Of a stretch of 64,000 bases of DNA, positions 1 to 64,000 are shown piece after piece; within the stretch, counting starts at the first letter, position 1; each line of letters opens with the position of its first letter. The DNA lies in contig JAGFJJ010000018.1 of NCBI GenBank assembly GCA_024102815.1, forward strand, positions 1-64,000, written 5' to 3'. The position numbers were made by a program, and so were the translations under genes. The notes under the pieces were generated by a model. The model worked only from the letters and a program-made list of their open reading frames with translations, was not told where the DNA came from and ran no database searches. Source of the stretch: Phycisphaerae bacterium. GTDB taxonomy: Bacteria > Planctomycetota > Phycisphaerae > UBA1845.

Positions 1-86
1 TCGACACCGGGCATTCCTTTGTCCAGCAGCGTCATGGCTCGCAGGCGACGCCGCTCCAACTCCTCCGCTGTGCCTGGGGGTCTCAT
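1..86 (-). CDS. IS630-like transposase, N-terminal fragment (runs off the left edge)
   Basis: The minus strand opens with an ATG at 86 and reads MRPPGTAEELERRRLRAM and onward for about 28 residues to the window edge without a stop. This N-terminus, a short basic lead followed by an AEELERRR helix, is typical of the helix-turn-helix part of IS630-family and related winged-helix transposases. Only the start is visible, so neither the DDE catalytic domain nor the terminal inverted repeats can be checked. It could also be a stand-alone HTH protein of the same fold. It is the only sign of mobile DNA in the window. Confidence 0.5.
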   Translation of the reverse strand, partial: MRPPGTAEELERRRLRAMTLLDKGMPGV

Positions 87-230
87 GCATGACAATATCG
101 GTTCAAGCAATACACTTTATTTAACCGCTCAATGGTCAATAAGAAAGAAGCCTCGGGCATCAAGAACGTTATATCATTCACCGCTCCCAATGAGTGACCC
201 AACGGCCGCCTGCTTCCGTGAGACGGGTCA

Positions 231-254
231 GGGGCTCGCCGGTGCACGAGCCCC
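231..254 (-). terminator. Hairpin after the CBS-domain gene
   Basis: An 8-bp perfect inverted repeat (GGGGCTCG / CGAGCCCC) with an 8-base loop lies 27 bases beyond the stop of the minus-strand CBS gene. There is no T-run after it on that strand, so it is either a non-canonical terminator or an mRNA 3' end stabiliser. The rest of 87-280 shows no gene. Confidence 0.4.
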
Positions 255-280
255 GCTCCCCGGACAGACGTCCTTGGCCC

Positions 281-712
281 TTACAAATTCGGCTCTGCCG
301 GCTCTGACACGCCCTTCAACGCGGCTCCGGAAAGTTCGAGATCGCCCCCTTTGGCGGCGAGGTCCCCAAGGGAAACGATGCCGACAAGCCGTTGGTTGGC
401 ATCAAGCACCGGTGCGCGGCGAATCTGCTTCTCTCGCATGGCCTGAACAACTTCTTCAATTTCCTGATCCTCGCGAACCGTAAGAACGCCACTCGTCATC
501 GCGTCCCCCGCCAGCGTTTTGTTCGGATCCAAGCCCTGTCCGACCACGCGGATGGTGATATCGCGGTCGGTGAGCATGCCGACAAGCATCTGATCGCGGG
601 CCACTGGCAATACCCCCACGTTTATTGCGGCCATTTCCTCAGCAGCCTGCCGCACGGTGGCATCTGCACTGATGGCTTTCACTCTATTGGTCATCGTCTC
701 CTTCACCTGCAT
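281..712 (-). CDS. CBS-domain pair protein
   Basis: A 143-residue protein made almost entirely of two CBS motifs (about residues 5-60 and 70-130), which in this family form a Bateman module binding adenosine nucleotides. Motifs seen are VKAISADATVRQAAEEMA, GMLTDRDITIR and then GVLTVREDQEIEEVVQAMRE followed by GIVSLGDLA. There is no catalytic domain, so it is likely a stand-alone energy sensor or regulatory partner. The start at 712 is chosen because an AAAGGAAA ribosome site lies just upstream; an ATG 33 bases earlier lacks one. The gene diverges from the epimerase at 1016 across a 303-base spacer holding an inverted repeat. A second CBS protein lies at 28972. Confidence 0.85.
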   Translation of the reverse strand: MQVKETMTNRVKAISADATVRQAAEEMAAINVGVLPVARDQMLVGMLTDRDITIRVVGQGLDPNKTLAGDAMTSGVLTVREDQEIEEVVQAMREKQIRRAPVLDANQRLVGIVSLGDLAAKGGDLELSGAALKGVSEPAEPNL

Positions 713-801
713 GAGAATTTCCTTTCGTAAAACAGCGATACGCACTCCTCTAAGGTCTGCATGGCATTATGAACAAATCGAGACGACAATACATGAATCA
801 C

Positions 802-826
802 GTATGAAAAGTAATTCATTTCATAC
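802..826. promoter_or_regulatory. Inverted repeat in the divergent CBS/epimerase spacer, possible operator
   Basis: GTATGAAA (802-809) and TTTCATAC (819-826) form perfect 8-bp arms around a 9-base AT-rich centre. The half-site CGTATGAA occurs again at 850-857. A 25-bp symmetric site with a 17-base centre-to-centre spacing in an AT-rich divergent spacer resembles a dimeric repressor or activator site. No regulator is encoded next to it, so the binding protein is unknown. Confidence 0.4.
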
Positions 827-1015
827 TCTGCCAGCACTCGCGGCGCTATCGCGTATGAACGGCTCTTAAGCTTGTGATCATGTTCTCGTTGGCATCGCAA
901 CCTCACAATAAGCGCTCTACTGGAACTCGCCTGGCTGACCAGGCATGCATGAGACAGACCCGCTTGAAGAACCCGCTGAACGCAAAGACATCGTCAGTGG
1001 CAAGGGAGATGTACG

Positions 1016-2086
1016 ATGGCAAACGAACAGCACCAGCCGGCCCTCATCATCGTGGGCAGCACTGGTCTTATCGGCTCACACCTCGCAAACCGATTTGCGG
1101 AAACATACCGGGTCTTCGCAATGGACATCAAGTCGCCCGAAGACCTGCCGGAGGGCGCGGAATTCATATCCATCGACGTAACTTCCGGCGAGCGCGTGCA
1201 TGACGCCATACACGAAGCGGCGTCCCGTAGCGAGGGCCCAATTGCCGCAGTGATCCAGCTGGCGGCCTATTATGACTTTGCGGGCGATCCCAGTGAACTC
1301 TACGACAAGATCACCGTGGAAGGAACCAGGCGGGCCCTACGCGTCGCCCAAGAGATCTCGGCGGAGCAGTTCATTTTCTCAAATACGATGCTTGTTCATC
1401 GTGCTACGAAGCCGGGACAGCCATTCAATGAAGACCGACCGCTTGAAGCGAAATGGCCTTATCCTCAATCGAAGGTGAAGACCGAAAAGCTCATTCGAGC
1501 GGAGCACGGCAACCTGCCCGCAGTATTGCTTCGAATCGCCGGTGCATATACCGACGTCTGCGACTCGCTCCCGCTTTCTCATCAGATTCAGCGAATTCGG
1601 GAACAGAGACTTACATCCAAGGTCTATCCGGGAGATATGCGCTGCGGGCAAGCTTTCGTTCACATTGACGACCTAACCGAGGCCTTTTACAAAACGGTCA
1701 AGAACAGACACCTTCTGCCGAATGATGCATTCCCAATCCTGATCGGCGAACCGGAGACGCCCGGATATGGGCAGCTCCAGAAGGAGTTTGCCCGACGGAT
1801 TCTGGGCGTTTCCGACTGGGAGACGCGCGAAATCCCCAAGGCGCTTGCCAAGTCCGGCGCATGGCTCCAGGAGAACATGCCCGGAGTCGACGACCCCTTT
1901 ATCAAGCCCTTTATGGTCGACCTTGCGGACGACCACTATGAGCTTGATATTTCGCGAGCGCAGGAGCGGATCAACTGGTACCCGAAACGACGGCTCCTGC
2001 AGACCGTGCCATCCATGATCGAAAGCCTGAAAACCGACCCGGAGGCTTGGTATCGGCGACACGGACTGACGTCGGAAGGCGGGTAA
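1016..2086 (+). CDS. NAD-dependent epimerase/dehydratase family protein (extended SDR)
   Basis: A 356-residue extended short-chain dehydrogenase. The Rossmann dinucleotide motif GSTGLIG is at residues 14-20 and the catalytic YxxxK appears as YPQSK near the middle. An SNT segment about 25 residues before it supplies the usual active-site Ser/Thr. The substrate-binding C-terminal part is present, so length fits nucleotide-sugar epimerases and related lactone or ketone reductases. The exact substrate cannot be told. A ribosome site (AGGGAGA) precedes the ATG. The gene is convergent with the BON protein gene and is probably monocistronic. No sugar-nucleotide genes are nearby, which argues against a dedicated polysaccharide role. 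Confidence 0.8.
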   Translation: MANEQHQPALIIVGSTGLIGSHLANRFAETYRVFAMDIKSPEDLPEGAEFISIDVTSGERVHDAIHEAASRSEGPIAAVIQLAAYYDFAGDPSELYDKITVEGTRRALRVAQEISAEQFIFSNTMLVHRATKPGQPFNEDRPLEAKWPYPQSKVKTEKLIRAEHGNLPAVLLRIAGAYTDVCDSLPLSHQIQRIREQRLTSKVYPGDMRCGQAFVHIDDLTEAFYKTVKNRHLLPNDAFPILIGEPETPGYGQLQKEFARRILGVSDWETREIPKALAKSGAWLQENMPGVDDPFIKPFMVDLADDHYELDISRAQERINWYPKRRLLQTVPSMIESLKTDPEAWYRRHGLTSEGG

Positions 2087-2138
2087 GTCTCGAGACAGCG
2101 TCTCGACCGCCCCACAATGGCTATAACCGTGCCTGCCT

Positions 2139-3680
2139 CTACTTCCTCGGCAGGAGCAGCTCATTGTCCACGAAAACAGCCCCGCTGCGTAGTGCTGCCT
2201 CAGTGGCTTGTCTCCGGGCCGGCCAACTCGTGACCGTGCCGGTCAGGGTAGCGACGCCATTTGTGACGTCCACGGACACACGTTCGGGATCGATCATCGT
2301 CATCCACCAAAGCGTATCCTCGATATCCTCCTTGATTTCCCGATCGCTCTTCCTGTTCATGCGCTCCGGAGTATCATACCATCCAAAATCATAAACATAC
2401 CACTCATAGACATAGGGATTGTCAATGACGGGAAGTCCGGTGCGGGTTACAACGAGCGCATTGCTGATATCGGTCACGCCCTTCACGTGCGAAGCGGCGT
2501 TCTCCGCCTGGGCCTTTTCGAAGAAGGAGTCCACGTTGCCGCTGAGGTACAGCGTCCCGTTGATCACGTCAGCCGATAGATCAAATCGGTCAACGTACGG
2601 ATCCCGCAAGAGGGCTTCGCGCACCGCGTCCGCGATTTGCTTGTCACTCTGCGGCTTTCTGTGGGCAGACGGACGAACCTTCAGTCGATTCAGGACGCGG
2701 GAGACACCGGTGGTATTGCGGGCGTCCTGGGCAGCGGCCCGCTTCGCGATGAGGCTGTCGACGACTCCCCGGAGCGTCACAATGCTGCCGCTTACTTGAG
2801 GACTTACGTCGCCGGAGGTCACGCGGGGATCATAGAGAATCGCGTCGCGCACCGCTTGGCGTATGTCCTCGGGCGACTTGGCCACAAAGGCCGTCTCGCG
2901 ACGATTGGGGTTCTCAGCCCAATCGCGCACGACCAAGCCGGAGTCATCGACTTTCCTGACCCCCGCTACCCATGCGTCATAGCGCGCCTGGCGTTTCTCG
3001 GCCGCACTGCCCACCGTCCCTGTTAACCTCACAATGCCGTTATCCACCGCAACGTCGATTATTGTGCTGTCGACCAACGCGTTCCACTCAAGGGTCCGGG
3101 CGACCTCCGCCTTGATTTCTTGGTCTGATCGCTCCGTTTTATAGTCCACGTCGATCGCATTCTCGACATCAGTTACTCCAGCGACGCCAGCCGCCACCTT
3201 TTCCGCAAGCTGTTTTTCTCTCCACGACTCGGTCGTACCGGTCAACCTCACGACCCCGTTCGGCGTCGCGGCGACGCCAACTTGGTATGAATCGGTCGCC
3301 GCATCTGCCAGGAGCGCCGCCTTGACATTCCTTTCTATTTCTTCAGGTGACCGTTGCGACGTAGGCTTGACCGTAATGCGATTGACAATCGCTCGCACCC
3401 CCTTGATCGTCTCCGCTAAACGCTCGGCACGTCGCTTCGCCAGACAGTTGTTCACGGTGCCCGAAAGGGTAACGATACCATCCGCGCACGCGATATCGAT
3501 GCGGTCGAACGATACCCCCTCGTCAAAGAACAGGGCATCTTCGACGGCGTTGCACACGTTCTTGTCATTGACGACAGGTTCAGCTGCAAGGGCAGGGATC
3601 GGAGCAATCATCAAGTTCGCTACCAGCGAACCGGCGGTGGCACAGAAGAAGAATCGAAGTACGTCGTGTGTTCGTCTCAT
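2139..3680 (-). CDS. Exported protein with six tandem BON domains
   Basis: A 513-residue protein with an N-terminal signal peptide (MRRTHD, hydrophobic stretch, ALA-AEP cleavage-like site) and six successive BON modules of about 65-75 residues. Each shows the pattern of a D/E-x-I-x-x-x-V-x-x-A-L helix, a G-x-V-x-L-x-G-T-V strand and a closing G-V-x-x-V-x-N. BON domains (OsmY, Kon) bind phospholipid or peptidoglycan surfaces and are induced by osmotic or envelope stress. OsmY has two, so six is unusually many. A Tyr/Trp-rich insert (around PYVYEWYVYDFGWYD) sits between BON 5 and BON 6. The start at 3680 has an AAGGAAA ribosome site; earlier starts do not and would bury the signal peptide. Confidence 0.85.
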   Translation of the reverse strand: MRRTHDVLRFFFCATAGSLVANLMIAPIPALAAEPVVNDKNVCNAVEDALFFDEGVSFDRIDIACADGIVTLSGTVNNCLAKRRAERLAETIKGVRAIVNRITVKPTSQRSPEEIERNVKAALLADAATDSYQVGVAATPNGVVRLTGTTESWREKQLAEKVAAGVAGVTDVENAIDVDYKTERSDQEIKAEVARTLEWNALVDSTIIDVAVDNGIVRLTGTVGSAAEKRQARYDAWVAGVRKVDDSGLVVRDWAENPNRRETAFVAKSPEDIRQAVRDAILYDPRVTSGDVSPQVSGSIVTLRGVVDSLIAKRAAAQDARNTTGVSRVLNRLKVRPSAHRKPQSDKQIADAVREALLRDPYVDRFDLSADVINGTLYLSGNVDSFFEKAQAENAASHVKGVTDISNALVVTRTGLPVIDNPYVYEWYVYDFGWYDTPERMNRKSDREIKEDIEDTLWWMTMIDPERVSVDVTNGVATLTGTVTSWPARRQATEAALRSGAVFVDNELLLPRK

Positions 3681-3808
3681 GTTGATTTCCTTTAAATGAT
3701 GCGAGATTCCAGGGCATCCAACATGAGAGTTTGCCATGCGAACTTAAAAAAAACCTGAACCTCTTCCGAACAGATGGTCATCGGATCGAGGCTCGGAGTT
3801 GCCGCCCG

Positions 3809-4006
3809 TCAGGCTTCGCTGCCTCCTTCCATACTCGAACGATTATGCTGGTCGATGCTCAGATCGGCCAGCTGCTGTTCCACTCTCTCGATTTCGTGTC
3901 GCAGTGCCTGGCGGTCTTTGTCCGGAATTTCTGCCAGCATGTGACGCAAATCGTCGAGTCTGTTCAGTAATTCAGTACGTTTCGCGCGTTCAGTCGTTTC
4001 GGCCAT
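3809..4006 (-). CDS. Small hypothetical coiled-coil protein
   Basis: A 65-residue charged, mostly helical product (MAETTERAKRTELLNRLDD...), with heptad-like leucines suggesting a short coiled coil. I do not recognise a family. The start at 4006 lies about 10 bases after a GAGAGGTAGG ribosome site. It sits 89 bases downstream of the OmpR-type regulator on the same strand and may be its last operon member. It could be a spurious frame, but codon use and the ribosome site favour a real gene. Confidence 0.5.
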   Translation of the reverse strand: MAETTERAKRTELLNRLDDLRHMLAEIPDKDRQALRHEIERVEQQLADLSIDQHNRSSMEGGSEA

Positions 4007-4095
4007 GGAAACGCACCTACCTCTCATGTTGTCCGAGGTTTACAGTACTCGTGAATGGGCACGACATCGGCCCCGGAGAGTCCATCCGGGACGCA

Positions 4096-4785
4096 TCAGG
4101 CCGGTACCATGCTTCGCTCCGCACTGAGCACGTACCCTGTACCCACGACGGTATGAATCAGCTTGGGTTCAAAGCCCTTGTCAATCTTGCTGCGCAACCG
4201 GGAAACGTAGACCTCGATCACGTTGCTTTCGTCCTGGAACAGCAAGTCCCAAACGCGCTCGCCGATGTTCGTACGGGTCAGAACGCGCTCGGGATTCCGC
4301 ATGAAATACTCCAGGAGCGCGAATTCCTTCGTGGTCAGGTCGACGCGCTTGCCGTCGCGCATGACCTTGCGCCGGACCAGATCCATTTCAATATCCTGAA
4401 AGCGTAGCGATGCGCCTTCGGACGACTGCCCGCGGCGCAGAAGTGCGCGTACGCGCGCGATCAACTCGTCAAAATCGAAGGGCTTGGTCAGATAGTCGTC
4501 CGCACCGGCGTCCAATCCCGAAACCTTATCCGCCGTGGAAGCGAGCGCCGTCAGCATCAGTGTCGGCGTCGAGACCTTTCGGCGACGCAGCTCCCTTGCG
4601 ACTTGGACGCCGTCGTGATCCGGCAGCATCAGGTCGAGGATAATGACGTCATACCGCTCCCGCACGGCAAGCTCTTCGCCTTCGCGTCCGGATGGTGTCG
4701 TATCCACTGCATACCCTTGCTCTTCCAGCCCTTTCTTGAGCAACTCCGCAAGACGTTCATTGTCTTCAATAACCAGGATGCGCAT
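4096..4785 (-). CDS. OmpR/PhoB-family response regulator
   Basis: A 229-residue two-domain regulator. The receiver domain (1-115) has the acidic pair E7-D8, the phospho-acceptor D51 in IILDLMLPDHDG, T79 and K101 (LTKPFD). The C-terminal winged helix (about 130-225) has the OmpR-type transactivation loop and ends in VVGTGYVL. It resembles heavy-metal or phosphate response regulators of the CusR/PhoB type. A ribosome site (GGGAGAGA) precedes the ATG. No cognate HisKA kinase is directly adjacent, but the PAS-GAF kinase and FixJ regulator lie just upstream on the same strand, 97 bases away, so it could be a second output of that kinase. Confidence 0.9.
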   Translation of the reverse strand: MRILVIEDNERLAELLKKGLEEQGYAVDTTPSGREGEELAVRERYDVIILDLMLPDHDGVQVARELRRRKVSTPTLMLTALASTADKVSGLDAGADDYLTKPFDFDELIARVRALLRRGQSSEGASLRFQDIEMDLVRRKVMRDGKRVDLTTKEFALLEYFMRNPERVLTRTNIGERVWDLLFQDESNVIEVYVSRLRSKIDKGFEPKLIHTVVGTGYVLSAERSMVPA

Positions 4786-4882
4786 GGAAATCTCTCCCGA
4801 AGGAATCGTGCTGAATCAACGATGACGAACAACTAAACGGATATAAGGGCAAACTGGAGGCATTGGCAATTGGACGGCTGGA

Positions 4883-5515
4883 CTAGTCGAGTACGACTTT
4901 GGTCGTATCCATTCCGACAAGTTGCGCCAACAATACAAGCTGTGCGAGGGAATTAGCCTGCATCTTCTGCATCACCCGTCCGCGATGCACCTTGATCGTC
5001 TTTTCGCTGATGTTCCACAGCTCGGCGATCTCGCGGTTGGTCTTGCCTGAGACCACTTGTGAGAGCACTTCTCGCTCGCGCCGGGTGAGCGAACGCAACC
5101 GCCGCTCGACTTCTTCCTTGCGAGTCCGCGACCGGCGGAACTCCTGATCCTCTCGTAGCGCCCGATGCACGGCCTCCAGCAAGAGCTGCTCGTTGAATGG
5201 TTTCTCGACAAAGTCCAGCGCGCCTGCCTTCATGGCCCGAACGGTTGTAGGCACATCCGCGTAAGCCGACATGAAGATGATGGGTATTGTCAGACTCCGC
5301 TCCGCCAGCGTGGCTTGCAGTTCGAGCCCGCTCGCACCCGACATGCGCACATCCAGAAGCAGGCAACCGGGCCGATCAGGATCGGCCCGGTCAAGAAAAT
5401 CCTGCGCCGACTCGAACGTCTCGGCGGGAATACGCTCATGCTCGAACAGCTGCGCGAGAACGCGACGGATGGACGCGTCGTCGTCAACGATAAACACCGT
5501 CGGCGGATTATTCAT
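4883..5515 (-). CDS. FixJ/NarL-type response regulator
   Basis: A 210-residue regulator with a receiver domain (D10-D12 acidic cluster, phospho-acceptor D55 in LLLDVRM, K105 in EKPF) and a C-terminal LuxR-type helix-turn-helix (about 140-205, LTRREREVLSQVVSGKTNRE then KTIKVHRGRVMQKM). The motif VKRGRVMxKM and receiver style are those of FixJ/TodT/StyR regulators. The start at 5515 overlaps the kinase stop by 8 bases, indicating translational coupling and a direct kinase-regulator pair. A longer start at 5548 would overlap further without a better ribosome site. Confidence 0.9.
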   Translation of the reverse strand: MNNPPTVFIVDDDASIRRVLAQLFEHERIPAETFESAQDFLDRADPDRPGCLLLDVRMSGASGLELQATLAERSLTIPIIFMSAYADVPTTVRAMKAGALDFVEKPFNEQLLLEAVHRALREDQEFRRSRTRKEEVERRLRSLTRREREVLSQVVSGKTNREIAELWNISEKTIKVHRGRVMQKMQANSLAQLVLLAQLVGMDTTKVVLD

Positions 5516-7613
5516 GGTCGGCTGTTCCGTCGGATCCACCTTCGGCAACCGGGAAGCTCACTCGCACGGTCGTCCCCCGGCCGACCTCGCTGTCAATATC
5601 AATTCTCCCCCCGTGCTCCTCGACTATACCGTGCACAATGCTCAGCCCCAGCCCCGTTCCTCCCTGCGACCCCCGGGTCGTGTAGAACGGATCAAAGACG
5701 TGTCGCTTCACGTCAGGCGCCATGCCCTGGCCTTCGTCCTGCACGGCCAATTGTACCATCCCCCCTACGGAAGCCGTACGTACCTGAATCTCCTGTCCGC
5801 GCGCGCTGGCGTGACAGGCATTGGAAACGAGATTGAGCACGACCTGTTCCAGCTCCGCGGCGTCCCCCTCAATCGCCGGCAGCGGCTCGCTCAAGTCGAC
5901 CTTCAAGCCGATTCCCGCGTAATTGCGTTCCGATGTGCTGAGCTGAATGGCGGCCTTCACCACGCTGTTAAGGTCCAGCGGCTCGCGATGGGACGGCTCC
6001 TGGCGCGCAAACCGCTGGACGTTTCGCACGATACGCCCGCACCGCTTGGCGTCCTCGATGATATTTCCCAGCATCCGGTCGGTCTCGTCGCCCGGGTTTC
6101 GCTTTCGAAGCAACTGCGCCGTCATGACAACCGACGCCAGCGGATTGTTGATCTCATGGGCAATGCCGGCGGCCAGAATGCCGATCGACGTAAGCCGCTC
6201 GGTCTGACGAAGCCGCTCTTCACTTTCCACGTGCTGCGTGACGTCCATGGAAATGTTGAGAATATGACGCGCTGAGCCACTCTCATGCTGCGCAAAGAGA
6301 ACGCTCCAAGTGCGCAGCCAGCGCCATTCACCCGCCGCGTTTCGTACACGAACCCGCCACGTCACCGGCACTCCATCGGTCCGATGAAGCACCTTTTCCA
6401 TTGCCTCATCCACGAGCTTCTGGTCTTCAGGGGATACGGCGTCCAGAAACACCGCGCGATTCTTGGACAGGAGTTTGTCGACGTTCATCCCGAAGAACTG
6501 GGCCATTTGCCTGTTTACAAACCAATAACGCTGCTCCTCCGTGTCCAGAATACGGATCATCGTCGGTGCCGTATCAGCGATTTTCTGAACCAGGCGTACG
6601 CTGTCACGCAACGCTCGATCCAGTCGATCGCGTTCCAAGACTCGCCCCAATTGGGTACCGATACTCGCCATCACATCCAGCTGCTCGAGGGTCGGATCCT
6701 TCCTCGTCTGTGAGAGAAACTCCAGCACACCAATGACTTCTGATCCGGCAAGTATCGGAAAGGCCGCCGCCGTGTGAATTCCCAACTGTTCGCCCAGTTC
6801 TTTCCGCCGACCGGACATCTCTTTCTCGATCCCGCGCGTCCATTCCGGCTGACCACTGGCGAAAACGCGCCCGGGCAGACCCTTTCCGCGCTTGAATTGC
6901 AGCGTCAGCGTTTCCTCGAGCAAGGGTCGAAATCGCCCTTGATCGTGCTCGTACGAGGCGTCAATTGGAATCAGCAAGCTGGAGTCATCAAGCGACGGCA
7001 GATAAGCCGCCCCGCAGACCCAGCCATTGAATTCGCACACCTGCGCCAACACAAAAGAAATGGCATCCTCGACGGTATCTGCAAAATTCGCTGCCGTCGC
7101 CACGTCGCGAATCAGGCGAAGCGTCTTGGCCTGCTGCTCGATCCGCTCGCCCATCCGGACCGCATGCGCTTTCATGTACAGGTCGGAGTGGGCATGCTCG
7201 ATCTGCTCGTCGCGGCGGCCGTACTGGTGCTCTCGAGCCCTGAGGGCCAGCCCGACGATACTCAGAAGATTGTGAGGGCTGACGGGACGCTCAAGCAGGG
7301 TGAAGTTGCTGGATGGACCGATTGTCGAATGGTCTGGCGAGTCGAACCCGCCGCACAGTACCACGAGAGCCACATCGGACCAGGCGGCCTGGCCCTCCAG
7401 GGCGCTTGCGATCTTTGACATCTCGTTGTTGATGGCTTCATGCGCGACGACGGCCAGTCCCACGCCGGCGACAAGTCCGGCGCACAGGCTCTCCACATTC
7501 TCGCAATGCTGGACCTTGAAGCCGGCACGATCGAAAGCCGAATGCAGCTCCTCCTTCTCGGCGCCGTCAACTGTCAGTAGGAGGATACTCTTCTCATGAA
7601 ATTGCGTGCTCAT
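5508..7613 (-). CDS. Sensor histidine kinase: pseudo-receiver, GAF, PAS, HisKA, HATPase
   Basis: A 701-residue soluble kinase. Order: a receiver-like fold (8-125) in which the phospho-acceptor region reads LAVVAHEAIN, without Asp, and the conserved Lys is Arg (LLERPVSP); a coiled linker; a GAF domain (about 168-325); a PAS/PAC domain (about 338-462); HisKA with H486 in AAGIAHEINNP; HATPase_c with N598, the DEGQG loop at 626-630 and GTGLGL at 652-657. No membrane segment is present, so the signal is cytosolic, possibly redox, oxygen or a small ligand. It is coupled to the FixJ-type gene. Its GAF domain is clearly related to that of the kinase at 26886. The ribosome site before the ATG is weak. 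Confidence 0.9.
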   Translation of the reverse strand: MSTQFHEKSILLLTVDGAEKEELHSAFDRAGFKVQHCENVESLCAGLVAGVGLAVVAHEAINNEMSKIASALEGQAAWSDVALVVLCGGFDSPDHSTIGPSSNFTLLERPVSPHNLLSIVGLALRAREHQYGRRDEQIEHAHSDLYMKAHAVRMGERIEQQAKTLRLIRDVATAANFADTVEDAISFVLAQVCEFNGWVCGAAYLPSLDDSSLLIPIDASYEHDQGRFRPLLEETLTLQFKRGKGLPGRVFASGQPEWTRGIEKEMSGRRKELGEQLGIHTAAAFPILAGSEVIGVLEFLSQTRKDPTLEQLDVMASIGTQLGRVLERDRLDRALRDSVRLVQKIADTAPTMIRILDTEEQRYWFVNRQMAQFFGMNVDKLLSKNRAVFLDAVSPEDQKLVDEAMEKVLHRTDGVPVTWRVRVRNAAGEWRWLRTWSVLFAQHESGSARHILNISMDVTQHVESEERLRQTERLTSIGILAAGIAHEINNPLASVVMTAQLLRKRNPGDETDRMLGNIIEDAKRCGRIVRNVQRFARQEPSHREPLDLNSVVKAAIQLSTSERNYAGIGLKVDLSEPLPAIEGDAAELEQVVLNLVSNACHASARGQEIQVRTASVGGMVQLAVQDEGQGMAPDVKRHVFDPFYTTRGSQGGTGLGLSIVHGIVEEHGGRIDIDSEVGRGTTVRVSFPVAEGGSDGTADHE

Positions 7614-7723
7614 TGCGTCCAGCCGAGGGTTGCGAAGCGGGCTTCGACCCCGGGAGGGGGCGCCAACCCGCCACCCAATGATATGACGAACCGGGTCTTC
7701 CTGAAACCTCGTCTTTCCACCCG

Positions 7724-8224
7724 TCAGGGTGAATTGCTGCTGGATGACTCAGAACCAAACCGCTCGGCCGCCTTATTGTACGCGGCCTGAAGGTCGTTCC
7801 ATGCCTTCTGAGCGCCGGTTTTCACGTCACCCCAGGCTTCAGCCGATGCAGCCCCAAGCTCATCCAGCTTTGAGCGAAGTGCCTTACGCTGCTCCGCAAC
7901 GGCATCCATCTGCTCCTGCCACTCCTTCTTGGCCTGTTCGGACAACTCTGAACCCCGCTCCTTCATGGCGTCAACCTTCTTGTCCAGATCGGCAAGCTTG
8001 TCCTCCAGCTCCCTTCGGAACTCCTCGGCCTTTTTCTTGGAGTACGCCGCCGCGGCCGAAGCGGCTTCTCCAGCCTTGTCCGTCACATCTCCGGCAGTGA
8101 CACCCGTTGCCGTGGATGAGCTTGCTGAGGGCTCTTTACCGGTGGAGGATTCCTTTTCTCGCTCGCATGCAACGGAAAATGCAACAGCGGTAACCACAAC
8201 CAAAAGCGAGATCGCCCTGATCAT
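7724..8224 (-). CDS. Small alpha-helical lipoprotein
   Basis: A 166-residue protein with a short hydrophobic signal ending in a lipobox-like AFSVAC (Cys about residue 20), a Ser/Thr/Gly-rich linker and then about 100 residues of strongly charged amphipathic helix (KKKAEEFRRELEDKLADLD, KMKERGSELSEQAKKEW). The pattern resembles apolipoprotein-like or envelope spacer proteins such as Lpp-like and YtxH/DUF883 types. It is likely anchored in a membrane facing the periplasm. The neighbouring CsbD-like and other envelope stress proteins suggest a stress role. The exact family is not certain. Confidence 0.7.
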   Translation of the reverse strand: MIRAISLLVVVTAVAFSVACEREKESSTGKEPSASSSTATGVTAGDVTDKAGEAASAAAAYSKKKAEEFRRELEDKLADLDKKVDAMKERGSELSEQAKKEWQEQMDAVAEQRKALRSKLDELGAASAEAWGDVKTGAQKAWNDLQAAYNKAAERFGSESSSSNSP

Positions 8225-8635
8225 TTAATTTTCTCCAGTCTATGAACCCGGCGTCCTGGATCAGACCGGCAAACGTCGAATCGCCGGCAAGTCATTCGTC
8301 ACCCGGTAGCCCTTGCCGTTCCCTCTCTGCGCAGGACATGCCTATGAACCTGATCCCCTGCCCGCCTGAACACTTCAATAGAATAGTCGACACGGATTAA
8401 CAGCAACTGAAAGTCATCTGAATCTGTTGTCAGAAGCGGCGTTTCCGGGATTCCCGGATGTAGATTCCGGCCACAACGCACTACTTGTCGCAATCGTAAG
8501 AGCGTTGTTAAACCCCGATCAGTAGCTCAGTCATATCATTGCTCCATGCAGCGATGCAACAGTCGCTGACCCTTCGACCGACGGTGCGGGGGACGCCGGC
8601 GTTGCGGATAAGTTGGCCCCCGCGGGAGCATGCGA
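8225..8635. other. Divergent intergenic region, no gene seen
   Basis: These 411 bases separate the minus-strand lipoprotein from the CsbD-like gene. I see no protein with plausible composition in any frame. A GC-rich stem (8586-8592 with 8617-8623) lies directly before the CsbD ribosome site. Promoters for both genes should be here but I cannot point to clear -35/-10 pairs. Confidence 0.6.
8586..8623 (+). promoter_or_regulatory. Hairpin abutting the CsbD-gene ribosome site
   Basis: GCGGGGG (8586-8592) can pair perfectly with CCCCCGC (8617-8623) across a 24-base loop. The GGGAG ribosome site (8624-8628) begins on the next base. The stem could affect translation initiation of the CsbD-like gene, but the arrangement may be chance in GC-rich DNA. 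Confidence 0.3.
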
Positions 8636-8833
8636 GTGAACTGGGATACCGTAAAGGGCAATTGGACGCAGATGAAAGGCCGGGTCAAGGAACGCTGGTC
8701 AAAACTCACCGATGACGATGTCAACCGCATCGAAGGGCGTTTCGAACAGCTGGCCGGGAAAATCCAGGAAAAATACGGCAAGTCTCGTGAGGACGCCGAA
8801 CGCGAGATCAACGAATTCTGTGGTTCATGCTGA
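8636..8833 (+). CDS. CsbD-like stress protein
   Basis: A 65-residue CsbD-family protein: (M)NWDTVKGNWTQMKGRVKE, then DDDVNRIEGRFEQLAGKIQEK. CsbD proteins are small, hydrophilic, very abundant under general stress and of unknown biochemical role. A GTG at 8636 is chosen over the ATG at 8630. It leaves a 7-base gap from the GGGAG site, while the ATG has only one base, and it reproduces the usual MNWD start of the family. The protein ends EFCGSC; the pair of Cys at the C-terminus is unusual for the family. It is followed by a lipoprotein gene 58 bases on, probably in one transcript. Confidence 0.85.
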   Translation: MNWDTVKGNWTQMKGRVKERWSKLTDDDVNRIEGRFEQLAGKIQEKYGKSREDAEREINEFCGSC

Positions 8834-8891
8834 CGCCGAATCCGCAGAGCGTCGCTGCCGGATCAGAAAACAAGAGAGAGAGGAGAATGAC

Positions 8892-9266
8892 ATGAAATCG
8901 ATTCGAACGCTTCTGATGCCGATGGTCGTGCTTGCCTTGGTTGGTGCTCTGACAGGGTGCGCAACGATGGAAGGCAAATGGTCACTCGCGAAAGTGAATC
9001 CCACGGCCGCGAGGGATGATTTCGCGTACTCCAGCCTGACACTTCAAAAGGACGGCACGTTCTACGCGGAAGCCAAGGAGCCGACTGGGAGCCGCACCGT
9101 ATCCGGAACATGGACGATGCACAATGGCCTCCTTTCGCTGAAGGAGGAGAGTGGTGAGCGCCATGTCTACGACGCCAAGGTCATGGACGGTGGAAAACAG
9201 CTCATGCTCGTCCGCCATTGGAACGGGCAGCGCCTCACGGCCGTACTCGACAAACGGTCCACCTGA
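8892..9266 (+). CDS. Small lipoprotein, lipocalin-like repeat
   Basis: A 124-residue protein with a clear lipoprotein signal: MKSIRTLLMPMVVLALVGAL followed by TGC, with Cys at about residue 23. The mature part has short beta strands (MEGKWSLAKV, SSLTLQKDGTFYAEAKE, VSGTWTMHNGLLSLKEESG), a pattern seen in lipocalin-like or copper-resistance NlpE-type small domains and in planctomycete hypothetical proteins. Function is unknown. A strong GAGAGGAGA ribosome site precedes the ATG. Two hairpins follow the stop, so it is probably the end of the CsbD transcript. Confidence 0.75.
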   Translation: MKSIRTLLMPMVVLALVGALTGCATMEGKWSLAKVNPTAARDDFAYSSLTLQKDGTFYAEAKEPTGSRTVSGTWTMHNGLLSLKEESGERHVYDAKVMDGGKQLMLVRHWNGQRLTAVLDKRST

Positions 9267-9275
9267 TCAACCGTA

Positions 9276-9323
9276 AGGCCGATTGCGGCCTAAATCATTC
9301 AGCCCGGGGAAAATTCCCTGGGC
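9276..9323 (+). terminator. Two hairpins after the small lipoprotein gene
   Basis: AGGCCG/CGGCCT (9276-9291, 4-base loop) is followed by a longer stem, GCCCGGGGA with TCCCTGGGC (9302-9323, one mismatch). They lie between the lipoprotein stop and the WG-repeat gene. No strong T-run follows, so termination may be partial. Confidence 0.5.
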
Positions 9324-9391
9324 AGACAGATGACGAAACAACGATGATTCTGGATTCACCGAAGAGTCAATCCTGAAAGGAGCGATGTAGC

Positions 9392-10408
9392 ATGAAGCGC
9401 GTAGTGACAATCATGACCGTCCTTGGCCTGTGTGCCCCTGTGGCGTTTGCGGGCAACATGATGGGAAAGGACCTGCTTCGTCCCGTCCAGAAGAACGGTA
9501 AATGGGGATTCATCAACGCCGACGGGAAAGTGGCCATTTCACCGAAGTTCGACGAAGCCGCCGGTTTCCACGATGGTTTGGCCCGCGTACAGATGGACGG
9601 GAAATGGGGGTACGTGAGCCCGGATGGCAAGATGGCGATAAAGGCCCGCTTTCGAGACGCCGGTGACTTCAATGGAGGTTTCGCGTTCGCCCGAGAAAAG
9701 CAACAATATGGTTATCTTGATAAAGAAGGCCATTTCCACATCAAACCCGCTTACGAAGAGGCCGGTTACTTCGTGAATGGACGAGCACCGGTCAAACAGG
9801 ATGGCAAGTGGGGGTTCATTGATACGGATGGCAAATGGATCGCGAAACCCCAGTTCGACGAGGCTGCCGGCTTTTCCGGCGGGCTGGCGCGAGTAAGAAT
9901 CGGAGGCGTGCTCAGCCAGAAATACGGCTTCGTTGACGAATCTGGTAAGATTGTCATCAATCCGCAATACACCGATTGCGGCAACTTCAATGAGGGACTG
10001 GCCCCGGCCGAAAAAGAAGGCAAATGGGGCTACATCGACAAGGACGGCAAATGGACGATTTCGCCGCAGTTCGGCGAGGCTTCCGATTTCTCACAGGGTA
10101 GAGCCCTTGTCAGAGTCGGAGGAATGGGCGGAGAGTATGGTTACATCGATGACAACGGGAACTTCGTGATCAATGCGAAGTACAGTGATGCCAAGTCGTT
10201 CCGCGACGGCCGTGCCGCCGTGCAAGTTGACGGCAAGTGGGGCTACATCGATGAAAACGGAAAAATGACCATCGATGCGAAATTCTCCGAGGCAGGATCC
10301 TTCCGAGACGGCCTCGCACTTGTGCATGTCGGCGGCGTGCTCGGCATGGGCGAGCGCGCGAACTGGATTAATAAATCAGGTGAAGTCGTGTGGAAGGCAT
10401 CGAGTTAG
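9392..10408 (+). CDS. Exported WG-repeat protein
   Basis: A 338-residue protein with a signal peptide ([22 protein letters not shown]) and about nine WG repeats. Each repeat carries a core such as [12 protein letters not shown] followed by an I-x-P/A-K-F/Y-x-D/E-A-x-x-F-x-x-G-L-A-x-V turn. WG repeats form beta-hairpin arrays thought to mediate protein or surface binding; the function of most family members is unknown. Some units keep the canonical Lys-Trp-Gly (KWG) and others show KYG or EYG, so the array alternates. A ribosome site (AAAGGAGCGA) precedes the ATG. It sits among envelope stress genes. Confidence 0.9.
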
Positions 10409-10578
10409 AAATGCCTCTTTGGCGCCGGTGGGTCGCCGTGTGTTCGTCGACAGAGCGGCGGATTCACTGCGATCCCACTTGCGGCGGCGGGCCGCAATCC
10501 GGAAAGCGCGGCCTGTCGATTCAGGGGAACTGTGCATCCAGTGGAAAGTCGATGACTCCGCTTCAAGGGAGGTATGCC

Positions 10579-10761
10579 ATGTTAGGTTGGGCACTTGCAT
10601 TTTTCTTGATCGCGATCGTTGCCGCCATATTCGGCTTCACCGGCATTGCGGCCGGCGCCGCCTCGATCGCGAAAATATTGTTCTTCATTTTCCTTGTGCT
10701 ATTCCTGTTCGCATTGATCGGTGGACTGGTCCGCGGGCGTGCCCCGCGACCCCCGCTTTGA
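10579..10761 (+). CDS. DUF1328 small membrane protein (YtjA-like)
   Basis: A 60-residue hydrophobic peptide, [20 protein letters not shown] then [19 protein letters not shown], with two membrane helices and a short basic tail. This is the DUF1328/YtjA family, found next to stress genes in many bacteria; no biochemical role is known. The ATG at 10579 has an AGGGAGG ribosome site 5-6 bases upstream, and the longer reading frame before it has no family resemblance. It is followed by a strong hairpin terminator. Confidence 0.85.
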
Positions 10762-10819
10762 CCGCTAACTGCGGCAAGATCGATGAAACTCCATCGGAAC
10801 GCATGATGATACAACCTGC

Positions 10820-10847
10820 GGGCGCCCTCCTTTGGGGCGCCCTTCTT
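10820..10847 (+). terminator. Rho-independent terminator after the DUF1328 gene
   Basis: A perfect 8-bp stem, GGGCGCCC, repeats itself (10820-10827 and 10835-10842) around the loop TCCTTTG. It is followed by TTCTT. It separates the DUF1328 gene from the permease, although the permease start is only 17 bases later. Confidence 0.7.
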
Positions 10848-10863
10848 CAAAAGAGAGCCAAGC

Positions 10864-12072
10864 TTGGAGGAACTCTGGTCTACCCTGGCCGCGGGGGCAA
10901 TGACGGCGCTGGGCTTCTTCTGGAAGGCGGGCTGGGCATTCGTCCTTGGATACGCCGTTAGTGCAATGATCCAGACGTTTGTACCCAAGAGGCGTCTCAC
11001 ACGCCATATGGGTGCGCCATCCCTGAAGAGTCTCTCACTTGCGACGGCGTTCGGCGCGATTTCGTCTTCGTGCTCATTTGCCGCCCTATCGGCCGCCCGA
11101 TCCCTGGTCCTGAAGGCGGCACACTTTGTCGCCGCGGTGGCATTCATGTTTGCCTCAACGAACCTGGTCATCGAACTGGGCATCCTGATCGCCATCTTTC
11201 TCGGTTGGCAATACCTTGCGGCCGAACTGATGGGTGGAGTCGTGCTCATCGCGATCAGTGCTGTCTTGATTCGATATACCTATCCGTCGACCTGGCTACA
11301 GACGGCTCGCGAGAAAGTCGAGAACGAAGCGGAAAGTGAGCATGAGAATTTTAATCCGTGGCGGCGTGTCAGGAGCATGCACGGCTGGCGGATGGTCGGA
11401 CATCGCTTTGTGATGGAATGGAAGATGGTCTGGCATGAAATCCTCGCCGGATTCACGATTGCCGGATTCGTAAAGGTCCTCGTGCCCGACAGAATCTGGC
11501 AGGCCATCTTTCTCACAAACGTACCAGACGATGCTGTCCCGAGCTTCTGGATCGTGCTGGAAAACGCAATCGTCGGACCATTTGTCGCCGCAGCCACCTT
11601 CATCGGCTCCATGGGAAACATCCCCCTTGCCACTGTCCTCGCCGGGAGCGGCACCGCCTTTGCCGGCGTCATGGCGTTCATCTACTCGGATTTGATGGTG
11701 CCGCCCATTGTCCGTGTAAATGCCCGTTATTATGGCTGGCAGGTCGCCCTCTGCATTGCGGCCGTGATGTTCGCCAGCATCGTCTGCACCGCACTGCTGC
11801 TGCATTATGGCTTCGCCGCGACCGGCCTGACGCCGGAAACCACAGCGGTTTCCGTTGACTCCGCAAGGGCCTTCGACGTCGACTACACGCTCTGGCTTAA
11901 CCTCGCGTTTGCGGCCATCGCAGGGGTAATGATCGTGCTTCACCGGCAGTACGCCAGTTCGCACGAACCAAAAGCACACAAACCACGCAGGGGTACTATC
12001 CAAATGACTGTCAGCATAACGGCTATCGCAGTTCTTGTGACCGGATTGATCGCGTCCGCCGCAATCGCCTGA
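10864..12072 (+). CDS. Permease of the DUF318/UPF0718 (ArsP-like) family
   Basis: A 402-residue integral membrane protein with about 8-10 helices in two blocks separated by a soluble stretch (roughly residues 145-185). It contains the ISSSCSFAALSAARSL motif that matches the conserved Ser-Cys-Ser region of DUF318 permeases. Related YraQ and ArsP proteins are linked to export of organoarsenicals or other solutes; the substrate here is unknown. The start is a TTG at 10864 with GAGAG six bases upstream; a GTG or ATG start would remove the first helix. A terminator lies between it and the DUF1328 gene, so it may depend on readthrough. It is convergent with the LigD POL gene. Confidence 0.8.
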   Translation: MEELWSTLAAGAMTALGFFWKAGWAFVLGYAVSAMIQTFVPKRRLTRHMGAPSLKSLSLATAFGAISSSCSFAALSAARSLVLKAAHFVAAVAFMFASTNLVIELGILIAIFLGWQYLAAELMGGVVLIAISAVLIRYTYPSTWLQTAREKVENEAESEHENFNPWRRVRSMHGWRMVGHRFVMEWKMVWHEILAGFTIAGFVKVLVPDRIWQAIFLTNVPDDAVPSFWIVLENAIVGPFVAAATFIGSMGNIPLATVLAGSGTAFAGVMAFIYSDLMVPPIVRVNARYYGWQVALCIAAVMFASIVCTALLLHYGFAATGLTPETTAVSVDSARAFDVDYTLWLNLAFAAIAGVMIVLHRQYASSHEPKAHKPRRGTIQMTVSITAIAVLVTGLIASAAIA

Positions 12073-12119
12073 GATGCAAACATGTCGTATGCGTCGAGGT
12101 ACGGAAAACGTCGTGCACA

Positions 12120-13031
12120 TCATTTGTCTGCGAAGTCGGCCAGCTTCTTCCGAAACCGCTTGAGGCCGATGCGGTGACGTCGGATCTTCTTCCACGGGTC
12201 ACTCCGACTACCCAACCTTCGGAAGATATTCGCAGTCGTGTAGTCTCGTGGACCCATTTCGCCGTTCTCCAACTCATCCCAATCGAGCGGGGTTGCCACC
12301 GATGCCTGCGGCTTTGCCCGAACGGCATAGGGCGCTGCGATCGTCTGTCCGAACGCATTTCGCAGATAATCCACGAATACGCGATTTCCGCGCTTGTTCT
12401 TGCGCTGCTCGACGGTCAGCTCCTTCTGATGGCGTTGCGCCACAAGTCGGGCAAGTTCGGACGCACAATCGCGGACCTCGCCGAAATCGGATGTTCCATC
12501 AAGGGGCACGACAACGTGCAACCCCCGCGAACCAGTCAGTTGCACGAAACTCGTCACTCCGAGTTCCTCAAGCATATCGCGTACAGCGATTCCCGCCTTG
12601 CGAACCTGCGCAAAATCGCTCGTAGTCGGATCGAGATCGAAAACCATCAAGTCCGGATTGTGCACATTGTTGGCGTACGACAGCCAGATATGCGGAGTAA
12701 TGCAGGCCTGGCCGGCAAGATACGCCAAAGTCGCAACATTCGAGACGACAACAAATTCCTGTCTGCCGCCCTTTTGCAGACGGATGTCGGCTCGCTCAAT
12801 CCAATCGGGGAAGTAATGGGGGGTTTTCTTCTGGTAGAAGCTCTTGCCTTCAACGCCGTTCGGATAGCGGTGCATTACAAGGGCACGACCTTCGGCATAA
12901 CGCAAGATGGTTCTTCCTATCTTTTGATAGTATTCGATCAGATCCCCCTTGGTAAGGCCTGCGTCAGGGAAAAGGACCTTGTCCGCATTCGAGATCTCAA
13001 TACTGCGCCGACCGACCCGCACGTTCCTCAC
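12120..13031 (-). CDS. LigD polymerase/primase domain protein (split NHEJ LigD, POL)
   Basis: A 303-residue archaeo-eukaryotic primase-type polymerase corresponding to the POL domain of bacterial LigD, which adds nucleotides or gap-fills at double-strand breaks in Ku-dependent end joining. The metal-binding pair D132 and D134 lies in VFDLDPT. The GSRGLHVVVPLDG segment and NRVFVDYLRN (third Asp region) are also present. The start is GTG at 13031, which overlaps the upstream ligase stop as GTGA. It is the last gene of a three-gene LigD operon, in the order PE, LIG, POL. A Ku gene is not in the window. Confidence 0.93.
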   Translation of the reverse strand: MRNVRVGRRSIEISNADKVLFPDAGLTKGDLIEYYQKIGRTILRYAEGRALVMHRYPNGVEGKSFYQKKTPHYFPDWIERADIRLQKGGRQEFVVVSNVATLAYLAGQACITPHIWLSYANNVHNPDLMVFDLDPTTSDFAQVRKAGIAVRDMLEELGVTSFVQLTGSRGLHVVVPLDGTSDFGEVRDCASELARLVAQRHQKELTVEQRKNKRGNRVFVDYLRNAFGQTIAAPYAVRAKPQASVATPLDWDELENGEMGPRDYTTANIFRRLGSRSDPWKKIRRHRIGLKRFRKKLADFADK

Positions 13032-14044
13032 GACCGACTCCCATCATGCTCCAGCCCGACGGTCCTGGCCTTCTTGCGACGCAGGCCCAGAAAACGCGGA
13101 TGACGCAACCGGTTCTTGCGCGTCAACTCCGTGTAGGCAACCTCGGCAACGAGCTTGGGTTTGACCCAATGCACGCCCTTGCTCGGCAATTCCCGGTCGG
13201 CGTACGATGGCTTCCTTGCCTCCAGCCCTTTCAGTCGCCCGTGAAGCTCCTCCAGGGTCTCATCATCAAACCCCGCGCCCACCATGCCCGCGTAACGGAG
13301 GTCTCCGTTCTCGTAATATCCGAGCAAGAGCGCTCCAAAGCCCAATCGCGATCCCTTGGGGTCCGTGAATCCGCCGATAACGAATTCCTGGCGATTCGTG
13401 CATTTGAACTTCAACCAATTCCGGGAACGCGAATGCACGTAGCCGCTATCCAGGCTCTTCGCAATGACTCCCTCCCAGTGTCTCTCGCACGCCACCCGAT
13501 GATACCGCTCCCCCTGCTCGCGTCGGTGCGTGCAATAGCGGATGGGATTCTTCCAGGTGAGTAAATTCTTCAGCAGCCGTTTCCGGTCCCGCAAGGCAAG
13601 CCCGGTAACATCATATCCGTCTACGTACAACAGGTCGAAAAGGTAATAATAGACCGCAGTGCTTTTTGCTGCCTGTCGGGCTGCATCCCGATCCCTGATC
13701 TTCATACGCTGCTGGAGACGCTCGAAGCTCGTGACTCGTCCCTTAAACGCCACAACTTCCCCGTCGACAACCCAGTTGCTGCCGCCATCGCCTTGAAGTG
13801 CTTCGACCAATTCGGGATAGGTTTCGGATAGATCCTCGTCGTATCGGCTCTTCAGACTCACGGTCCTGCCTGACCGAAACGCCAGGCAGCGCTCTCCGTC
13901 GAGCTTCCGCTCGAATATCCAGTCAGGATCGGAGAAATAGTCGTGTGTCAGAGTGGCCAGCATCGGGCTCGCCGTCTGAGGCTGCTTCCTGCGCCGCAGC
14001 GCATGCCTCGCTGATTCGTCCAGTTGATCCAACGGAGTGCTCAT
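13028..14044 (-). CDS. LigD ATP-dependent DNA ligase domain protein (split NHEJ LigD, LIG)
   Basis: A 338-residue ATP-dependent DNA ligase with nucleotidyltransferase and OB domains. The adenylated lysine is K47 in ERKLDGER. Motif III is VVDGEVV, motif IV is EGVIAKS and motif V is WLKFKC. This matches the LIG module of LigD and seals double-strand breaks during end joining. The start ATG at 14044 overlaps the stop of the PE gene as ATGA. A longer frame from 14179 would duplicate the PE tail in another frame. Both ends of the gene overlap by 4 bases, so its translation is coupled to both neighbours. Confidence 0.93.
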   Translation of the reverse strand: MSTPLDQLDESARHALRRRKQPQTASPMLATLTHDYFSDPDWIFERKLDGERCLAFRSGRTVSLKSRYDEDLSETYPELVEALQGDGGSNWVVDGEVVAFKGRVTSFERLQQRMKIRDRDAARQAAKSTAVYYYLFDLLYVDGYDVTGLALRDRKRLLKNLLTWKNPIRYCTHRREQGERYHRVACERHWEGVIAKSLDSGYVHSRSRNWLKFKCTNRQEFVIGGFTDPKGSRLGFGALLLGYYENGDLRYAGMVGAGFDDETLEELHGRLKGLEARKPSYADRELPSKGVHWVKPKLVAEVAYTELTRKNRLRHPRFLGLRRKKARTVGLEHDGSRS

Positions 14045-14679
14045 TCTTTGTTTGCCCCCCGTTTCTCCTCTTTGTGAACGGCCTTCATTGTCCGCCCGCT
14101 TGCAACGCTTTTTGGCTGCGTGCTCGTAGGCTTGCGACGGCCGTCGGCTTTCTTGTCCTTCATCTTGGCCAGCAGCCACCGCTCCTTGTTGTCCTTGGCG
14201 ATCCGGGTCAGGGCATAACCGCCCTGAAGCTTCTCGCCGTCGAGCCAGATCTCCACGTGCCCGTCTGCAAAGGCCCGTTTCATGGGAATTGCGTTGCCGT
14301 CGTCGCCCTGCTTGATGTTGCGATATGTTCCCCGGTCCCAGATCAGCACCGTGCCCGCCCCATACTCGCCCTCTGGAATGACACCCTCGAACGACGCATA
14401 TTCACGGGGGTGATCCTCGGTCATAACAGCCAGGCGCCTTTGTCGCGGATCGGTCGATGGTCCCTTGGGAACTGACCAGGACTTCAAGACGCCGTCGACC
14501 TCGAGGCGGAAATCGTAGTGCAGTCTTGACGCAGCGTGTTTCTGTATGACAAAGATCGGCTGACGTTGTCTCCCACCAGACTTTTTCTTTGGGAACGGCT
14601 CCGGCGTGCTTTTCTTGTTCCGCTTCTTCCGGTACGCAGACAATGTGTCACGGTTCTTTTTGGTCACCCGATAGCCCAT
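14041..14679 (-). CDS. LigD 3'-phosphoesterase domain protein (split NHEJ LigD, PE)
   Basis: A 212-residue protein matching the PE domain of LigD, which trims 3' phosphate or ribonucleotide ends before ligation. The core HAASRLHYDFRLE puts H48, H54 and D56 in place, and H90 lies in TEDHP. The spacing is the same as in the Pseudomonas LigD PE domain. A lysine-rich N-terminus (residues 1-40) and a basic C-terminal tail (about 170-212) flank the core. It is the first gene of the three-gene operon. The ribosome site is poor, with no clear purine run before the ATG. Confidence 0.9.
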   Translation of the reverse strand: MGYRVTKKNRDTLSAYRKKRNKKSTPEPFPKKKSGGRQRQPIFVIQKHAASRLHYDFRLEVDGVLKSWSVPKGPSTDPRQRRLAVMTEDHPREYASFEGVIPEGEYGAGTVLIWDRGTYRNIKQGDDGNAIPMKRAFADGHVEIWLDGEKLQGGYALTRIAKDNKERWLLAKMKDKKADGRRKPTSTQPKSVASGRTMKAVHKEEKRGANKE

Positions 14680-14892
14680 CCCGAGTCAACACGATAAAGG
14701 AACAAGCTTGGCGTGGCCATCTAAAGGGGGGCTGAATTGGCGCTAAAAATAGGGTCACCAGCGCCGCTCGACGTGACGCGATTCCGCGGCAGCAATGGAA
14801 TCGTTGCCCATTCGACAATTGCTGACGTGGTGGCCTCTCGAATCCTCTGCAATTTCTGTGACATTCAGTGCCCACGTTTCAACGGACAAGTC

Positions 14893-15402
14893 TCAGTCCA
14901 GTATCGGCTTCACGGACCCAACCGTTCGTGTCCCGTCGGGCTTTTCGATCTCGATCCACCACATCGTCGTCTCAGGCAACGGGTCCGGCGCTATTGCGTG
15001 GACATCATAGTCCCCGTGGGCGGCGGCATATTGCCCCTTCCCCACGTAGGACAGCGTGGGATCGTTCGTTCCGATCCAGCCCCGAACGACAGTCGCACCT
15101 TTGTCGTCGTACGGGAGTTTCACCACAAGATGGCTCTCCTTGCCTGCCTCGACCTTGCCGTGGCCCTGCGCGAAGCCCACACTCATGTCCCCTATCATGA
15201 ACGAGCCGAGGTCGACCTCCGGATGATCTTCGTGGTCGTTCGCTTCGCCGTGCATCGCGTGCGAATGTCCCGCTTCGCCCTCCGCCGCGTGCGACGTATC
15301 CTCAACGGGCACTGGATTCTTTTGCTCCCCGGCTTCGCGCCCACACGCCGGGCAAAGAAGTGACGCAACGCCCAGCCCGATTCCCAGAATTGATCGTATC
15401 AA
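14893..15402 (-). CDS. His-rich lipoprotein at the 3' end of the metal efflux operon
   Basis: A 169-residue protein with a lipoprotein-type signal (hydrophobic LGIGLGVASLLCPAC, lipid-attached Cys about residue 20) and a His-rich segment, including HAAEGEAGHSHAMHGEANDH then EDHPE. The rest forms short beta strands (SHLVVKLPYDDKGATVVRGW). The TTG at 15402 is chosen because a near-perfect AAGGAGGTG site lies six bases upstream; a TTG at 15435 overlapping the czcA stop lacks one. The His cluster suggests periplasmic binding of Zn, Cu, Co or Ni for the adjacent RND pump. The family is not otherwise known to me. Confidence 0.75.
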   Translation of the reverse strand: MIRSILGIGLGVASLLCPACGREAGEQKNPVPVEDTSHAAEGEAGHSHAMHGEANDHEDHPEVDLGSFMIGDMSVGFAQGHGKVEAGKESHLVVKLPYDDKGATVVRGWIGTNDPTLSYVGKGQYAAAHGDYDVHAIAPDPLPETTMWWIEIEKPDGTRTVGSVKPILD

Positions 15403-15431
15403 CGAACACCTCCTTCTCAATGGCCACAACG

Positions 15432-18400
15432 TCAACGGCTCGACCCAGTGCTCTCCAGTTCAGGTGCGCGGAAGACCAATGCATAGCCTGCCGGGACGAC
15501 CACGAGATTGAGTAGCGTCGAGCTTACCAATCCACCAAGCACGACAACCGCCATCGGCGCCAGAATCTCGCTGCCCGGCTCGCCTGCCGCCCACGCAATG
15601 GGCACCAACCCCAGAACGGCCGTCAGGGCAGTCATGAGGATCGGCACCAGGCGCTCCTGAGAGCCCTGCATGATGGCTTCCGCAATCGGCTTGCCTTCCT
15701 CCTTGATCAAGTAGGCGTAATGATTGACGAGCAGGATCCCGTTTCGTACGGCAATGCCGAACAGGGTGATAAATCCGACCATACTCGCGATGGAGATTAC
15801 GGGCGCCTCATAGCGGCCTGCAAAGCCGAACAAGGCAACAGTGTTTCCCACGAGATTGTCCGACTCAGTAACGAAAATCGCCACGATCCCGCCAATCAGC
15901 GCGAGGGGAAGATTGACCATTACGAGCAAGGCTGCTTTGGTGGAACCAAACGACATGTTCAGCAGTAACAGCACGATCACGGAAACGATCGCGCCCATAA
16001 CGTACAGCGTTCGAGAAGCCGACTGCTGGGCTTCAAACTGTCCGCCGAATGAAACGGAGTATCCGTGCTCCGCCACGATCGGGTTGACGCGATCCTGCAC
16101 CTGCGCGACGAGGTCACCCAGATTAAAGCCCTCGGCCACGTTGCAGGATATCACGGCCTTTCGCTGGGCGTTCTCCCGAGAAATCAGATTGGACGCTTTC
16201 TCAATCCCGATGTCCGCCACTTCACTCAGGCGAACCAGCGCGCCGTTGCGTCCGCGGAGCATCAGGTCCTTCACCTGCTGGATCCGCTCGCGGTGCTCAG
16301 GCGCCAACCGTACGACGATGTCGTATACCTTCACGCCTTGATTCACCACGGCCACGGTCTCGCCGAAGATCGCATCCCGTACCTGCTCGGCGGCGTCAAC
16401 GGGTGTCAGGCCCCATCGAGCCAATTCGTCGTGGCGGTACTGGACCGGAAGCGATGTAATCATGATCTCCCGGTTGGCCGCAACATCCCGCGTTCCCGGC
16501 AACGGCTCGATGGCTTCCTGAATTGCCCGGGCAATCTTCCGCAGCACGCGCAGGTCTTCGCCATAGACATTGATCGCAATGGCCGCCGGCGTGCCCGACA
16601 TGATGTGCGATAGCCTGTGCTCAATCGGCTGGCCAATGGTCGTTGTGATCCCGGGTACCGCCGACAGGATCTCGTCGATATGAAGGCGCACGTCAGATTT
16701 CTCGTAACCGGCCGCCACGGTCACTTCAATTTCGCTGTTGCTGACTGGTTCCGCGTGCTCATCCCGCTCCGCCCTTCCGGTACGGCGCACAACCGAACGA
16801 ACGCCCTCGATCTGCGAAAGCCGCTGCTCCACGCCCTGCGCGAGACGGTCACTTTCTTCAAGGGAAGTGCCGGGCGGCGCCATGAGAAACACGGTAAACG
16901 TGCCCTCGTTGAACTCAGGCAGAAAACTCGACCCGAAGGTGGATGCCAGCCACACGCTCAAAGCGGTAAGACCGAGTGCGGCCCCGACGGTGACTTTCCG
17001 GAATCGAACAACAAAACGGAGGGTCGGCCGATACATGGCCTTTGCCCATCGGGTCATGAAGGACTCACGCTCGACGTCGCTCAGCTTTCCGCGCAGAAGC
17101 ACTTTGGCCAGGGCCGGCGTCACGGTCAGGGCCACGAGCAGCGACGCACCGATCGAGAGCATGTACGTCGTACCCAGTGGCTGAAAGAACCGCCCTTCGA
17201 GTCCTCTCAGGAAGAGCATCGGTACAAAAACGATCACGATGATCAGCGTGGCAAAAAGGACCGAATTGAGCAGCTCGGCGCAAGCGTCGTATATGGTGGC
17301 GCCGCGCTCCCCTTGTGCCTTGACCGACACCGATTCTCTCTGACGCAGGCGGCGAAGGATGTTCTCGACAAAGATGATGCCGTCGTCGACGACGACGCCG
17401 ATGGCCACCGCAAGTCCACCCATCGTCATCACGTTGATGGACTCGCCCCAGCCCCACAGTACAAGCAAAGCCATCGCGACCGCCAGGGGAATGGCTGTCA
17501 GCGTGATGATCGTGGCGCGTACATTCAACAGGAATAACCCAAGCACGATCGCCACGATGATTGCCGCGTCGCGCGCCACTTCGAGCACGTTGTGGAGCGA
17601 TAGGTTGATGAAATCACTCTGCCGGAAGATATGGCGATTCAAGGATACGCCCGCAGGAAGTCCCGCTTCGACCGAATCGAGCGCTGCATCGACGGCCTGG
17701 GTCAAGGCCAGCGTATTGGTTCCGGGGGCCTTCTGAATGCTGAGCACTACCGCGGGAGATCCCGCGTCCGAGGCCGTGCCGCGCTTCAAGGCCGGCGCGA
17801 GCTTGACCTCCGCTACCCGCCCGATCGTGATCGGCACTCCCTCCGCGTAGCGTATGATCGTTGATTGAATGTCGGATACCCCGCGCACCCGGCCCGTTTG
17901 GCGGAGCGGAATCTCCAGGCCGCCGACATTCAGGAGATAACCGCCACCGGCCGTGCTGTGCGACTGCGATGCCGCCTCGACAACGTCCTTGATCGTAAGC
18001 CCGTAGAGACGCAATCGGTCTTGATCGACGTTGATTTGATATTCGGGAAGTTCCCCGCCAATAGCCACCACCTGGGATACGCCCGGAACACTCAGGAGAC
18101 GATTTCGCAGATCGAATTCACCATATGCCCTCAACTCCAATGGCCCCACGCTGCCATCCGGCGAGCTGAGCGAAATCAGCATGATTTCCCCGGTAATGCT
18201 GGTAACCGGTGTGATCTCGGTGTGTACTTCGGGAGGCAACCGTTCCTCGGCCAGGCTCAGGCGTTCTGAAACGAGATACCGGGCGCGGTAGATGTCCACG
18301 CCCCAGTTGAACTCGACCCACACGATCGACAAACCGATCGCACTGCCGCTGCGAACCCGTCGTACGCCGGGGAGCCCGTTTACAGAACTCTCGATCGGAA

Positions 18401-18599
18401 ACGTGATGTACTGCTCAACCTCGTCCGCCGCGTAGCCAGGTGACTCCGTGATGATCGTGACCGTCGGGGCATTCAACTCCGGAAATACATCAACGGCCAT
18501 CTGCGGAACTTCGTAGGCCGCAAGTCCCAGCGCGAGCACGGCCATGATGATCACGAGAGTGGGGTTCTGCACGGAAAACTGTATTAGTCGCTTCAGCAC
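15432..18599 (-). CDS. czcA: Heavy-metal efflux RND transporter, CzcA/CusA family
   Basis: A 1055-residue inner-membrane RND pump of the heavy-metal efflux class. It has the N-terminal helix (NPTLVIIMAVLALGLAAYEV), two large periplasmic loops, and twelve predicted membrane helices in two halves. The TM4 motif AIGVVVDDGIIFVENILRR carries the proton-relay acidic residues. It couples proton import to export of metal cations through the CzcB/CzcC complex. The start is a GTG at 18599 with AAGGA seven bases upstream, 11 bases after the czcB stop. Whether it prefers Cu/Ag or Zn/Co/Cd cannot be settled by eye. Confidence 0.95.
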   Translation of the reverse strand: MLKRLIQFSVQNPTLVIIMAVLALGLAAYEVPQMAVDVFPELNAPTVTIITESPGYAADEVEQYITFPIESSVNGLPGVRRVRSGSAIGLSIVWVEFNWGVDIYRARYLVSERLSLAEERLPPEVHTEITPVTSITGEIMLISLSSPDGSVGPLELRAYGEFDLRNRLLSVPGVSQVVAIGGELPEYQINVDQDRLRLYGLTIKDVVEAASQSHSTAGGGYLLNVGGLEIPLRQTGRVRGVSDIQSTIIRYAEGVPITIGRVAEVKLAPALKRGTASDAGSPAVVLSIQKAPGTNTLALTQAVDAALDSVEAGLPAGVSLNRHIFRQSDFINLSLHNVLEVARDAAIIVAIVLGLFLLNVRATIITLTAIPLAVAMALLVLWGWGESINVMTMGGLAVAIGVVVDDGIIFVENILRRLRQRESVSVKAQGERGATIYDACAELLNSVLFATLIIVIVFVPMLFLRGLEGRFFQPLGTTYMLSIGASLLVALTVTPALAKVLLRGKLSDVERESFMTRWAKAMYRPTLRFVVRFRKVTVGAALGLTALSVWLASTFGSSFLPEFNEGTFTVFLMAPPGTSLEESDRLAQGVEQRLSQIEGVRSVVRRTGRAERDEHAEPVSNSEIEVTVAAGYEKSDVRLHIDEILSAVPGITTTIGQPIEHRLSHIMSGTPAAIAINVYGEDLRVLRKIARAIQEAIEPLPGTRDVAANREIMITSLPVQYRHDELARWGLTPVDAAEQVRDAIFGETVAVVNQGVKVYDIVVRLAPEHRERIQQVKDLMLRGRNGALVRLSEVADIGIEKASNLISRENAQRKAVISCNVAEGFNLGDLVAQVQDRVNPIVAEHGYSVSFGGQFEAQQSASRTLYVMGAIVSVIVLLLLNMSFGSTKAALLVMVNLPLALIGGIVAIFVTESDNLVGNTVALFGFAGRYEAPVISIASMVGFITLFGIAVRNGILLVNHYAYLIKEEGKPIAEAIMQGSQERLVPILMTALTAVLGLVPIAWAAGEPGSEILAPMAVVVLGGLVSSTLLNLVVVPAGYALVFRAPELESTGSSR

Positions 18600-18610
18600 G
18601 ATCGTTATCC

Positions 18611-20017
18611 TTAGTGGTCGTCACTTTCGTGAAACGTGCCGTCGGCGTGAAAATGTCCGCCTTCCTGCATTTCGCCAGAGCTCGAGCTTGCAAGCATCAG
18701 CGGATACACGCCGCCCAGTACGACTTCATCACCCAGCATCACGCCGCTGCGAACTTCCACCCAGCGCTGGTCGCTGTCGCCGAGATCGGCCACGGTTCGG
18801 ATGACTTTGCCGGAATCACTTCGGTCGCGCAGAAAGAAGACCCTTTCAAGTCCGTCGCGCACGACCGCCGCCTCCGGGATTGCCAGAACCTGACCCTCTT
18901 TGCCGTTCGTGAAGACTTCAAGGTATGCGGTCACTCCGGGCTTGGCCCAGCGGGGCAGCTTCTCCGGCACGACAAAGATCGGGATGGTCCGCTGTTCTGA
19001 ATCGGCTTGAAAGCCGATCTCGATGGTTCCATCGATCGTGCTCTGAAGGTCAATGCTTCCGCCCGGGGGGGGAACGATTCGAGCGGATTGCCCCTTCGAG
19101 AACAGCGTGATGTCCGTCTGGAGCGCGTCACCATGAAATCGAAGCGCGGTCGGGTCGATCGTGTCCAGCACGAGATCACCCGTTTCCGCCCACCCCTGGT
19201 TTGTCACGGCCAGACGGTCGACGATTCCCGGCGCCTCGGCGCGGATTGTCAGACGGTCGATCGACCGCCAGGGCGGCTCACCGGGCTTGAGGTGGCCGTG
19301 CTCATTGACGTGGGGATCCAGCAAATCCTTCGCCAAGCCCGCAAGAGAGGCGGCCGTGCTCAGCATGACGTCGTAGTGAGCGTGAGCCGCGTCGAATTCC
19401 GTGCGGGCGGCCTCCAATTCTGCGCGGACCCTGGGCAGCCGGTTCCGCTTGTCCGCCAACGCTGACTCCAGCTCGACCTGGCGAACCTGGGCCTCCGCCA
19501 GATTGCCCAGCCGTCGCTCATCGAACTCGACAGCCTTCTCGATTTCCGCGAGCCTGGCTTCGGCAACGGCCAGTTCCGCGTGGCTCCGCCGCATCGCGTT
19601 TCGAGCCGAAACGAGGTCGCTTTGGAGCTTCTTCCATTCCGGGGAATCCAGCCTGAACAGGACTTGTCCCTTCTCCACGTGTTCATACTGTCGGACATGG
19701 AGATCGATCCGCCCTGGCAGCATGATGTGGTATTCATGCCGCGCCTCCGGCCGCAATTCGAATTGCCCGGGCAGGCGCACCGTGCTGCGCACCGGGCGCC
19801 GTTCCACCGTTACGAACGTAATGCCCAGGTTCTGGCGTACAGTAGCCGGAATATCGATTCGATTGTCCGTGCTCCCCGGCGTATGGTCACCGTGCTGCTC
19901 ATCTCCGGATTCCCGGTGCGTATCGGACTTTCCGCAACCGGCCAAAGGCGCGAATGCCGTCGCAGCCAGCAACGCGAGCCAAGCCCAATTGCCTCTGCGG
20001 TGCTTCCACCAATTCAT
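18611..20017 (-). CDS. czcB: RND efflux membrane-fusion protein, CzcB type
   Basis: A 468-residue periplasmic adaptor with a lipoprotein signal (hydrophobic run then LAGCGKSD), an acidic His-rich linker (THRESGDEQHGDHTPG), a barrel-sandwich hybrid domain, a coiled-coil hairpin (about 130-230), a second half barrel and a C-terminal end that is again His-rich (GGHFHADGTFHESDDH). It bridges CzcA to CzcC. The start at 20017 shares one base with the czcC stop (TGATG), and GAGGAG precedes it. The His-rich N- and C-termini look like metal-binding extensions to the usual fold. Confidence 0.92.
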   Translation of the reverse strand: MNWWKHRRGNWAWLALLAATAFAPLAGCGKSDTHRESGDEQHGDHTPGSTDNRIDIPATVRQNLGITFVTVERRPVRSTVRLPGQFELRPEARHEYHIMLPGRIDLHVRQYEHVEKGQVLFRLDSPEWKKLQSDLVSARNAMRRSHAELAVAEARLAEIEKAVEFDERRLGNLAEAQVRQVELESALADKRNRLPRVRAELEAARTEFDAAHAHYDVMLSTAASLAGLAKDLLDPHVNEHGHLKPGEPPWRSIDRLTIRAEAPGIVDRLAVTNQGWAETGDLVLDTIDPTALRFHGDALQTDITLFSKGQSARIVPPPGGSIDLQSTIDGTIEIGFQADSEQRTIPIFVVPEKLPRWAKPGVTAYLEVFTNGKEGQVLAIPEAAVVRDGLERVFFLRDRSDSGKVIRTVADLGDSDQRWVEVRSGVMLGDEVVLGGVYPLMLASSSSGEMQEGGHFHADGTFHESDDH

Positions 20018-21504
20018 CACTTGTTCTCCTCTCCCTCCGCTTGCGGGAGCGTGAACCACTGCGGCCTGAGCATTTGGTTGAGTTCATTCCTGGCAAGTTC
20101 CTCTGCCAACCTCGCTTGGAGCAACTCCAGCTTGGTTTCGAGCGATCCGATCAATGCGTCCCGGAGTAACAGGACGTCGACTTCTCCCAGATCGAGCAAT
20201 GTGCGCCCGTCCTCAATCTGCCTTTCAACGAGAGGTGCTACGTTCTCGAGAAGCGACGCCCGATACCGTGACGCATACTTCAAGCGCATTTCGACCTCCG
20301 CAAGCGAGGCAACAGCCGCCTCGACGACCGCCTCAGCCTGCACCCGCGCGGCTTCGCGGGCTGCAAACGCTTCCGCGACAGCCTGGCGATTCCGGTTCCA
20401 CAATGGAATGGCCAGACCAAACCCCAATCCGAATCGTGTGAATCCCTCCTCCAGCGAATAGCTCGGCCCGATGTCCAGATCCGGATACTGTCGTCGAATC
20501 TCCAGCCGAAGTTGTCTTTCCGCCGACTCGTATTCTGCCTCTGCGGAGAGAATTCTTGGATGACGCTTGACGAGTTCATCCGTGCTATTGCCAGCTTCAG
20601 GAGCGGGGCTGTTGAGGGTAAGCGCGGGCTGAAGCACGACGGGTGATTCGGGAGCAAGTCCCATCAGCGCTAGCAACGCCAGTCGATGTTGCTCTTCTTC
20701 TCGCTCGAAGGCGAGGATGTCCGCCTCCCGATGTGCCAGTTCGATTTGGAGCAATCGGCTCTCGGTTGGCTTCATCTCGCCCGCAGCGAGCAGTTGTCCT
20801 GCCATGCGGGCGATCGTTTCAAGTTGCCCGATGTACTCTCGTGCGATGGCCAGCCGCTCTTGCGACGTAGACCACGTGAGCCAGGCGCCGCGAAGCTCCG
20901 TCCGCAGCTCCCACTCTTTCACGAGGATCTGCCGCCACGCCGCGCTGTACTGCGACCATCGAAGGTCCTTCTCGGCCGCGACCCGTCCGGATATCGGGAT
21001 GGTGATGTTCAGGCCGGCGCCCACGATCCAAGGGTCATCAATATAGTTGCCTTCTTTCCTTCGCAGGCCGATGGGCGTCGCCTCGAGCCCGCCGGCGTTC
21101 ACGCCGTCAATGGTCGGACCGCTGAGCTTGTACCCCGCTCGATCTCCTCGGTTGACGAAGCGGAGAACTTCGGCCTCGAACTGAGGATCGGGCCACCACC
21201 CCGCTTCTCTCGCACTCGCGAGGGGAATCCCCGCCACAGCCCGGGCCAGGCGAAGTTGCGGATTGAAATGCAATGCGACGGCCTCGGCCTCGGGAAGCGA
21301 AAGACCGTCACTGCTGTCGAACATTCCTGGCGCCGTCGGATCCGCGAGTGATGCCGCGTAGCTCTGGATCGACTTCAGATCCAGAGGACGCGCCGACCAT
21401 TGACGAGCGTATTCGCGCAGTTCCAGCGGCCGGCGCTGGTACGACCGGCACCCGACGCTGAACACCAATACGATGGCGCCGATAGAGACGCATCTCCATC
21501 CCAT
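20017..21504 (-). CDS. czcC: Outer-membrane efflux protein, TolC/CzcC family lipoprotein
   Basis: A 495-residue TolC-fold protein with a lipoprotein signal (IGAIVLVFSVGC) and the repeated long helix and strand elements of OMF channels (EAVALHFNPQLRLARAVAGI, DELVKRHPRILSAEAEYESA, TRFGLGFGLAIPLWNRNRQA). It forms the outer-membrane duct of the tripartite metal pump. The start at 21504 has an AGGACC ribosome site and puts the lipobox at a usual distance; the longer frame from 21606 would add an extra 34 residues without a ribosome site. The stop overlaps the czcB start by one base. Confidence 0.92.
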   Translation of the reverse strand: MGWRCVSIGAIVLVFSVGCRSYQRRPLELREYARQWSARPLDLKSIQSYAASLADPTAPGMFDSSDGLSLPEAEAVALHFNPQLRLARAVAGIPLASAREAGWWPDPQFEAEVLRFVNRGDRAGYKLSGPTIDGVNAGGLEATPIGLRRKEGNYIDDPWIVGAGLNITIPISGRVAAEKDLRWSQYSAAWRQILVKEWELRTELRGAWLTWSTSQERLAIAREYIGQLETIARMAGQLLAAGEMKPTESRLLQIELAHREADILAFEREEEQHRLALLALMGLAPESPVVLQPALTLNSPAPEAGNSTDELVKRHPRILSAEAEYESAERQLRLEIRRQYPDLDIGPSYSLEEGFTRFGLGFGLAIPLWNRNRQAVAEAFAAREAARVQAEAVVEAAVASLAEVEMRLKYASRYRASLLENVAPLVERQIEDGRTLLDLGEVDVLLLRDALIGSLETKLELLQARLAEELARNELNQMLRPQWFTLPQAEGEENK

Positions 21505-21688
21505 GGCGTGGTCCTCGAGTGGCAGATTCAGGGTCAACCGACAGAAAGCGAGCCGCAAGCTGGAGCCTGCGCGGACGTCCTCGATGAACGCCGGGCTCAG
21601 CGCCATACAAACCGCTGCGGGTAGCTGTTTACCTCTTCAACGCTGCGCGCGACGCAGCACACCAGCGGCGTCGTGAACCAAGGAATGA

Positions 21689-22078
21689 TCAGATCTGGAG
21701 GGGCAGATCGCTCAGATGAACGGGAATCTGCAGGCCTCGCCTGGTGCCGTCAGGATACCATCCGGCCGGCGGCGCAAAGCGATAATGGTCGGTATATTCC
21801 ACGAGCACGTGGGGCAACGGAGAAGGCGATGCGCCGCTGCTCGACGTGTTCCAGTGGACGACGGCGACGCGGCAGGGGTCCGATTCGCAACCGGACTCGT
21901 GCCCGCACCCGCTCTTGACCGGAGAAATTGGATGATCGTGGTGCGAATGATGGTTCTCGGAATCCCCACAATCGCCCTCCAACGCGCAGGGATGTCCCAA
22001 CACGTGTGCCACGCACAAGACGGGCATGACCCAGAGGGCCCACGCGGTGAGCACAATTGCGGCGCAGTTCCGACCCAT
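21689..22078 (-). CDS. His/Cys-rich exported small protein, first gene of the efflux operon
   Basis: A 129-residue protein with a signal-like hydrophobic N-terminus (MGRNCAAIVLTAWALWVMPV) followed by a Cys- and His-rich stretch (CALEGDCGDSENHHSHHDHP, then CGHESGCESDPC). The last part has a Trp/Tyr-rich beta segment. The residues are the kind that bind Cu or Zn. It is 184 bases upstream of czcC on the same strand, so it may be a periplasmic metal chaperone or sensor for the pump. I do not recognise an established family. The start at 22078 gives the signal peptide; a longer frame from 22114 has no ribosome site. Confidence 0.65.
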   Translation of the reverse strand: MGRNCAAIVLTAWALWVMPVLCVAHVLGHPCALEGDCGDSENHHSHHDHPISPVKSGCGHESGCESDPCRVAVVHWNTSSSGASPSPLPHVLVEYTDHYRFAPPAGWYPDGTRRGLQIPVHLSDLPLQI

Positions 22079-22154
22079 ACCCCCATCATCGACGAAAGGA
22101 CCGATGCCGGTCAACCGCCTCCGCGCAACACCGCGGTAATGATGCGCCGAATAT

Positions 22155-22188
22155 CGGGCCCGCTCGGAGAATCCTCCGAACGGGCCCC
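22155..22188 (-). terminator. Hairpin terminator after katG
   Basis: GGGCCCG (22156-22162) pairs with CGGGCCC (22181-22187), and within it TCGGAG pairs with CTCCGA around a 4-base loop. The nested stem is 13 bp. It lies between the katG stop and the first gene of the metal efflux operon, separating the two transcripts. The T-run is weak. Confidence 0.65.
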
Positions 22189-22225
22189 GAAACTCGGCTT
22201 GGATTCCACGCCTTTTACGTTCAGG

Positions 22226-24643
<2,418 letters not shown>

Positions 24644-24659
24644 TCATGGAAAAAACAAT

Positions 24660-25091
24660 TCACCGGCTCTTCGCTGACTTGTTCAGACACGCCGGACAGA
24701 TACCCCAGAAGATCACCTCCGCCTCATCAATCTCGAAACCTGAGTCCTCGGCCGCCGTCAGGCACGGCGTCTCGCCCACAGCACAGTCGACGTCGACCGT
24801 AGTCCCGCAGTTGCGACAGATCAGGTGGTGGTGATTGTCACCGACTCGGCCCTCGTACAGCGCCGGCGACCGCGCGGGCTGTATCCGCCGAATGAGGCCT
24901 TTTTCCACCAGCATCCCGAGCGTGTCGTACACCGCTTGTCGCGAGATCGCCCCGATGTCACCACGGACATGCTCGGCAATCGCTTCCGCAGTGCTGTGAG
25001 GCCGTGCCGCGACCGCGCGCAGCGTAGCCAGGCGCTGGGCCGTGACCTGAACCCCATGCTTTCGAAGAAGGACCGCTGGCTCTTCTGACAT
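24660..25091 (-). CDS. furA: FUR-family regulator (FurA/PerR-like), upstream of katG
   Basis: A 143-residue Fur-family repressor with an N-terminal winged helix ([35 protein letters not shown]) and a C-terminal metal domain. HHHLICRNC supplies the regulatory His cluster and structural C92-C95; CPAC supplies C132-C135, with the usual spacing for a zinc site. It lies directly before katG on the same strand, the actinobacterial furA-katG layout, which suggests that it is a peroxide or iron sensor repressing katG and itself. The ATG at 25091 has no ribosome site (CACGCCC before it) and lies at the predicted transcription start. Confidence 0.9.
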
Positions 25092-25097
25092 GGGCGT

Positions 25098-25126
25098 GTT
25101 ATATGTCGTAATTTGGACTATGTCAA
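25098..25126 (-). promoter_or_regulatory. Sigma-70-type promoter of furA-katG, apparently leaderless
   Basis: On the minus strand TTGACA (25126-25121) and TATAAC (25103-25098) are separated by exactly 17 bases. A transcript would begin about 6-7 bases later, at or next to the furA ATG (25091), leaving almost no 5' leader, which fits the missing ribosome site. GACATA is repeated in the -35 region and just before the -10, and an ATATGT/ACATAT inverted pair spans the promoter, so an auto-regulatory FUR-type site may overlap it. Confidence 0.8.
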
Positions 25127-25363
25127 CATATGGAATGAGTCAACAATTACTGGTCGGACCGGGTCGATTTTCAGTCCAAATGCAAGATTCGCCAGTGCCG
25201 GCTCAGACGAAGACGAAGCCCGGCAGGTCAAGAAGTCCGAGCCCTCTGACCCGGAAACCTGAGCGGCCGACCGAACGCACTTGCTCGCTCCGCGGGCGAC
25301 GGGCATCATCGCAACGGCAAAGCGCTTGAAGGACAAGACCCTCCCCGGCAAGGAGTCCACCGT

Positions 25364-26179
25364 ATGGCGGTTGCAGTGATCGCGGCGATGACCCAGGAGC
25401 TTGCACCGTTTCTGGATGAGCAGGTGGATACGCAGGCTCAGGTGCCTCCGCGCGTCGATGCCACGGTGCATTTCTACCCGCGCGTACACCAGGGCTTTCC
25501 GCTGGTCATTGTGAAGTCCGGTCTCGGCAAGGTGAATGCTGCGATCGCCGCCCAGACAGCCATCGACCGCTTCGCCGTAAAGGCCGTTATCCAGGTCGGT
25601 CTTGCCGGAGCCGTCGACACGAGACTGAAACAGGGCGATATCGTTCTGGGTGAGAGGTACCTGGAACACGACGTCGATCTGACGCAGGTCGGCCTGCGTC
25701 CCGGTACCAGTGTTTTCGACGCTGCGATTCAGGCCGATCGAATCATCATTCCCGAAGCGATGCAGCTCACGGAGTTCCCCTGCGATCCGATGCTCATGCA
25801 ACTTGCGGAGGACGCCTGCCGTACCTTCGATCTGGGTGCTGTCTCGCTGCCGGTGCTGGGTCGCAGACCGGCGATCCACAAGGGCACCATCGTCTCCGGC
25901 GATCAGTTCGTTTCCGACTCGAAGAAAAGCGCATGGCTGCGCTCGACCTTCGGCGCCACGGCCACGGACATGGAAAGTGCCGCAACCGCCCACGTGTGCC
26001 ACGTCAACAGGGTGCCCTTCCTCGCGATACGAGCGATCTCCGACCAGGCGGATCATTCAGCCGCCGTGGATGTTGCCGCTTATCTCCCCATCGCCGCTCA
26101 CAACTACCATGACGTCACCCTTGAAATCGTTCGCGGCTGGAGCGAAAAGCGGGGCGAGACCAGTGACCGCGGCGCATGA
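25364..26179 (+). CDS. mtnN: 5'-methylthioadenosine/S-adenosylhomocysteine nucleosidase family protein
   Basis: A 271-residue PNP/UDP-fold nucleosidase. It has the N-terminal MAVAVIAAMTQEL with the Glu of the purine pocket, KVNAAIAAQTAID, VIQVGLAGAV, then the C-terminal TDMESAAT and ISDQAD motifs holding the ribose-binding Glu and the general acid Asp. These are MTAN hallmarks. It would cleave adenine from MTA and SAH in methyl and polyamine recycling. The protein is about 30 residues longer than E. coli Pfs, with an insert around residues 110-135 (LTQVGLRPGTSVFDAAIQAD), so a different nucleoside could be used. An AAGGAG ribosome site precedes the ATG. It diverges from furA. Confidence 0.82.
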   Translation: MAVAVIAAMTQELAPFLDEQVDTQAQVPPRVDATVHFYPRVHQGFPLVIVKSGLGKVNAAIAAQTAIDRFAVKAVIQVGLAGAVDTRLKQGDIVLGERYLEHDVDLTQVGLRPGTSVFDAAIQADRIIIPEAMQLTEFPCDPMLMQLAEDACRTFDLGAVSLPVLGRRPAIHKGTIVSGDQFVSDSKKSAWLRSTFGATATDMESAATAHVCHVNRVPFLAIRAISDQADHSAAVDVAAYLPIAAHNYHDVTLEIVRGWSEKRGETSDRGA

Positions 26180-26224
26180 GTCATCGCCGGTCGGCGGCGG
26201 TCAGTGAATTACTCTGGCTTGAAT

Positions 26225-26917
26225 TCAGCGACGGCTCGGACGGGCAACGTCGCCGTCGGATTCGTCCCGGCGCTGTGATTGTCGGCTCCACCACAACGCG
26301 GCATACCGCGCCAATTCCGCCGCACTGTCCAAATTCAACTTGGTCCGGATGTGATCCCGGTGGGTTTCAACGGTCTTGGGGCTCACTCCCAGCCGATCGG
26401 CGATGTCCCGAACGCCGAGGCCGGTCCCGATCAACTCGAAGATCTCCATCTCGCGACCGCTGAGGCTCTCGGTTCCGCCCGCCGTCGGGGCGCCGCCCAC
26501 GGCCCGGCCGATGAGGCGCTGGGTCATGGTCGGACTGAGTACAATCTCGCCGCCCAGTACTCTACGAATCGCTTCCAAAAGTTCTTTGCCGGGGCGCGAC
26601 TTGTTGATGTACCCCAATGCGCCCGCCCGAAGCGCTCGCTCCGCGAACAACTCATCGTCGTGAATGGAGACGATGAGCACGCGAATGTCGCTGTGACAGG
26701 CGTGAATACGCTTTACCAGCTCCAGCCCGCTCCCATCCGGCAAGGACATATCCAACAGCGCCACATCCGGATGGAATTCACGGACCGCGCTGAGCGCATC
26801 GGAAGCGGTACCAACGTCGGCGCATACCTCCAGATCCGAGACATCCTCGATCAACTCCCGGATTCCCCGCCGCATCACCGGGTGATCATCCACGATCAGG
26901 ATCTTCGACATCGCCAT
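26225..26917 (-). CDS. NarL-type response regulator
   Basis: A 230-residue regulator with a receiver domain (D10-D11, phospho-acceptor D56 in VALLDMSLP) and a C-terminal LuxR-type helix-turn-helix (about 155-215, LSGREMEIFELIGTGLGVRD, then SPKTVETHRDHIRTKL). This is the NarL/LuxR output class. The start at 26917 overlaps the upstream kinase stop by 32 bases, so the two are translationally coupled. A start at 26911 is also possible. It is convergent with the MTAN gene. Confidence 0.92.
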   Translation of the reverse strand: MAMSKILIVDDHPVMRRGIRELIEDVSDLEVCADVGTASDALSAVREFHPDVALLDMSLPDGSGLELVKRIHACHSDIRVLIVSIHDDELFAERALRAGALGYINKSRPGKELLEAIRRVLGGEIVLSPTMTQRLIGRAVGGAPTAGGTESLSGREMEIFELIGTGLGVRDIADRLGVSPKTVETHRDHIRTKLNLDSAAELARYAALWWSRQSQRRDESDGDVARPSRR

Positions 26918-28676
26918 TCAGTTCGTCAGCCTCGTCGCCGCGCTCGGCCGGGCGGATGACCAATGCGCCCGGCACGGTGCAGCTCACCACGGTTCCACCG
27001 CCGCGCGCCCGAAGAACGTCCAGTTTCGCACCAATCATCTTGGCCCGGTGTCGCATGATCCGCAATCCACTGCCCGATCGACGCTCCGATTCCGCAATGC
27101 CCACGCCGTCGTCACGGACTTCCGCAACGAGCCCTTCCTCGCACAATTTCAAGCTCACCGCGATCTGATTTGCCCGGCTGTGCTTGGCTGCATTGGTTAC
27201 TGCCTCACTGACCATTCGATAGAAATGAGCTGCCGTCTCAGGAACGGTCATCCCCAGGGGCTCCGGGCATTCAAAAATGCAATCAATTTCATATCGCTCT
27301 GATATGGATTCGACAAGCTCCCGCAACTCGATTTCGAAGCCATCCTGATGCGATGCCGGTGCGCGCAGGCCGCGTACAGCCCCGCGGATTTCCTCGATCG
27401 CCCTCCGAAGAATCGTGCCGATTTCCCCTATATTATCCCCCTTAACCAATTTCCCGACCTTGACCTTTTCGCTCAGGCGGTCGAGCAGCAAGGCCGCCCC
27501 CGCCAGATCCTGTCCGATCGAGTCGTGGAGATCCGCGCCAATTCGGCGCTGTTCGTTCAGCAGGGCGCCGGCAATGTCCCGGGCAAAGCGCTCTCGTTCC
27601 ACGACGCGTCCCAGGAGCATGCCGAGGCTCTCCATGGTCTCCAGCAGGCGGTCGCTTGGTTCAATAGACTTGTCGGAGAAGAATTCGAGGACGCCTACCA
27701 CCTCGGCCTGCGATCGGATAGGAAAGGCCGCTGCCGTGCGGAGGCCCAGATTCCGTCCGATCCGTGCTCTGGCTTCGGTGAGATCCTTCGCGATATCCGT
27801 TGTCCACTGCGGCTTCCCCGTGGTGAGGACCCGGCCGGGCAACCCCTCTCCCCGCGCTATGTTTGCCCGACTTGTCGCCGTCCGAAAGGCCGTGAATGCT
27901 CCGTGCGCGGCCTCGTGGTACATCTCGACGGGAACCAGCCTGTCGCTGGCGGCGAGCTGAAAGGCATGCCCGAAAAGCCACCCATTGTGCTCGCAGATTT
28001 GCCGGAGAACTACCTGCAGGGCCTCATCCAGCGTGTCGGCGTTGTTGGCCGCGACCGCGACCTCGTTGAGCAGGCGCAGCATGTCGGTGCGTTCGGCCAC
28101 GCGCTCTTCCAGCGAGCGCCTCATGTTCGACATGTCCAATTCGGCCTGCTTGCGTGCCGTGATGTCAGCGAAGATTGCCGCAACCCTGCGATCTTCCGGC
28201 CGGCCCACGCGGAAGGCATACACGTCGAACCAGCGGCCCAAGCCTTCTCCGCGATTCTCGAAGCGGATCGGCTCGCCCGACGCGGCAACCCGTCCGTAGA
28301 TCTCGAACCAGTACGACTCAATGTCGGGGACCAGTTCGCGGATGGTCGCTCCTTGGGCGTCGGCCAGTCCGGTGTGCCTTTCAAAGGCCGGATTGACTTC
28401 AACGTATCGTAGGTCCACGGGTCGACCCGCGTCGTCATAGAGCATGTCGAAGACACAGAATCCCTCGTCGATCGATTCAAACAGCGTGCGGTAGCGCGCT
28501 TCGCTCTGCAGAAGCGCCTTTTCGGCCTGCTCCAGACGAAGGGGCGTTACCTCGTGTTTGCCAACGATGGCGTCAACCTCGGACTTTTCGCCTTTCCCGA
28601 TATCGTTGTGCTGCTCCTTCGGCGTCCCGCCCTGCGCTTTCATCTTCGATGTAACATTCTTGTTTCGTGGGGCCAT
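26886..28676 (-). CDS. NarX-type sensor histidine kinase: PAS, GAF, HisKA_3, HATPase
   Basis: A 596-residue soluble kinase. Order: a charged N-terminus, a PAS domain (about 58-175, ending FADITARKQAEL), a coiled linker (180-200), a GAF domain (about 200-362), a HisKA_3 dimerisation domain with H384 in RIGADLHDSIGQDL, and HATPase_c (N495 in EAVTNAAKHS, RDDGVGI, GSGLRIMRHRA). It phosphorylates the coupled NarL-type regulator. Its GAF domain is similar along its length to the one in the kinase at 5508 (RGEGLPGRV versus RGKGLPGRV, then TAAAFPI in both), so the two systems probably sense the same or a related signal. No membrane segment is seen. The ribosome site is weak. Confidence 0.92.
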   Translation of the reverse strand: MAPRNKNVTSKMKAQGGTPKEQHNDIGKGEKSEVDAIVGKHEVTPLRLEQAEKALLQSEARYRTLFESIDEGFCVFDMLYDDAGRPVDLRYVEVNPAFERHTGLADAQGATIRELVPDIESYWFEIYGRVAASGEPIRFENRGEGLGRWFDVYAFRVGRPEDRRVAAIFADITARKQAELDMSNMRRSLEERVAERTDMLRLLNEVAVAANNADTLDEALQVVLRQICEHNGWLFGHAFQLAASDRLVPVEMYHEAAHGAFTAFRTATSRANIARGEGLPGRVLTTGKPQWTTDIAKDLTEARARIGRNLGLRTAAAFPIRSQAEVVGVLEFFSDKSIEPSDRLLETMESLGMLLGRVVERERFARDIAGALLNEQRRIGADLHDSIGQDLAGAALLLDRLSEKVKVGKLVKGDNIGEIGTILRRAIEEIRGAVRGLRAPASHQDGFEIELRELVESISERYEIDCIFECPEPLGMTVPETAAHFYRMVSEAVTNAAKHSRANQIAVSLKLCEEGLVAEVRDDGVGIAESERRSGSGLRIMRHRAKMIGAKLDVLRARGGGTVVSCTVPGALVIRPAERGDEADELNGDVEDPDRG

Positions 28677-28971
28677 AAGGGTGACTCACTGTTGGACATA
28701 CAAACGGGCTGACGGGCCCCAACGGGATAACGCTGCGCGCTCCGAAACAGCATATCCTCTCCGCCGGGTTCATCCAGTGCGGAAGCGGCATCAGGAAATC
28801 CCCCATGTCGGTATAGGTGCGAAGAATCACCGATTCAGTACGCATCCTGATATTGGACAAACCCATTTCCGCGATCATGGAGCGAAGTCGTTTAACGTCG
28901 GCGAGTGTGGTTGGCGCGTGACCAGGAGATTCGTTGATGCTGCGACGCGAATCATCAAGGAGGGAGCACCA

Positions 28972-29772
28972 ATGCGAATAGGCTACCACATGACGCCGAA
29001 CCCCGTCACTATTGACTCGCGTGCCCGCCTGAACGAGGCCGTGCGTCTCATGGAACGTTTCGGTATCAGCCATCTGCCGGTGGTCGACGACGAACGCAGA
29101 CTTACTGGTGTAGTCACCCACCGCGAGCTGCTCCAGGCCGCCTGCCAGGACATGCGATTTGCCGAGTGCAGCGTTGCGGACGTCATGCTGCGCCGACCCG
29201 TCACGCTCAGCTCCGGCGCGTCGATGACCAGCGCCGTGAGTCTGGTATGCGAGAAGCACGTCGACAGTTTGATCGTGGTCGACAGTCAGAACCGCGTGGA
29301 GGGCATCATCACCCGGGCCGATCTATTGCTCGTCATGTCCAGGCTGCTCGGTCTTGACCGTGAGGGAAGCTGTGTGGAGGTCGCCCTCCTCGAGCACAAC
29401 GACGACCTCGCCATTGCATTCAACGCACTGCGTGAGGTCGGCGCCAAAGTCATCAGCGCCATCGGGGCGTGCGTCCGCGACGACGGCGACGAGCCTGCCC
29501 TCTACCTGCGCGTAGATGATTCCACCCCGAAGCGCGTGGAAGAGGCCCTCGCACGAGCCGGGCTGATACTCCTGGAACCCGAGAATGCGACGAGCACGAT
29601 CGTGTCCCGGAAACGGCCGCGCCACCAGCTCAATGGAAACTCGAGCATGCGGCTGCTTGCCCGGTTGCTGCGGACCAACTTCGACGATCAGCCTCGCCAC
29701 GATCCGCTTCAGCGCCTTGAGATAGGCAGCCCGAGGATGACGGTGTCCGACCCGAGTGCTCCAGCGGAGTGA
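28972..29772 (+). CDS. CBS-pair protein with an ACT-like C-terminal domain (AcuB-like)
   Basis: A 266-residue protein with two CBS motifs (residues 1-60 and 65-125: HMTPNPVTIDSRARL, VADVMLRRPVTLSS) followed by an ACT-like fold (about 133-205: CVEVALLEHNDDLAIAFNAL, then DEPALYLRVD) and a basic tail. CBS-CBS-ACT is the layout of AcuB-like regulators, which sense adenine nucleotides and amino acids or related ligands. It could tune carbon or energy metabolism in the surrounding gene set. The start at 28972 has a strong AAGGAGGGAG site; an upstream frame from 28558 shows no domain. It lies divergent from the NarX-type kinase across a 295-base spacer. Confidence 0.82.
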   Translation: MRIGYHMTPNPVTIDSRARLNEAVRLMERFGISHLPVVDDERRLTGVVTHRELLQAACQDMRFAECSVADVMLRRPVTLSSGASMTSAVSLVCEKHVDSLIVVDSQNRVEGIITRADLLLVMSRLLGLDREGSCVEVALLEHNDDLAIAFNALREVGAKVISAIGACVRDDGDEPALYLRVDDSTPKRVEEALARAGLILLEPENATSTIVSRKRPRHQLNGNSSMRLLARLLRTNFDDQPRHDPLQRLEIGSPRMTVSDPSAPAE

Positions 29773-29820
29773 TTCCGATCAGCGCATCCCCCGGCCGAGT
29801 TCGAATACACGACGCGCATC

Positions 29821-29841
29821 CCGAGCCGAAATCCGGCTCGG
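29821..29841 (+). terminator. Hairpin after the CBS-ACT gene
   Basis: CCGAGCCG and CGGCTCGG form a perfect 8-bp stem around the loop AAATC, 48 bases after the stop. No T-run follows. It separates the CBS-ACT gene from the PRC-barrel gene. Confidence 0.5.
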
Positions 29842-30005
29842 TGATGGAGCTGCGGACATTTCTCGATCGCTGACCTGCACGGCTGATTACATCGGCTTCA
29901 TATCGCATTACAGCCCGGTTCATCAGACGATCCTACCCTCCCTGTGGAAGTCCGAAGGCCATGCTCTTGCGCCCATTGGATTTCACAAGCGAGGAGTACG
30001 GCATC

Positions 30006-30734
30006 ATGTTGAGAAGTCTCTCGGATCTCCGGAATTACGCACTCTACGCCATCGACGGCAAGATCGGTTCGATACACGACCTCCTGTTCGATGATAAGTA
30101 CTGGACCCTTCGCTATTTTGTTGTGGATACGGGAACCTGGCTGCCCGGTCGAAGGGTATTAATCTCGCCTGTGGCGGTCGGCCGTGCGGATTGGTCCTCT
30201 CAGCAGATCCGTGTCCGGCTCACGCGGGATCGGATCAAGGAGGCTCCGGCGGTCAACGCCGACCCGCCGGTTTCGCGGCAGGAGGAGAATCGGCTCGCGT
30301 CCTTTTACGCGTGGCCGACGTACTGGGCGATGCGCGATCCACCGGTCATTCCTCCGCAGGAAGCGGCCGGCTACAGGGAAAAGGCGCACGCATCGTCCAA
30401 CGGCGATCCCCACCTGCGAAGTCTCCGCGAGGTCTCGGGCTATCACATCGTGACGCGCGACGGCGTGCAGGGTCACCTCGACGATCTGATTGGAGAGGAA
30501 GGCAGCTGGGGCATCCGTTACGTGGTCGTGGATACGCGAAACTGGTTGCCCGGCAAGCGTGTACTCCTGTCACCGAAGTGGATCGACAGCGTCAACTGGA
30601 GCCAGGCGCAGGTATTCGTCGACGTCACCAGCGAGCAGATCAAGGATGCACCGGCTTATGATCCGGCGATGCCGATCAACCGTGCGTACGAGACACGATT
30701 GTACGATGCGTACGGCAGGCCGACGGACCAATAG
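30006..30734 (+). CDS. Double PRC-barrel domain protein
   Basis: A 242-residue protein made of two PRC-barrel modules (about residues 1-100 and 130-225). Each has a L-R-S/Y-L-x-x-L/V-x-x-Y start, a D-G-x-x-G-x-x-x-D-L turn and a Y-x-V-V-D-T-x-x-W-L-P-G-x-x-V-L-x-S-P segment, so they arose by duplication. PRC barrels occur in photosynthetic reaction centre H subunits and in RimM-like RNA processing or adaptor proteins; role here unknown. The start at 30006 fits MLRSLSDL and a GAGGAG site nine bases upstream; a longer start at 29961 is possible. It is 19 bases before pfkB, so the two are likely co-transcribed. Confidence 0.82.
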   Translation: MLRSLSDLRNYALYAIDGKIGSIHDLLFDDKYWTLRYFVVDTGTWLPGRRVLISPVAVGRADWSSQQIRVRLTRDRIKEAPAVNADPPVSRQEENRLASFYAWPTYWAMRDPPVIPPQEAAGYREKAHASSNGDPHLRSLREVSGYHIVTRDGVQGHLDDLIGEEGSWGIRYVVVDTRNWLPGKRVLLSPKWIDSVNWSQAQVFVDVTSEQIKDAPAYDPAMPINRAYETRLYDAYGRPTDQ

Positions 30735-30753
30735 GCCATGAAAGGAATGGTGC

Positions 30754-31692
30754 GTGGAGCGGATCCTCACCGTGACCATGAATCCCGCCGTGGACAAGTC
30801 CACGCGGATCCGGGACGTCGCAGCAGAGCGGAAGCTGCGCTGCGAAACTCCGGTACGAGAGCCCGGAGGCGGGGGCATCAACGTATCGCGGGCCATTCAC
30901 AAACTCGGAGGAACATCGAAGGCACTTTGTCCGGCCGGCGGACCCACGGGCGAGATGCTCCAGAGCCTTCTCAAGGAGGAAGGCATTGAACTGACGCACG
31001 TTCCGATCGAGGGCTGGACGCGGGAAAACCTCACGGTCTTTGAACGATCCACCGAGCACCAGTACCGTTTCGGCATGCCCGGCGCGCGATTGAGCGAATC
31101 GGAATGGAATGCGTGCCTGTCACGAATTGAGGAGGCGGAAGAGTTCGATTTCGTGGTTTGCAGTGGCAGTCTTCCACCCGGCGTACCCGAAGACTTCTAC
31201 GCTCGTGTCGGCCGTGTGGCACGAAACATCGGAGCGAAATTTCTCCTGGATACGAGCGGACCCGCCCTCTCTCGCGCGGCCGAGACGGGCGCCTATCTGA
31301 TCAAACCCAACGTGAATGAGTTCCAGCACCTGACGGGCGAATCCCTGGAATCCGAGTCCCAGCAGGAAAAATTGGCAAAAAAGGTCATTTCGGAAGGGAT
31401 CTGCGAGGTGCTCGTGCTTTCCCTCGGCGCGGCCGGCGTGATGCTGGCGACCTCGGAGGGCATTGATCGCATTCGTTCTCCTTCCGTACCGATCCGCAGC
31501 AAAGTAGGTGCGGGCGACAGCATGATGGGCGCGATGGTGCTGGGGCTGGCGAGAGGGATGGACGTTCGGTCGGCTGTTCGATACGGTGTGTCCGCAGGCG
31601 CGGCCGCGGTGATGACGCCGGGGTCGGAGCTTTGTCGGGCAGAGGATGTGGACCATCTGTACCGGCAACTGGAGAAGTCTGGCGGAGCCTGA
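30754..31692 (+). CDS. pfkB: 6-phosphofructokinase II (PfkB type)
   Basis: A 312-residue PfkB-family sugar kinase that closely follows the layout of E. coli Pfk-2. It has an LTVTMNPAVDKS start, EPGGGGINVSRAI, PAGGPTGE and a GAGDSMMGAM motif with catalytic D255. It would phosphorylate fructose-6-phosphate to the 1,6-bisphosphate with ATP. The GTG at 30754 has an AAAGGAA site upstream. It lies 19 bases after the PRC-barrel gene and 23 before the AI-2E family gene, so a three-gene operon is likely. A 1-phosphofructokinase or tagatose-6-P kinase cannot be excluded, but no PTS genes accompany it. Confidence 0.88.
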   Translation: MERILTVTMNPAVDKSTRIRDVAAERKLRCETPVREPGGGGINVSRAIHKLGGTSKALCPAGGPTGEMLQSLLKEEGIELTHVPIEGWTRENLTVFERSTEHQYRFGMPGARLSESEWNACLSRIEEAEEFDFVVCSGSLPPGVPEDFYARVGRVARNIGAKFLLDTSGPALSRAAETGAYLIKPNVNEFQHLTGESLESESQQEKLAKKVISEGICEVLVLSLGAAGVMLATSEGIDRIRSPSVPIRSKVGAGDSMMGAMVLGLARGMDVRSAVRYGVSAGAAAVMTPGSELCRAEDVDHLYRQLEKSGGA

Positions 31693-31715
31693 GAACGTGA
31701 AGCACGAGAGGCTCC

Positions 31716-32864
31716 ATGCAGACAAGGGCACGCCGCAAAGGTTTTGCAGAGCCATCCATGCACGAGCCAGAAAAGCGAAGCCGATCCCTGGCAACGCTGC
31801 ACCTGTGGGAAATCGCAGCCCTTCGCGAGGTGATCATCCTCGTCCTTGCGTTGGGTCTGCTTTGGGCTGCGTACATGCTGCGCGGCGTGCTGTTCCCGAT
31901 TCTCGTCGCGATCGCCCTGGCCTATGTCGTTGATCCGGTCGTTACGGGTCTGCGTGCGCGGTATAGGTATCCGCGTACATTGACGGCACTGGCGATTCTC
32001 CTGCTCCTCATCGCGGGCCTCGCCGCCTTCGGGACATGGCTGATGCCCCGATTCGTCGAGCAGGTTCACCAGTTATCCGAAAAGGCGCCGGTGTACTGGG
32101 AGAAGCTGCGTCAGTACCTGCCGGACGCTGAAAACCTCCCGAGTCCCGCCGCGGCACTGGAATCTGTCGATCCTGGAACGGTTCTCCGCAGCACGATCGG
32201 CGGTGCGGGGCACGTGTTCGGTGTTCTCGGCGGCGTGATCGGATCGGCCGGGTATCTCGTCGTTGCAGGCATCCTCATTCCGATCCTTTTCGTGTTCTTC
32301 TCCGCTCGTTTCGATCGGATGAGAGATTTCCGTGAATACCTGCCTTCGACTCGCCGCGACCGAATCTGGGAACTGCTCTCCAAGATCGACGCGGCGTTCA
32401 GCGGCTACGTGCGAGGCCAGCTGGTCGTGGCGGTCTTCACGACGATGGGCTTCTGCGTCGGCTTCTCCCTTATCGGTGTTCCGTATTGGTTCGTGGTGAG
32501 TCTTGTCGGCGGCGTGCTCAGTCTCATTCCCTACGGGCAGTGTTCCGGTTGGATCCTGGCCATGCTCCTTCAGGGAGCAGAAACACTTGCAGGCGACCAG
32601 GCGTTCAGCTTCTTTGATGTGCTGCTGGCGCCATCACTGGTGTACCTGGTGACGCAGTCGTTGGAAACGTGGGTGATCACGCCGTTGGTGCAGGGGGAAT
32701 CCACACGGCTGCATCCGATCGTCGTACTGGTCTCGCTACTGGTGGGAGGTGCCCTGGCGGGCGTAATCGGGTTGATTCTCGCCATTCCCGTCACGGCTTC
32801 CGTACGTACGTTATTCCAGGAGCTTGCGGTGCCTCGATTAAGACGATGGGCGGAAGCCAACTGA
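31716..32864 (+). CDS. AI-2E family transporter (PerM/TqsA-like)
   Basis: A 382-residue integral membrane protein of the AI-2E transporter (UPF0118) family. It has a PILVAIALAYVVDPVV N-terminal hairpin, seven or so membrane helices, a soluble middle (about 115-225) and the VTQSLETWVITPLVQGESTR motif before the last helices. Members act as exporters or Na+/H+ antiporters, and some export AI-2. The substrate is unknown. It is the likely last gene of the PRC-pfkB operon. The start at 31716 has GAGAGG four bases upstream; 31758 is also possible. Confidence 0.83.
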   Translation: MQTRARRKGFAEPSMHEPEKRSRSLATLHLWEIAALREVIILVLALGLLWAAYMLRGVLFPILVAIALAYVVDPVVTGLRARYRYPRTLTALAILLLLIAGLAAFGTWLMPRFVEQVHQLSEKAPVYWEKLRQYLPDAENLPSPAAALESVDPGTVLRSTIGGAGHVFGVLGGVIGSAGYLVVAGILIPILFVFFSARFDRMRDFREYLPSTRRDRIWELLSKIDAAFSGYVRGQLVVAVFTTMGFCVGFSLIGVPYWFVVSLVGGVLSLIPYGQCSGWILAMLLQGAETLAGDQAFSFFDVLLAPSLVYLVTQSLETWVITPLVQGESTRLHPIVVLVSLLVGGALAGVIGLILAIPVTASVRTLFQELAVPRLRRWAEAN

Positions 32865-32928
32865 CCGGCGCAGCATCGAAGAGATTCAAACTATTAGAAT
32901 CGATACAACGCCCCGACCGTGGCGCCCT

Positions 32929-33000
32929 CCGGAAGCTGCCCTTCCGGCACAATGAATGCGCGGCCGCCTTGCCGCTTGGGCGTCCTTTCGCAAGACGCCC
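32929..33000. terminator. Paired hairpins between convergent genes (bidirectional terminator region)
   Basis: CCGGAAG/CTTCCGG (32929-32947, 5-base loop) and GGGCGTC/GACGCCC (32978-33000, 9-base loop) are two perfect 7-bp stems 30 bases apart. They lie between the AI-2E gene (+) and the GH65 gene (-). No T-runs are seen, but the position fits bidirectional transcription stop. Confidence 0.55.
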
Positions 33001-33004
33001 GGGT

Positions 33005-35446
33005 TCAGCTTGAACATCCCGCGTCGGTCGGAGGGGCAAGGTCGAACTCCCGCTGATCGCCCTCGTGGAAAACATGGACCTGATCCTGGAAACCGATTCT
33101 CGCCGGACCGGACCAACCGTGCTCAAAGCGAACCGTGAGCTTTTCGCGCGTCAGATCGACCTGCAGCCAGTGTCCGCGATAGCGAATCCGCTGACTCACG
33201 CCCCCCAGCTCCTCGGGCAGGCACGGATTGAACCAGAGCACATCGTCACGCATCTCGAGACCGGTGTGACATCGCTGGATGACGTCCACGGTGCCGGCCA
33301 TCGCACCGAGGTGGATGCCTTCCGGCGTGGTGCCTCCCTGGATGTCGGTGATGTCGCTTTCCAGGGCGTGCCGGAACAGTTGCCACGCCCGCTGGCGATC
33401 ACTCCGGGCAAGCACCCACGCGTGGACCACGCGACTGAGCGTCGAACCGTGCGAGGTTCGAGCCATGTAGTAATCGACGTTCCTGGGAATGATCTGCTGA
33501 GGATCGAATTCGTAATGCATATGCTCGAAGATGTCCTGCAACTCCTCGGCTGAGAACAGATAGAACAGCATGAGCACATCGGCCTGCTTGCTGGCCTTGT
33601 AGCGATTCGGCGTATCGCCCTCGGCTTCCAGGATCCGATCCAGTCGTTGGATGTCACCGTACTTCTCGCGGTACGCCTCCCAGTCGAACTCCTCCAGCTG
33701 CTCGTACCCTTCAAACTGTGAAATGATGCCATCGTCCTGAAACGGGACGAACATCTTTCGGCTCACCGTTTCCCATCGCTGAAACTCGTCGTCCGTGAGC
33801 TGAAGTTTCCTGGTCACCTCTTCCTTTCGGTCTTCGGCCAGCCACGCGAACGCCCGGCAGGCGGCACGAATACTCCATGCCGCCATGACGTTCGTGTACG
33901 CATTGTTGTTCAGACCGTGGCTTTCGCTGCCAGGATACCGCGTGTGAAACTCATCGGGACCGGCCACCTCGTGAATTTCGTATCGGTCCCGCTCCGCGTT
34001 GTAGCTTGCCATGCTGGCCCAGAATCGAGCGATTTCCAGCAGCATCTCCGCTCCGTAGAACGAGAGGAACTCCATATCGTCCGTCGCTTGCAGATACTGC
34101 CACACGTTGTACGCAATCGCCGCATTGATGTGCCGTTGCCGGTGGGTATTGTCGGGTATCCACCGACCCGACTCGGGATTGAGGTGCAGGACCTGGCTCT
34201 CTTCGCGTCCGGAGCTTCCACTTTGCCAGGGGAACATGGCTCCGCGGAAGCCTGACGCCTTCGCCGCGAGTCGAGCCTGGGGCAGACGGCGATAGCGGTA
34301 CATCAAGAGCGCCCGTGTCAGTTCCGGCATCCGCAGATCCAGGAACGGAAAAATAAACAGCTCGTCCCAGAAGATATGTCCGCGGTACGCTTCGCCATGC
34401 CACCCTCGAGCCGGGACACCGTTATCCTGATCGATTGAATTAAAACAAGCGGTCTGCAGCAGGTGGAAGATGTGCAATCGCAGCACGAGCTGCGGCCAGC
34501 TGTCCTCATCACGGATCGTGATGTCGGCCCGATTCCAGAGATGGGCCCATTCTCCGATATGAGAATCCAAGAGCACGCCGAACGGCTCGGCTTCGGCAAT
34601 CGCGTTGCAGGCCGCGATACGGGGATGGCTGATTGCGAAATCGCGCGAAGTGAATATCGCAACCGTCTTCTCCACCCGCAGGGGCCTTTCACGCTCGCAT
34701 TCAGCGAAGAGCCGCTGCTGTGCGATACCCTCCTCATCCGGCGTATGGCGCCGGACGCTGGCGAGGTCGTCCTCACGAAAAACACGCGTCCGGGCGGCCT
34801 GCACCATGCGGATGTTGGACTGGTTGCTCAGGACTTCGAGCCACACGCCGTCTTCACCCGTTTGACCGGATGCGACGACTTCCAAGTGCTTACCATTGAG
34901 CTTTCGATAGCGCTCGACCCCATCATTCACAACCGTGCCGTCCAGTGCAGACCGTATCTCGATCTCGCCACTCCAGTTTTCCGGTATCAATGTCCACTCG
35001 ATTGCCGCCAGATGGTGCTGGCCCATGCTGACGATCCGGCGACTGGCAAGCTTGGTCTTCCGATTGTCCTCATGCCGTATTCGGATGATCCTCTCAAGCA
35101 CGCCGGCACGCAGGTCGAGCGCCTGTTGAAAATCCAGAAGTTCTACGGAATCGATCCCTAGCCACGGACCGTCCCCAATTCGAAAGCTCAGGCAAAGCCA
35201 ATTCGGCCAGTTCACCAGGTCTTCATTCTCGATGATCCGGCCCGATACTTCGCTCTCGACACGGTTGTATCCCCCGGCGAGATAAGTACCCGGATAGTGC
35301 TTGCCCCCGGCCTGGACCTCTTCCGCAGCGCCTCGAGTAGCGAAATATCCATTCCCGAGCGTGCAAAGCGCCTCCCGCAGCGGTTGCGCCTGTGGATCCC
35401 AGCCATCATAAGTAAGGAACCATCGCTTGTCCTTTGGAGTGTCCAT
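33005..35446 (-). CDS. Glycoside hydrolase family 65 phosphorylase
   Basis: An 813-residue GH65 protein, the family of maltose, trehalose and kojibiose phosphorylases. Features in order: N-terminal beta-sandwich (to about residue 270), a helical linker, the (alpha/alpha)6 barrel with the general acid E499 in GPDEFHT, HGEAYRGHIFWDELF, YKASKQADVLM, and TSHGSTLSRVVHAW, the phosphate-binding loop that marks phosphorylases as opposed to hydrolases. It would yield beta-glucose-1-phosphate plus glucose or glucan. No beta-phosphoglucomutase is next to it, which is unusual. The start at 35446 (MDTPKDKRWF) gives the family N-terminus; a TTG at 35491 is possible. It is divergent from malQ. Which disaccharide is used is not clear. 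Confidence 0.9.
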   Translation of the reverse strand: MDTPKDKRWFLTYDGWDPQAQPLREALCTLGNGYFATRGAAEEVQAGGKHYPGTYLAGGYNRVESEVSGRIIENEDLVNWPNWLCLSFRIGDGPWLGIDSVELLDFQQALDLRAGVLERIIRIRHEDNRKTKLASRRIVSMGQHHLAAIEWTLIPENWSGEIEIRSALDGTVVNDGVERYRKLNGKHLEVVASGQTGEDGVWLEVLSNQSNIRMVQAARTRVFREDDLASVRRHTPDEEGIAQQRLFAECERERPLRVEKTVAIFTSRDFAISHPRIAACNAIAEAEPFGVLLDSHIGEWAHLWNRADITIRDEDSWPQLVLRLHIFHLLQTACFNSIDQDNGVPARGWHGEAYRGHIFWDELFIFPFLDLRMPELTRALLMYRYRRLPQARLAAKASGFRGAMFPWQSGSSGREESQVLHLNPESGRWIPDNTHRQRHINAAIAYNVWQYLQATDDMEFLSFYGAEMLLEIARFWASMASYNAERDRYEIHEVAGPDEFHTRYPGSESHGLNNNAYTNVMAAWSIRAACRAFAWLAEDRKEEVTRKLQLTDDEFQRWETVSRKMFVPFQDDGIISQFEGYEQLEEFDWEAYREKYGDIQRLDRILEAEGDTPNRYKASKQADVLMLFYLFSAEELQDIFEHMHYEFDPQQIIPRNVDYYMARTSHGSTLSRVVHAWVLARSDRQRAWQLFRHALESDITDIQGGTTPEGIHLGAMAGTVDVIQRCHTGLEMRDDVLWFNPCLPEELGGVSQRIRYRGHWLQVDLTREKLTVRFEHGWSGPARIGFQDQVHVFHEGDQREFDLAPPTDAGCSS

Positions 35447-35746
35447 TGCTTTTGAAATGATGAGCTTCCCCGAGAGGTCTACCTTTTCCAATTATCGCGC
35501 GGAGCAATCATTGCTGTTCCCATTACCGACATGCCGAATGACGGGACGGTTACAACAGGATTTCTTCGCGGCAAGGTTCTGGATTCATTACTTCCAAGTC
35601 TATTCAAGCCCTGACCACATGATGATGACGGCGTTGTTATCTCGAAGATTGCTCATGTTAAGCAAGAGACGATCATTGACCATGGATTGAGGTCTCCTCA
35701 CAGCGTACCCTGGAGCTCGATCCCGACCCATGAAAGGTCCGCAGCC
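35447..35746. other. Divergent spacer between the GH65 gene and malQ
   Basis: These 300 bases hold no gene I can support. They are more AT-rich than the flanks, as expected for a divergent regulatory region. I cannot assign confident -35/-10 boxes. The GH65 and malQ genes would be controlled from here, perhaps jointly. Confidence 0.5.
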
Positions 35747-37318
35747 ATGTTGAACCAAAGAGCCAGTGGAATCCTGCTACATCCCACGTCGTTGCCCGGT
35801 CCGCATGGAATCGGCGACATCGGTCCCGAGGCGTATCGATTCGTGGACCTGCTGGAAAAGACAGGCCAATCGCTCTGGCAGGTCCTGCCGCTGGGGCCAA
35901 CCGGCTATGGCAATTCTCCTTACATGTCTTTCTCGGCCTTCGGCGGCAATCCCCTGCTGATCAGCCCGGACCTGCTGAGAGAAGAGGGGATGCTGGCTGC
36001 CGAGGACCTGAAAGACCGACCGCGGTTCTCCGAAGGCCGGGTCGAATATGAAAGCGTCATTCATTACAAGTACGATCTGCTGGAAAAGGCATACCGGCAA
36101 TTCCGCCAGGAATCGTCCGGGAGGCTCCCGGCCGACTTCTATTCCTTCTGCGAGCGGAACGCCTTCTGGGTCGAGGATTATGCTTTATTCATGTCCCTCA
36201 AGGAAGCTCATGAACAGCGGGTCTGGTCGGAATGGGAAGAGAGCGCGGCCCGCCATGTTACGGCGTCGCTCGCTCGGTGGCGAAATGAGCTGGCCGATCG
36301 AATCCAGTTTCGAAAATTTCTTCAGTATATCTTCTTCAAACAGTGGTGCGCCCTGAAGGACTATTGCCACGAGCGGAACATACGGATCATTGGCGACATC
36401 CCGATCTACGTAGCCTACGACAGCGCAGAGGTTTGGGCCAATTCCCATTTATTCCATCTGGACGAACAGGGGGATCCCATCGTCGTCGCGGGCGTACCGC
36501 CCGATTATTTCAGTAGCACTGGTCAGCGATGGGGTAACCCGATCTACCGCTGGGAGGCCATGGCCGAGCGCGGATTTCAGTGGTGGATCGAGCGTTTTCG
36601 GATGAACTTTGCGCTGGCGGACGTCGTCCGCCTTGACCATTTTCGCGGCTTCGAGGCGTACTGGGAAGTCCCCGCGAGCGAGGAAACAGCGACCAACGGC
36701 CGATGGGCGAGGGGCCCGGGGGCGCAGTTGTTCTACGCCGTGGCCGAAGCGCTCGAACGCCTCGGCATCGAATTCGACGTCATCGCCGAGGACCTCGGCG
36801 TCATCACGCCGGACGTCGATGAACTCCGTGACAAGATGGGCTTTCCGGGCATGCGGATCTTGCAGATGGCGTTTGGAAACGATCCCAAGGCCGCGGATTA
36901 CAAGCCTCACAACTACGACAAGAAGTGCGCGGCCTATACCGCAACGCACGATCATAACACGACGGCCGGGTGGTTCACTGCGGAACCGGGTTCACAGACG
37001 ACCCAGACACCGCAAGAGATCGAAGCAGAACGCCGGCTCGCCATGGAGTACGTTGGCAGCGACGGGCATGAGATTCACTGGGATTTCATCCGCCTCGTGT
37101 TGGCGTCGGTAGCCAACACGGCGATCGTCCCGATGCAGGATTTGCTCGGATTGGGTACCGAGTCTCGGATGAATCGCCCCGGGAGCGCATCCGGTAACTG
37201 GGAGTGGCGACTCCACGCAGGCGCCGTGACGTCCGAGGTGAGCGACCGACTGCGGGAGTTGACGAATCTGTATGGGCGCAAGCAGAATTCCCCGGACGAC
37301 CCGTCTCCGGAGAAATAA
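35747..37318 (+). CDS. malQ: 4-alpha-glucanotransferase (amylomaltase)
   Basis: A 523-residue GH77 amylomaltase that rearranges alpha-1,4-glucans into longer chains and free glucose. The start MLNQRASGILLHPTSLPGPH is the family N-terminus. The nucleophile is D297 in VRLDHFRGF, the acid/base is E348 in VIAEDLG, and the third carboxylate is D402 in ATHDHNT. Length matches the family. The ATG at 35747 has a GAAAGG site. It is 12 bases upstream of the SemiSWEET gene, with which it forms an operon, and divergent from the GH65 phosphorylase, so the set works on alpha-glucan or maltose. Confidence 0.93.
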   Translation: MLNQRASGILLHPTSLPGPHGIGDIGPEAYRFVDLLEKTGQSLWQVLPLGPTGYGNSPYMSFSAFGGNPLLISPDLLREEGMLAAEDLKDRPRFSEGRVEYESVIHYKYDLLEKAYRQFRQESSGRLPADFYSFCERNAFWVEDYALFMSLKEAHEQRVWSEWEESAARHVTASLARWRNELADRIQFRKFLQYIFFKQWCALKDYCHERNIRIIGDIPIYVAYDSAEVWANSHLFHLDEQGDPIVVAGVPPDYFSSTGQRWGNPIYRWEAMAERGFQWWIERFRMNFALADVVRLDHFRGFEAYWEVPASEETATNGRWARGPGAQLFYAVAEALERLGIEFDVIAEDLGVITPDVDELRDKMGFPGMRILQMAFGNDPKAADYKPHNYDKKCAAYTATHDHNTTAGWFTAEPGSQTTQTPQEIEAERRLAMEYVGSDGHEIHWDFIRLVLASVANTAIVPMQDLLGLGTESRMNRPGSASGNWEWRLHAGAVTSEVSDRLRELTNLYGRKQNSPDDPSPEK

Positions 37319-37330
37319 GAGGAACGCACG

Positions 37331-37939
37331 ATGTCGCATGTCTACTGGACGATCATTGGTTCGACTGCGGCCCTGCTGACAAGCTTTGGTTTCCTGCCGC
37401 AGGTTCTCAAGATGTGGCGGCGGCGTTCCGTCGGGGATGTAAGCCTCGGGACGCTCGGCCAGTTCGCGGTCGGCGTCTGCCTCTGGGCACTGTACGGCTG
37501 GTACCTTCGTGATGCCGTTCTCATCAGTGCAAATCTGCTCACCCTCGTCACATTGCTGGTGGGGCTGGCCCTCTTCTTTCGCTTCCGACGTGCACCCGCG
37601 GGCGGCATCCTGCAGGGAGCCTTACGCGGGGCGGAGGAGCTTGGAGTGGACCCGGCGATCGCCGTTCAGAAGAGCGCCAAGGGCCTGATGCATGCGACCT
37701 ACGAAGCAGGTGGTGACCTTGCGGCGGTGACGCAATTGGCGATTGCAGAAGCCTTCGAAGCCGCCCAATCGGCGGACCTCTTCATGACGCCCGAAAAGGC
37801 AGTGAACGCCGCTGCCATCGGGGTCATGGAGGCAGCCAGGGAGTTCGACGAAGAAGCGGCGAACAGGGTCCGAAAGGCCCTGTCCCAGGCGCTCGACGAC
37901 GCCTCGCTGCAGCAAACACCCTCCGTGCAGACGGCATGA
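37331..37939 (+). CDS. SemiSWEET sugar transporter with a C-terminal helical domain
   Basis: A 202-residue protein in two parts. Residues 1-90 form a three-helix MtN3/SemiSWEET repeat with the PQ motif at 23-24 (FGFLPQVLKMW), a class of small sugar uniporters that work as dimers. Residues about 95-195 are soluble, rich in Ala and Glu, with two similar helical units (LGVDPAIAVQKSAKGLMHAT, then FMTPEKAVNAAAIGVMEAAR) that look like an internal duplication. I know no domain for this part. An AGAGGAA ribosome site precedes the ATG. It is 12 bases after malQ, which suggests that it moves glucose or maltose across the membrane for the enzyme. Confidence 0.85.
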   Translation: MSHVYWTIIGSTAALLTSFGFLPQVLKMWRRRSVGDVSLGTLGQFAVGVCLWALYGWYLRDAVLISANLLTLVTLLVGLALFFRFRRAPAGGILQGALRGAEELGVDPAIAVQKSAKGLMHATYEAGGDLAAVTQLAIAEAFEAAQSADLFMTPEKAVNAAAIGVMEAAREFDEEAANRVRKALSQALDDASLQQTPSVQTA

Positions 37940-38248
37940 TGTGCGTTCTTCCCCGCCGCATTGCGATCGACCGACGATCGTGTCTCGCGAGACCCATCGG
38001 CTTGAACGTGGACCCTGAATTACGACGCATGATTGGAAAGCGCGCATTCCGACAGCAGGCAGCCGCAGGGAATCGAGGAACGGAAAGCGCAGCGGCCGAA
38101 ATCGGTGTTCGGAGAGGGTCGCGCTGAACGCTCAGGGAATACGTTGGCCTCGATATCGGTTCGCTACGACGGTTGGTAGCTCACAGTGTTGGCCCAAGAT
38201 CATCTGGAGGAGACCCTCCTACGTGATGTGCTGGAGCTGCAATGGCGA
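37940..38248. other. Intergenic region, no gene seen
   Basis: These 309 bases between the convergent SemiSWEET and acidic-protein genes have no gene I can support. The palindrome GTCTCGCGAGAC lies near 37980-37992. No T-tract terminator is obvious. Confidence 0.5.
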
Positions 38249-38551
38249 TTATTCATCGTCTTGGTCGATCGCATCCGCATCGCCTTCGATCTCGCCGCCG
38301 GTTTGGGCAACCTCGATCATCTCCTTGAGCTCATCGACATCGTCTGCGGCTTCCAGTTCGACGCGGACTACGGAGAGGTCTGTCTCATGTGCGGTACCGG
38401 CCGCGATCTCCCAATCCCACTTTCCGTGCAGCACTTCCTCTCGAGAGTCTGCATCCACGGCGATGACAACCTCGGCCTCGGCGAGCAGATCCTTCCCGAA
38501 ACCGGCCCGCAATTCTTCCATCGAAATAATGTCATGCTCAAAAGTGCTCAT
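38249..38551 (-). CDS. Small acidic hypothetical protein
   Basis: A 100-residue acidic protein (MSTFEHDIISMEELRAGFGK, then VVIAVDADSREEVLHGKWDW) ending in a Glu/Asp-rich tail. The sequence has alternating strands and a helix. I do not recognise a family. The ATG at 38551 has a GGGAG site seven bases upstream. It starts 42 bases after the methyltransferase stop on the same strand, probably as its operon partner. The opposite strand has a long open frame through here, but it lacks domain signals. Confidence 0.55.
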   Translation of the reverse strand: MSTFEHDIISMEELRAGFGKDLLAEAEVVIAVDADSREEVLHGKWDWEIAAGTAHETDLSVVRVELEAADDVDELKEMIEVAQTGGEIEGDADAIDQDDE

Positions 38552-38593
38552 GCGAACACTCCCTTGTTCCAGGAACTCCACGGGTCGGCTGGA

Positions 38594-39385
38594 CTAGTTG
38601 ATGTCACGACGCTTACGACCCACGACCGCAACGTAATGGAGAGCCTCACCGCTCGTGCTGAGCCGATGCTGGTAGCGCTTCTGGTTGCAAATCTCGAAGT
38701 CGCCCCGATCGGCAACGGTCCGGATGAGTCCCGAGAACCCCGACCGGTCGTTTCCGTTCAGGAAATCTTCCTTGATATTGAAGGCGACCCAGCCCCCGTC
38801 GCAGACCAGATTGAAAGCGGTAACAAATGCGGCCGTGGGAATGTCCCCGAACCCCAGCGCCGCGACACAGGTCATCGCGTTGAACGAGTGACTCCTCAGC
38901 TTCCTGCTCTGATGCGCGTCCAGGTCAGTCAGGTCCGCGACCTGGTAGTCCGCGTACACGTCGGGCCGGTCGCGCTTCGCGGCGCTCGCCGCCTCCCGAA
39001 TGATGTCGGTGCCCACAATGAACTCGACACCCATGCGTGCCAACTCTTCGCCAACCATCCCGTTTCCCGCGCCGACGTCCAGCACACGAAGATTGCTCGG
39101 CGGCGACCCCGAAGACCGAAGTTCGGCCGACAGCAGCCCGCATACAACCTGGGGCGAATTGCATTTGAGGATGTCGTAGAACAGCTTCTCGTAAAGCCCC
39201 GGTATCCCGTATATCTCCGCGTAGTCATGGAACCGGATCTGCCGCCACGAGCCTCCTTGCCTAACGACACACCACTCGGCGTCTTGTGATAGCGATAGAC
39301 TCGGTTCCGGCAGGGCAATAATCGGGGCATCCCTGCCGTTTCTCCGTGAACAGACGTCCGAGGTCGGTTTTGTGTGTGTAAGCAT
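38594..39385 (-). CDS. Class I SAM-dependent methyltransferase
   Basis: A 263-residue protein with the SAM motif I NLRVLDVGAGNGMVGEEL (about residues 97-115), an acidic loop (VGTDI), and a LNGNDRSGFSGLIRTVADR region before the end. The first 90 residues, which include YAEIYGIPGLYEKLFYDILK, are a lid-like N-terminal part. The substrate is unknown. The ATG at 39385 has a GGAAAGG site. The MarR gene lies upstream on the same strand, 30 bases away, so the three may form one operon. Confidence 0.8.
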   Translation of the reverse strand: MLTHTKPTSDVCSRRNGRDAPIIALPEPSLSLSQDAEWCVVRQGGSWRQIRFHDYAEIYGIPGLYEKLFYDILKCNSPQVVCGLLSAELRSSGSPPSNLRVLDVGAGNGMVGEELARMGVEFIVGTDIIREAASAAKRDRPDVYADYQVADLTDLDAHQSRKLRSHSFNAMTCVAALGFGDIPTAAFVTAFNLVCDGGWVAFNIKEDFLNGNDRSGFSGLIRTVADRGDFEICNQKRYQHRLSTSGEALHYVAVVGRKRRDIN

Positions 39386-39415
39386 TCATTACCTTTCCAG
39401 GGCTTCCCTGAAGTT

Positions 39416-39997
39416 CTACGTCGTGTGTCCCACCGCGGGACGGCGTCGATTCTTGTTCTCGCGAACACGGCTATCGGGTGTCTTCTCGAAAGTTGTCTCT
39501 GGACCGCTGGGCGCGGGGCCGGGAATCGGCTCGATCGCCAGGATGGGGGACGCGTCAGCCGTATCGACATCCATCATCTCGGCAATCCGCTTCAGAGAGG
39601 CCAGCGTCTGAAGCCGCTCCCAGTCCTTGAGCTTTCCCAGTTCCGCACGGAACCGATCCTGCAGAAGAGACGGCGCACTTTGCAGGGCGCTCAGGCCGCC
39701 CGATGTCACCGAGATGGCCGTGCTGCGCCCGTCCGTATCGTGCGGCCGACGCTCAATGAATCCGGCGCTTTCCAATCGGTGAATGATTCCGCTCAACGTC
39801 GCCTGGCTCAGACGCATCTCTTTCGCGAGGCGGGATAGGGAACACGGCCCCAATCGTGACGCGGCGCGAAGCGTGGCCAGCTGCGGCCAAGTCAACCCCA
39901 CGGCGTGATAAAGTTGCCGGGAATGATGATCTACGCCGCGAATGATCCCCCGCAGGGCTTGTACGATCTCCTCCTCGACGGTCAGTTCGTTGGTCAA
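39416..39997 (-). CDS. MarR-family transcriptional regulator
   Basis: A 193-residue regulator with a MarR winged helix: QLATLRAASRLGPCSLSRLA, then SQATLSGIIHRLESAGFIER, and the wing in HDTDGRSTAISVT. A dimerisation helix precedes it and a helix follows, with an added C-terminal tail of about 45 residues (EPIPGPAPSGPETTFEKTPD and onward). The TTG at 39997 is preferred because GGAG lies seven bases upstream and a consensus promoter would otherwise be inside the reading frame; an ATG at 40087 gives a longer version. It probably controls the methyltransferase operon, or the divergent D-LDH gene. Confidence 0.85.
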   Translation of the reverse strand: MTNELTVEEEIVQALRGIIRGVDHHSRQLYHAVGLTWPQLATLRAASRLGPCSLSRLAKEMRLSQATLSGIIHRLESAGFIERRPHDTDGRSTAISVTSGGLSALQSAPSLLQDRFRAELGKLKDWERLQTLASLKRIAEMMDVDTADASPILAIEPIPGPAPSGPETTFEKTPDSRVRENKNRRRPAVGHTT

Positions 39998-40019
39998 AGC
40001 GATTCTCCGAGCGCCCGGA

Positions 40020-40047
40020 TTTATATCGTCCACGAAGTATAATCCAA
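40020..40047 (-). promoter_or_regulatory. Predicted promoter of the MarR gene
   Basis: TTGGAT (40047-40042) and TATAAA (40025-40020) on the minus strand lie 16 bases apart. The start would be about 15-20 bases upstream of the proposed TTG. It supports the shorter MarR start. Confidence 0.55.
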
Positions 40048-40106
40048 CGGGAGCACCCTGCAAAGCGCGCTGCTCCAATGATCGCAACCATCGTTATTTC
40101 AGACGA

Positions 40107-40355
40107 TTATCGGATGTTCCGGCAAGCCGCCTGCGACCTTGAATTCCGATCGCACGCCGACTTACTTTGTGCAGTAATTATCTTCGCCGCGGCCTGCCGT
40201 ACGTCATTGACCACACCGGTTAGGGTCGTTTGCTGCGCCGCCCGCACGGCCGCGCTCACGGCGCCCCTCATGGGAAGTCGGACAACGGATTGCGACGCTG
40301 GCTCATTACGCGCGATCAATCCGGCTTCCATTTCGTGTTCATTCTGCAACGGCAT
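40107..40355 (-). CDS. Hypothetical 82-residue protein
   Basis: A small frame starting MPLQNEHEMEAGLIARNEPA, with an Ala/Thr/Gln-rich helical middle (RGAVSAAVRAAQQTTLTGVV) and a Ser/Arg-rich tail. GGGAG lies six bases before the ATG. I do not recognise it. It faces away from the D-LDH gene and towards the MarR gene. It may be a chance open frame. Confidence 0.3.
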   Translation of the reverse strand: MPLQNEHEMEAGLIARNEPASQSVVRLPMRGAVSAAVRAAQQTTLTGVVNDVRQAAAKIITAQSKSACDRNSRSQAACRNIR

Positions 40356-40402
40356 ATTCACTCCCGGACGGGGGCGAGCCCCTCCGACATCGGGAGGTTG
40401 AG

Positions 40403-41413
40403 ATGAGAATCGGCGTATTCGAAGTTGAATCATGGGAACGGGAGGGACTCGAGCGGCTCAGTGAGAGCCACGATGTGCGCCTGACCCGGGAGCCACTTCG
40501 CGGAAGGAACGCGGAGGAATTCAGTGACATCGAGGTTGCCGTTCCCTTCATCTACTCCCAGCTCGACGCACCGGTGCTGGAGAAGCTACCGCAGCTCAAG
40601 CTCGTCAGCACTCGCTCCACCGGTATCAACCATATCGACGCGGATGTTTGCGCCGCCCGCAAAATAACCATCTGCAACGTGCCGAACTACGGCGAGAATA
40701 CGGTTGCCGAGCACGTCTTCGCCTTACTCCTGACCATCAGCCACAAGGTTCACGATGCCATCGATCGCACGCGGAAAGGCGATTTCTCATTCGAGGGTCT
40801 CCGCGGGTTCGACCTTGCCGGCAAGACAATCGGGGTGATCGGCACCGGCAGCATCGGCGAGCACGTCATCCGCATCGCTCTGGGATTCGGAATGCGCGTC
40901 GTGGCCTTCGACACCAGGCAGCGCGACGATCTGGCGCGCGAGCTGGGATTCGAGTACAAGTCGCTTAACGATCTGCTGGGCAAATCCGACGTCATTACGC
41001 TTCATGTGCCCGGCTCGCCCAAAACGCAGCACATGATCGGGCACGAGCAGTTCAACCAAATGAAGCGCGGAACCGTTCTGATCAACACGGCCCGCGGCAG
41101 CGTGGTCGACACCCGTGCGATGATGCAGGCCCTCGCAGACGGGCGCCTCCTGGCCGCCGGCCTCGATGTACTCCCTGAGGAACCGACGGTCCGCGAGGAA
41201 GCCGAGCTGCTGCACTCGATGTTCCAGAAAGAGCACGACCTGGAAATGTTGTTGGCCGACCACGTGCTACTGAGGCAGCGAAACGTGTACATCACGCCTC
41301 ACACGGCCTTCTGCACGAAGGAGGCGGTGCAGCGCATCATCGACGTGACAGTGCACAACATTGGCGCCTTTCAGCGTGGCGATCCGCAGAATGTGGTCGT
41401 AGCAAGTTCATAG
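40403..41413 (+). CDS. D-lactate dehydrogenase-like 2-hydroxyacid dehydrogenase
   Basis: A 336-residue NAD-dependent D-isomer 2-hydroxyacid dehydrogenase. It has an NAD motif GTGSIG (147-152), the substrate Arg R231 in NTARGSVVD, E260 in DVLPEEP, and catalytic H300 in ITPHTAF. The RSTGINHID part and C-terminal insertion (about 265-295) match D-lactate dehydrogenases, which reduce pyruvate to D-lactate and reoxidise NADH. Other substrates are possible. A strong GGGAGGT site precedes the ATG. It is followed after 160 bases by a phosphoglycerate mutase, which supports a role in anaerobic glycolysis. Confidence 0.86.
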   Translation: MRIGVFEVESWEREGLERLSESHDVRLTREPLRGRNAEEFSDIEVAVPFIYSQLDAPVLEKLPQLKLVSTRSTGINHIDADVCAARKITICNVPNYGENTVAEHVFALLLTISHKVHDAIDRTRKGDFSFEGLRGFDLAGKTIGVIGTGSIGEHVIRIALGFGMRVVAFDTRQRDDLARELGFEYKSLNDLLGKSDVITLHVPGSPKTQHMIGHEQFNQMKRGTVLINTARGSVVDTRAMMQALADGRLLAAGLDVLPEEPTVREEAELLHSMFQKEHDLEMLLADHVLLRQRNVYITPHTAFCTKEAVQRIIDVTVHNIGAFQRGDPQNVVVASS

Positions 41414-41573
41414 CGGGAGGAAATTGCGGTAGCAGTCAAGGCTCAGGATCGGAGGCACCGGTTGGGCATTCCGCAATCAGGCGATTCCCGAGACGACAGC
41501 CAAGGAGGTCAACGAACTCTTCCGACAAGGTGCCAAAGGACAGGCGGCCTGATCGGTCACACGGATAAAGCAC

Positions 41574-42791
41574 ATGAAATCGAGCTTCGCGTTGGTGAAT
41601 AAGCTCCGGCAGTCTGGCGAAACGCATGTTGTTCTGGTTGTGATGGACGGCCTCGGCGGGCTCCCGCGACAGCCTGACGGGCCGACCGAGCTCGAAGCCG
41701 CCCGTACACCCAATCTCGATGAACTGGCCCGCCGCGGCATCTGCGGCCTGCACGAACCCGTCGGCACCGGCATCACGCCCGGCAGCGGCCCCGGGCATTT
41801 GGCCCTGTTCGGCTATGATCCGGTCGAGTACGAAATCGGCCGCGGCGTGTTGTCAGCGCTGGGGAGCGAATTTGAGCTTACCCAGCGCGACGTGGCGGCT
41901 CGCGGAAATTTCTGCACGGTGGACGACGAGGGTCGCGTAACGGACCGCCGGGCCGGGCGCATCAGCACCGAGCAAAACGAGGCGCTGTGCGAGCGACTAC
42001 GCCAGATCAGAATTCCAGGCGTCGAGCTGTTCGTGGAGACCGTCAAGGAGCACCGTTTCCTGGTCGTGCTTCGGGGCGACGGTCTTTCCGACGAATTGGG
42101 CGACACCGATCCGCAGCGCACGGGAGTCAAGCCGCTCGAACCGCACACCACCGGCAATTCCAAGGAAGCTGCCGCGACGACCGACCACCTCCGCCGATTC
42201 GTCGAGCAGGCCCGCCAGGCGCTGCACGATCAGCACCCCGCCAATATGGTGCTCTTGCGCGGCTTCGCCAGACTCCCCGACTGGCCTGGTTTTCCCGATG
42301 TCTTCGGCCTCCGACCCGCCGCCCTGGCCGACTATCCCATGTACCGCGGTGTCGCCAAGCTCGTCGGTATGCAGGCCCTGAAAACTGGAACGACCATCGA
42401 AGAAAAGGCGCAAACCGCCCGCCAGCACTGGAATGACTTCGACTTCTTCTTCTTCCACCACAAGCGCACCGACAGCAGCGGTGAGGACGGCGACTTCGAT
42501 CGCAAAGTGCGCGAGATCGAGAAGGTCGACCAGGCGCTCCCCCACATCCTCGACCTCGCCCCGGATGTCATCCTCGTGACCGGCGATCATTCCACGCCCG
42601 CGAAATTGAAGGCGCATAGCTGGCATCCCGTGCCGGCCCTGCTCTGTGCTGCCAATGCCCGGCCCGATACCGTGGAGACCTTTGGTGAGAGAGCGTGCCA
42701 ATCCGGGGCGCTCGGTCCGCGCTTCCCCGCACACCACCTGATGCGCCTGGCGCTCGCCCACGCCGGCCGGCTCGCCAAGTTCGGGGCTTGA
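41574..42791 (+). CDS. apgM: 2,3-bisphosphoglycerate-independent phosphoglycerate mutase, archaeal type
   Basis: A 405-residue alkaline phosphatase-fold mutase of the archaeal type. It interconverts 3- and 2-phosphoglycerate without 2,3-BPG. Metal ligand D25 is in VVMDGLGG, the phosphoserine nucleophile is S71 in TPGSGPGHLAL, and the C-terminal metal motif is VTGDHSTPAK. FFFHHKRTDSSGEDGDF gives further ligands. The archaeal-type enzyme is an alternative to GpmI/GpmA and often turns up in bacteria with stress or anaerobic gene sets. It lies after the D-LDH gene on the same strand and may be co-transcribed. Confidence 0.92.
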   Translation: MKSSFALVNKLRQSGETHVVLVVMDGLGGLPRQPDGPTELEAARTPNLDELARRGICGLHEPVGTGITPGSGPGHLALFGYDPVEYEIGRGVLSALGSEFELTQRDVAARGNFCTVDDEGRVTDRRAGRISTEQNEALCERLRQIRIPGVELFVETVKEHRFLVVLRGDGLSDELGDTDPQRTGVKPLEPHTTGNSKEAAATTDHLRRFVEQARQALHDQHPANMVLLRGFARLPDWPGFPDVFGLRPAALADYPMYRGVAKLVGMQALKTGTTIEEKAQTARQHWNDFDFFFFHHKRTDSSGEDGDFDRKVREIEKVDQALPHILDLAPDVILVTGDHSTPAKLKAHSWHPVPALLCAANARPDTVETFGERACQSGALGPRFPAHHLMRLALAHAGRLAKFGA

Positions 42792-43047
42792 TTCCGCCCG
42801 TTGGTACTGCGACGACGATTTGCTGTCTCCGTTGTGCTCACGCCTCCCAACGACGGAATATAGAGAGATGGCTGATGCTTGCCCTTGCTGAGAACGCCTG
42901 AAGCCCCCGCGACGCATGTCTTGCATCGGGGCAATCTTGCACCGGATTACGCTCCGCTCATCCCGATTTTCACCTCCGATCAGCCCTTTGTCGGATAATT
43001 CTCTTGTGAATGGAGGACCATTACATCCACGAGAAGGAGAAGAAATC

Positions 43048-43296
43048 GTGAAGACCGCGGAGAAGCAATACGAGAAGATCGGAGCAACCAAGGGCTGTGC
43101 AGATCACGACCATGATCTGATTCAGGAGCTGGACAAGCGCCTGGATGCGGTGTGGCGCATGGACCAGTACATCAACAACGCCGAGGGAAAGTCGCAGATT
43201 CGTGAGTTCTGGACACAACTGAAGAATCAGGAACAGCAGAGCGTCAATCAGCTCAAGGATCTGGTTGCCAAGGAGGTCAAGGAAGGCTGCTTCTGA
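43048..43296 (+). CDS. Small helical protein
   Basis: An 82-residue protein, (M)KTAEKQYEKIGATKGCADHD, then HDLIQELDKRLDAVWRMDQY, mostly helical and polar, with two Cys (CADHD and GCF at the end) and a HDHD cluster. It may be a small four-helix or metal-binding protein, but I do not recognise it. The GTG at 43048 has an AGAAGGAGAAG site seven bases upstream; an ATG at 42916 gives a longer version with an unlikely N-terminus. A long hairpin follows 75 bases later. Confidence 0.6.
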   Translation: MKTAEKQYEKIGATKGCADHDHDLIQELDKRLDAVWRMDQYINNAEGKSQIREFWTQLKNQEQQSVNQLKDLVAKEVKEGCF

Positions 43297-43370
43297 TCAC
43301 CCCGACCCTGACTGTTTCCGGTAAGCACAGACCGTCCCTCAGAAACGCCCCTGCGAAACCCTATATGGAT

Positions 43371-43400
43371 GGAGAGAGTAGCGCAGGGGCTACTCTTTCT
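43371..43400 (+). terminator. Long hairpin after the small helical-protein gene
   Basis: A 12-base stem with two G-T pairs (43371-43382 with 43389-43400) surrounds a GCAGGG loop. It contains AGTAGC/GCTACT. Pyrimidine-rich sequence follows, but no clean T-run. It ends the small protein's transcript before the symporter. Confidence 0.6.
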
Positions 43401-43519
43401 CTCTGCCCGCGCACACGAGAACCCCGATTCGGAGAGCGCGCCAGCACGATGGTGCGCTCTCCACACAAGGCGACCTCATTGCGGTTGGACCGCCGGAAAT
43501 GACCGAGTAAACTCGGCGC

Positions 43520-45106
43520 ATGCCAACGCTACATGTCAGCGCTGTGGATGTGTGGATTCTCGTCGTTTATGTGATCGGGACAAGGATCCTCTTCAGTTGG
43601 TACTTCGCGCGCAAGACACAGACGGGTTCCGAGCAGTACTTTCTGGCGGGGCGGAAGCTGCGCTGGCCCGTCATCGGCCTGTCCTTTTACGTCGCCAACA
43701 TGAGCGGAGCGAGCTTCGTAGGCCTTGCCGGAAGCGGTTATCACAGCGGCATCGCCGTCTACAACTACGAATGGCTCCCGGCCGTCATCCTCGTGTGCTT
43801 CGTCGTCTTTCTGCTTCCGCTTTATCTGAAGCAGCGCGTATTTACGGCACCCCAATACCTCGAACATCGATATGGCCGTAGTTGCCGCCTGGCGTTCTCC
43901 GGCTTCCTGTTGCTCGCCAACATCTTCATTGACGCCGCGGTCGGGCTTTACGGAGGTGCCTTGGTCGTCCAGGCCGTCTACCCGAACCTTTCGCTCTTTC
44001 TCATCATCGCGGTCATTTCTCTCATCACAGGACTCTATATCTTCTTCGGTGGTCTGGGTGCCGTTATTATCAACGACGCCCTGCAGGCCGCCCTGATTTT
44101 GATCGGCGGAGCCGTGGTCACGTTTCTCGCCTGGCGCAAAATTCCTTCCTGGGAGGCCGTCCGCCAGGCGTCGCCGCCCGAGGCATTTCACCTCATTCAG
44201 CCCGCAAACGATCCACTGATGCCCTGGCCCGGGCTGGTAACCGGCGTGCTGGTGATCGGCATCTACTTCTGGTGCATGAACCAGACCATTATTCAGCGGG
44301 CCCTCGGAGCAAGGTCGCTTGATCACGCGCGATGGGGCTCACTCTTCGCCGCCGCCCTCAAGATCCCCAATCTCTTCCTTTTTGTGCTCCCGGGCCTCAT
44401 GGCGGCCGCGCTGTACCCGTCCCTCGAGAAACCTGACCTCGCCTTTCCGGTGCTGGCCTTCGATCTACTGCCCGTCGGATTGCGCGGCGTGCTGCTCGCT
44501 GCTGTCGCCGCAGCCATATTCTCCAGCCTGGAGGCCATACTCAATTCCGCGTCCACGCTCTTTACGATGGATTTTGTTCATACGCTGCGACCCCACGCCA
44601 GCGACCGGACCCTCATGAACACGGGCCGTGCCGCCACCATCGCCTTTATGATCATCGCCGCTGCCTGGGCTCCACAAATCGCCCGTTTCCCGACCCTCTG
44701 GCAATACGCCCAGTCCCTCCTGGCCTACGTGACGCCGCCCGTTGTAGTCATCTTCATGTTCGGCCTGTTTTGGAGGCGGGCCAACTGTCCCGCAGCGGTG
44801 ATCACGCTTACGGCGTGCGTGCCCGTGGGCGCCGCATGGTGGATCATCAATGACTTGCTCGCCTGGACGTCGGTCCAGTTTCTCTATGGTTGCGGCGTGA
44901 CCTTCCTCTTCAGCGCCGCCGTTTTCGTTCTTACGGCGTATCTGACCGAACCTCCGCCGCAAAGCGTGCTGCAACACATGTGGCATCCGTCCATCTGGCG
45001 CGAGGAATCCCGTGATCTGCACGGTACGCCCCGGCACAGGAATTACCGCTGGCTCGCCGCCATCCTGCTTCTGGTCACGGCCGGCGTTGTGGTTTGGTGG
45101 GCTTGA
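43520..45106 (+). CDS. Sodium:solute symporter family protein
   Basis: A 528-residue member of the SSS/SGLT family with about 13-14 membrane helices. It has the SEQYFLAGRKL turn, YVANMSGASFVGLAGSGY, an LKIPNLFLFVLPG segment, and TRHxxxQR-like WCMNQTIIQRALGARS. Members import sugars, amino acids or other solutes with Na+; the SGLT-like start and helix 6-7 make a sugar plausible. It would link to the nearby alpha-glucan and glycolysis genes. The ATG at 43520 gives a short N-terminal tail before helix 1. A ribosome site is not obvious. Confidence 0.88.
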   Translation: MPTLHVSAVDVWILVVYVIGTRILFSWYFARKTQTGSEQYFLAGRKLRWPVIGLSFYVANMSGASFVGLAGSGYHSGIAVYNYEWLPAVILVCFVVFLLPLYLKQRVFTAPQYLEHRYGRSCRLAFSGFLLLANIFIDAAVGLYGGALVVQAVYPNLSLFLIIAVISLITGLYIFFGGLGAVIINDALQAALILIGGAVVTFLAWRKIPSWEAVRQASPPEAFHLIQPANDPLMPWPGLVTGVLVIGIYFWCMNQTIIQRALGARSLDHARWGSLFAAALKIPNLFLFVLPGLMAAALYPSLEKPDLAFPVLAFDLLPVGLRGVLLAAVAAAIFSSLEAILNSASTLFTMDFVHTLRPHASDRTLMNTGRAATIAFMIIAAAWAPQIARFPTLWQYAQSLLAYVTPPVVVIFMFGLFWRRANCPAAVITLTACVPVGAAWWIINDLLAWTSVQFLYGCGVTFLFSAAVFVLTAYLTEPPPQSVLQHMWHPSIWREESRDLHGTPRHRNYRWLAAILLLVTAGVVVWWA

Positions 45107-45165
45107 TCCCGTACCCGGCAGACTTGTGCCGACCTCGACGTCGATGATCCGTCGCTGATAACGCT

Positions 45166-47493
45166 TTACGAATCTCGTTGTGCGACGGCCGCGCCGCGTC
45201 CCTCTCTCAACGAAGCATCATTCTGGTCGTCGTATTCGATGGCTTTGTCCCATGCCTCGACGGCGTCGTCGAAGCGGCCGAGCAACTGCAGGGCCTTCGC
45301 TCGCCAGGACTGCGTATAGCTCATATAGTATCGCGCAGTCGCCTCTCGGGGTTCCTTTTCGAGCACCGCAGCGAGACGCGAAACGGCCTTGTCCAGCCAT
45401 TCCATCGCTCCGGCCCCTTGACCTTCACGCACCGCGATCTCTCCCAGATTCGTATAGCTGCCGGCGATGTCAATGGAATACTCGAGCACGGCGGGGTGAC
45501 CCGCGGCAAGCTCCTCGCGAAGCGCCAGGGCTCGGCGATGCGTCGCTTCAGCCTTCACGTTGTCCCCCAGCAGTGTGTAGACTCCTCCGAGGTTATTCAG
45601 ACTGGCGGAGAGCGCATTCTGATACAGCGCTACACCGGGATGCGCATCAACAAGCGCCTGGCCCAGGCTGACCGCCTCATTCAGGTACGGCTCGGCCAGC
45701 TCCGGCTGGTTGGTCATCGAGTACAATTTTCCAATGTTCACATCGCTGACCAGCACATCGCTTCGATATTGTTCGACTTCGGGATGTTGACGGTAGATGC
45801 GCCTGCGAATCTCCAGGCCTTTCTTGTGCCCTTCTTCTGCTTCAGGCCACCGCTGCAACAGCGCGTACATCGTGCCGAGGTTGTCGTAAGCGTTGGCCAC
45901 CGCGCCCTGCAGTGCGGGATCGGCGCTCTTGAGATCGATCTTTTCCCCTTCAGCAATCACAGTCCTGAACAGCCGCTCCGCCTCCTTCATGCGGCCAGTG
46001 TCTTTGTAAACCAGGCCCGCATTGTTCTGGACGGACAATCGGTCTTGCAGGGCGGCCTGACCGCCCTCTGTGCTCTGATCCAGCTTGTCGAAGATCGCAA
46101 GAGCCTTGGCGTAGGATTCCTCAGCCGCGCCGTTGTTGGCCAGTTCGCGATCAATATCCCCGAGCCGCCAGTAGGCGGAACCAAGGTCACGCCTCAGTGC
46201 CGGATCGTCTGACCTCTGTTTCGCAAATGCTTCGTAGAACTCCTTCGCCGTTCCCAACAGGCCGCGCCGCAGCGATTCAAGTCCATGAGCCTTGAGTTCC
46301 GGACTCTCGCTGACTTCCGTGAGATACTTGTCCACGGCCTCAACGGCCGCGTGCAGGTTGGCCTCCGCCCGCTCTCGCTGCGCGGCCTCGGCAGCCCGCG
46401 CCCGATCGGCCTGCACGGCCAGCCAGAGGCTGACCGCCGTTCCGGCGATCAGAACGACAAACGCCGTCATTACGCCGCCGACCAGTCCCTTGTTCCGCTT
46501 GGCGAATTTCTTGAGTTGGTACGTCGTGCTCGCCGGGCGCGCGACGATCGGCTCATCATTCAGATAGCGACGGATGTCCGCCGCCAGTTCCGCCGCTGAG
46601 CCATAACGTCGCAGCTTGTCCTTTTCCAGCGACTTCCCGACGATGGTTTCCACGTCCCCGCGGAAAATCTTGTTGTACGTGCTCAGCGGCGCGGGATCAT
46701 CTTCTCGAATCATCCGCGCCGCTTCCGGGATCATCTTCCGTGACAAGTTGTGCGGCAGACGCCCGGCCAGCAATTCGTACGTTATCACACCCAGAGCGTA
46801 CACGTCGCTGCGTGTGTCAAGCTCCGTCGGATCGGCCAGGACCTGCTCCGGCGACATGTACGCCAGCGTGCCGATGAGCTGCCCCACGTCCGTTTGCATG
46901 GTGGTGACCTGGACGTCCGAGTCCGTGGCTCGGGCGACACCGAAGTCGAGAATCTTCGGCTGGCCAAGATCGTCCACGAGAATGTTGCCGGGCTTGAGAT
47001 CGCGGTGGATCACGCCCTTCTGGTGGGCATAGTGGACGGCATCGCAGATTCGGGCCATCAGCGCCAGACGGTCCCGTGTACCGAGCCGGGCGGCATCGGC
47101 GTATTCGCCAAGCGGCCGACCCTGGATGAACTCCATGGCAAAATACGGCTGCGCCCCTTGGCCTGCATCGGCTGTGCCTGCTTCGTAAATCTGGGCAATC
47201 GCCGGATGCTGAAGCCGGCCGAGTACCTGCGATTCCTGCTCGAATCGCCGCAGGATGGAAGGGGTCGCGACGCCCGGACGGATAACCTTGAGGGCAACTG
47301 TTCGGCGCGGCTTCTCCTGCTCCGCCTCGAGCACCGTGCCCATGCCACCCTGACCGATGACCCGCACGACGCGATACTTCCCGATCCGCGGCGGCACCCG
47401 AACCCCGCCGGACATGACCTGATCCGCACCGAGCGTCTCGGCCGATGCGACCGTTTCGCTCGTCCCAGACCCGGCGTCAGCATCGCCGTCCAT
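45166..47493 (-). CDS. Ser/Thr protein kinase with TPR repeats (Pkn-type)
   Basis: A 775-residue protein. Order: a kinase domain (about 38-310) with GQGGMG, the ATP lysine K69 (VALKVI), catalytic D165 in HRDLKPGNIL and D183 in DFG; a membrane helix (about 337-360); then a periplasmic region with eight or more TPR units (about 375-770). TPR-bearing Pkn kinases are abundant in planctomycetes. The start at 47493 has GAGGAG; a longer version starts at 47550. It lies 143 bases downstream of the transglutaminase gene on the same strand. Targets are unknown. TPRs on the far side of the membrane suggest that a partner there is sensed or bound. Confidence 0.93.
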   Translation of the reverse strand: MDGDADAGSGTSETVASAETLGADQVMSGGVRVPPRIGKYRVVRVIGQGGMGTVLEAEQEKPRRTVALKVIRPGVATPSILRRFEQESQVLGRLQHPAIAQIYEAGTADAGQGAQPYFAMEFIQGRPLGEYADAARLGTRDRLALMARICDAVHYAHQKGVIHRDLKPGNILVDDLGQPKILDFGVARATDSDVQVTTMQTDVGQLIGTLAYMSPEQVLADPTELDTRSDVYALGVITYELLAGRLPHNLSRKMIPEAARMIREDDPAPLSTYNKIFRGDVETIVGKSLEKDKLRRYGSAAELAADIRRYLNDEPIVARPASTTYQLKKFAKRNKGLVGGVMTAFVVLIAGTAVSLWLAVQADRARAAEAAQRERAEANLHAAVEAVDKYLTEVSESPELKAHGLESLRRGLLGTAKEFYEAFAKQRSDDPALRRDLGSAYWRLGDIDRELANNGAAEESYAKALAIFDKLDQSTEGGQAALQDRLSVQNNAGLVYKDTGRMKEAERLFRTVIAEGEKIDLKSADPALQGAVANAYDNLGTMYALLQRWPEAEEGHKKGLEIRRRIYRQHPEVEQYRSDVLVSDVNIGKLYSMTNQPELAEPYLNEAVSLGQALVDAHPGVALYQNALSASLNNLGGVYTLLGDNVKAEATHRRALALREELAAGHPAVLEYSIDIAGSYTNLGEIAVREGQGAGAMEWLDKAVSRLAAVLEKEPREATARYYMSYTQSWRAKALQLLGRFDDAVEAWDKAIEYDDQNDASLREGRGAAVAQRDS

Positions 47494-47636
47494 GTGTGTC
47501 GCTCCTCGAGCCGGGCAGGCCCGTACCGCTCCGTTCAGATCGGGAGGCAAGAAAGATCACGAGAATGGACCCGAATCGGAAATCGTATCTTTGTCGAACA
47601 GCCGCCTCAAGCCGGAACCGTGCACGGAAGAGGCCG

Positions 47637-49307
47637 CTACTTCGTCGTTACAGTGGAGCACTCGCCCGGCTGTTCCGTTTCCCCGGAAGGAGCGTTACCT
47701 TGCTCGTCCAGCGGGCGCCAGAACCCGACAGTGTCCTCCTCCACCTTGCTGTAACCCTGCGTCTTGTATTTGCTGAATGAGTTGTAGCTCCAGGCAAGAA
47801 AGTCCGAGTCGCCGCCGCCTTGCGTCGTAATCAGAAAGCGATTGGCGAGCTCACCAAATCCCCTCGCTTGATCGGCCGGCGAGGGCTTGTCGCCGCGGTT
47901 GGCATCGACCGGCACCCAGCCATATCCGGGCAGATAAACCTGCGCCCACCGATGGAACGCCTCGTCGATACTCGCATCATCGCCCCGCACGACGATGCTG
48001 CCCTGATACCGTGCGGGAAGTCCGGCGGCGCGGCACAAGGCAATAAACGTATACGTATATTCCGAGCAGGAACCCGTGCCGCGCTTCAGGACCACTTCCG
48101 GAACATCCCATCCTCCAACCATCTGATATTCGAGTGAACCAATGACGAAATCGTAAATCTTCCGGGCGATCCAGTACGGGTTCTTCTCGTCGCCGACGAT
48201 CTCCCTGACTTTATCCTGCATGAAGGGGGAATCGATCCGGTAGCGCGAGCCATTGGCCGTGTACCTCGTCCGAATTTCGTCCGGGATGGCATCCAGTGTC
48301 CTCGTCCGTTCCGGCATGATCAGGTACCGGATGGCCGAGACTTCCACGTCGACATGGTAATCCAGTGAGGCCTTGGAACCCGCCGGCACCGTCTCCCAGC
48401 CGAACGTCGCGCACGGCTGCCCCCACTGATCCACAACGCGATTGGCGGGCTCACGAGAGAAAGCGACCGCACCAAGAAGCTTCTGCTCCGGAAGGTCCAC
48501 CGGCAGCCCTACGTTGACCCTCAGGTCCATGACCGTTCCGGGGCCGTAGTTGTTGAGCGCCCAGGTGTACTCCACCCTTGCCCGACGAGTATCGAAAACC
48601 TGAAACATCTCATCGTCGTGAATGACGAGTTTGTAGATGGAGCCCTTCTGAAGGTCCACATTCCACAAGAATCCGTCGGCCCAGGTGAGACCGGCCGGAT
48701 ATGGACCGGGCGCGGCGACGATGCCGATCACTTTTCCCTCCCTGGGCTCGACCATGTAAATCTCGTTCTTGATCCGATCACTGACCCACAAGTAGTGCCC
48801 GTCAAAGGCCAGGCACCGGGCCGATGGCTCCGGGGCATCGAAGTACCGGAGAATCGTCCCATCCTCGGGAAGGACTTCGTAGACCTTCCCGCCCGCAAGG
48901 ACAAACAGGGTCTCCTCGGCGAATGCAAGTCCGGTCGCCTGCTCCGCCGGGGCCATGAACGCCCGCTCGACGACGCCTCTTTCCGGGTCAAGTGCCTGAA
49001 TGAGTCCCGTGTGATCGTCCGAGACCCAGACAAGACCTTGGCCGAACGTCAGTCCATGCGGTTTGAGTGTGGGAGCATCCCACTCACGGGTCACCGACCC
49101 GTCACGGGGATCAATTTGCCACAGCTTCGAAGTGCGCCAGTCCGCAAGGAGCAGCCGACTGCCGTCCCAAGCGAGACCGGATGGATAGGCAGACGGGCAG
49201 GCAATCGACCCGACAACGTCCCCCGGTGCCGCAAATGATACACGAGACGAAAGCAGCAACATTGTCGCAACGAAAAGGCATGCATAGTTGTTCTTGATGA
49301 CTCTCAT
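47637..49307 (-). CDS. Exported beta-propeller protein with transglutaminase domain
   Basis: A 556-residue protein with a signal peptide (MRVIKNNYACLFVATMLLLS, then SFA-APG). Residues 25-235 form a beta-propeller-like array of six short repeats (LAWDGSRLLLADW, LTFGQGLVWVSDD, LAFDGHYLWVSDR, LTWADGFLWNVD). A C-terminal transglutaminase-like protease fold (about 360-480) has a Cys-His-Asp triad: C414 in GTGSCSEY, H452 in FHRWAQV and D468 in PVDANRGD. The first part may recognise a ligand and the second may cleave or cross-link. A proline-rich end follows. The ATG at 49307 has GAAGGAG. It lies 314 bases after adenylate kinase. Confidence 0.88.
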   Translation of the reverse strand: MRVIKNNYACLFVATMLLLSSRVSFAAPGDVVGSIACPSAYPSGLAWDGSRLLLADWRTSKLWQIDPRDGSVTREWDAPTLKPHGLTFGQGLVWVSDDHTGLIQALDPERGVVERAFMAPAEQATGLAFAEETLFVLAGGKVYEVLPEDGTILRYFDAPEPSARCLAFDGHYLWVSDRIKNEIYMVEPREGKVIGIVAAPGPYPAGLTWADGFLWNVDLQKGSIYKLVIHDDEMFQVFDTRRARVEYTWALNNYGPGTVMDLRVNVGLPVDLPEQKLLGAVAFSREPANRVVDQWGQPCATFGWETVPAGSKASLDYHVDVEVSAIRYLIMPERTRTLDAIPDEIRTRYTANGSRYRIDSPFMQDKVREIVGDEKNPYWIARKIYDFVIGSLEYQMVGGWDVPEVVLKRGTGSCSEYTYTFIALCRAAGLPARYQGSIVVRGDDASIDEAFHRWAQVYLPGYGWVPVDANRGDKPSPADQARGFGELANRFLITTQGGGDSDFLAWSYNSFSKYKTQGYSKVEEDTVGFWRPLDEQGNAPSGETEQPGECSTVTTK

Positions 49308-49621
49308 GGCGGGCTCCTTCAATTGGGCGACGCGTTGCAGATGGTCGCGCGTCGAAAACCGAGATGCGCGGAAGGGTTGGCCGCACCCCGATGCAGCGCA
49401 GAAGCGACGTCAGCCATTCTACCTCTTGCACGGCAACGAACAAAGCGACCCGGGAAGTGCACTGCGGCGAGCCGCAGGATTGAGCGGCGCGGACTTCTTC
49501 AGCGACCTTGGGCCTCGCTTGCTTTCTTGATTCAAGGGGGCAGATCGTGGGGCAATTCGATACGCGCAGGGCGGGACCACAATATAACGCCCCCCCAGAC
49601 GTCTGAGCGCAGCCGCCGTAT
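49308..49621. other. Intergenic region, no gene seen
   Basis: These 314 bases lie between the adenylate kinase stop and the propeller-transglutaminase start on the minus strand. I see no gene. A short GGGCG/CGCCC pair lies near 49570-49595. A promoter for the transglutaminase gene is expected here. Confidence 0.5.
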
Positions 49622-50227
49622 CTAGATTTTGCCCGGAACGACATCAACCAGGGAACCGGCGATATCGCGCAGCACCGCCAGCGGATGCTGATCGCCGTTG
49701 ATGCGCAGGATGAGATCCTCGGGATAGGCATGCAGTACGGGCGCGGTTTCCCGATCGTAGACTTCGAGGCGGTTTTGAATCACTTTGCGGTCGGCGTCAT
49801 CAGGACGGCCTGACTTGGCGGCGCGATTGGCCAGTCGCGTGATCAGCGCCTCGCGATCCTCCACCACCAGGTAAACGATCCGTCTTACCTCGATCACGCC
49901 GCGCAGCAATTCCACCTGCTTGGTCGTCCGGGGAATACCGTCCAGGATCAACGTATGGTAACCCGGTCGGATCGCCTCCGCGCCGATCTTCTCCTCGACG
50001 TGGTGACGGAAGACGCGAATGGTCAACTCGTCGGGAACCAGCAGGCCCTTCGTGGAGTAGGAAAGAAACTCCTTGCCGATGTCGGACTGCTTGTCCAGAC
50101 CCCGGAAGATATCGCCCATCGCCAGATGCACCAGGTTGGGCATCTGCCCCAGAATCACGCCCTGCGTGCCCTTCCCCGAACCCGGTCCGCCGAACATGAG
50201 GATGCTGGGATACGTGCTGCCCGCCAC
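49622..50227 (-). CDS. adk: Adenylate kinase family protein
   Basis: A 201-residue nucleoside monophosphate kinase with a Walker A GGPGSGKGTQ (13-22), HLAMGDIFRGL (AMP-binding helix), LDGIPRTTKQVELL, where most adenylate kinases have DGFPR, and a short lid with no zinc Cys. It equilibrates ATP, ADP and AMP. The GTG at 50227 has GGAGGAG seven bases upstream. A longer frame from 50461 would overlap the PPIase gene. It is 37 bases after that gene. UMP/CMP kinase activity is possible. No ribosomal or secY genes are adjacent, so it may be a second copy. Confidence 0.85.
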   Translation of the reverse strand: MAGSTYPSILMFGGPGSGKGTQGVILGQMPNLVHLAMGDIFRGLDKQSDIGKEFLSYSTKGLLVPDELTIRVFRHHVEEKIGAEAIRPGYHTLILDGIPRTTKQVELLRGVIEVRRIVYLVVEDREALITRLANRAAKSGRPDDADRKVIQNRLEVYDRETAPVLHAYPEDLILRINGDQHPLAVLRDIAGSLVDVVPGKI

Positions 50228-50264
50228 GACGTTCTCCTCCAAAGGCGACTGAACCCCCAGGGGT

Positions 50265-51311
50265 CTATCGGCTGTTGCGTCCGTACTTCTTATCGAACGC
50301 CTCCCGCAAGGCTGGAGACTGGATTGAAACCCGCGCATTCCGGAAAAGGCGCTGGTGAAGCTGTGCGATTCGCGGTTCCACGAGCCGGTCCTGCAACCGG
50401 CGTTCCAGCAGGGGTCGAACTTCTTCGAATGTCGGCGATTCCGCCGGAATGCGCTTCTCAACCTTGAGAACGTGATACCACTGCCCGATCCGCACCGGCA
50501 CCGCCAACTCTCCCGGCGGCACGCTGAAGGCGGCCGCGCGGAACGCTTCCGGCACCGATTCGTCGTGCCGCGAGAATGGCTCCAGGAGCCCGTCGTTCAG
50601 CGCCCCGGCCGAGTTGAGACTGAACCGTCGCGCCAACGCGCCGAAATCCTCCCCCTCCCGCAGCCGATCCAACATCCGCTCCACCTCCACCGGTGAACTC
50701 AATTGAATGTGACGCACCTGAACCCGCTCACCATACACTCGTCCATACTCACCGCGCAGATCATCCTCCGTAATGCGCAGCTCGTCGAGCGCCAGTCGCC
50801 GGAGCAGGGCGTTGCGGCGAATCGCCAGAAGGTACTCCTCACGCGAAACGTTCCGATCTTCTAGCAGTTGGACAAGCAGGTCCTCGGCCGATAAACGGTC
50901 ATACGCCCGACCCGTGATCGCCGTCAGCGGATCGATCAGCTTCCGCAGGGCCCGATCGTATTCCTCATCGATATCAGCTTGGGTGACATGCAGGCCGCGC
51001 TCCGTCGTGATCCGTTCCGCCGCCACCAGTACGATCATCTGTTCGAGCAGTGCCGGCCCGTGTGAGCGAAGTAGAACGTCGACGAACTCAGAGACGGCGA
51101 TCGGCCGGTCGTCGATTCTCGCCAAGACGTCGTCGTCCCTGAGCGCGTCCGAACGGGCCGACTCGTTTCCATGCGATCGCCGCGGCTGCGCCTGTCGATC
51201 ACCACCGGACTCCGCCGCCGTGATCGATTCCCCCACACGCGGCATGGAAGAGCTTGACGGAGTCGCACAACCCGAAACGAGCACGAGCCCCACCGTCCCG
51301 ATCAGGGCCAT
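50265..51311 (-). CDS. Parvulin-type peptidyl-prolyl isomerase (SurA/PrsA-like) lipoprotein
   Basis: A 348-residue protein with a lipoprotein signal (MALIGTVGLVLVSGC, lipid Cys at 15), a disordered linker and a SurA_N-like helical chaperone region (about 65-200). A rotamase core follows (about 200-300) with VQVRHIQLSS, a GEDFGALARRFS loop and GELAVPVRIGQWYHVLKVEK. It probably helps fold envelope proteins in the periplasm. A conserved HxxF-like stretch matches the PPIC family. The start at 51311 is the ATG that gives a signal; the upstream region does not look like coding sequence. It is upstream of adenylate kinase in the same operon. Confidence 0.86.
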   Translation of the reverse strand: MALIGTVGLVLVSGCATPSSSSMPRVGESITAAESGGDRQAQPRRSHGNESARSDALRDDDVLARIDDRPIAVSEFVDVLLRSHGPALLEQMIVLVAAERITTERGLHVTQADIDEEYDRALRKLIDPLTAITGRAYDRLSAEDLLVQLLEDRNVSREEYLLAIRRNALLRRLALDELRITEDDLRGEYGRVYGERVQVRHIQLSSPVEVERMLDRLREGEDFGALARRFSLNSAGALNDGLLEPFSRHDESVPEAFRAAAFSVPPGELAVPVRIGQWYHVLKVEKRIPAESPTFEEVRPLLERRLQDRLVEPRIAQLHQRLFRNARVSIQSPALREAFDKKYGRNSR

Positions 51312-51566
51312 GCCCGGCCGTTCGCCGACCCGCCGTCTGCTCCGGGCCCGCCTCGTCCTCCACAGCCGAGGCTTTCCAGGATCTCGGCTTCCTCGCTGAT
51401 TTGGCCAGTCCGTCAAGTGATCGATCCTTGCGAATTGCCTTCGACAACGACCGTAGCAGCGGCCCCGGGCGGGGTCAATCAGGGCGCCGGACAAGCGCGC
51501 CGAACCGGACGTCCTCTGGTTCGATTGCCGGACGTCCCGTATCATCCTTGAAGAGCGGTATCAGGG

Positions 51567-52352
51567 ATGAGCGAATCAGGCAGCAACACAGAGGTCATCA
51601 TTCTCGGCAGCGGAACTTCCCATGGCGTGCCCATGATCGGCTGCCACTGTGATGTCTGCACTTCCGACAACGTGCGCGACAAGCGAACGCGCCCCAGCAT
51701 CTGGGTCCGCACGAACGGCATCTGCATTCTCGTCGATACCGCCCCGGAACTCCGCCTGCAATGCGTGGCCAATGGCATCGACCATCTCGATGCCGTGCTC
51801 TTCACGCACCACCACGCCGACCACGTCGTCGGTCTGGACGATCTCCGTCGGTACAACTGGCTCACGCGTCAGACGGTAAGATGCTATGGTACCGAGCGCA
51901 CCCTCGATCGCATCCGCCGCATGTTCGCCTATGCTTTCGAACCCGCCCCGGACTCGCCCCACAGCCGCCCGAACCTTGAACTCATCACCATCGATGAAAC
52001 GCCCTTCGACGTTCGCGGCGAACGTATTGTCCCCATTCCGCTGATGCACGGGCCGTTACCCGTCATGGGATTTCGATTCGGACGCTTTGCCTATTGCACC
52101 GATTGCAGCTTCATACCCGACGATTCCATGGAACGACTCCGCGATCTCGACGTGCTCGTACTGGACGCCCTCCGCCGCACACCCCACCCCACGCACTTCA
52201 ATCTCGAGCAGGCGGTAGCCGCCGCAACCCAGATTGCTGCCCGGAAAACCTATTTCACGCACATCGCCCATGAGCTGATGCATGAAGACACCAATGACGA
52301 GCTGCCCGACGGAATGGAGCTCGCCTTCGACGGCCAGCACATCACCTTGTAA
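51567..52352 (+). CDS. MBL-fold metal-dependent hydrolase (PhnP-like)
   Basis: A 261-residue metallo-beta-lactamase-fold hydrolase. The metal motif H81-H82-H83-A84-D85-H86 is in THHHADH, and a Cys cluster C26, C28 and C31 is in IGCHCDVC, a signature of the PhnP/RNase Z side group. Other ligands lie in IPLMHGP and YCTDCS. PhnP cleaves cyclic ribose phosphate; related proteins are phosphodiesterases or lipoyl transferase-like hydrolases. No phn genes surround it. It is divergent from the PPIase. Substrate unknown. Confidence 0.86.
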   Translation: MSESGSNTEVIILGSGTSHGVPMIGCHCDVCTSDNVRDKRTRPSIWVRTNGICILVDTAPELRLQCVANGIDHLDAVLFTHHHADHVVGLDDLRRYNWLTRQTVRCYGTERTLDRIRRMFAYAFEPAPDSPHSRPNLELITIDETPFDVRGERIVPIPLMHGPLPVMGFRFGRFAYCTDCSFIPDDSMERLRDLDVLVLDALRRTPHPTHFNLEQAVAAATQIAARKTYFTHIAHELMHEDTNDELPDGMELAFDGQHITL

Positions 52353-52702
52353 CGGCGCGGGCCGGGTCCCGCCCCACGCGAACGTCTTTGTCCAGTGTGC
52401 CAATGCTCCTACGCTTGGGCGGCGCCTCTCGAATGCCGCTTGCCTTTGGCTCGTGTGCCACTGCTCTCGAGCAGTGCATCGTAAACGCCGCGTGTCCTCA
52501 ACCCGCGTAGGTTTCTCCGCCTGCCAGCAAGTACCCCGGCGACACCATTCGACCCGTGATCCCCCCGCTTGTACCACGGACGCTCACTTGCGTTCGTCCC
52601 GCGGATTACTAGTTTGATAGGATGCGCCGTGCCGAAGATATGAGCTGGAGAAGCTTCTCCCCATCAGGGGATGGAACTGTCGGCTCCGACGAGGTTCGCT
52701 TG
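52353..52702. other. Intergenic region with palindromic repeats
   Basis: These 350 bases hold no gene I can support. They contain two related direct repeats and two hairpins (see the repeat feature). This kind of sequence may be a dispersed non-coding element. Confidence 0.55.
52395..52597. repeat. Direct and inverted repeat cluster
   Basis: GTGTGCCAATGCT (52395-52407) and GTGTGCCACTGCT (52453-52465) are 12/13 identical. The second continues into the 7-bp stem CACTGCT/AGCAGTG with a 4-base loop (52459-52476). A further stem, ACGGACGC/GCGTTCGT with one G-T pair (52576-52597), follows. The layout looks like a small dispersed palindromic element, but only this one is visible here. Confidence 0.5.
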
Positions 52703-53803
52703 ATGTCGCAAGAACGATCGCCCGTCAGCCACGCCGCCGAAGCCGGCAATGTCACCGGAACTGCGTTGCCGCGACGGCCCTGGCGTTCCATTGCCACAGG
52801 GGCAACCCGTCGCCGCATCTTCTCAACCGCAGCCATCCTGTCGATCCTGCTCCTCAGCGGATGTGCCGTCGTACGAAAACACCAGGCCAAGCGCCACGTG
52901 GCACGGGGAGACGAGCTGCTCCAAGCGGACCACTTGGATGAAGCACTGGCGGAATTCGAAGCTGCGGCCGAGGTCGCCCCCCAACTGGCCGTCGTTCACT
53001 CCCGGCTGGGCAACCTCTACGAACGGATGGGCGACTACACGCGGGCCATTGACGCATTCGTGGAAGCCGTCCGGCGCGATCCTCGGTCCTTCGACGACAC
53101 CTTCAGCCTTGCCCGCCTCTACCAACTGACCAATCAGTTGGTGGATGCCATTCGAGCCTATCTTCATGCCGTGGAGCTGCGCCCCAACGACGCACAAACC
53201 CAGCTCAATCTTGGAACCTGCTACCACCAGAGCGGCGACTACGCCCAGGCCGTGGTTCGTTTTGAGAAGGCCATTGAACTCGATCCTTCCACTCCCGAAG
53301 CATTTGTAAACCTGGGCGTTTCGTTGGACGCCCAGGGCAAACATTACGAAGCTGTCAGGGCGTATCGAGAAGCTCTTGAACGCGACAGTCAGCAGCCGAT
53401 GGTGCTGGTCAATCTCGCCAAGACCTATATGAAGCAGGATCGGCTCAAGCTGGCACGGCAGGCCTTGGAGCAGGCCGTCCGCATGGATGACCGTCTCGCC
53501 GAAGCGCATGAGGCCCTGGGATATTGCCTCTTTCGCATGCGCGAAATGGATGCCGCCGCGGAGAGCTATCGCCGGGCGCTGGCTTGCGATTGGCGACTCC
53601 CCAGAGCACACGCCGGACTGGGTTCGATCAAGATGCTGGCCTATCTCTCCCAACCGGACCGCAACGACCTGCGCGAAGAGGCCCTGGAACATTGGCATCG
53701 GTCTCTCGAGCTCGCGCCCGACCAGCCCAAGATTCGATCACTTATCGAACGATACCGCGTTTCCCGGTCCGACCCGAGTGCAGCACTACTTGACGGGGGA
53801 TGA
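52703..53803 (+). CDS. TPR-repeat lipoprotein
   Basis: A 366-residue protein with a lipoprotein signal (FSTAAILSILLLSGC, Cys near residue 54) preceded by a long basic N-terminal part. About seven or eight TPR units follow (ADHLDEALAEFEAAAEVAPQ, GDYTRAIDAFVEAVRRDP, GDYAQAVVRFEKAIELDP, then others to the end). TPRs mediate protein-protein contact; it is probably attached to a membrane facing the periplasm. The start at 52703 has GAGG; an ATG at 52622 has no clear ribosome site. I cannot assign a specific complex. Confidence 0.82.
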   Translation: MSQERSPVSHAAEAGNVTGTALPRRPWRSIATGATRRRIFSTAAILSILLLSGCAVVRKHQAKRHVARGDELLQADHLDEALAEFEAAAEVAPQLAVVHSRLGNLYERMGDYTRAIDAFVEAVRRDPRSFDDTFSLARLYQLTNQLVDAIRAYLHAVELRPNDAQTQLNLGTCYHQSGDYAQAVVRFEKAIELDPSTPEAFVNLGVSLDAQGKHYEAVRAYREALERDSQQPMVLVNLAKTYMKQDRLKLARQALEQAVRMDDRLAEAHEALGYCLFRMREMDAAAESYRRALACDWRLPRAHAGLGSIKMLAYLSQPDRNDLREEALEHWHRSLELAPDQPKIRSLIERYRVSRSDPSAALLDGG

Positions 53804-54228
53804 TCCAAACGCGCGTAATTGCCGATCAGAAAGAGATTCACGGGGTTTCCGGACTGGGAATCGGCATGCGGTTGTGTACCCTTGACCTCCGACGGGGTAT
53901 TTGGATACGATGTATTCGACGCGGGGGAAGAACCCACAAGCGTCATGAGTTGAGCTTCGCGAGAGGAGGCTTACTCCTGGTTGATCCGGTACTTGGGTCG
54001 GAGATGCCGGAACTGCTGGTGTAAAGATAGCACCGCACAGGAGTTGCCTGCCCAGGAATCCGTTTCTGCTCACCCCAGTTTCATCGCCGCCGCATAACAC
54101 TCCATCATTCTCACCCTGTTAGATGCCCTCCGCAGGGCTGCGCGATCGCAGCGGGCAAGGGACGCCTTCCATCCACGGTCCGTACGAGGGGCGGAACGAT
54201 TTGGTATTCGAACAACTCGATTCTCGTC
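53804..54228. other. Intergenic region, no gene seen
   Basis: These 425 bases lie between the convergent TPR and yidD genes. Short open frames occur but none has plausible composition or a ribosome site. A 5-bp AGGAG/CTCCT stem lies around 53964-53978. Confidence 0.5.
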
Positions 54229-54543
54229 TCAAGGTACGGGATCGATTCCGCCGCGCGAAAAGGGATGGCAGCGGATGAGTCGCCGTGCCGTCATGATCGA
54301 GCCGCGAATGGCGCCGTGTCGCTGCAGGGCCTCGATGGCGTATTCGCTGCAGGATGGGCAGAACTTGCACTGTCCGACCAGGTGCGGCCGGATGGCAAAC
54401 TGGTAGCCTCGAATCAGAAACACGGGGATGGCGACAAACGTCGTATTGAGCGCGCGGCCGAGTCTCCCGGGCAGACCCAACGGTCGGGAAAAAGAACTTG
54501 TTGCTGGGGACTGATCCACGACAGACGGAATGGTATTCCGCAA
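54229..54543 (-). CDS. yidD: Membrane protein insertion efficiency factor YidD
   Basis: A 104-residue YidD-family protein: FLIRGYQFAIRPHLVGQC, then KFCPSCSEYAIEALQRHG, with the conserved Cys residues and the closing RLIRCHPFSRGGIDPVP. It helps YidC-dependent insertion at the inner membrane. YidD is usually beside rnpA, rpmH and yidC, but here it follows an unrelated acidic-protein gene by 37 bases. The start is a TTG at 54543; about the first 35 residues are longer than usual, so the true start could be later. The family assignment is secure. Confidence 0.9.
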   Translation of the reverse strand: MRNTIPSVVDQSPATSSFSRPLGLPGRLGRALNTTFVAIPVFLIRGYQFAIRPHLVGQCKFCPSCSEYAIEALQRHGAIRGSIMTARRLIRCHPFSRGGIDPVP

Positions 54544-54580
54544 TTGCCCGACGTCCAGGCAAGTCCATGATATCGCGTTT

Positions 54581-55537
54581 TCAGCGAAATAAAGACACGA
54601 TCAGCAGAATGACCGCCGTCGCGGCCGTGGCCAACGCGCAAAGACCCACGATCTCCCGGACCCGGTCACCAGAGCGAGCCAGTGGGCGATCCACCCATTC
54701 CACCAGCGAGACGCCCGCGTTTGCCGCAGAGTGCGCAAGACCTTCGGCCGAACGGAGAAGCACACGCTTCGCGGAGCCCCCGGCAGCTCTCTCTTCCGTC
54801 CCTTCGGACGCGCCGTCCCCGCCCGCTGTAACCTCACCTTCCTCCTCGATCGATGGGATGGAATCATCGTCGAACATCGCCTCGGGATCGATGGGCTCCG
54901 GGGGCTTGGAGAACGAAGAAATACGCCCGACCCCCGATTTGGGCCCGGGCTTGGGGTCGCGGGCCGCAGACTCTTCGCCCGGATCCGATTCGACACCGCC
55001 CGGCGTGGAACGACTTTGATCGGCGATGCTCTCAATCCCATCGTGATCCGTTGTTTCTTGTACACCCTCCGTGACAGGCCGCCCGATTCCACGCTTATCT
55101 TCCTGTAACGGGTCGGCCGGTTCCGCCGACCTTGTGAACTCCGACATGAAGTCGGGAATCTCATCACCGGAAGATGGGGAGTCAGATGGAGCTTCGAGAG
55201 GATCGCCCAGATTGGCGTCGAGTTTCCCGGTGTGGGATTTCGTGCTGGACGGCCCAAGGGCCTGCCGCGTTTGGCCCAGAAGCTCGTCAACTTCGCCGAT
55301 CTGGCGTTCCACGGCTTCCGTGGTCGATTCGCCGCCGACAGCGTCCAGATCGGAGAGGGAATCACGCTCGGCGCCTCCGGCGTCGACGCGCCCGAGATCG
55401 GACGAGACCTCATCTACCAAAGCCGCCGCCTGCGCCAGCAGGGCATCGAGATCCTGCTCGCCCCCTTCTGAGGGTTCCGGGGCCTGATCGGGTCGATTCT
55501 GGTCGCCGGGCGACGGCGACTTCGGTTCATCCGGCAT
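54581..55537 (-). CDS. Acidic hypothetical protein with a C-terminal membrane anchor
   Basis: A 318-residue protein whose first 230 or so residues are disordered, acidic and rich in Pro, Ser, Glu and Asp. A basic helical segment follows (KRVLLRSAEGLAHSAANAG), then one hydrophobic helix near the C-terminus (LCALATAATAVILLIVSLFR). It is probably tail-anchored in the membrane. I do not recognise a family. It is directly upstream of yidD on the same strand, 37 bases apart, which may link it to membrane insertion. The start at 55537 gives MPDEPKSPS. Confidence 0.7.
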   Translation of the reverse strand: MPDEPKSPSPGDQNRPDQAPEPSEGGEQDLDALLAQAAALVDEVSSDLGRVDAGGAERDSLSDLDAVGGESTTEAVERQIGEVDELLGQTRQALGPSSTKSHTGKLDANLGDPLEAPSDSPSSGDEIPDFMSEFTRSAEPADPLQEDKRGIGRPVTEGVQETTDHDGIESIADQSRSTPGGVESDPGEESAARDPKPGPKSGVGRISSFSKPPEPIDPEAMFDDDSIPSIEEEGEVTAGGDGASEGTEERAAGGSAKRVLLRSAEGLAHSAANAGVSLVEWVDRPLARSGDRVREIVGLCALATAATAVILLIVSLFR

Positions 55538-55708
55538 GGGAAACTCCGCTGCCGCTTTCGATGGGGCAATAACGAGGTCTCACGATTTCCGACCCATGTT
55601 TATCGGTCCTCGAAAACCGAAACCTGAGCGCAGGAGCTCTGAGTGGCATTTCATAATGTAGGACTTGTACCGATTTCTCAGGCGCCCCGCGATGAAACAC
55701 GGCGTAAG

Positions 55709-56461
55709 ATGAAGCGCATGCCTCCCCCACGGCTGTATTGTCCGGTCCTTTCCTCAGGGAGCCTTACCCTCTCACCGGAGGAATCGCATCATGCCGTCAA
55801 CGTTCTCCGGCTCGGCAAGGGCGCGCGCGTCGTGGTTTTCGACGGTGCCGGACGGGAGGCGGAGGCGGAGGTGGAATCGGCCGACCGCCGACGGCTTCGA
55901 GTGACCGCGGAGACGGTCATTGAGTACCCGTTCGACGCCCCCCTGCGTACCACCCTGGCCGTGGCCGTTCCCAAGGCGCATCGCCAGGGATTCCTGGTGG
56001 AGAAATGTACCGAGCTTGGTGTCGAGGCGATCTGGCCGCTCATGTCCAAATTCAGCGTGGCCCGCACCGGAGCCGGCGGCGTCGAGCGTCTTCGGCGTCG
56101 TGCGATCGAAGCCGCCAAGCAGAGCGGGCGGAGATGGCTTCCCGACGTTCGTGCCGCGATGACCTTTCAGCAGTGCTGCCAATTGTGGTCGCAGTTCGAC
56201 TGCGTGGCACTGGCTCATCCGGGATCACCCAATGGTGAACTCTGCGATATCCTGGACGGCCAGCCCTTGCCCGGACGCATGTTGGTCATGGTCGGTCCGG
56301 AGGGCGGATGGTCGCCCGAGGAGATCCGCCAGTCACGGACGAACGGCGCCCGGTTCATCGGTCTGGGCGACTCGGTCCTTCGCACCGAAACCGCCGCCTT
56401 GGCCGTTTGCGCCGTAATCTTCCTGGCAGCGAATCGAGCCGACCGATCGCAACCCTCTTGA
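55709..56461 (+). CDS. rsmE: 16S rRNA (uracil-1498-N3)-methyltransferase RsmE
   Basis: A 250-residue SPOUT methyltransferase with a PUA-like N-terminus (LSPEESHHAVNVLRLGKGAR) and the SAM knot motifs VGPEGGWSPEEI and GLGDSVLRTETAAL. It methylates U1498 of 16S rRNA. LVEKCTELGVEAIWPL is also typical of RsmE. The start at 55709 (MKRMPPPRLYC) fits the family; an ATG at 55643 adds 22 residues, and 55718 is also possible. No clear ribosome site is visible. It is divergent from the acidic-protein gene. Confidence 0.92.
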   Translation: MKRMPPPRLYCPVLSSGSLTLSPEESHHAVNVLRLGKGARVVVFDGAGREAEAEVESADRRRLRVTAETVIEYPFDAPLRTTLAVAVPKAHRQGFLVEKCTELGVEAIWPLMSKFSVARTGAGGVERLRRRAIEAAKQSGRRWLPDVRAAMTFQQCCQLWSQFDCVALAHPGSPNGELCDILDGQPLPGRMLVMVGPEGGWSPEEIRQSRTNGARFIGLGDSVLRTETAALAVCAVIFLAANRADRSQPS

Positions 56462-56524
56462 ATAACGCCGCAGCCGACCGGTGGCACGCTCGCCGCGAAC
56501 AGGCAGGTGTTCTACAATCGGGCC

Positions 56525-57301
56525 ATGCGCCTCATGCGGGAAATCCGTTGCTTCCCCGAGAACCGAGGCCGCGCCTCCGCGACCGGCAACACCTGGTCGG
56601 GAATGCCGGCCCGCCCGACCGCCGACCGTTTCTGGTGCTTGCGAGCGGTGGTCGAAGGTCCCGTAGATGAAAAGACCGGGTACCTGTGCGACATCAGGGA
56701 ATTGGACGCCCTTCTTCGCGAAGTCGTGATGCCGATCCTCGACGAGCACGAGCTTCGCGGGCCGGGTGGGGCGCTTCGCCGGGCACTGGCCTCGGCGAGA
56801 TTGGATGCGCCGGAAGGAGCGCCGCTGCGTTCATTGGAATGGGCCGTCTCCCCCTACCTGCGATTTTCCATTCACCAGGAGCAACCGGACATGGTGCGGG
56901 TTACACAGTCATTTGAGTTCGCCGCGGCGCACCGCCTGGCATTAAACGACCTGAGCGACGAAGAGAACCGGCAACTCTTCGGCAAGTGCAGCAACCCGCA
57001 CGGCCACGGACACAACTACATCCTCGAGGTGTCGGTCAACGTGTCATCGGGTGACTCGTCCCCCACGACCCTTCCCCTTGCGGAGTTGAACCGCGTCGTG
57101 CAGAAGCATGTGATTGAGCCGTTGGATCACCGCAATCTCAACTCGGAGTGCGCCGAGTTCGCCCACATGAACCCGACGGTGGAGAATATCGCCAGGGTCA
57201 TCTGGCAACGCCTCGAGCACCAGGTTCCTTTCGGGGCGCTGGCGTCGGTCAAAGTGTGGGAGACTCCCAAGACTTGGGCCGAGTACACGGATTCGCGTTG
57301 A
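56525..57301 (+). CDS. 6-pyruvoyl tetrahydropterin synthase/QueD-family protein, tandem
   Basis: A 258-residue protein of two related halves. The second half (about 124-258) is a full PTPS/QueD domain: the zinc ligands H136 (AAHRL), H161 and H163 (NPHGHGHNY), C155 in KCSNP, D201-H202 and E246. It would make a pterin or carboxytetrahydropterin, in folate, biopterin or queuosine biosynthesis. The first half (about 8-118) keeps only a segment resembling the second part of the fold, EGPVDEKTGYLCDIRELDA, without the zinc His residues, so it is likely structural. The start at 56525 is an ATG; a GTG at 56507 is possible. Confidence 0.85.
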   Translation: MRLMREIRCFPENRGRASATGNTWSGMPARPTADRFWCLRAVVEGPVDEKTGYLCDIRELDALLREVVMPILDEHELRGPGGALRRALASARLDAPEGAPLRSLEWAVSPYLRFSIHQEQPDMVRVTQSFEFAAAHRLALNDLSDEENRQLFGKCSNPHGHGHNYILEVSVNVSSGDSSPTTLPLAELNRVVQKHVIEPLDHRNLNSECAEFAHMNPTVENIARVIWQRLEHQVPFGALASVKVWETPKTWAEYTDSR

Positions 57302-57532
57302 CCGGACGCGCATGTTCGTATCCGGCACGCCGGCGCAGGCTTTGCGCTCCCACTGATCCCGTCCTCGGAGCCCGATAGCTCCGTGGCGTTTTGTCGCTCC
57401 CCAGCTTCACTTTCCCCCGACATTCTTTGAGTACCGGCGAGGACCCTGCGCCACCTGACTCAATATTGTACGTTCTAACAGGAAGGCCCCAGGCGTCGCA
57501 GATTGGTGCGCTGTTCAGGAGGCCGGTCGGGG

Positions 57533-58867
57533 GTGCGCTCAGTGAGGGGGGAAGCCGATCCCACGTCCAGGCGAGGAATTCGCGAATCTTTCGCGTGGCG
57601 AACCGGCCGCGCCCACCTGGCTGCCGCGCTGACCATCACGCTCGTCTTCTTGTACGTCGCCAGACTGATTCATCACCACCGCGAGGCAGAGGGCCAACTG
57701 GAGCGGGCCCGCGTCTGCGCCGCCGCGCTGGCTCCCGGAGCAGACGGCGATTACGCCGAAGCCGTCGATCGTCTGCAACGCCGGTACCCCTGGCTGTTGG
57801 GCGTTGGCGTGCTCAGCAGCAGCGGACGCCTGGATCGTCTGTACCCGGACGATCCCTTGCTGCATCGGTCCGCAGAGGCCGCGGCGACAAGCCGGGAGGA
57901 AATTTTCTCCGACATCGCGCGAAAAGACGGCGCCGATGTGGGTATTCGCTCCGTGCGTGTGCCGCTGAACGGAAGCGATGACCCGACGGCGACGGCGGGA
58001 CTGTTTCTCTTCTATGACGGCGCGGGCGGAATGCAGAACGCCCTGCTGATGACGGCCGTTGTTCTCGTCACCGGGACCGCATTCTTTCTCCTGGCTATCT
58101 CGCAGGTCCGCTGGTTCCGCCAAGAGGTCTCAGCCCCGCTCAGAGAGCTCTCCGGCGCCGCACGCACGGACACGCCGCCTGGAAGGGCGCGCTCGCAGCG
58201 CGTGATGCGCTGGCGCGAGATGGCCGATCTGGCCCATGGCATCGCCCATATACGCGAGGCGCTGGAGGGAGCCCGCCAACAGGCAGAGGCTGCGGAGCGA
58301 AACGCAGAGGTCAGACTGAAAGAGCGCGAAGCGGGATTCGATCGCCAACTCCGGCGAGCACTTGATCAGGCCATGATCGACCCGCTCACCGGATTGCGCA
58401 ACCGCCGCTACCTCGATCATGAGCTGGAACGACTATTCGCGGCGCAAAGCGCCCGCAGCGAGTGCCTTGCGGCCATCATGCTCGACCTCGATCACTTCAA
58501 GTCGCACAATGATGCCTTCGGGCACAAGGCCGGTGACGAAGTGCTCCGCTTTGTCGGCGAGTTGATCCGCAGCGCCATCCGCCCCACCGACCATGGCATT
58601 CGCTATGGCGGCGACGAGTTTCTGATCCTGCTGCCCGGCGCGGATGAAGCCCAGGCCGAAGCCATCGCGGAGCGCATCGTCCGACTCTTCTCGCAATACG
58701 CCGTCGTACTGCCGCGCCTGGAGTCACCGCTGAGCATCAGTGCCGGGGTGGCCTCGACCAAGGATCGGACATTCGCCAACGGGCTCGAGCTGCTCGCCAA
58801 GACGGACACCGCGCTGTACCAGGCGAAAGCCGGCGGTCGAAACACGGTCGCCACGGCCTGCGCCTGA
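57533..58867 (+). CDS. Membrane-bound diguanylate cyclase (GGDEF)
   Basis: A 444-residue sensor cyclase with one N-terminal membrane helix (LAAALTITLVFLYVARLI), a periplasmic sensor region (about 50-165), a second helix (LLMTAVVLVTGTAFFLLAI), a coiled-coil linker and a C-terminal GGDEF domain. The active-site motif is RYGGDEFLILLPGA. The DPLTGLRNRRYLDHEL start and DLDHFKSHNDAFGHKAGDE are also present. It makes cyclic-di-GMP. An RxxD inhibitory site is not evident. The start is uncertain: GTG at 57533 has AGGAGG ten bases upstream; starts at 57503 or 57506 are alternatives. Confidence 0.9.
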   Translation: MRSVRGEADPTSRRGIRESFAWRTGRAHLAAALTITLVFLYVARLIHHHREAEGQLERARVCAAALAPGADGDYAEAVDRLQRRYPWLLGVGVLSSSGRLDRLYPDDPLLHRSAEAAATSREEIFSDIARKDGADVGIRSVRVPLNGSDDPTATAGLFLFYDGAGGMQNALLMTAVVLVTGTAFFLLAISQVRWFRQEVSAPLRELSGAARTDTPPGRARSQRVMRWREMADLAHGIAHIREALEGARQQAEAAERNAEVRLKEREAGFDRQLRRALDQAMIDPLTGLRNRRYLDHELERLFAAQSARSECLAAIMLDLDHFKSHNDAFGHKAGDEVLRFVGELIRSAIRPTDHGIRYGGDEFLILLPGADEAQAEAIAERIVRLFSQYAVVLPRLESPLSISAGVASTKDRTFANGLELLAKTDTALYQAKAGGRNTVATACA

Positions 58868-59025
58868 CGCGACCAACTGCCTCACGGGTCCGACTCGACA
58901 CTCCTCACTTTCTCCTCCGCCGTTGCGGTTGAATACTCCTTCCCAGCGGGCTAGCCTGTTGCACATCTCGTCGTGCTGCGCCGTGCCGCGCGGCGTTTCC
59001 GCCGAGTTCGCCCAGGAAGCTCGCT

Positions 59026-59754
59026 TTGCTCAACAAACCTCCGTTGTCACCCCTCTCCCTGAGCGTCTTCTTCCCCTGCTACAACGAAGAGGCCAACGTC
59101 GAAAACACGACGCGGGCGGCCGTTCAGGCACTGGAGCGCATCGCCGACGACTACGAGATCATCATCGTCAATGACGGGAGCAAGGATCGCACCGGCGAAA
59201 TCGCCGACCGGCTCGCTTCGGAGATTCCCCACGTTCGCGCCGTTCACAACCGGCCGAATCTCGGCTACGGCGGCGCCCTTCAGGCCGGCTTCCGCGCCGC
59301 GACCAAACCCTGGGTCTTCTACACCGACGGCGACGGGCAATTCGACTTCGAGGAAATCGACAAGCTCCTCCCCCTGCTGCGCGAGTTCGACATCGTCAGT
59401 GCGTACCGGACCGACCGGCAGGATTCCGCGGTGCGCAAGTTCAACGCCTGGGGCTGGACGGTTCTCTCCAACCTCGTCCTCGGACTGCACTTGCGCGACA
59501 TCGACTGCGCCTTCAAGATTTACCCGCGAAAGCTCTTCGACGAGATTGAGATGAAAAGCATGGGGGCGCTCATCGACGCGGAGGTTCTGGCGCGGGCGAG
59601 TCGCCTGGGCTACCGCATCGGGCAGATCGGGGTGAGCCACCGGGCGCGGGTCGCGGGGAGTCAAACCGGAGCGAATCTCAAGGTCATCCTCCGGGCGTTC
59701 CGCGAGCTGTTCAAGCTGCGGCGGGAGATAGTGCGCACCGGCAAGAAGGCCTGA
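59026..59754 (+). CDS. Family 2 glycosyltransferase (polyprenyl-phosphate mannosyltransferase-like)
   Basis: A 242-residue GT-A transferase: SVFFPCYNEEANVENTTRAA, IIIVNDGSKDRTGEIADRL, the DxD-type YTDGDGQFDFEE, then DCAFKIYPRKLFDE. It resembles dolichol-phosphate mannose synthase-like enzymes and would charge a polyprenyl carrier. The TTG at 59026 has an AGGAAG site. No other glycan genes are close by, so the acceptor is unknown. There is no C-terminal membrane helix, so it is probably peripheral. Confidence 0.88.
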   Translation: MLNKPPLSPLSLSVFFPCYNEEANVENTTRAAVQALERIADDYEIIIVNDGSKDRTGEIADRLASEIPHVRAVHNRPNLGYGGALQAGFRAATKPWVFYTDGDGQFDFEEIDKLLPLLREFDIVSAYRTDRQDSAVRKFNAWGWTVLSNLVLGLHLRDIDCAFKIYPRKLFDEIEMKSMGALIDAEVLARASRLGYRIGQIGVSHRARVAGSQTGANLKVILRAFRELFKLRREIVRTGKKA

Positions 59755-59866
59755 ACGATCCGGCGCCGGCATTTCAATGCCCGCATACGCCATTTCCTTC
59801 CATGCATACGTCGGGTAAGCTGTCCGGCATCGGGGAATGTCGTTGTTTTTCCAAGGAAGCAATGCC

Positions 59867-60742
59867 ATGACTCAATTACCGCTGAGTCCCCCACCATTGC
59901 CGGATTCCACGCCCGAGTCGATTTCGGCCGATCTGAGCTGCATTCACTGCGGATACAACCTACGCGGGCTCTTCCCTGACGGGCGATGTCCGGAATGTGG
60001 AGAGCTGATCCAGGACTCGCGCCAGGGCCATTTGTTGCGGTACGCTGATGTCGAATGGCTCAAACGCCTGCACTTCGGCACGAGGCTGAAGTACTGGAGC
60101 ATCGGAATAACGATTCTGCTGAACCTCATGGCCGGGGCACTCGTGGCCTTTGGACCCCCGGGTGAGTTGTTCAGGGTCATCGGCCAGATCGGCGCCGCGC
60201 TCGGGCTTTGGGCGACGATGTGCATTACCGCCCAGGAGCCGCGTGTCAGCCTCGAGGAAAACCCGGTGACGTTGCGCAAGGTCGTGCGGGGAAGCGCCTG
60301 GGCGGCGTTCACCTGCGGACTCGTCGGCGTGATGGACCCGAACGCTTCCTATTTGATTACTCCTTTCATCGCGGTGCTGAGCGGCTTGGCCGGGATCGTT
60401 ACGTTCGGCGGTGAACTGGTCTATTACCGTCGATTTGCCGTGCGCATACCGGACGAGAAGCTGGCGAAATCTACGCGGAATCTGTTCTGGTATGCCATCA
60501 CCGTCGCGACGCTGTGGGTCGTCATGATGGGCGTAGTCGCCATACTCACAACCGTTGTCGCCAAGCCACCGCCGTTGCCCGGTACAGCACCACCCCCGAT
60601 GGGTGGCGTACTGATGATGATACTCGCCGGGGGGACCCTCGTGTTGTCGCTCATGATGCTCATCGGACTGCTCTGGTACGTGCGAATGCTGATTCGCTAT
60701 CGCAAGGCGTTCGCCGAGGCGATCGAAAACCGGGGTGTGTAA
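59867..60742 (+). CDS. Membrane protein with N-terminal zinc ribbon, paralogue 1
   Basis: A 291-residue protein with a Pro-rich start, a zinc ribbon of two CxxC motifs (CIHCGYNLRGL and GRCPECG, about residues 26-48) and about six membrane helices. The CGYNLRGL...GRCPECG pattern occurs in many planctomycete membrane proteins of unknown function. It is related to the next gene along most of its length (RYADVEWLKRLHFG and RFADAGWLRRMRFG; ELVYYRRFAVRIPDEKLAK and LFLYIRQLAMRIPDAKLAK). The start at 59867 has AAGGAAG; 59837 is longer and lacks one. Confidence 0.8.
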   Translation: MTQLPLSPPPLPDSTPESISADLSCIHCGYNLRGLFPDGRCPECGELIQDSRQGHLLRYADVEWLKRLHFGTRLKYWSIGITILLNLMAGALVAFGPPGELFRVIGQIGAALGLWATMCITAQEPRVSLEENPVTLRKVVRGSAWAAFTCGLVGVMDPNASYLITPFIAVLSGLAGIVTFGGELVYYRRFAVRIPDEKLAKSTRNLFWYAITVATLWVVMMGVVAILTTVVAKPPPLPGTAPPPMGGVLMMILAGGTLVLSLMMLIGLLWYVRMLIRYRKAFAEAIENRGV

Positions 60743-60827
60743 TCATCGAATGATCTTTCGCCGGCAAGCAGTGCGCAAAAAGAGAGCATCAGATGCCATT
60801 CACTGGAATCGCTGAGATACTCACGTG

Positions 60828-61694
60828 ATGGAGGTGCCGCTCGCCCATCAGGACGCTCCGCCCGCGGACGACTGCTATTGCGCGCGGTGCGGCTACAACT
60901 TGCGCGGGCTCGACCCGGCGGGACGATGTCCGGAATGCGGCGAGCCGGTCGTGCTGTCCCACCGCAGCGACCTGCTGCGGTTTGCGGATGCCGGCTGGCT
61001 GAGACGGATGCGTTTCGGCGCGGGACTGATCATTTGGAGCGAGATAGCCGACGTCGTCGAGCGACTGGGAACAACGATCCGAATATCAGGAACGTGGCAG
61101 GACAACGTGCCCTGGTTCCTACTCGAGTATTCTACCTATGTGCTGTTGGTACTGGGAACGTTCTTCGTTACCGTGCGAGAACCTCGCAAGGCGTTGAGCG
61201 AAGGGACTTTCTCGCTGAGGAAATGGATCCGCGGACTGGTCGCGGGTAACCTAGCAGTTGGCTGCGTTGCAATCATCGTCGAAGGTCTCCCAGCCATTCT
61301 CGTCTTCGTGATTAATTTCGCGGCCGCTTTGGCAATTACCGCCGCGTTTCTGGGCCTATTCCTCTACATTCGCCAACTCGCCATGCGGATCCCCGACGCC
61401 AAATTGGCCAAGAGAGCAACGTTGCTGTTCTGGTATCTCGCGACCACCAAGGCGATCAGCGTGTTGCTGGGCCTGGCGCTGTTGCTCGGAACCGGTGACA
61501 CATCGCTCACCATCAAGTTCAAACTCTCGACGAGCGCCGTTGTGACTACATGCGTCAATGGTCTGCTTGAGTTATTCGCATCCGTCTTTCTCATCGTAAC
61601 CATGTTGCGCTACTTCAGGTCTCTCACGCAATCGCTCGAGATTCAGGCGAGGTGGCGCTCGGCCGTCCAGCCCGTTCATGTCGCGCCGGACTGA
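60828..61694 (+). CDS. Membrane protein with N-terminal zinc ribbon, paralogue 2
   Basis: A 288-residue membrane protein with the same design as its neighbour: a zinc ribbon (CARCGYNLRGL, GRCPECG) near residues 18-40 and about six hydrophobic helices. It lies 85 bases after paralogue 1 on the same strand, probably from a tandem duplication. The ribbon is well kept and the membrane part has diverged most in loops. The ATG at 60828 directly follows an in-frame GTG at 60825; either could be used. Function is unknown. Confidence 0.8.
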   Translation: MEVPLAHQDAPPADDCYCARCGYNLRGLDPAGRCPECGEPVVLSHRSDLLRFADAGWLRRMRFGAGLIIWSEIADVVERLGTTIRISGTWQDNVPWFLLEYSTYVLLVLGTFFVTVREPRKALSEGTFSLRKWIRGLVAGNLAVGCVAIIVEGLPAILVFVINFAAALAITAAFLGLFLYIRQLAMRIPDAKLAKRATLLFWYLATTKAISVLLGLALLLGTGDTSLTIKFKLSTSAVVTTCVNGLLELFASVFLIVTMLRYFRSLTQSLEIQARWRSAVQPVHVAPD

Positions 61695-61763
61695 GGGTAC
61701 GGAAACGCCAATGGTTCGCGGGTGCGGGCGCAAGTTCAGAGTGGATCGTCCGCACGGCGGTCC

Positions 61764-62528
61764 CTACATTCTCCCCACGTGCAGACTCGTTTCGTATTCG
61801 ATGACGACTTGGCCGTCATGGGCGTGACGATCGAAGAGCTCGCGCAGAGCGGACATCATCGATGAATACGAAGGGTGGTCGGCGTTGGGCATGTAGGAAG
61901 CCGACAGCGTCCGCCCGCGCAGGCCGTCCCAGTCGCAGGCCTGGGCGTTGGGAAAGACGCGGTGCGTGACTTCGCCGCCGGCGAAGAAGCGCAGTATCCG
62001 GCCGTCGGATTCGGCTTGTTGATGCTTCACGCTGGCGTAATCGATGGCGAACGTCTGCAGGAAGGCCTCGTATTCCGCCAGGAACGGCGTGTCCTCGCGG
62101 CGGTTGTTCCAGATCAGGGCGGCGCAACACGGCGGGCGCAGAATCCGCAGGGCCTCGGCCCGGGCACGCTCCACATCGAACCAGTGAAACGCCTGCGCGG
62201 CCGTGAGCCAGTCGACGCTCGCATCGGGCAGCGTAGTGTGCTCGCTCGATCCGGCAACGGAGTGGAAACGGGATTCGCCGCGAAAGCGATCCTCGGCCGC
62301 GCGACGCATGGCCTCGTTGGGCTCGACGCCGTAGACCTCGTGGCCGCGCCCCAGCAGCAGCGCGGTGAAGATGCCCGTACCCGAACCGATGTCGGCAACG
62401 ACATGCTCGGGCCGCAGATCGAAGTCTTTCGCCAGGCAGTCCAATAGCGCCGGCGGATACCCCGGCCGGTAGCGCACGTAGTCATCCACGCGGCTGGAGA
62501 ACCGCGCCGTAGAATCGCAACTGGGCAT
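61764..62528 (-). CDS. Class I SAM-dependent methyltransferase (UbiE/Methyltransf_11-like)
   Basis: A 254-residue methyltransferase. The SAM motif VVADIGSGTGIFTALLLGRG is near residues 43-62, VEPNEAMRRAAEDRF follows and FHWFDVERARAEALRILRP marks a Methyltransf_11 fold of the kind found in methyltransferases acting on small molecules. DSTARFSSRVDDYVRYRPGY is the family N-terminus. The substrate is unknown. It runs in the same direction as the partial BNR-like gene, whose stop is 124 bases away, so they could share a transcript. Confidence 0.86.
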   Translation of the reverse strand: MPSCDSTARFSSRVDDYVRYRPGYPPALLDCLAKDFDLRPEHVVADIGSGTGIFTALLLGRGHEVYGVEPNEAMRRAAEDRFRGESRFHSVAGSSEHTTLPDASVDWLTAAQAFHWFDVERARAEALRILRPPCCAALIWNNRREDTPFLAEYEAFLQTFAIDYASVKHQQAESDGRILRFFAGGEVTHRVFPNAQACDWDGLRGRTLSASYMPNADHPSYSSMMSALRELFDRHAHDGQVVIEYETSLHVGRM

Positions 62529-62651
62529 GCGAACTCCATTCCCACCGGGAAAGGGACGCTCCCTCGATGCGAGCCGCAGGCTTCAATCTGCACGGACGCT
62601 CGCCCCGGGGTGCATCAAATTCCACGCGCGGCGCTGCACCGCAGACGAGAC

Positions 62652-64000
62652 CTACTGCGGATTCCAATCCGGCAGGCGGCCCGGCGTCCACGGCGCCCCG
62701 GCCTGCTCGAGCTTCTCCTCGACGCGGGATAGATCACGATCAATGCTCTTGAATTCGCTCAGCAGGTCGGCGAAAGCCTTGCTCGTGCGCTTGTAGTCTT
62801 CTCGCTGCGTTTGCGTCGGGGCCGAGGTGGAATACCACGAGCTGTACACGATGCTCATGGTGCGTTCCATGATGCTCAACGGCGACGGCTCGTCCCGGCC
62901 ACGCAGTGTCGGGTCGCCGGTCAGCTTGACCGAGGCGTCCGCCAGCCGCGTCTGGAGGTGCTCGATGTCCGTAAGGATCGAAGCGTCGGCGCCCGGGGTT
63001 TCGAGCACGGCCCGCTGGGCATGGGTCATGCGGCTCTTCATCTCGCCCACGACCTTGGCCGTCCCGCGAACCACGCGCTGCAGCTCGGCAACCTTCTTCT
63101 GAAAAGCCAGAAGCTCCGCTTGATCCGGAGCCGGAAGCGTCGCATTCTCCAGAGCGACCACCTCGAACGACTGCGGCTCCGTCATCGCCGTGAATTCTCC
63201 GTCACGGCTTAGCGCCAGAAACGCCTGGTACGTTCCCGGCAGAGCGAGCGGACCGGATCGATCCGGATCCCACGGTGCGGCCTCCTCGGTCTTGAGCTCT
63301 ATTGGGTCGGCCGAGGGATAACGCAAGTCCCAGCTTACACGGTGGATTCCCTTCTCTCGCGGAACCGGCAGACGACGAATCACGCCGCCGTTTTGATCCT
63401 GCACGACAAGCACCACCTGAGGCTGCTCTTCGCGATCTTCCGCCCGCAGATCGTCATAGGATGGATATTTGGGCTCCTTCCCGGCCTTGACCGCTTTCTT
63501 CTCCGCCTCCTGGCGCTCTTCCTTGAGCGTCTTGATCTTCTCCTTCAGGTAGACGGTGAACACCGCGCCGAATGGAGGGTTGGGCGCGGCGAAATAGGCC
63601 GCCCCCTGCCAGCCGCGGCCTTCACGCCCGCCCAGCCGGTTACGCTCGATGTAACGCAGCGCCGGTTTGATGGGGTAAATCGCCGCGTCCTTCTCCAGAA
63701 TGTCCGGCGTGGCCCGAAGCGGAGTGTAGTCGTCCAGAATGTAGAACCCCCGCCCGAACGTGGCGAGGACAAGATCATTCTCGCGCTCCTGGATTTCCAT
63801 GTCGCGAACGGCAATGGTGGGAATTCCGCCCTTGAGCTTGATCCACTTCTGCCCGCCGTCGCGCGTGAAATACACGCCGAATTCGGTGCCCACGAAGAGC
63901 AGCTCGGGAAGGACAGGATCCTCACGCAGTACGTAGGTATAGTCCTTGTTCGGCAGGTCCCCCGCGATCGACGTCCACGTGGCACCCCGGTCCGTGCTCT
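62652..64000 (-). CDS. BNR/sortilin-like repeat protein, C-terminal part (5' end beyond the window)
   Basis: The C-terminal 449 or so residues of a large protein. The frame continues to the right edge as STDRGATWTSIAGDLPNKDY followed by LFVGTEFGVYFTRDGGQKW, a BNR or sortilin/VPS10-type repeat with the Asp-box pattern. The middle part has a lysine- and glutamate-rich helix (about 63450-63540), then a beta-rich segment with RVSWDLRYPSAD and a long helical C-terminus. Related proteins are exported and bind glycans or polypeptides. The true start lies outside. Confidence 0.82.
   Translation of the reverse strand, partial: STDRGATWTSIAGDLPNKDYTYVLREDPVLPELLFVGTEFGVYFTRDGGQKWIKLKGGIPTIAVRDMEIQERENDLVLATFGRGFYILDDYTPLRATPDILEKDAAIYPIKPALRYIERNRLGGREGRGWQGAAYFAAPNPPFGAVFTVYLKEKIKTLKEERQEAEKKAVKAGKEPKYPSYDDLRAEDREEQPQVVLVVQDQNGGVIRRLPVPREKGIHRVSWDLRYPSADPIELKTEEAAPWDPDRSGPLALPGTYQAFLALSRDGEFTAMTEPQSFEVVALENATLPAPDQAELLAFQKKVAELQRVVRGTAKVVGEMKSRMTHAQRAVLETPGADASILTDIEHLQTRLADASVKLTGDPTLRGRDEPSPLSIMERTMSIVYSSWYSTSAPTQTQREDYKRTSKAFADLLSEFKSIDRDLSRVEEKLEQAGAPWTPGRLPDWNPQ

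Follow-up and report, generated by a model that had tools for sequence, protein, structure and literature searches.

Few known sugar transporters are as small as SemiSWEETs. In Planctomycetota, they are typically found as open frames of about 85–117 amino acids, and the members with solved structures (PF03083/PF04193; 4rng, 4qnc, 4x5m) share with the protein described here a PQ motif, a pocket with Trp, Asn, and Thr, and likely three membrane helices and a homodimeric state. Duplications into SWEET-like proteins and a location in carbohydrate operons, including neighbours coding for alpha-amylase and alpha-glucosidase, are described in the available text of two papers on SemiSWEET diversity, which mentions no fusion of a SemiSWEET with a soluble helical domain (PMC5972207, PMC5742349); the available text of the former also regards the physiological roles of SemiSWEETs in bacteria as unproven (PMC5972207). 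In mycobacteria, PacL proteins, which combine a membrane part with a cytosolic Ala-rich repeat region, organise transporters into platforms (PMC9374683).

The protein analysed here differs from typical SemiSWEETs of its phylum in carrying 115 extra residues with a folded helical domain. Its likeness to PacL, i.e., a membrane part followed by an Ala-rich repeat region that is probably cytosolic, serves as an analogy for how this tail might work, and no sequence relationship is claimed. PacL lacks a transporter fold, exists as a protein of its own, and has a metal-binding end, and the Pfam scan of our protein revealed no match to DUF1490 (PacL).

The fusion gene and its locus

The window, i.e., the whole stretch of 64,000 nucleotides that was analysed, covers positions 1–64000 of a 111 kb contig belonging to a metagenome-assembled genome of 5.09 Mb (95% complete, 3.7% contamination), with the binning of the contig judged only from its own genes. 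Proteins of the window displayed the motif CGYNLRGL...GRCPECGE, which is common in Planctomycetota; together with the taxonomy recorded for class relatives that have the tail family (see below), this motif suggests that the genome is that of a planctomycete. The fusion gene starts with ATG, 12 bases 3' of the malQ stop codon, and as judged from the sequence both genes are likely co-transcribed; the true start of malQ is likely the ATG at 35747. Matches to promoters and terminators close to the gene were not counted as evidence. A carbohydrate and energy cluster (29961–45106) surrounds the gene, comprising genes for a PRC-barrel protein, a PfkB kinase, an AI-2E family transporter, GH65, MalQ, the fusion itself, a MarR regulator, a D-2-hydroxyacid dehydrogenase, a phosphoglycerate mutase, and an SSF symporter.

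Table 1. Coordinates of the fusion gene, its parts and neighbours, and related loci in other genomes
Feature	Position	Strand	Basis or remark
Gene for SemiSWEET with helical-repeat tail, 202 aa	37331..37939	+	ORF; coding-type composition in both halves
SemiSWEET domain, residues 6–87: three predicted membrane helices, PQ at 23–24, pocket T17, W52, N68	37346..37591	+	Pfam, NCBIfam, solved structures, residue check
Helical-repeat domain, residues 91–195	37601..37915	+	By sequence homologous to C-terminal part of stand-alone family; AlphaFold2 model
Repeat unit 1, residues 92–115 (GILQGALRGAEELGVDPAIAVQKS)	37604..37675	+	
Repeat unit 2, residues 116–137 (AKGLMHATYEAGGDLAAVTQLA)	37676..37741	+	
Repeat unit 3, residues 138–161	37742..37813	+	Two-residue insertion compared to homologues
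Repeat unit 4, residues 162–183	37814..37879	+	Family end signature G-x-hydrophobic-E-(A/G)-A...VR
Probable ribosome binding site GAGGA	37319..37323	+	7 bases 5' of ATG, directly 3' of malQ stop (37316–37318); read from sequence
malQ, 4-alpha-glucanotransferase (GH77), directly 5' of fusion gene	35687..37318	+	PF02446, 4.3e-182
GH65 family glycoside hydrolase or phosphorylase, divergent from malQ	33005..35491	-	PF03632, 3.1e-133
SemiSWEET-dCache-HAMP-PAS loci	L077:1870-4062; L079:2864-5050; L080:1669-3531	-; +; -	Also in genomes G281 and G447
Clusters of stand-alone tail relatives	L034:577-6073; L033:770-4365; L036:3697-7484	-; +; +	With HMA_2 proteins and DUF5132

SemiSWEET half

Residues 6–87 matched PF04193 (PQ-loop; 1.5e-8, 34.7 bits, cut-off 22) and PF03083 (MtN3_slv; 7.5e-7, 29.5 bits, cut-off 23.7), and based on these profiles we assign them to the Pfam SemiSWEET family, in agreement with the original prediction, which had read residues 1–90 as a SemiSWEET with a PQ motif. 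The NCBIfam model NF037968 (SemiSWEET_2) reached 9.2e-20 and 70.6 bits over the same residues, below its cut-off of 80, and this label is not claimed. Solved SemiSWEETs aligned to residues 8–91 (4rng, 1e-10; 9kax, 6.8e-10; 4qnc, 7.2e-10). Eleven conserved positions of LbSemiSWEET are named in the available text of PMC5972207, nine of which are kept, including T17, W52, and N68, as is the PQ motif (P23, Q24); the two changed ones correspond to M37 (T41 here) and P59 (V63 here) of LbSemiSWEET. Both the loop between the first and second membrane helix (KMWRRRSV) and the end of this half (FRFRR) are basic, a positive-inside pattern that would fit three membrane helices and a cytosolic C-terminus. 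In the AlphaFold2 model, this half is of low confidence because the underlying alignment held no SemiSWEET rows. By its profile matches and conserved residues, the SemiSWEET protomer encoded by the gene is complete and very probably capable of transport. A SemiSWEET match in another genome of the same family (7.6 Mb, 500 contigs) was located on a contig (L081, G018:C213) whose other genes look archaeal and which is possibly a binning contaminant.

The helical-repeat tail

A short linker (about residues 88–90) leads to the tail, which consists of four units of 24, 22, 24, and 22 residues and a last helix. Comparison of the tail with itself peaked at lag 46 (z 3.8; the maximum over all lags was reached by 1.2% of shuffles) and gave z 2.2 at lag 22, whereas stand-alone homologues reached z 6.7–10.6 at lag 22, with peaks at lags 22/44/66 (z up to 10.6) indicating an underlying unit of 22 residues. 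The periodicity at 22 is weaker in the window protein and its peak lies at 46 because units 1 and 3 have 24 residues, i.e., two extra. Thus, the two similar helical units originally proposed reflect a true duplication with a period of 46 residues, but their number has to be corrected to four plus the last helix.

The AlphaFold2 model revealed helices at residues 90–104, 108–125, 130–146, 154–172, and 174–195 with a pLDDT of mostly 75–94. Neither a hydrophobic stretch nor a cysteine was present in the tail, which is probably a separate, cytosolic helical domain. Foldseek resulted in no match under E 0.001, and the closest solved structures in VIA-align were mainly designed helical-repeat proteins with Z 9–10.7, below the 13 advised for helical bundles; with rows of this kind, a natural structural counterpart of the modelled tail is neither claimed nor excluded. 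Residues 88–202 gave no match in Pfam and NCBIfam, the Pfam scan of the whole protein detected no catalytic domain and no known sensor domain, a ligand-binding fold or motif was likewise not found, and PHROGs contained no match for the whole protein or for two stand-alone members. Identity with Phasin (PF09361) was rejected, since the tail had no Pfam match and one relative reached only E 0.1 and 13.2 bits (cut-off 24.9). Taken together, an anatomy of SemiSWEET, short linker, and a 22-residue helical-repeat domain with four units and a closing helix can be regarded as nearly certain.

Stand-alone relatives of the tail

The 22-residue repeat also builds a family of stand-alone proteins of about 160–240 amino acids, scattered in Planctomycetota, so that the earlier view of the tail as no known domain holds for Pfam and NCBIfam, but not in the sense of a tail unlike anything else. 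Searching 392 genomes of the phylum with the whole protein matched SemiSWEETs and these 160–240 amino acid proteins, the latter through the tail only and with whole-sequence E-values of 1e-12 to 1e-6 among the ORFs of the fetched loci. The profile search proposed originally for residues 95–202 was performed with a nine-sequence tail profile and identified the family in 14 of the 392 phylum genomes and in 4 of 298 class genomes, with the window counted in both; class relatives with the tail family are recorded as Phycisphaerae and Phycisphaerales. Without the window row, the profile scored the window tail at 65.2 bits, compared to a maximum of 15.9 among 20,000 shuffled tails, a score somewhat favoured by rows that had been found with the window sequence and co-aligned with it. 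Members outside the building set were recovered as well (genomes G704, G735, and G743; 1e-25 to 2e-35). Matches in G735, G743, and G227 that extended into the SemiSWEET half were dismissed as chance alignments of N-terminal repeat units.

A search with the tail only in 51 genomes of the family and 114 of the order returned the window alone. Scanning of patterns from the closer alignment (A4) led to three named Planctomycetota records, the mixed alignment (A3) being too diverse for such a scan. Scanning 84,980 species genomes, and also viral contigs, for peptide patterns of the whole protein yielded no relative, a result that excludes close relatives only, as near-exact 8-residue peptides are needed, and a plasmid search with two stand-alone members gave no match. 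Stand-alone proteins (e.g., in JABMSA010000147.1, JAGXKT010000015.1, and CAIQIQ010000062.1) aligned over the full length of the tail with about 30% identity and showed the same repeat unit and end signature; unlike the window protein, they lack a membrane part, and their number of units reaches up to twice that of the tail. By this comparison, the tail is homologous to their C-terminal part, and their N-terminal units are missing from the window protein.

Other SemiSWEET fusions

SemiSWEETs had been expected to stand alone, which did not hold as a rule. In several anammox-like genomes that belong to a single family, probably Brocadiaceae as judged from genome size and gene content, a SemiSWEET precedes dCache_1, HAMP, and one or two PAS domains in proteins of 620–730 amino acids without an output domain. 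These share with the window protein an N-terminal SemiSWEET and a large added module, although their module of dCache sensor, HAMP, and PAS is unrelated to the helical tail. At L079, the next gene after the sensor fusion (5072-5356, + strand) encodes a stand-alone SemiSWEET.

Origin of the fusion and role of the tail

No second ORF with both parts was detected in the order, class, and phylum samples (several hundred Planctomycetota genomes), nor did the 114 order genomes contain another tail or another fused SemiSWEET, and the fusion may be a singleton. Candidate fusions were rejected in G469 (726-aa frame, 9e-4), a GC-rich open frame with no convincing SemiSWEET, and in G685 and G556, where SemiSWEET-like frames lacked the tail. 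The lack of a homologue with both parts, named beforehand as an argument against the fusion, weakens a reading of conserved function, but leaves the join standing because each half has homologues of its own; as the fusion stems from one metagenome-assembled genome, no conservation shows that the combination was selected. This sole copy in an assembly with the completeness and contamination given above would also fit a sequencing, assembly, or frameshift artefact that joined two neighbouring genes, which we nevertheless regard as very improbable. The SemiSWEET half (0.61/0.46/0.74) and the tail half (0.74/0.47/0.76) have similar GC contents at the three codon positions (malQ 0.61/0.44/0.73), and therefore one frame is coding throughout; a full tail gene of its own would lack a suitable in-frame start, the earliest candidate downstream of the SemiSWEET being a GTG at residue 106, and the remaining frames of the window contain no fragment of the tail family. 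Thus, the frameshift considered in the original prediction found no support, and the join looks genuine, an artefact being unlikely even with only one metagenome-assembled genome at hand. A recent and nearly neutral fusion, in which a SemiSWEET gene became joined to the 3' portion of a gene for a repeat protein, gaining a tail of little function, deserves more weight, though we consider it unlikely: the singleton state among the genomes searched and the missing N-terminal units speak for it, while frame, coding composition, repeat pattern, and end signature have been kept at only about 30% identity to any relative, which suggests long maintenance and not fresh drift.

We favour, with a probability of roughly 40%, a function of the tail in scaffolding or assembly, because it is a tandem helical repeat without sign of an active site and because of the analogy to mycobacterial PacL; a binding role also fits better than an enzymatic one, as the tail has neither cysteines nor a catalytic-domain match. 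From its family membership and its positive-inside pattern, the SemiSWEET half would be expected to dimerise into a facilitator for glucose-like sugars with a cytosolic C-terminus, and, following the SemiSWEET dimer, two tail copies would hang beneath each pore, binding each other or a partner and thereby clustering the transporter or holding it near cytosolic machinery, without catalysis. The sugar side may serve the adjacent maltodextrin metabolism, in which MalQ releases glucose. This whole chain, from the dimeric facilitator to a scaffold tail serving maltodextrin metabolism, is put forward just as tentatively as the scaffold role. Gating or regulation of the pore by the tail, which would alter SemiSWEET activity upon binding a metabolite, metal, or protein under stress, seems rather doubtful to us: the recurrent sensor fusions in Brocadiaceae-like genomes set a precedent for coupling to a signal module, and several stand-alone relatives adjoin stress or metal genes, but the tail itself lacks a ligand-binding fold or motif, a cysteine, and a known sensor domain. 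We consider docking of MalQ to the tail, through which the transporter would receive the glucose that MalQ sets free from maltodextrins, to be improbable. The short gap on the same strand and a ribosome binding site of its own after the malQ stop fit co-transcription, yet adjacency of genes is not physical contact, and in the fetched DNA with its short flanks malQ was absent beside other tail-family or SemiSWEET loci, i.e., as far as seen there, its adjacency to the fusion is not conserved. Returning to the scaffold role, a broader version, in which a planctomycete family of intracellular scaffolds has become attached to a sugar facilitator as a built-in assembly platform concentrating sugar transport beside maltodextrin enzymes, is speculative and hardly likely as a whole.

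A natural fusion of SemiSWEET and tail, together with the separate sensor fusions, offers a handle on the working partners of SemiSWEETs. Moreover, the tail brings to light an unnamed and uncharacterised family of planctomycete helical-repeat proteins that are accessible to separate expression and study, and the recurrent sensor-transporter architecture of SemiSWEETs may merit its own study.

Neighbours of the stand-alone relatives

The genes next to stand-alone relatives varied and included those for a P-type cation ATPase with HMA_2 and DUF5132, GroEL, HSP20-like, and rubrerythrin-like proteins, and MscS, where the names GroEL, HSP20, and rubrerythrin were read from the sequence with no profile search. 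They point to stress and not to sugar, which counts against the sugar-linked scaffold chain favoured above, and no single function emerges. Three clusters (see Table 1) were located in genomes that appear to be Brocadiaceae-like, and those of L034 and L036 also encode a P-type cation ATPase of 1030 aa that begins with an HMA_2-like part; DUF5132 was not named in the literature searched. In two genomes, similar-looking lipoprotein-like genes were found near stand-alone relatives (L094:3227-3829, L032:5053-5652) and, judged by eye, possibly represent a conserved neighbour.
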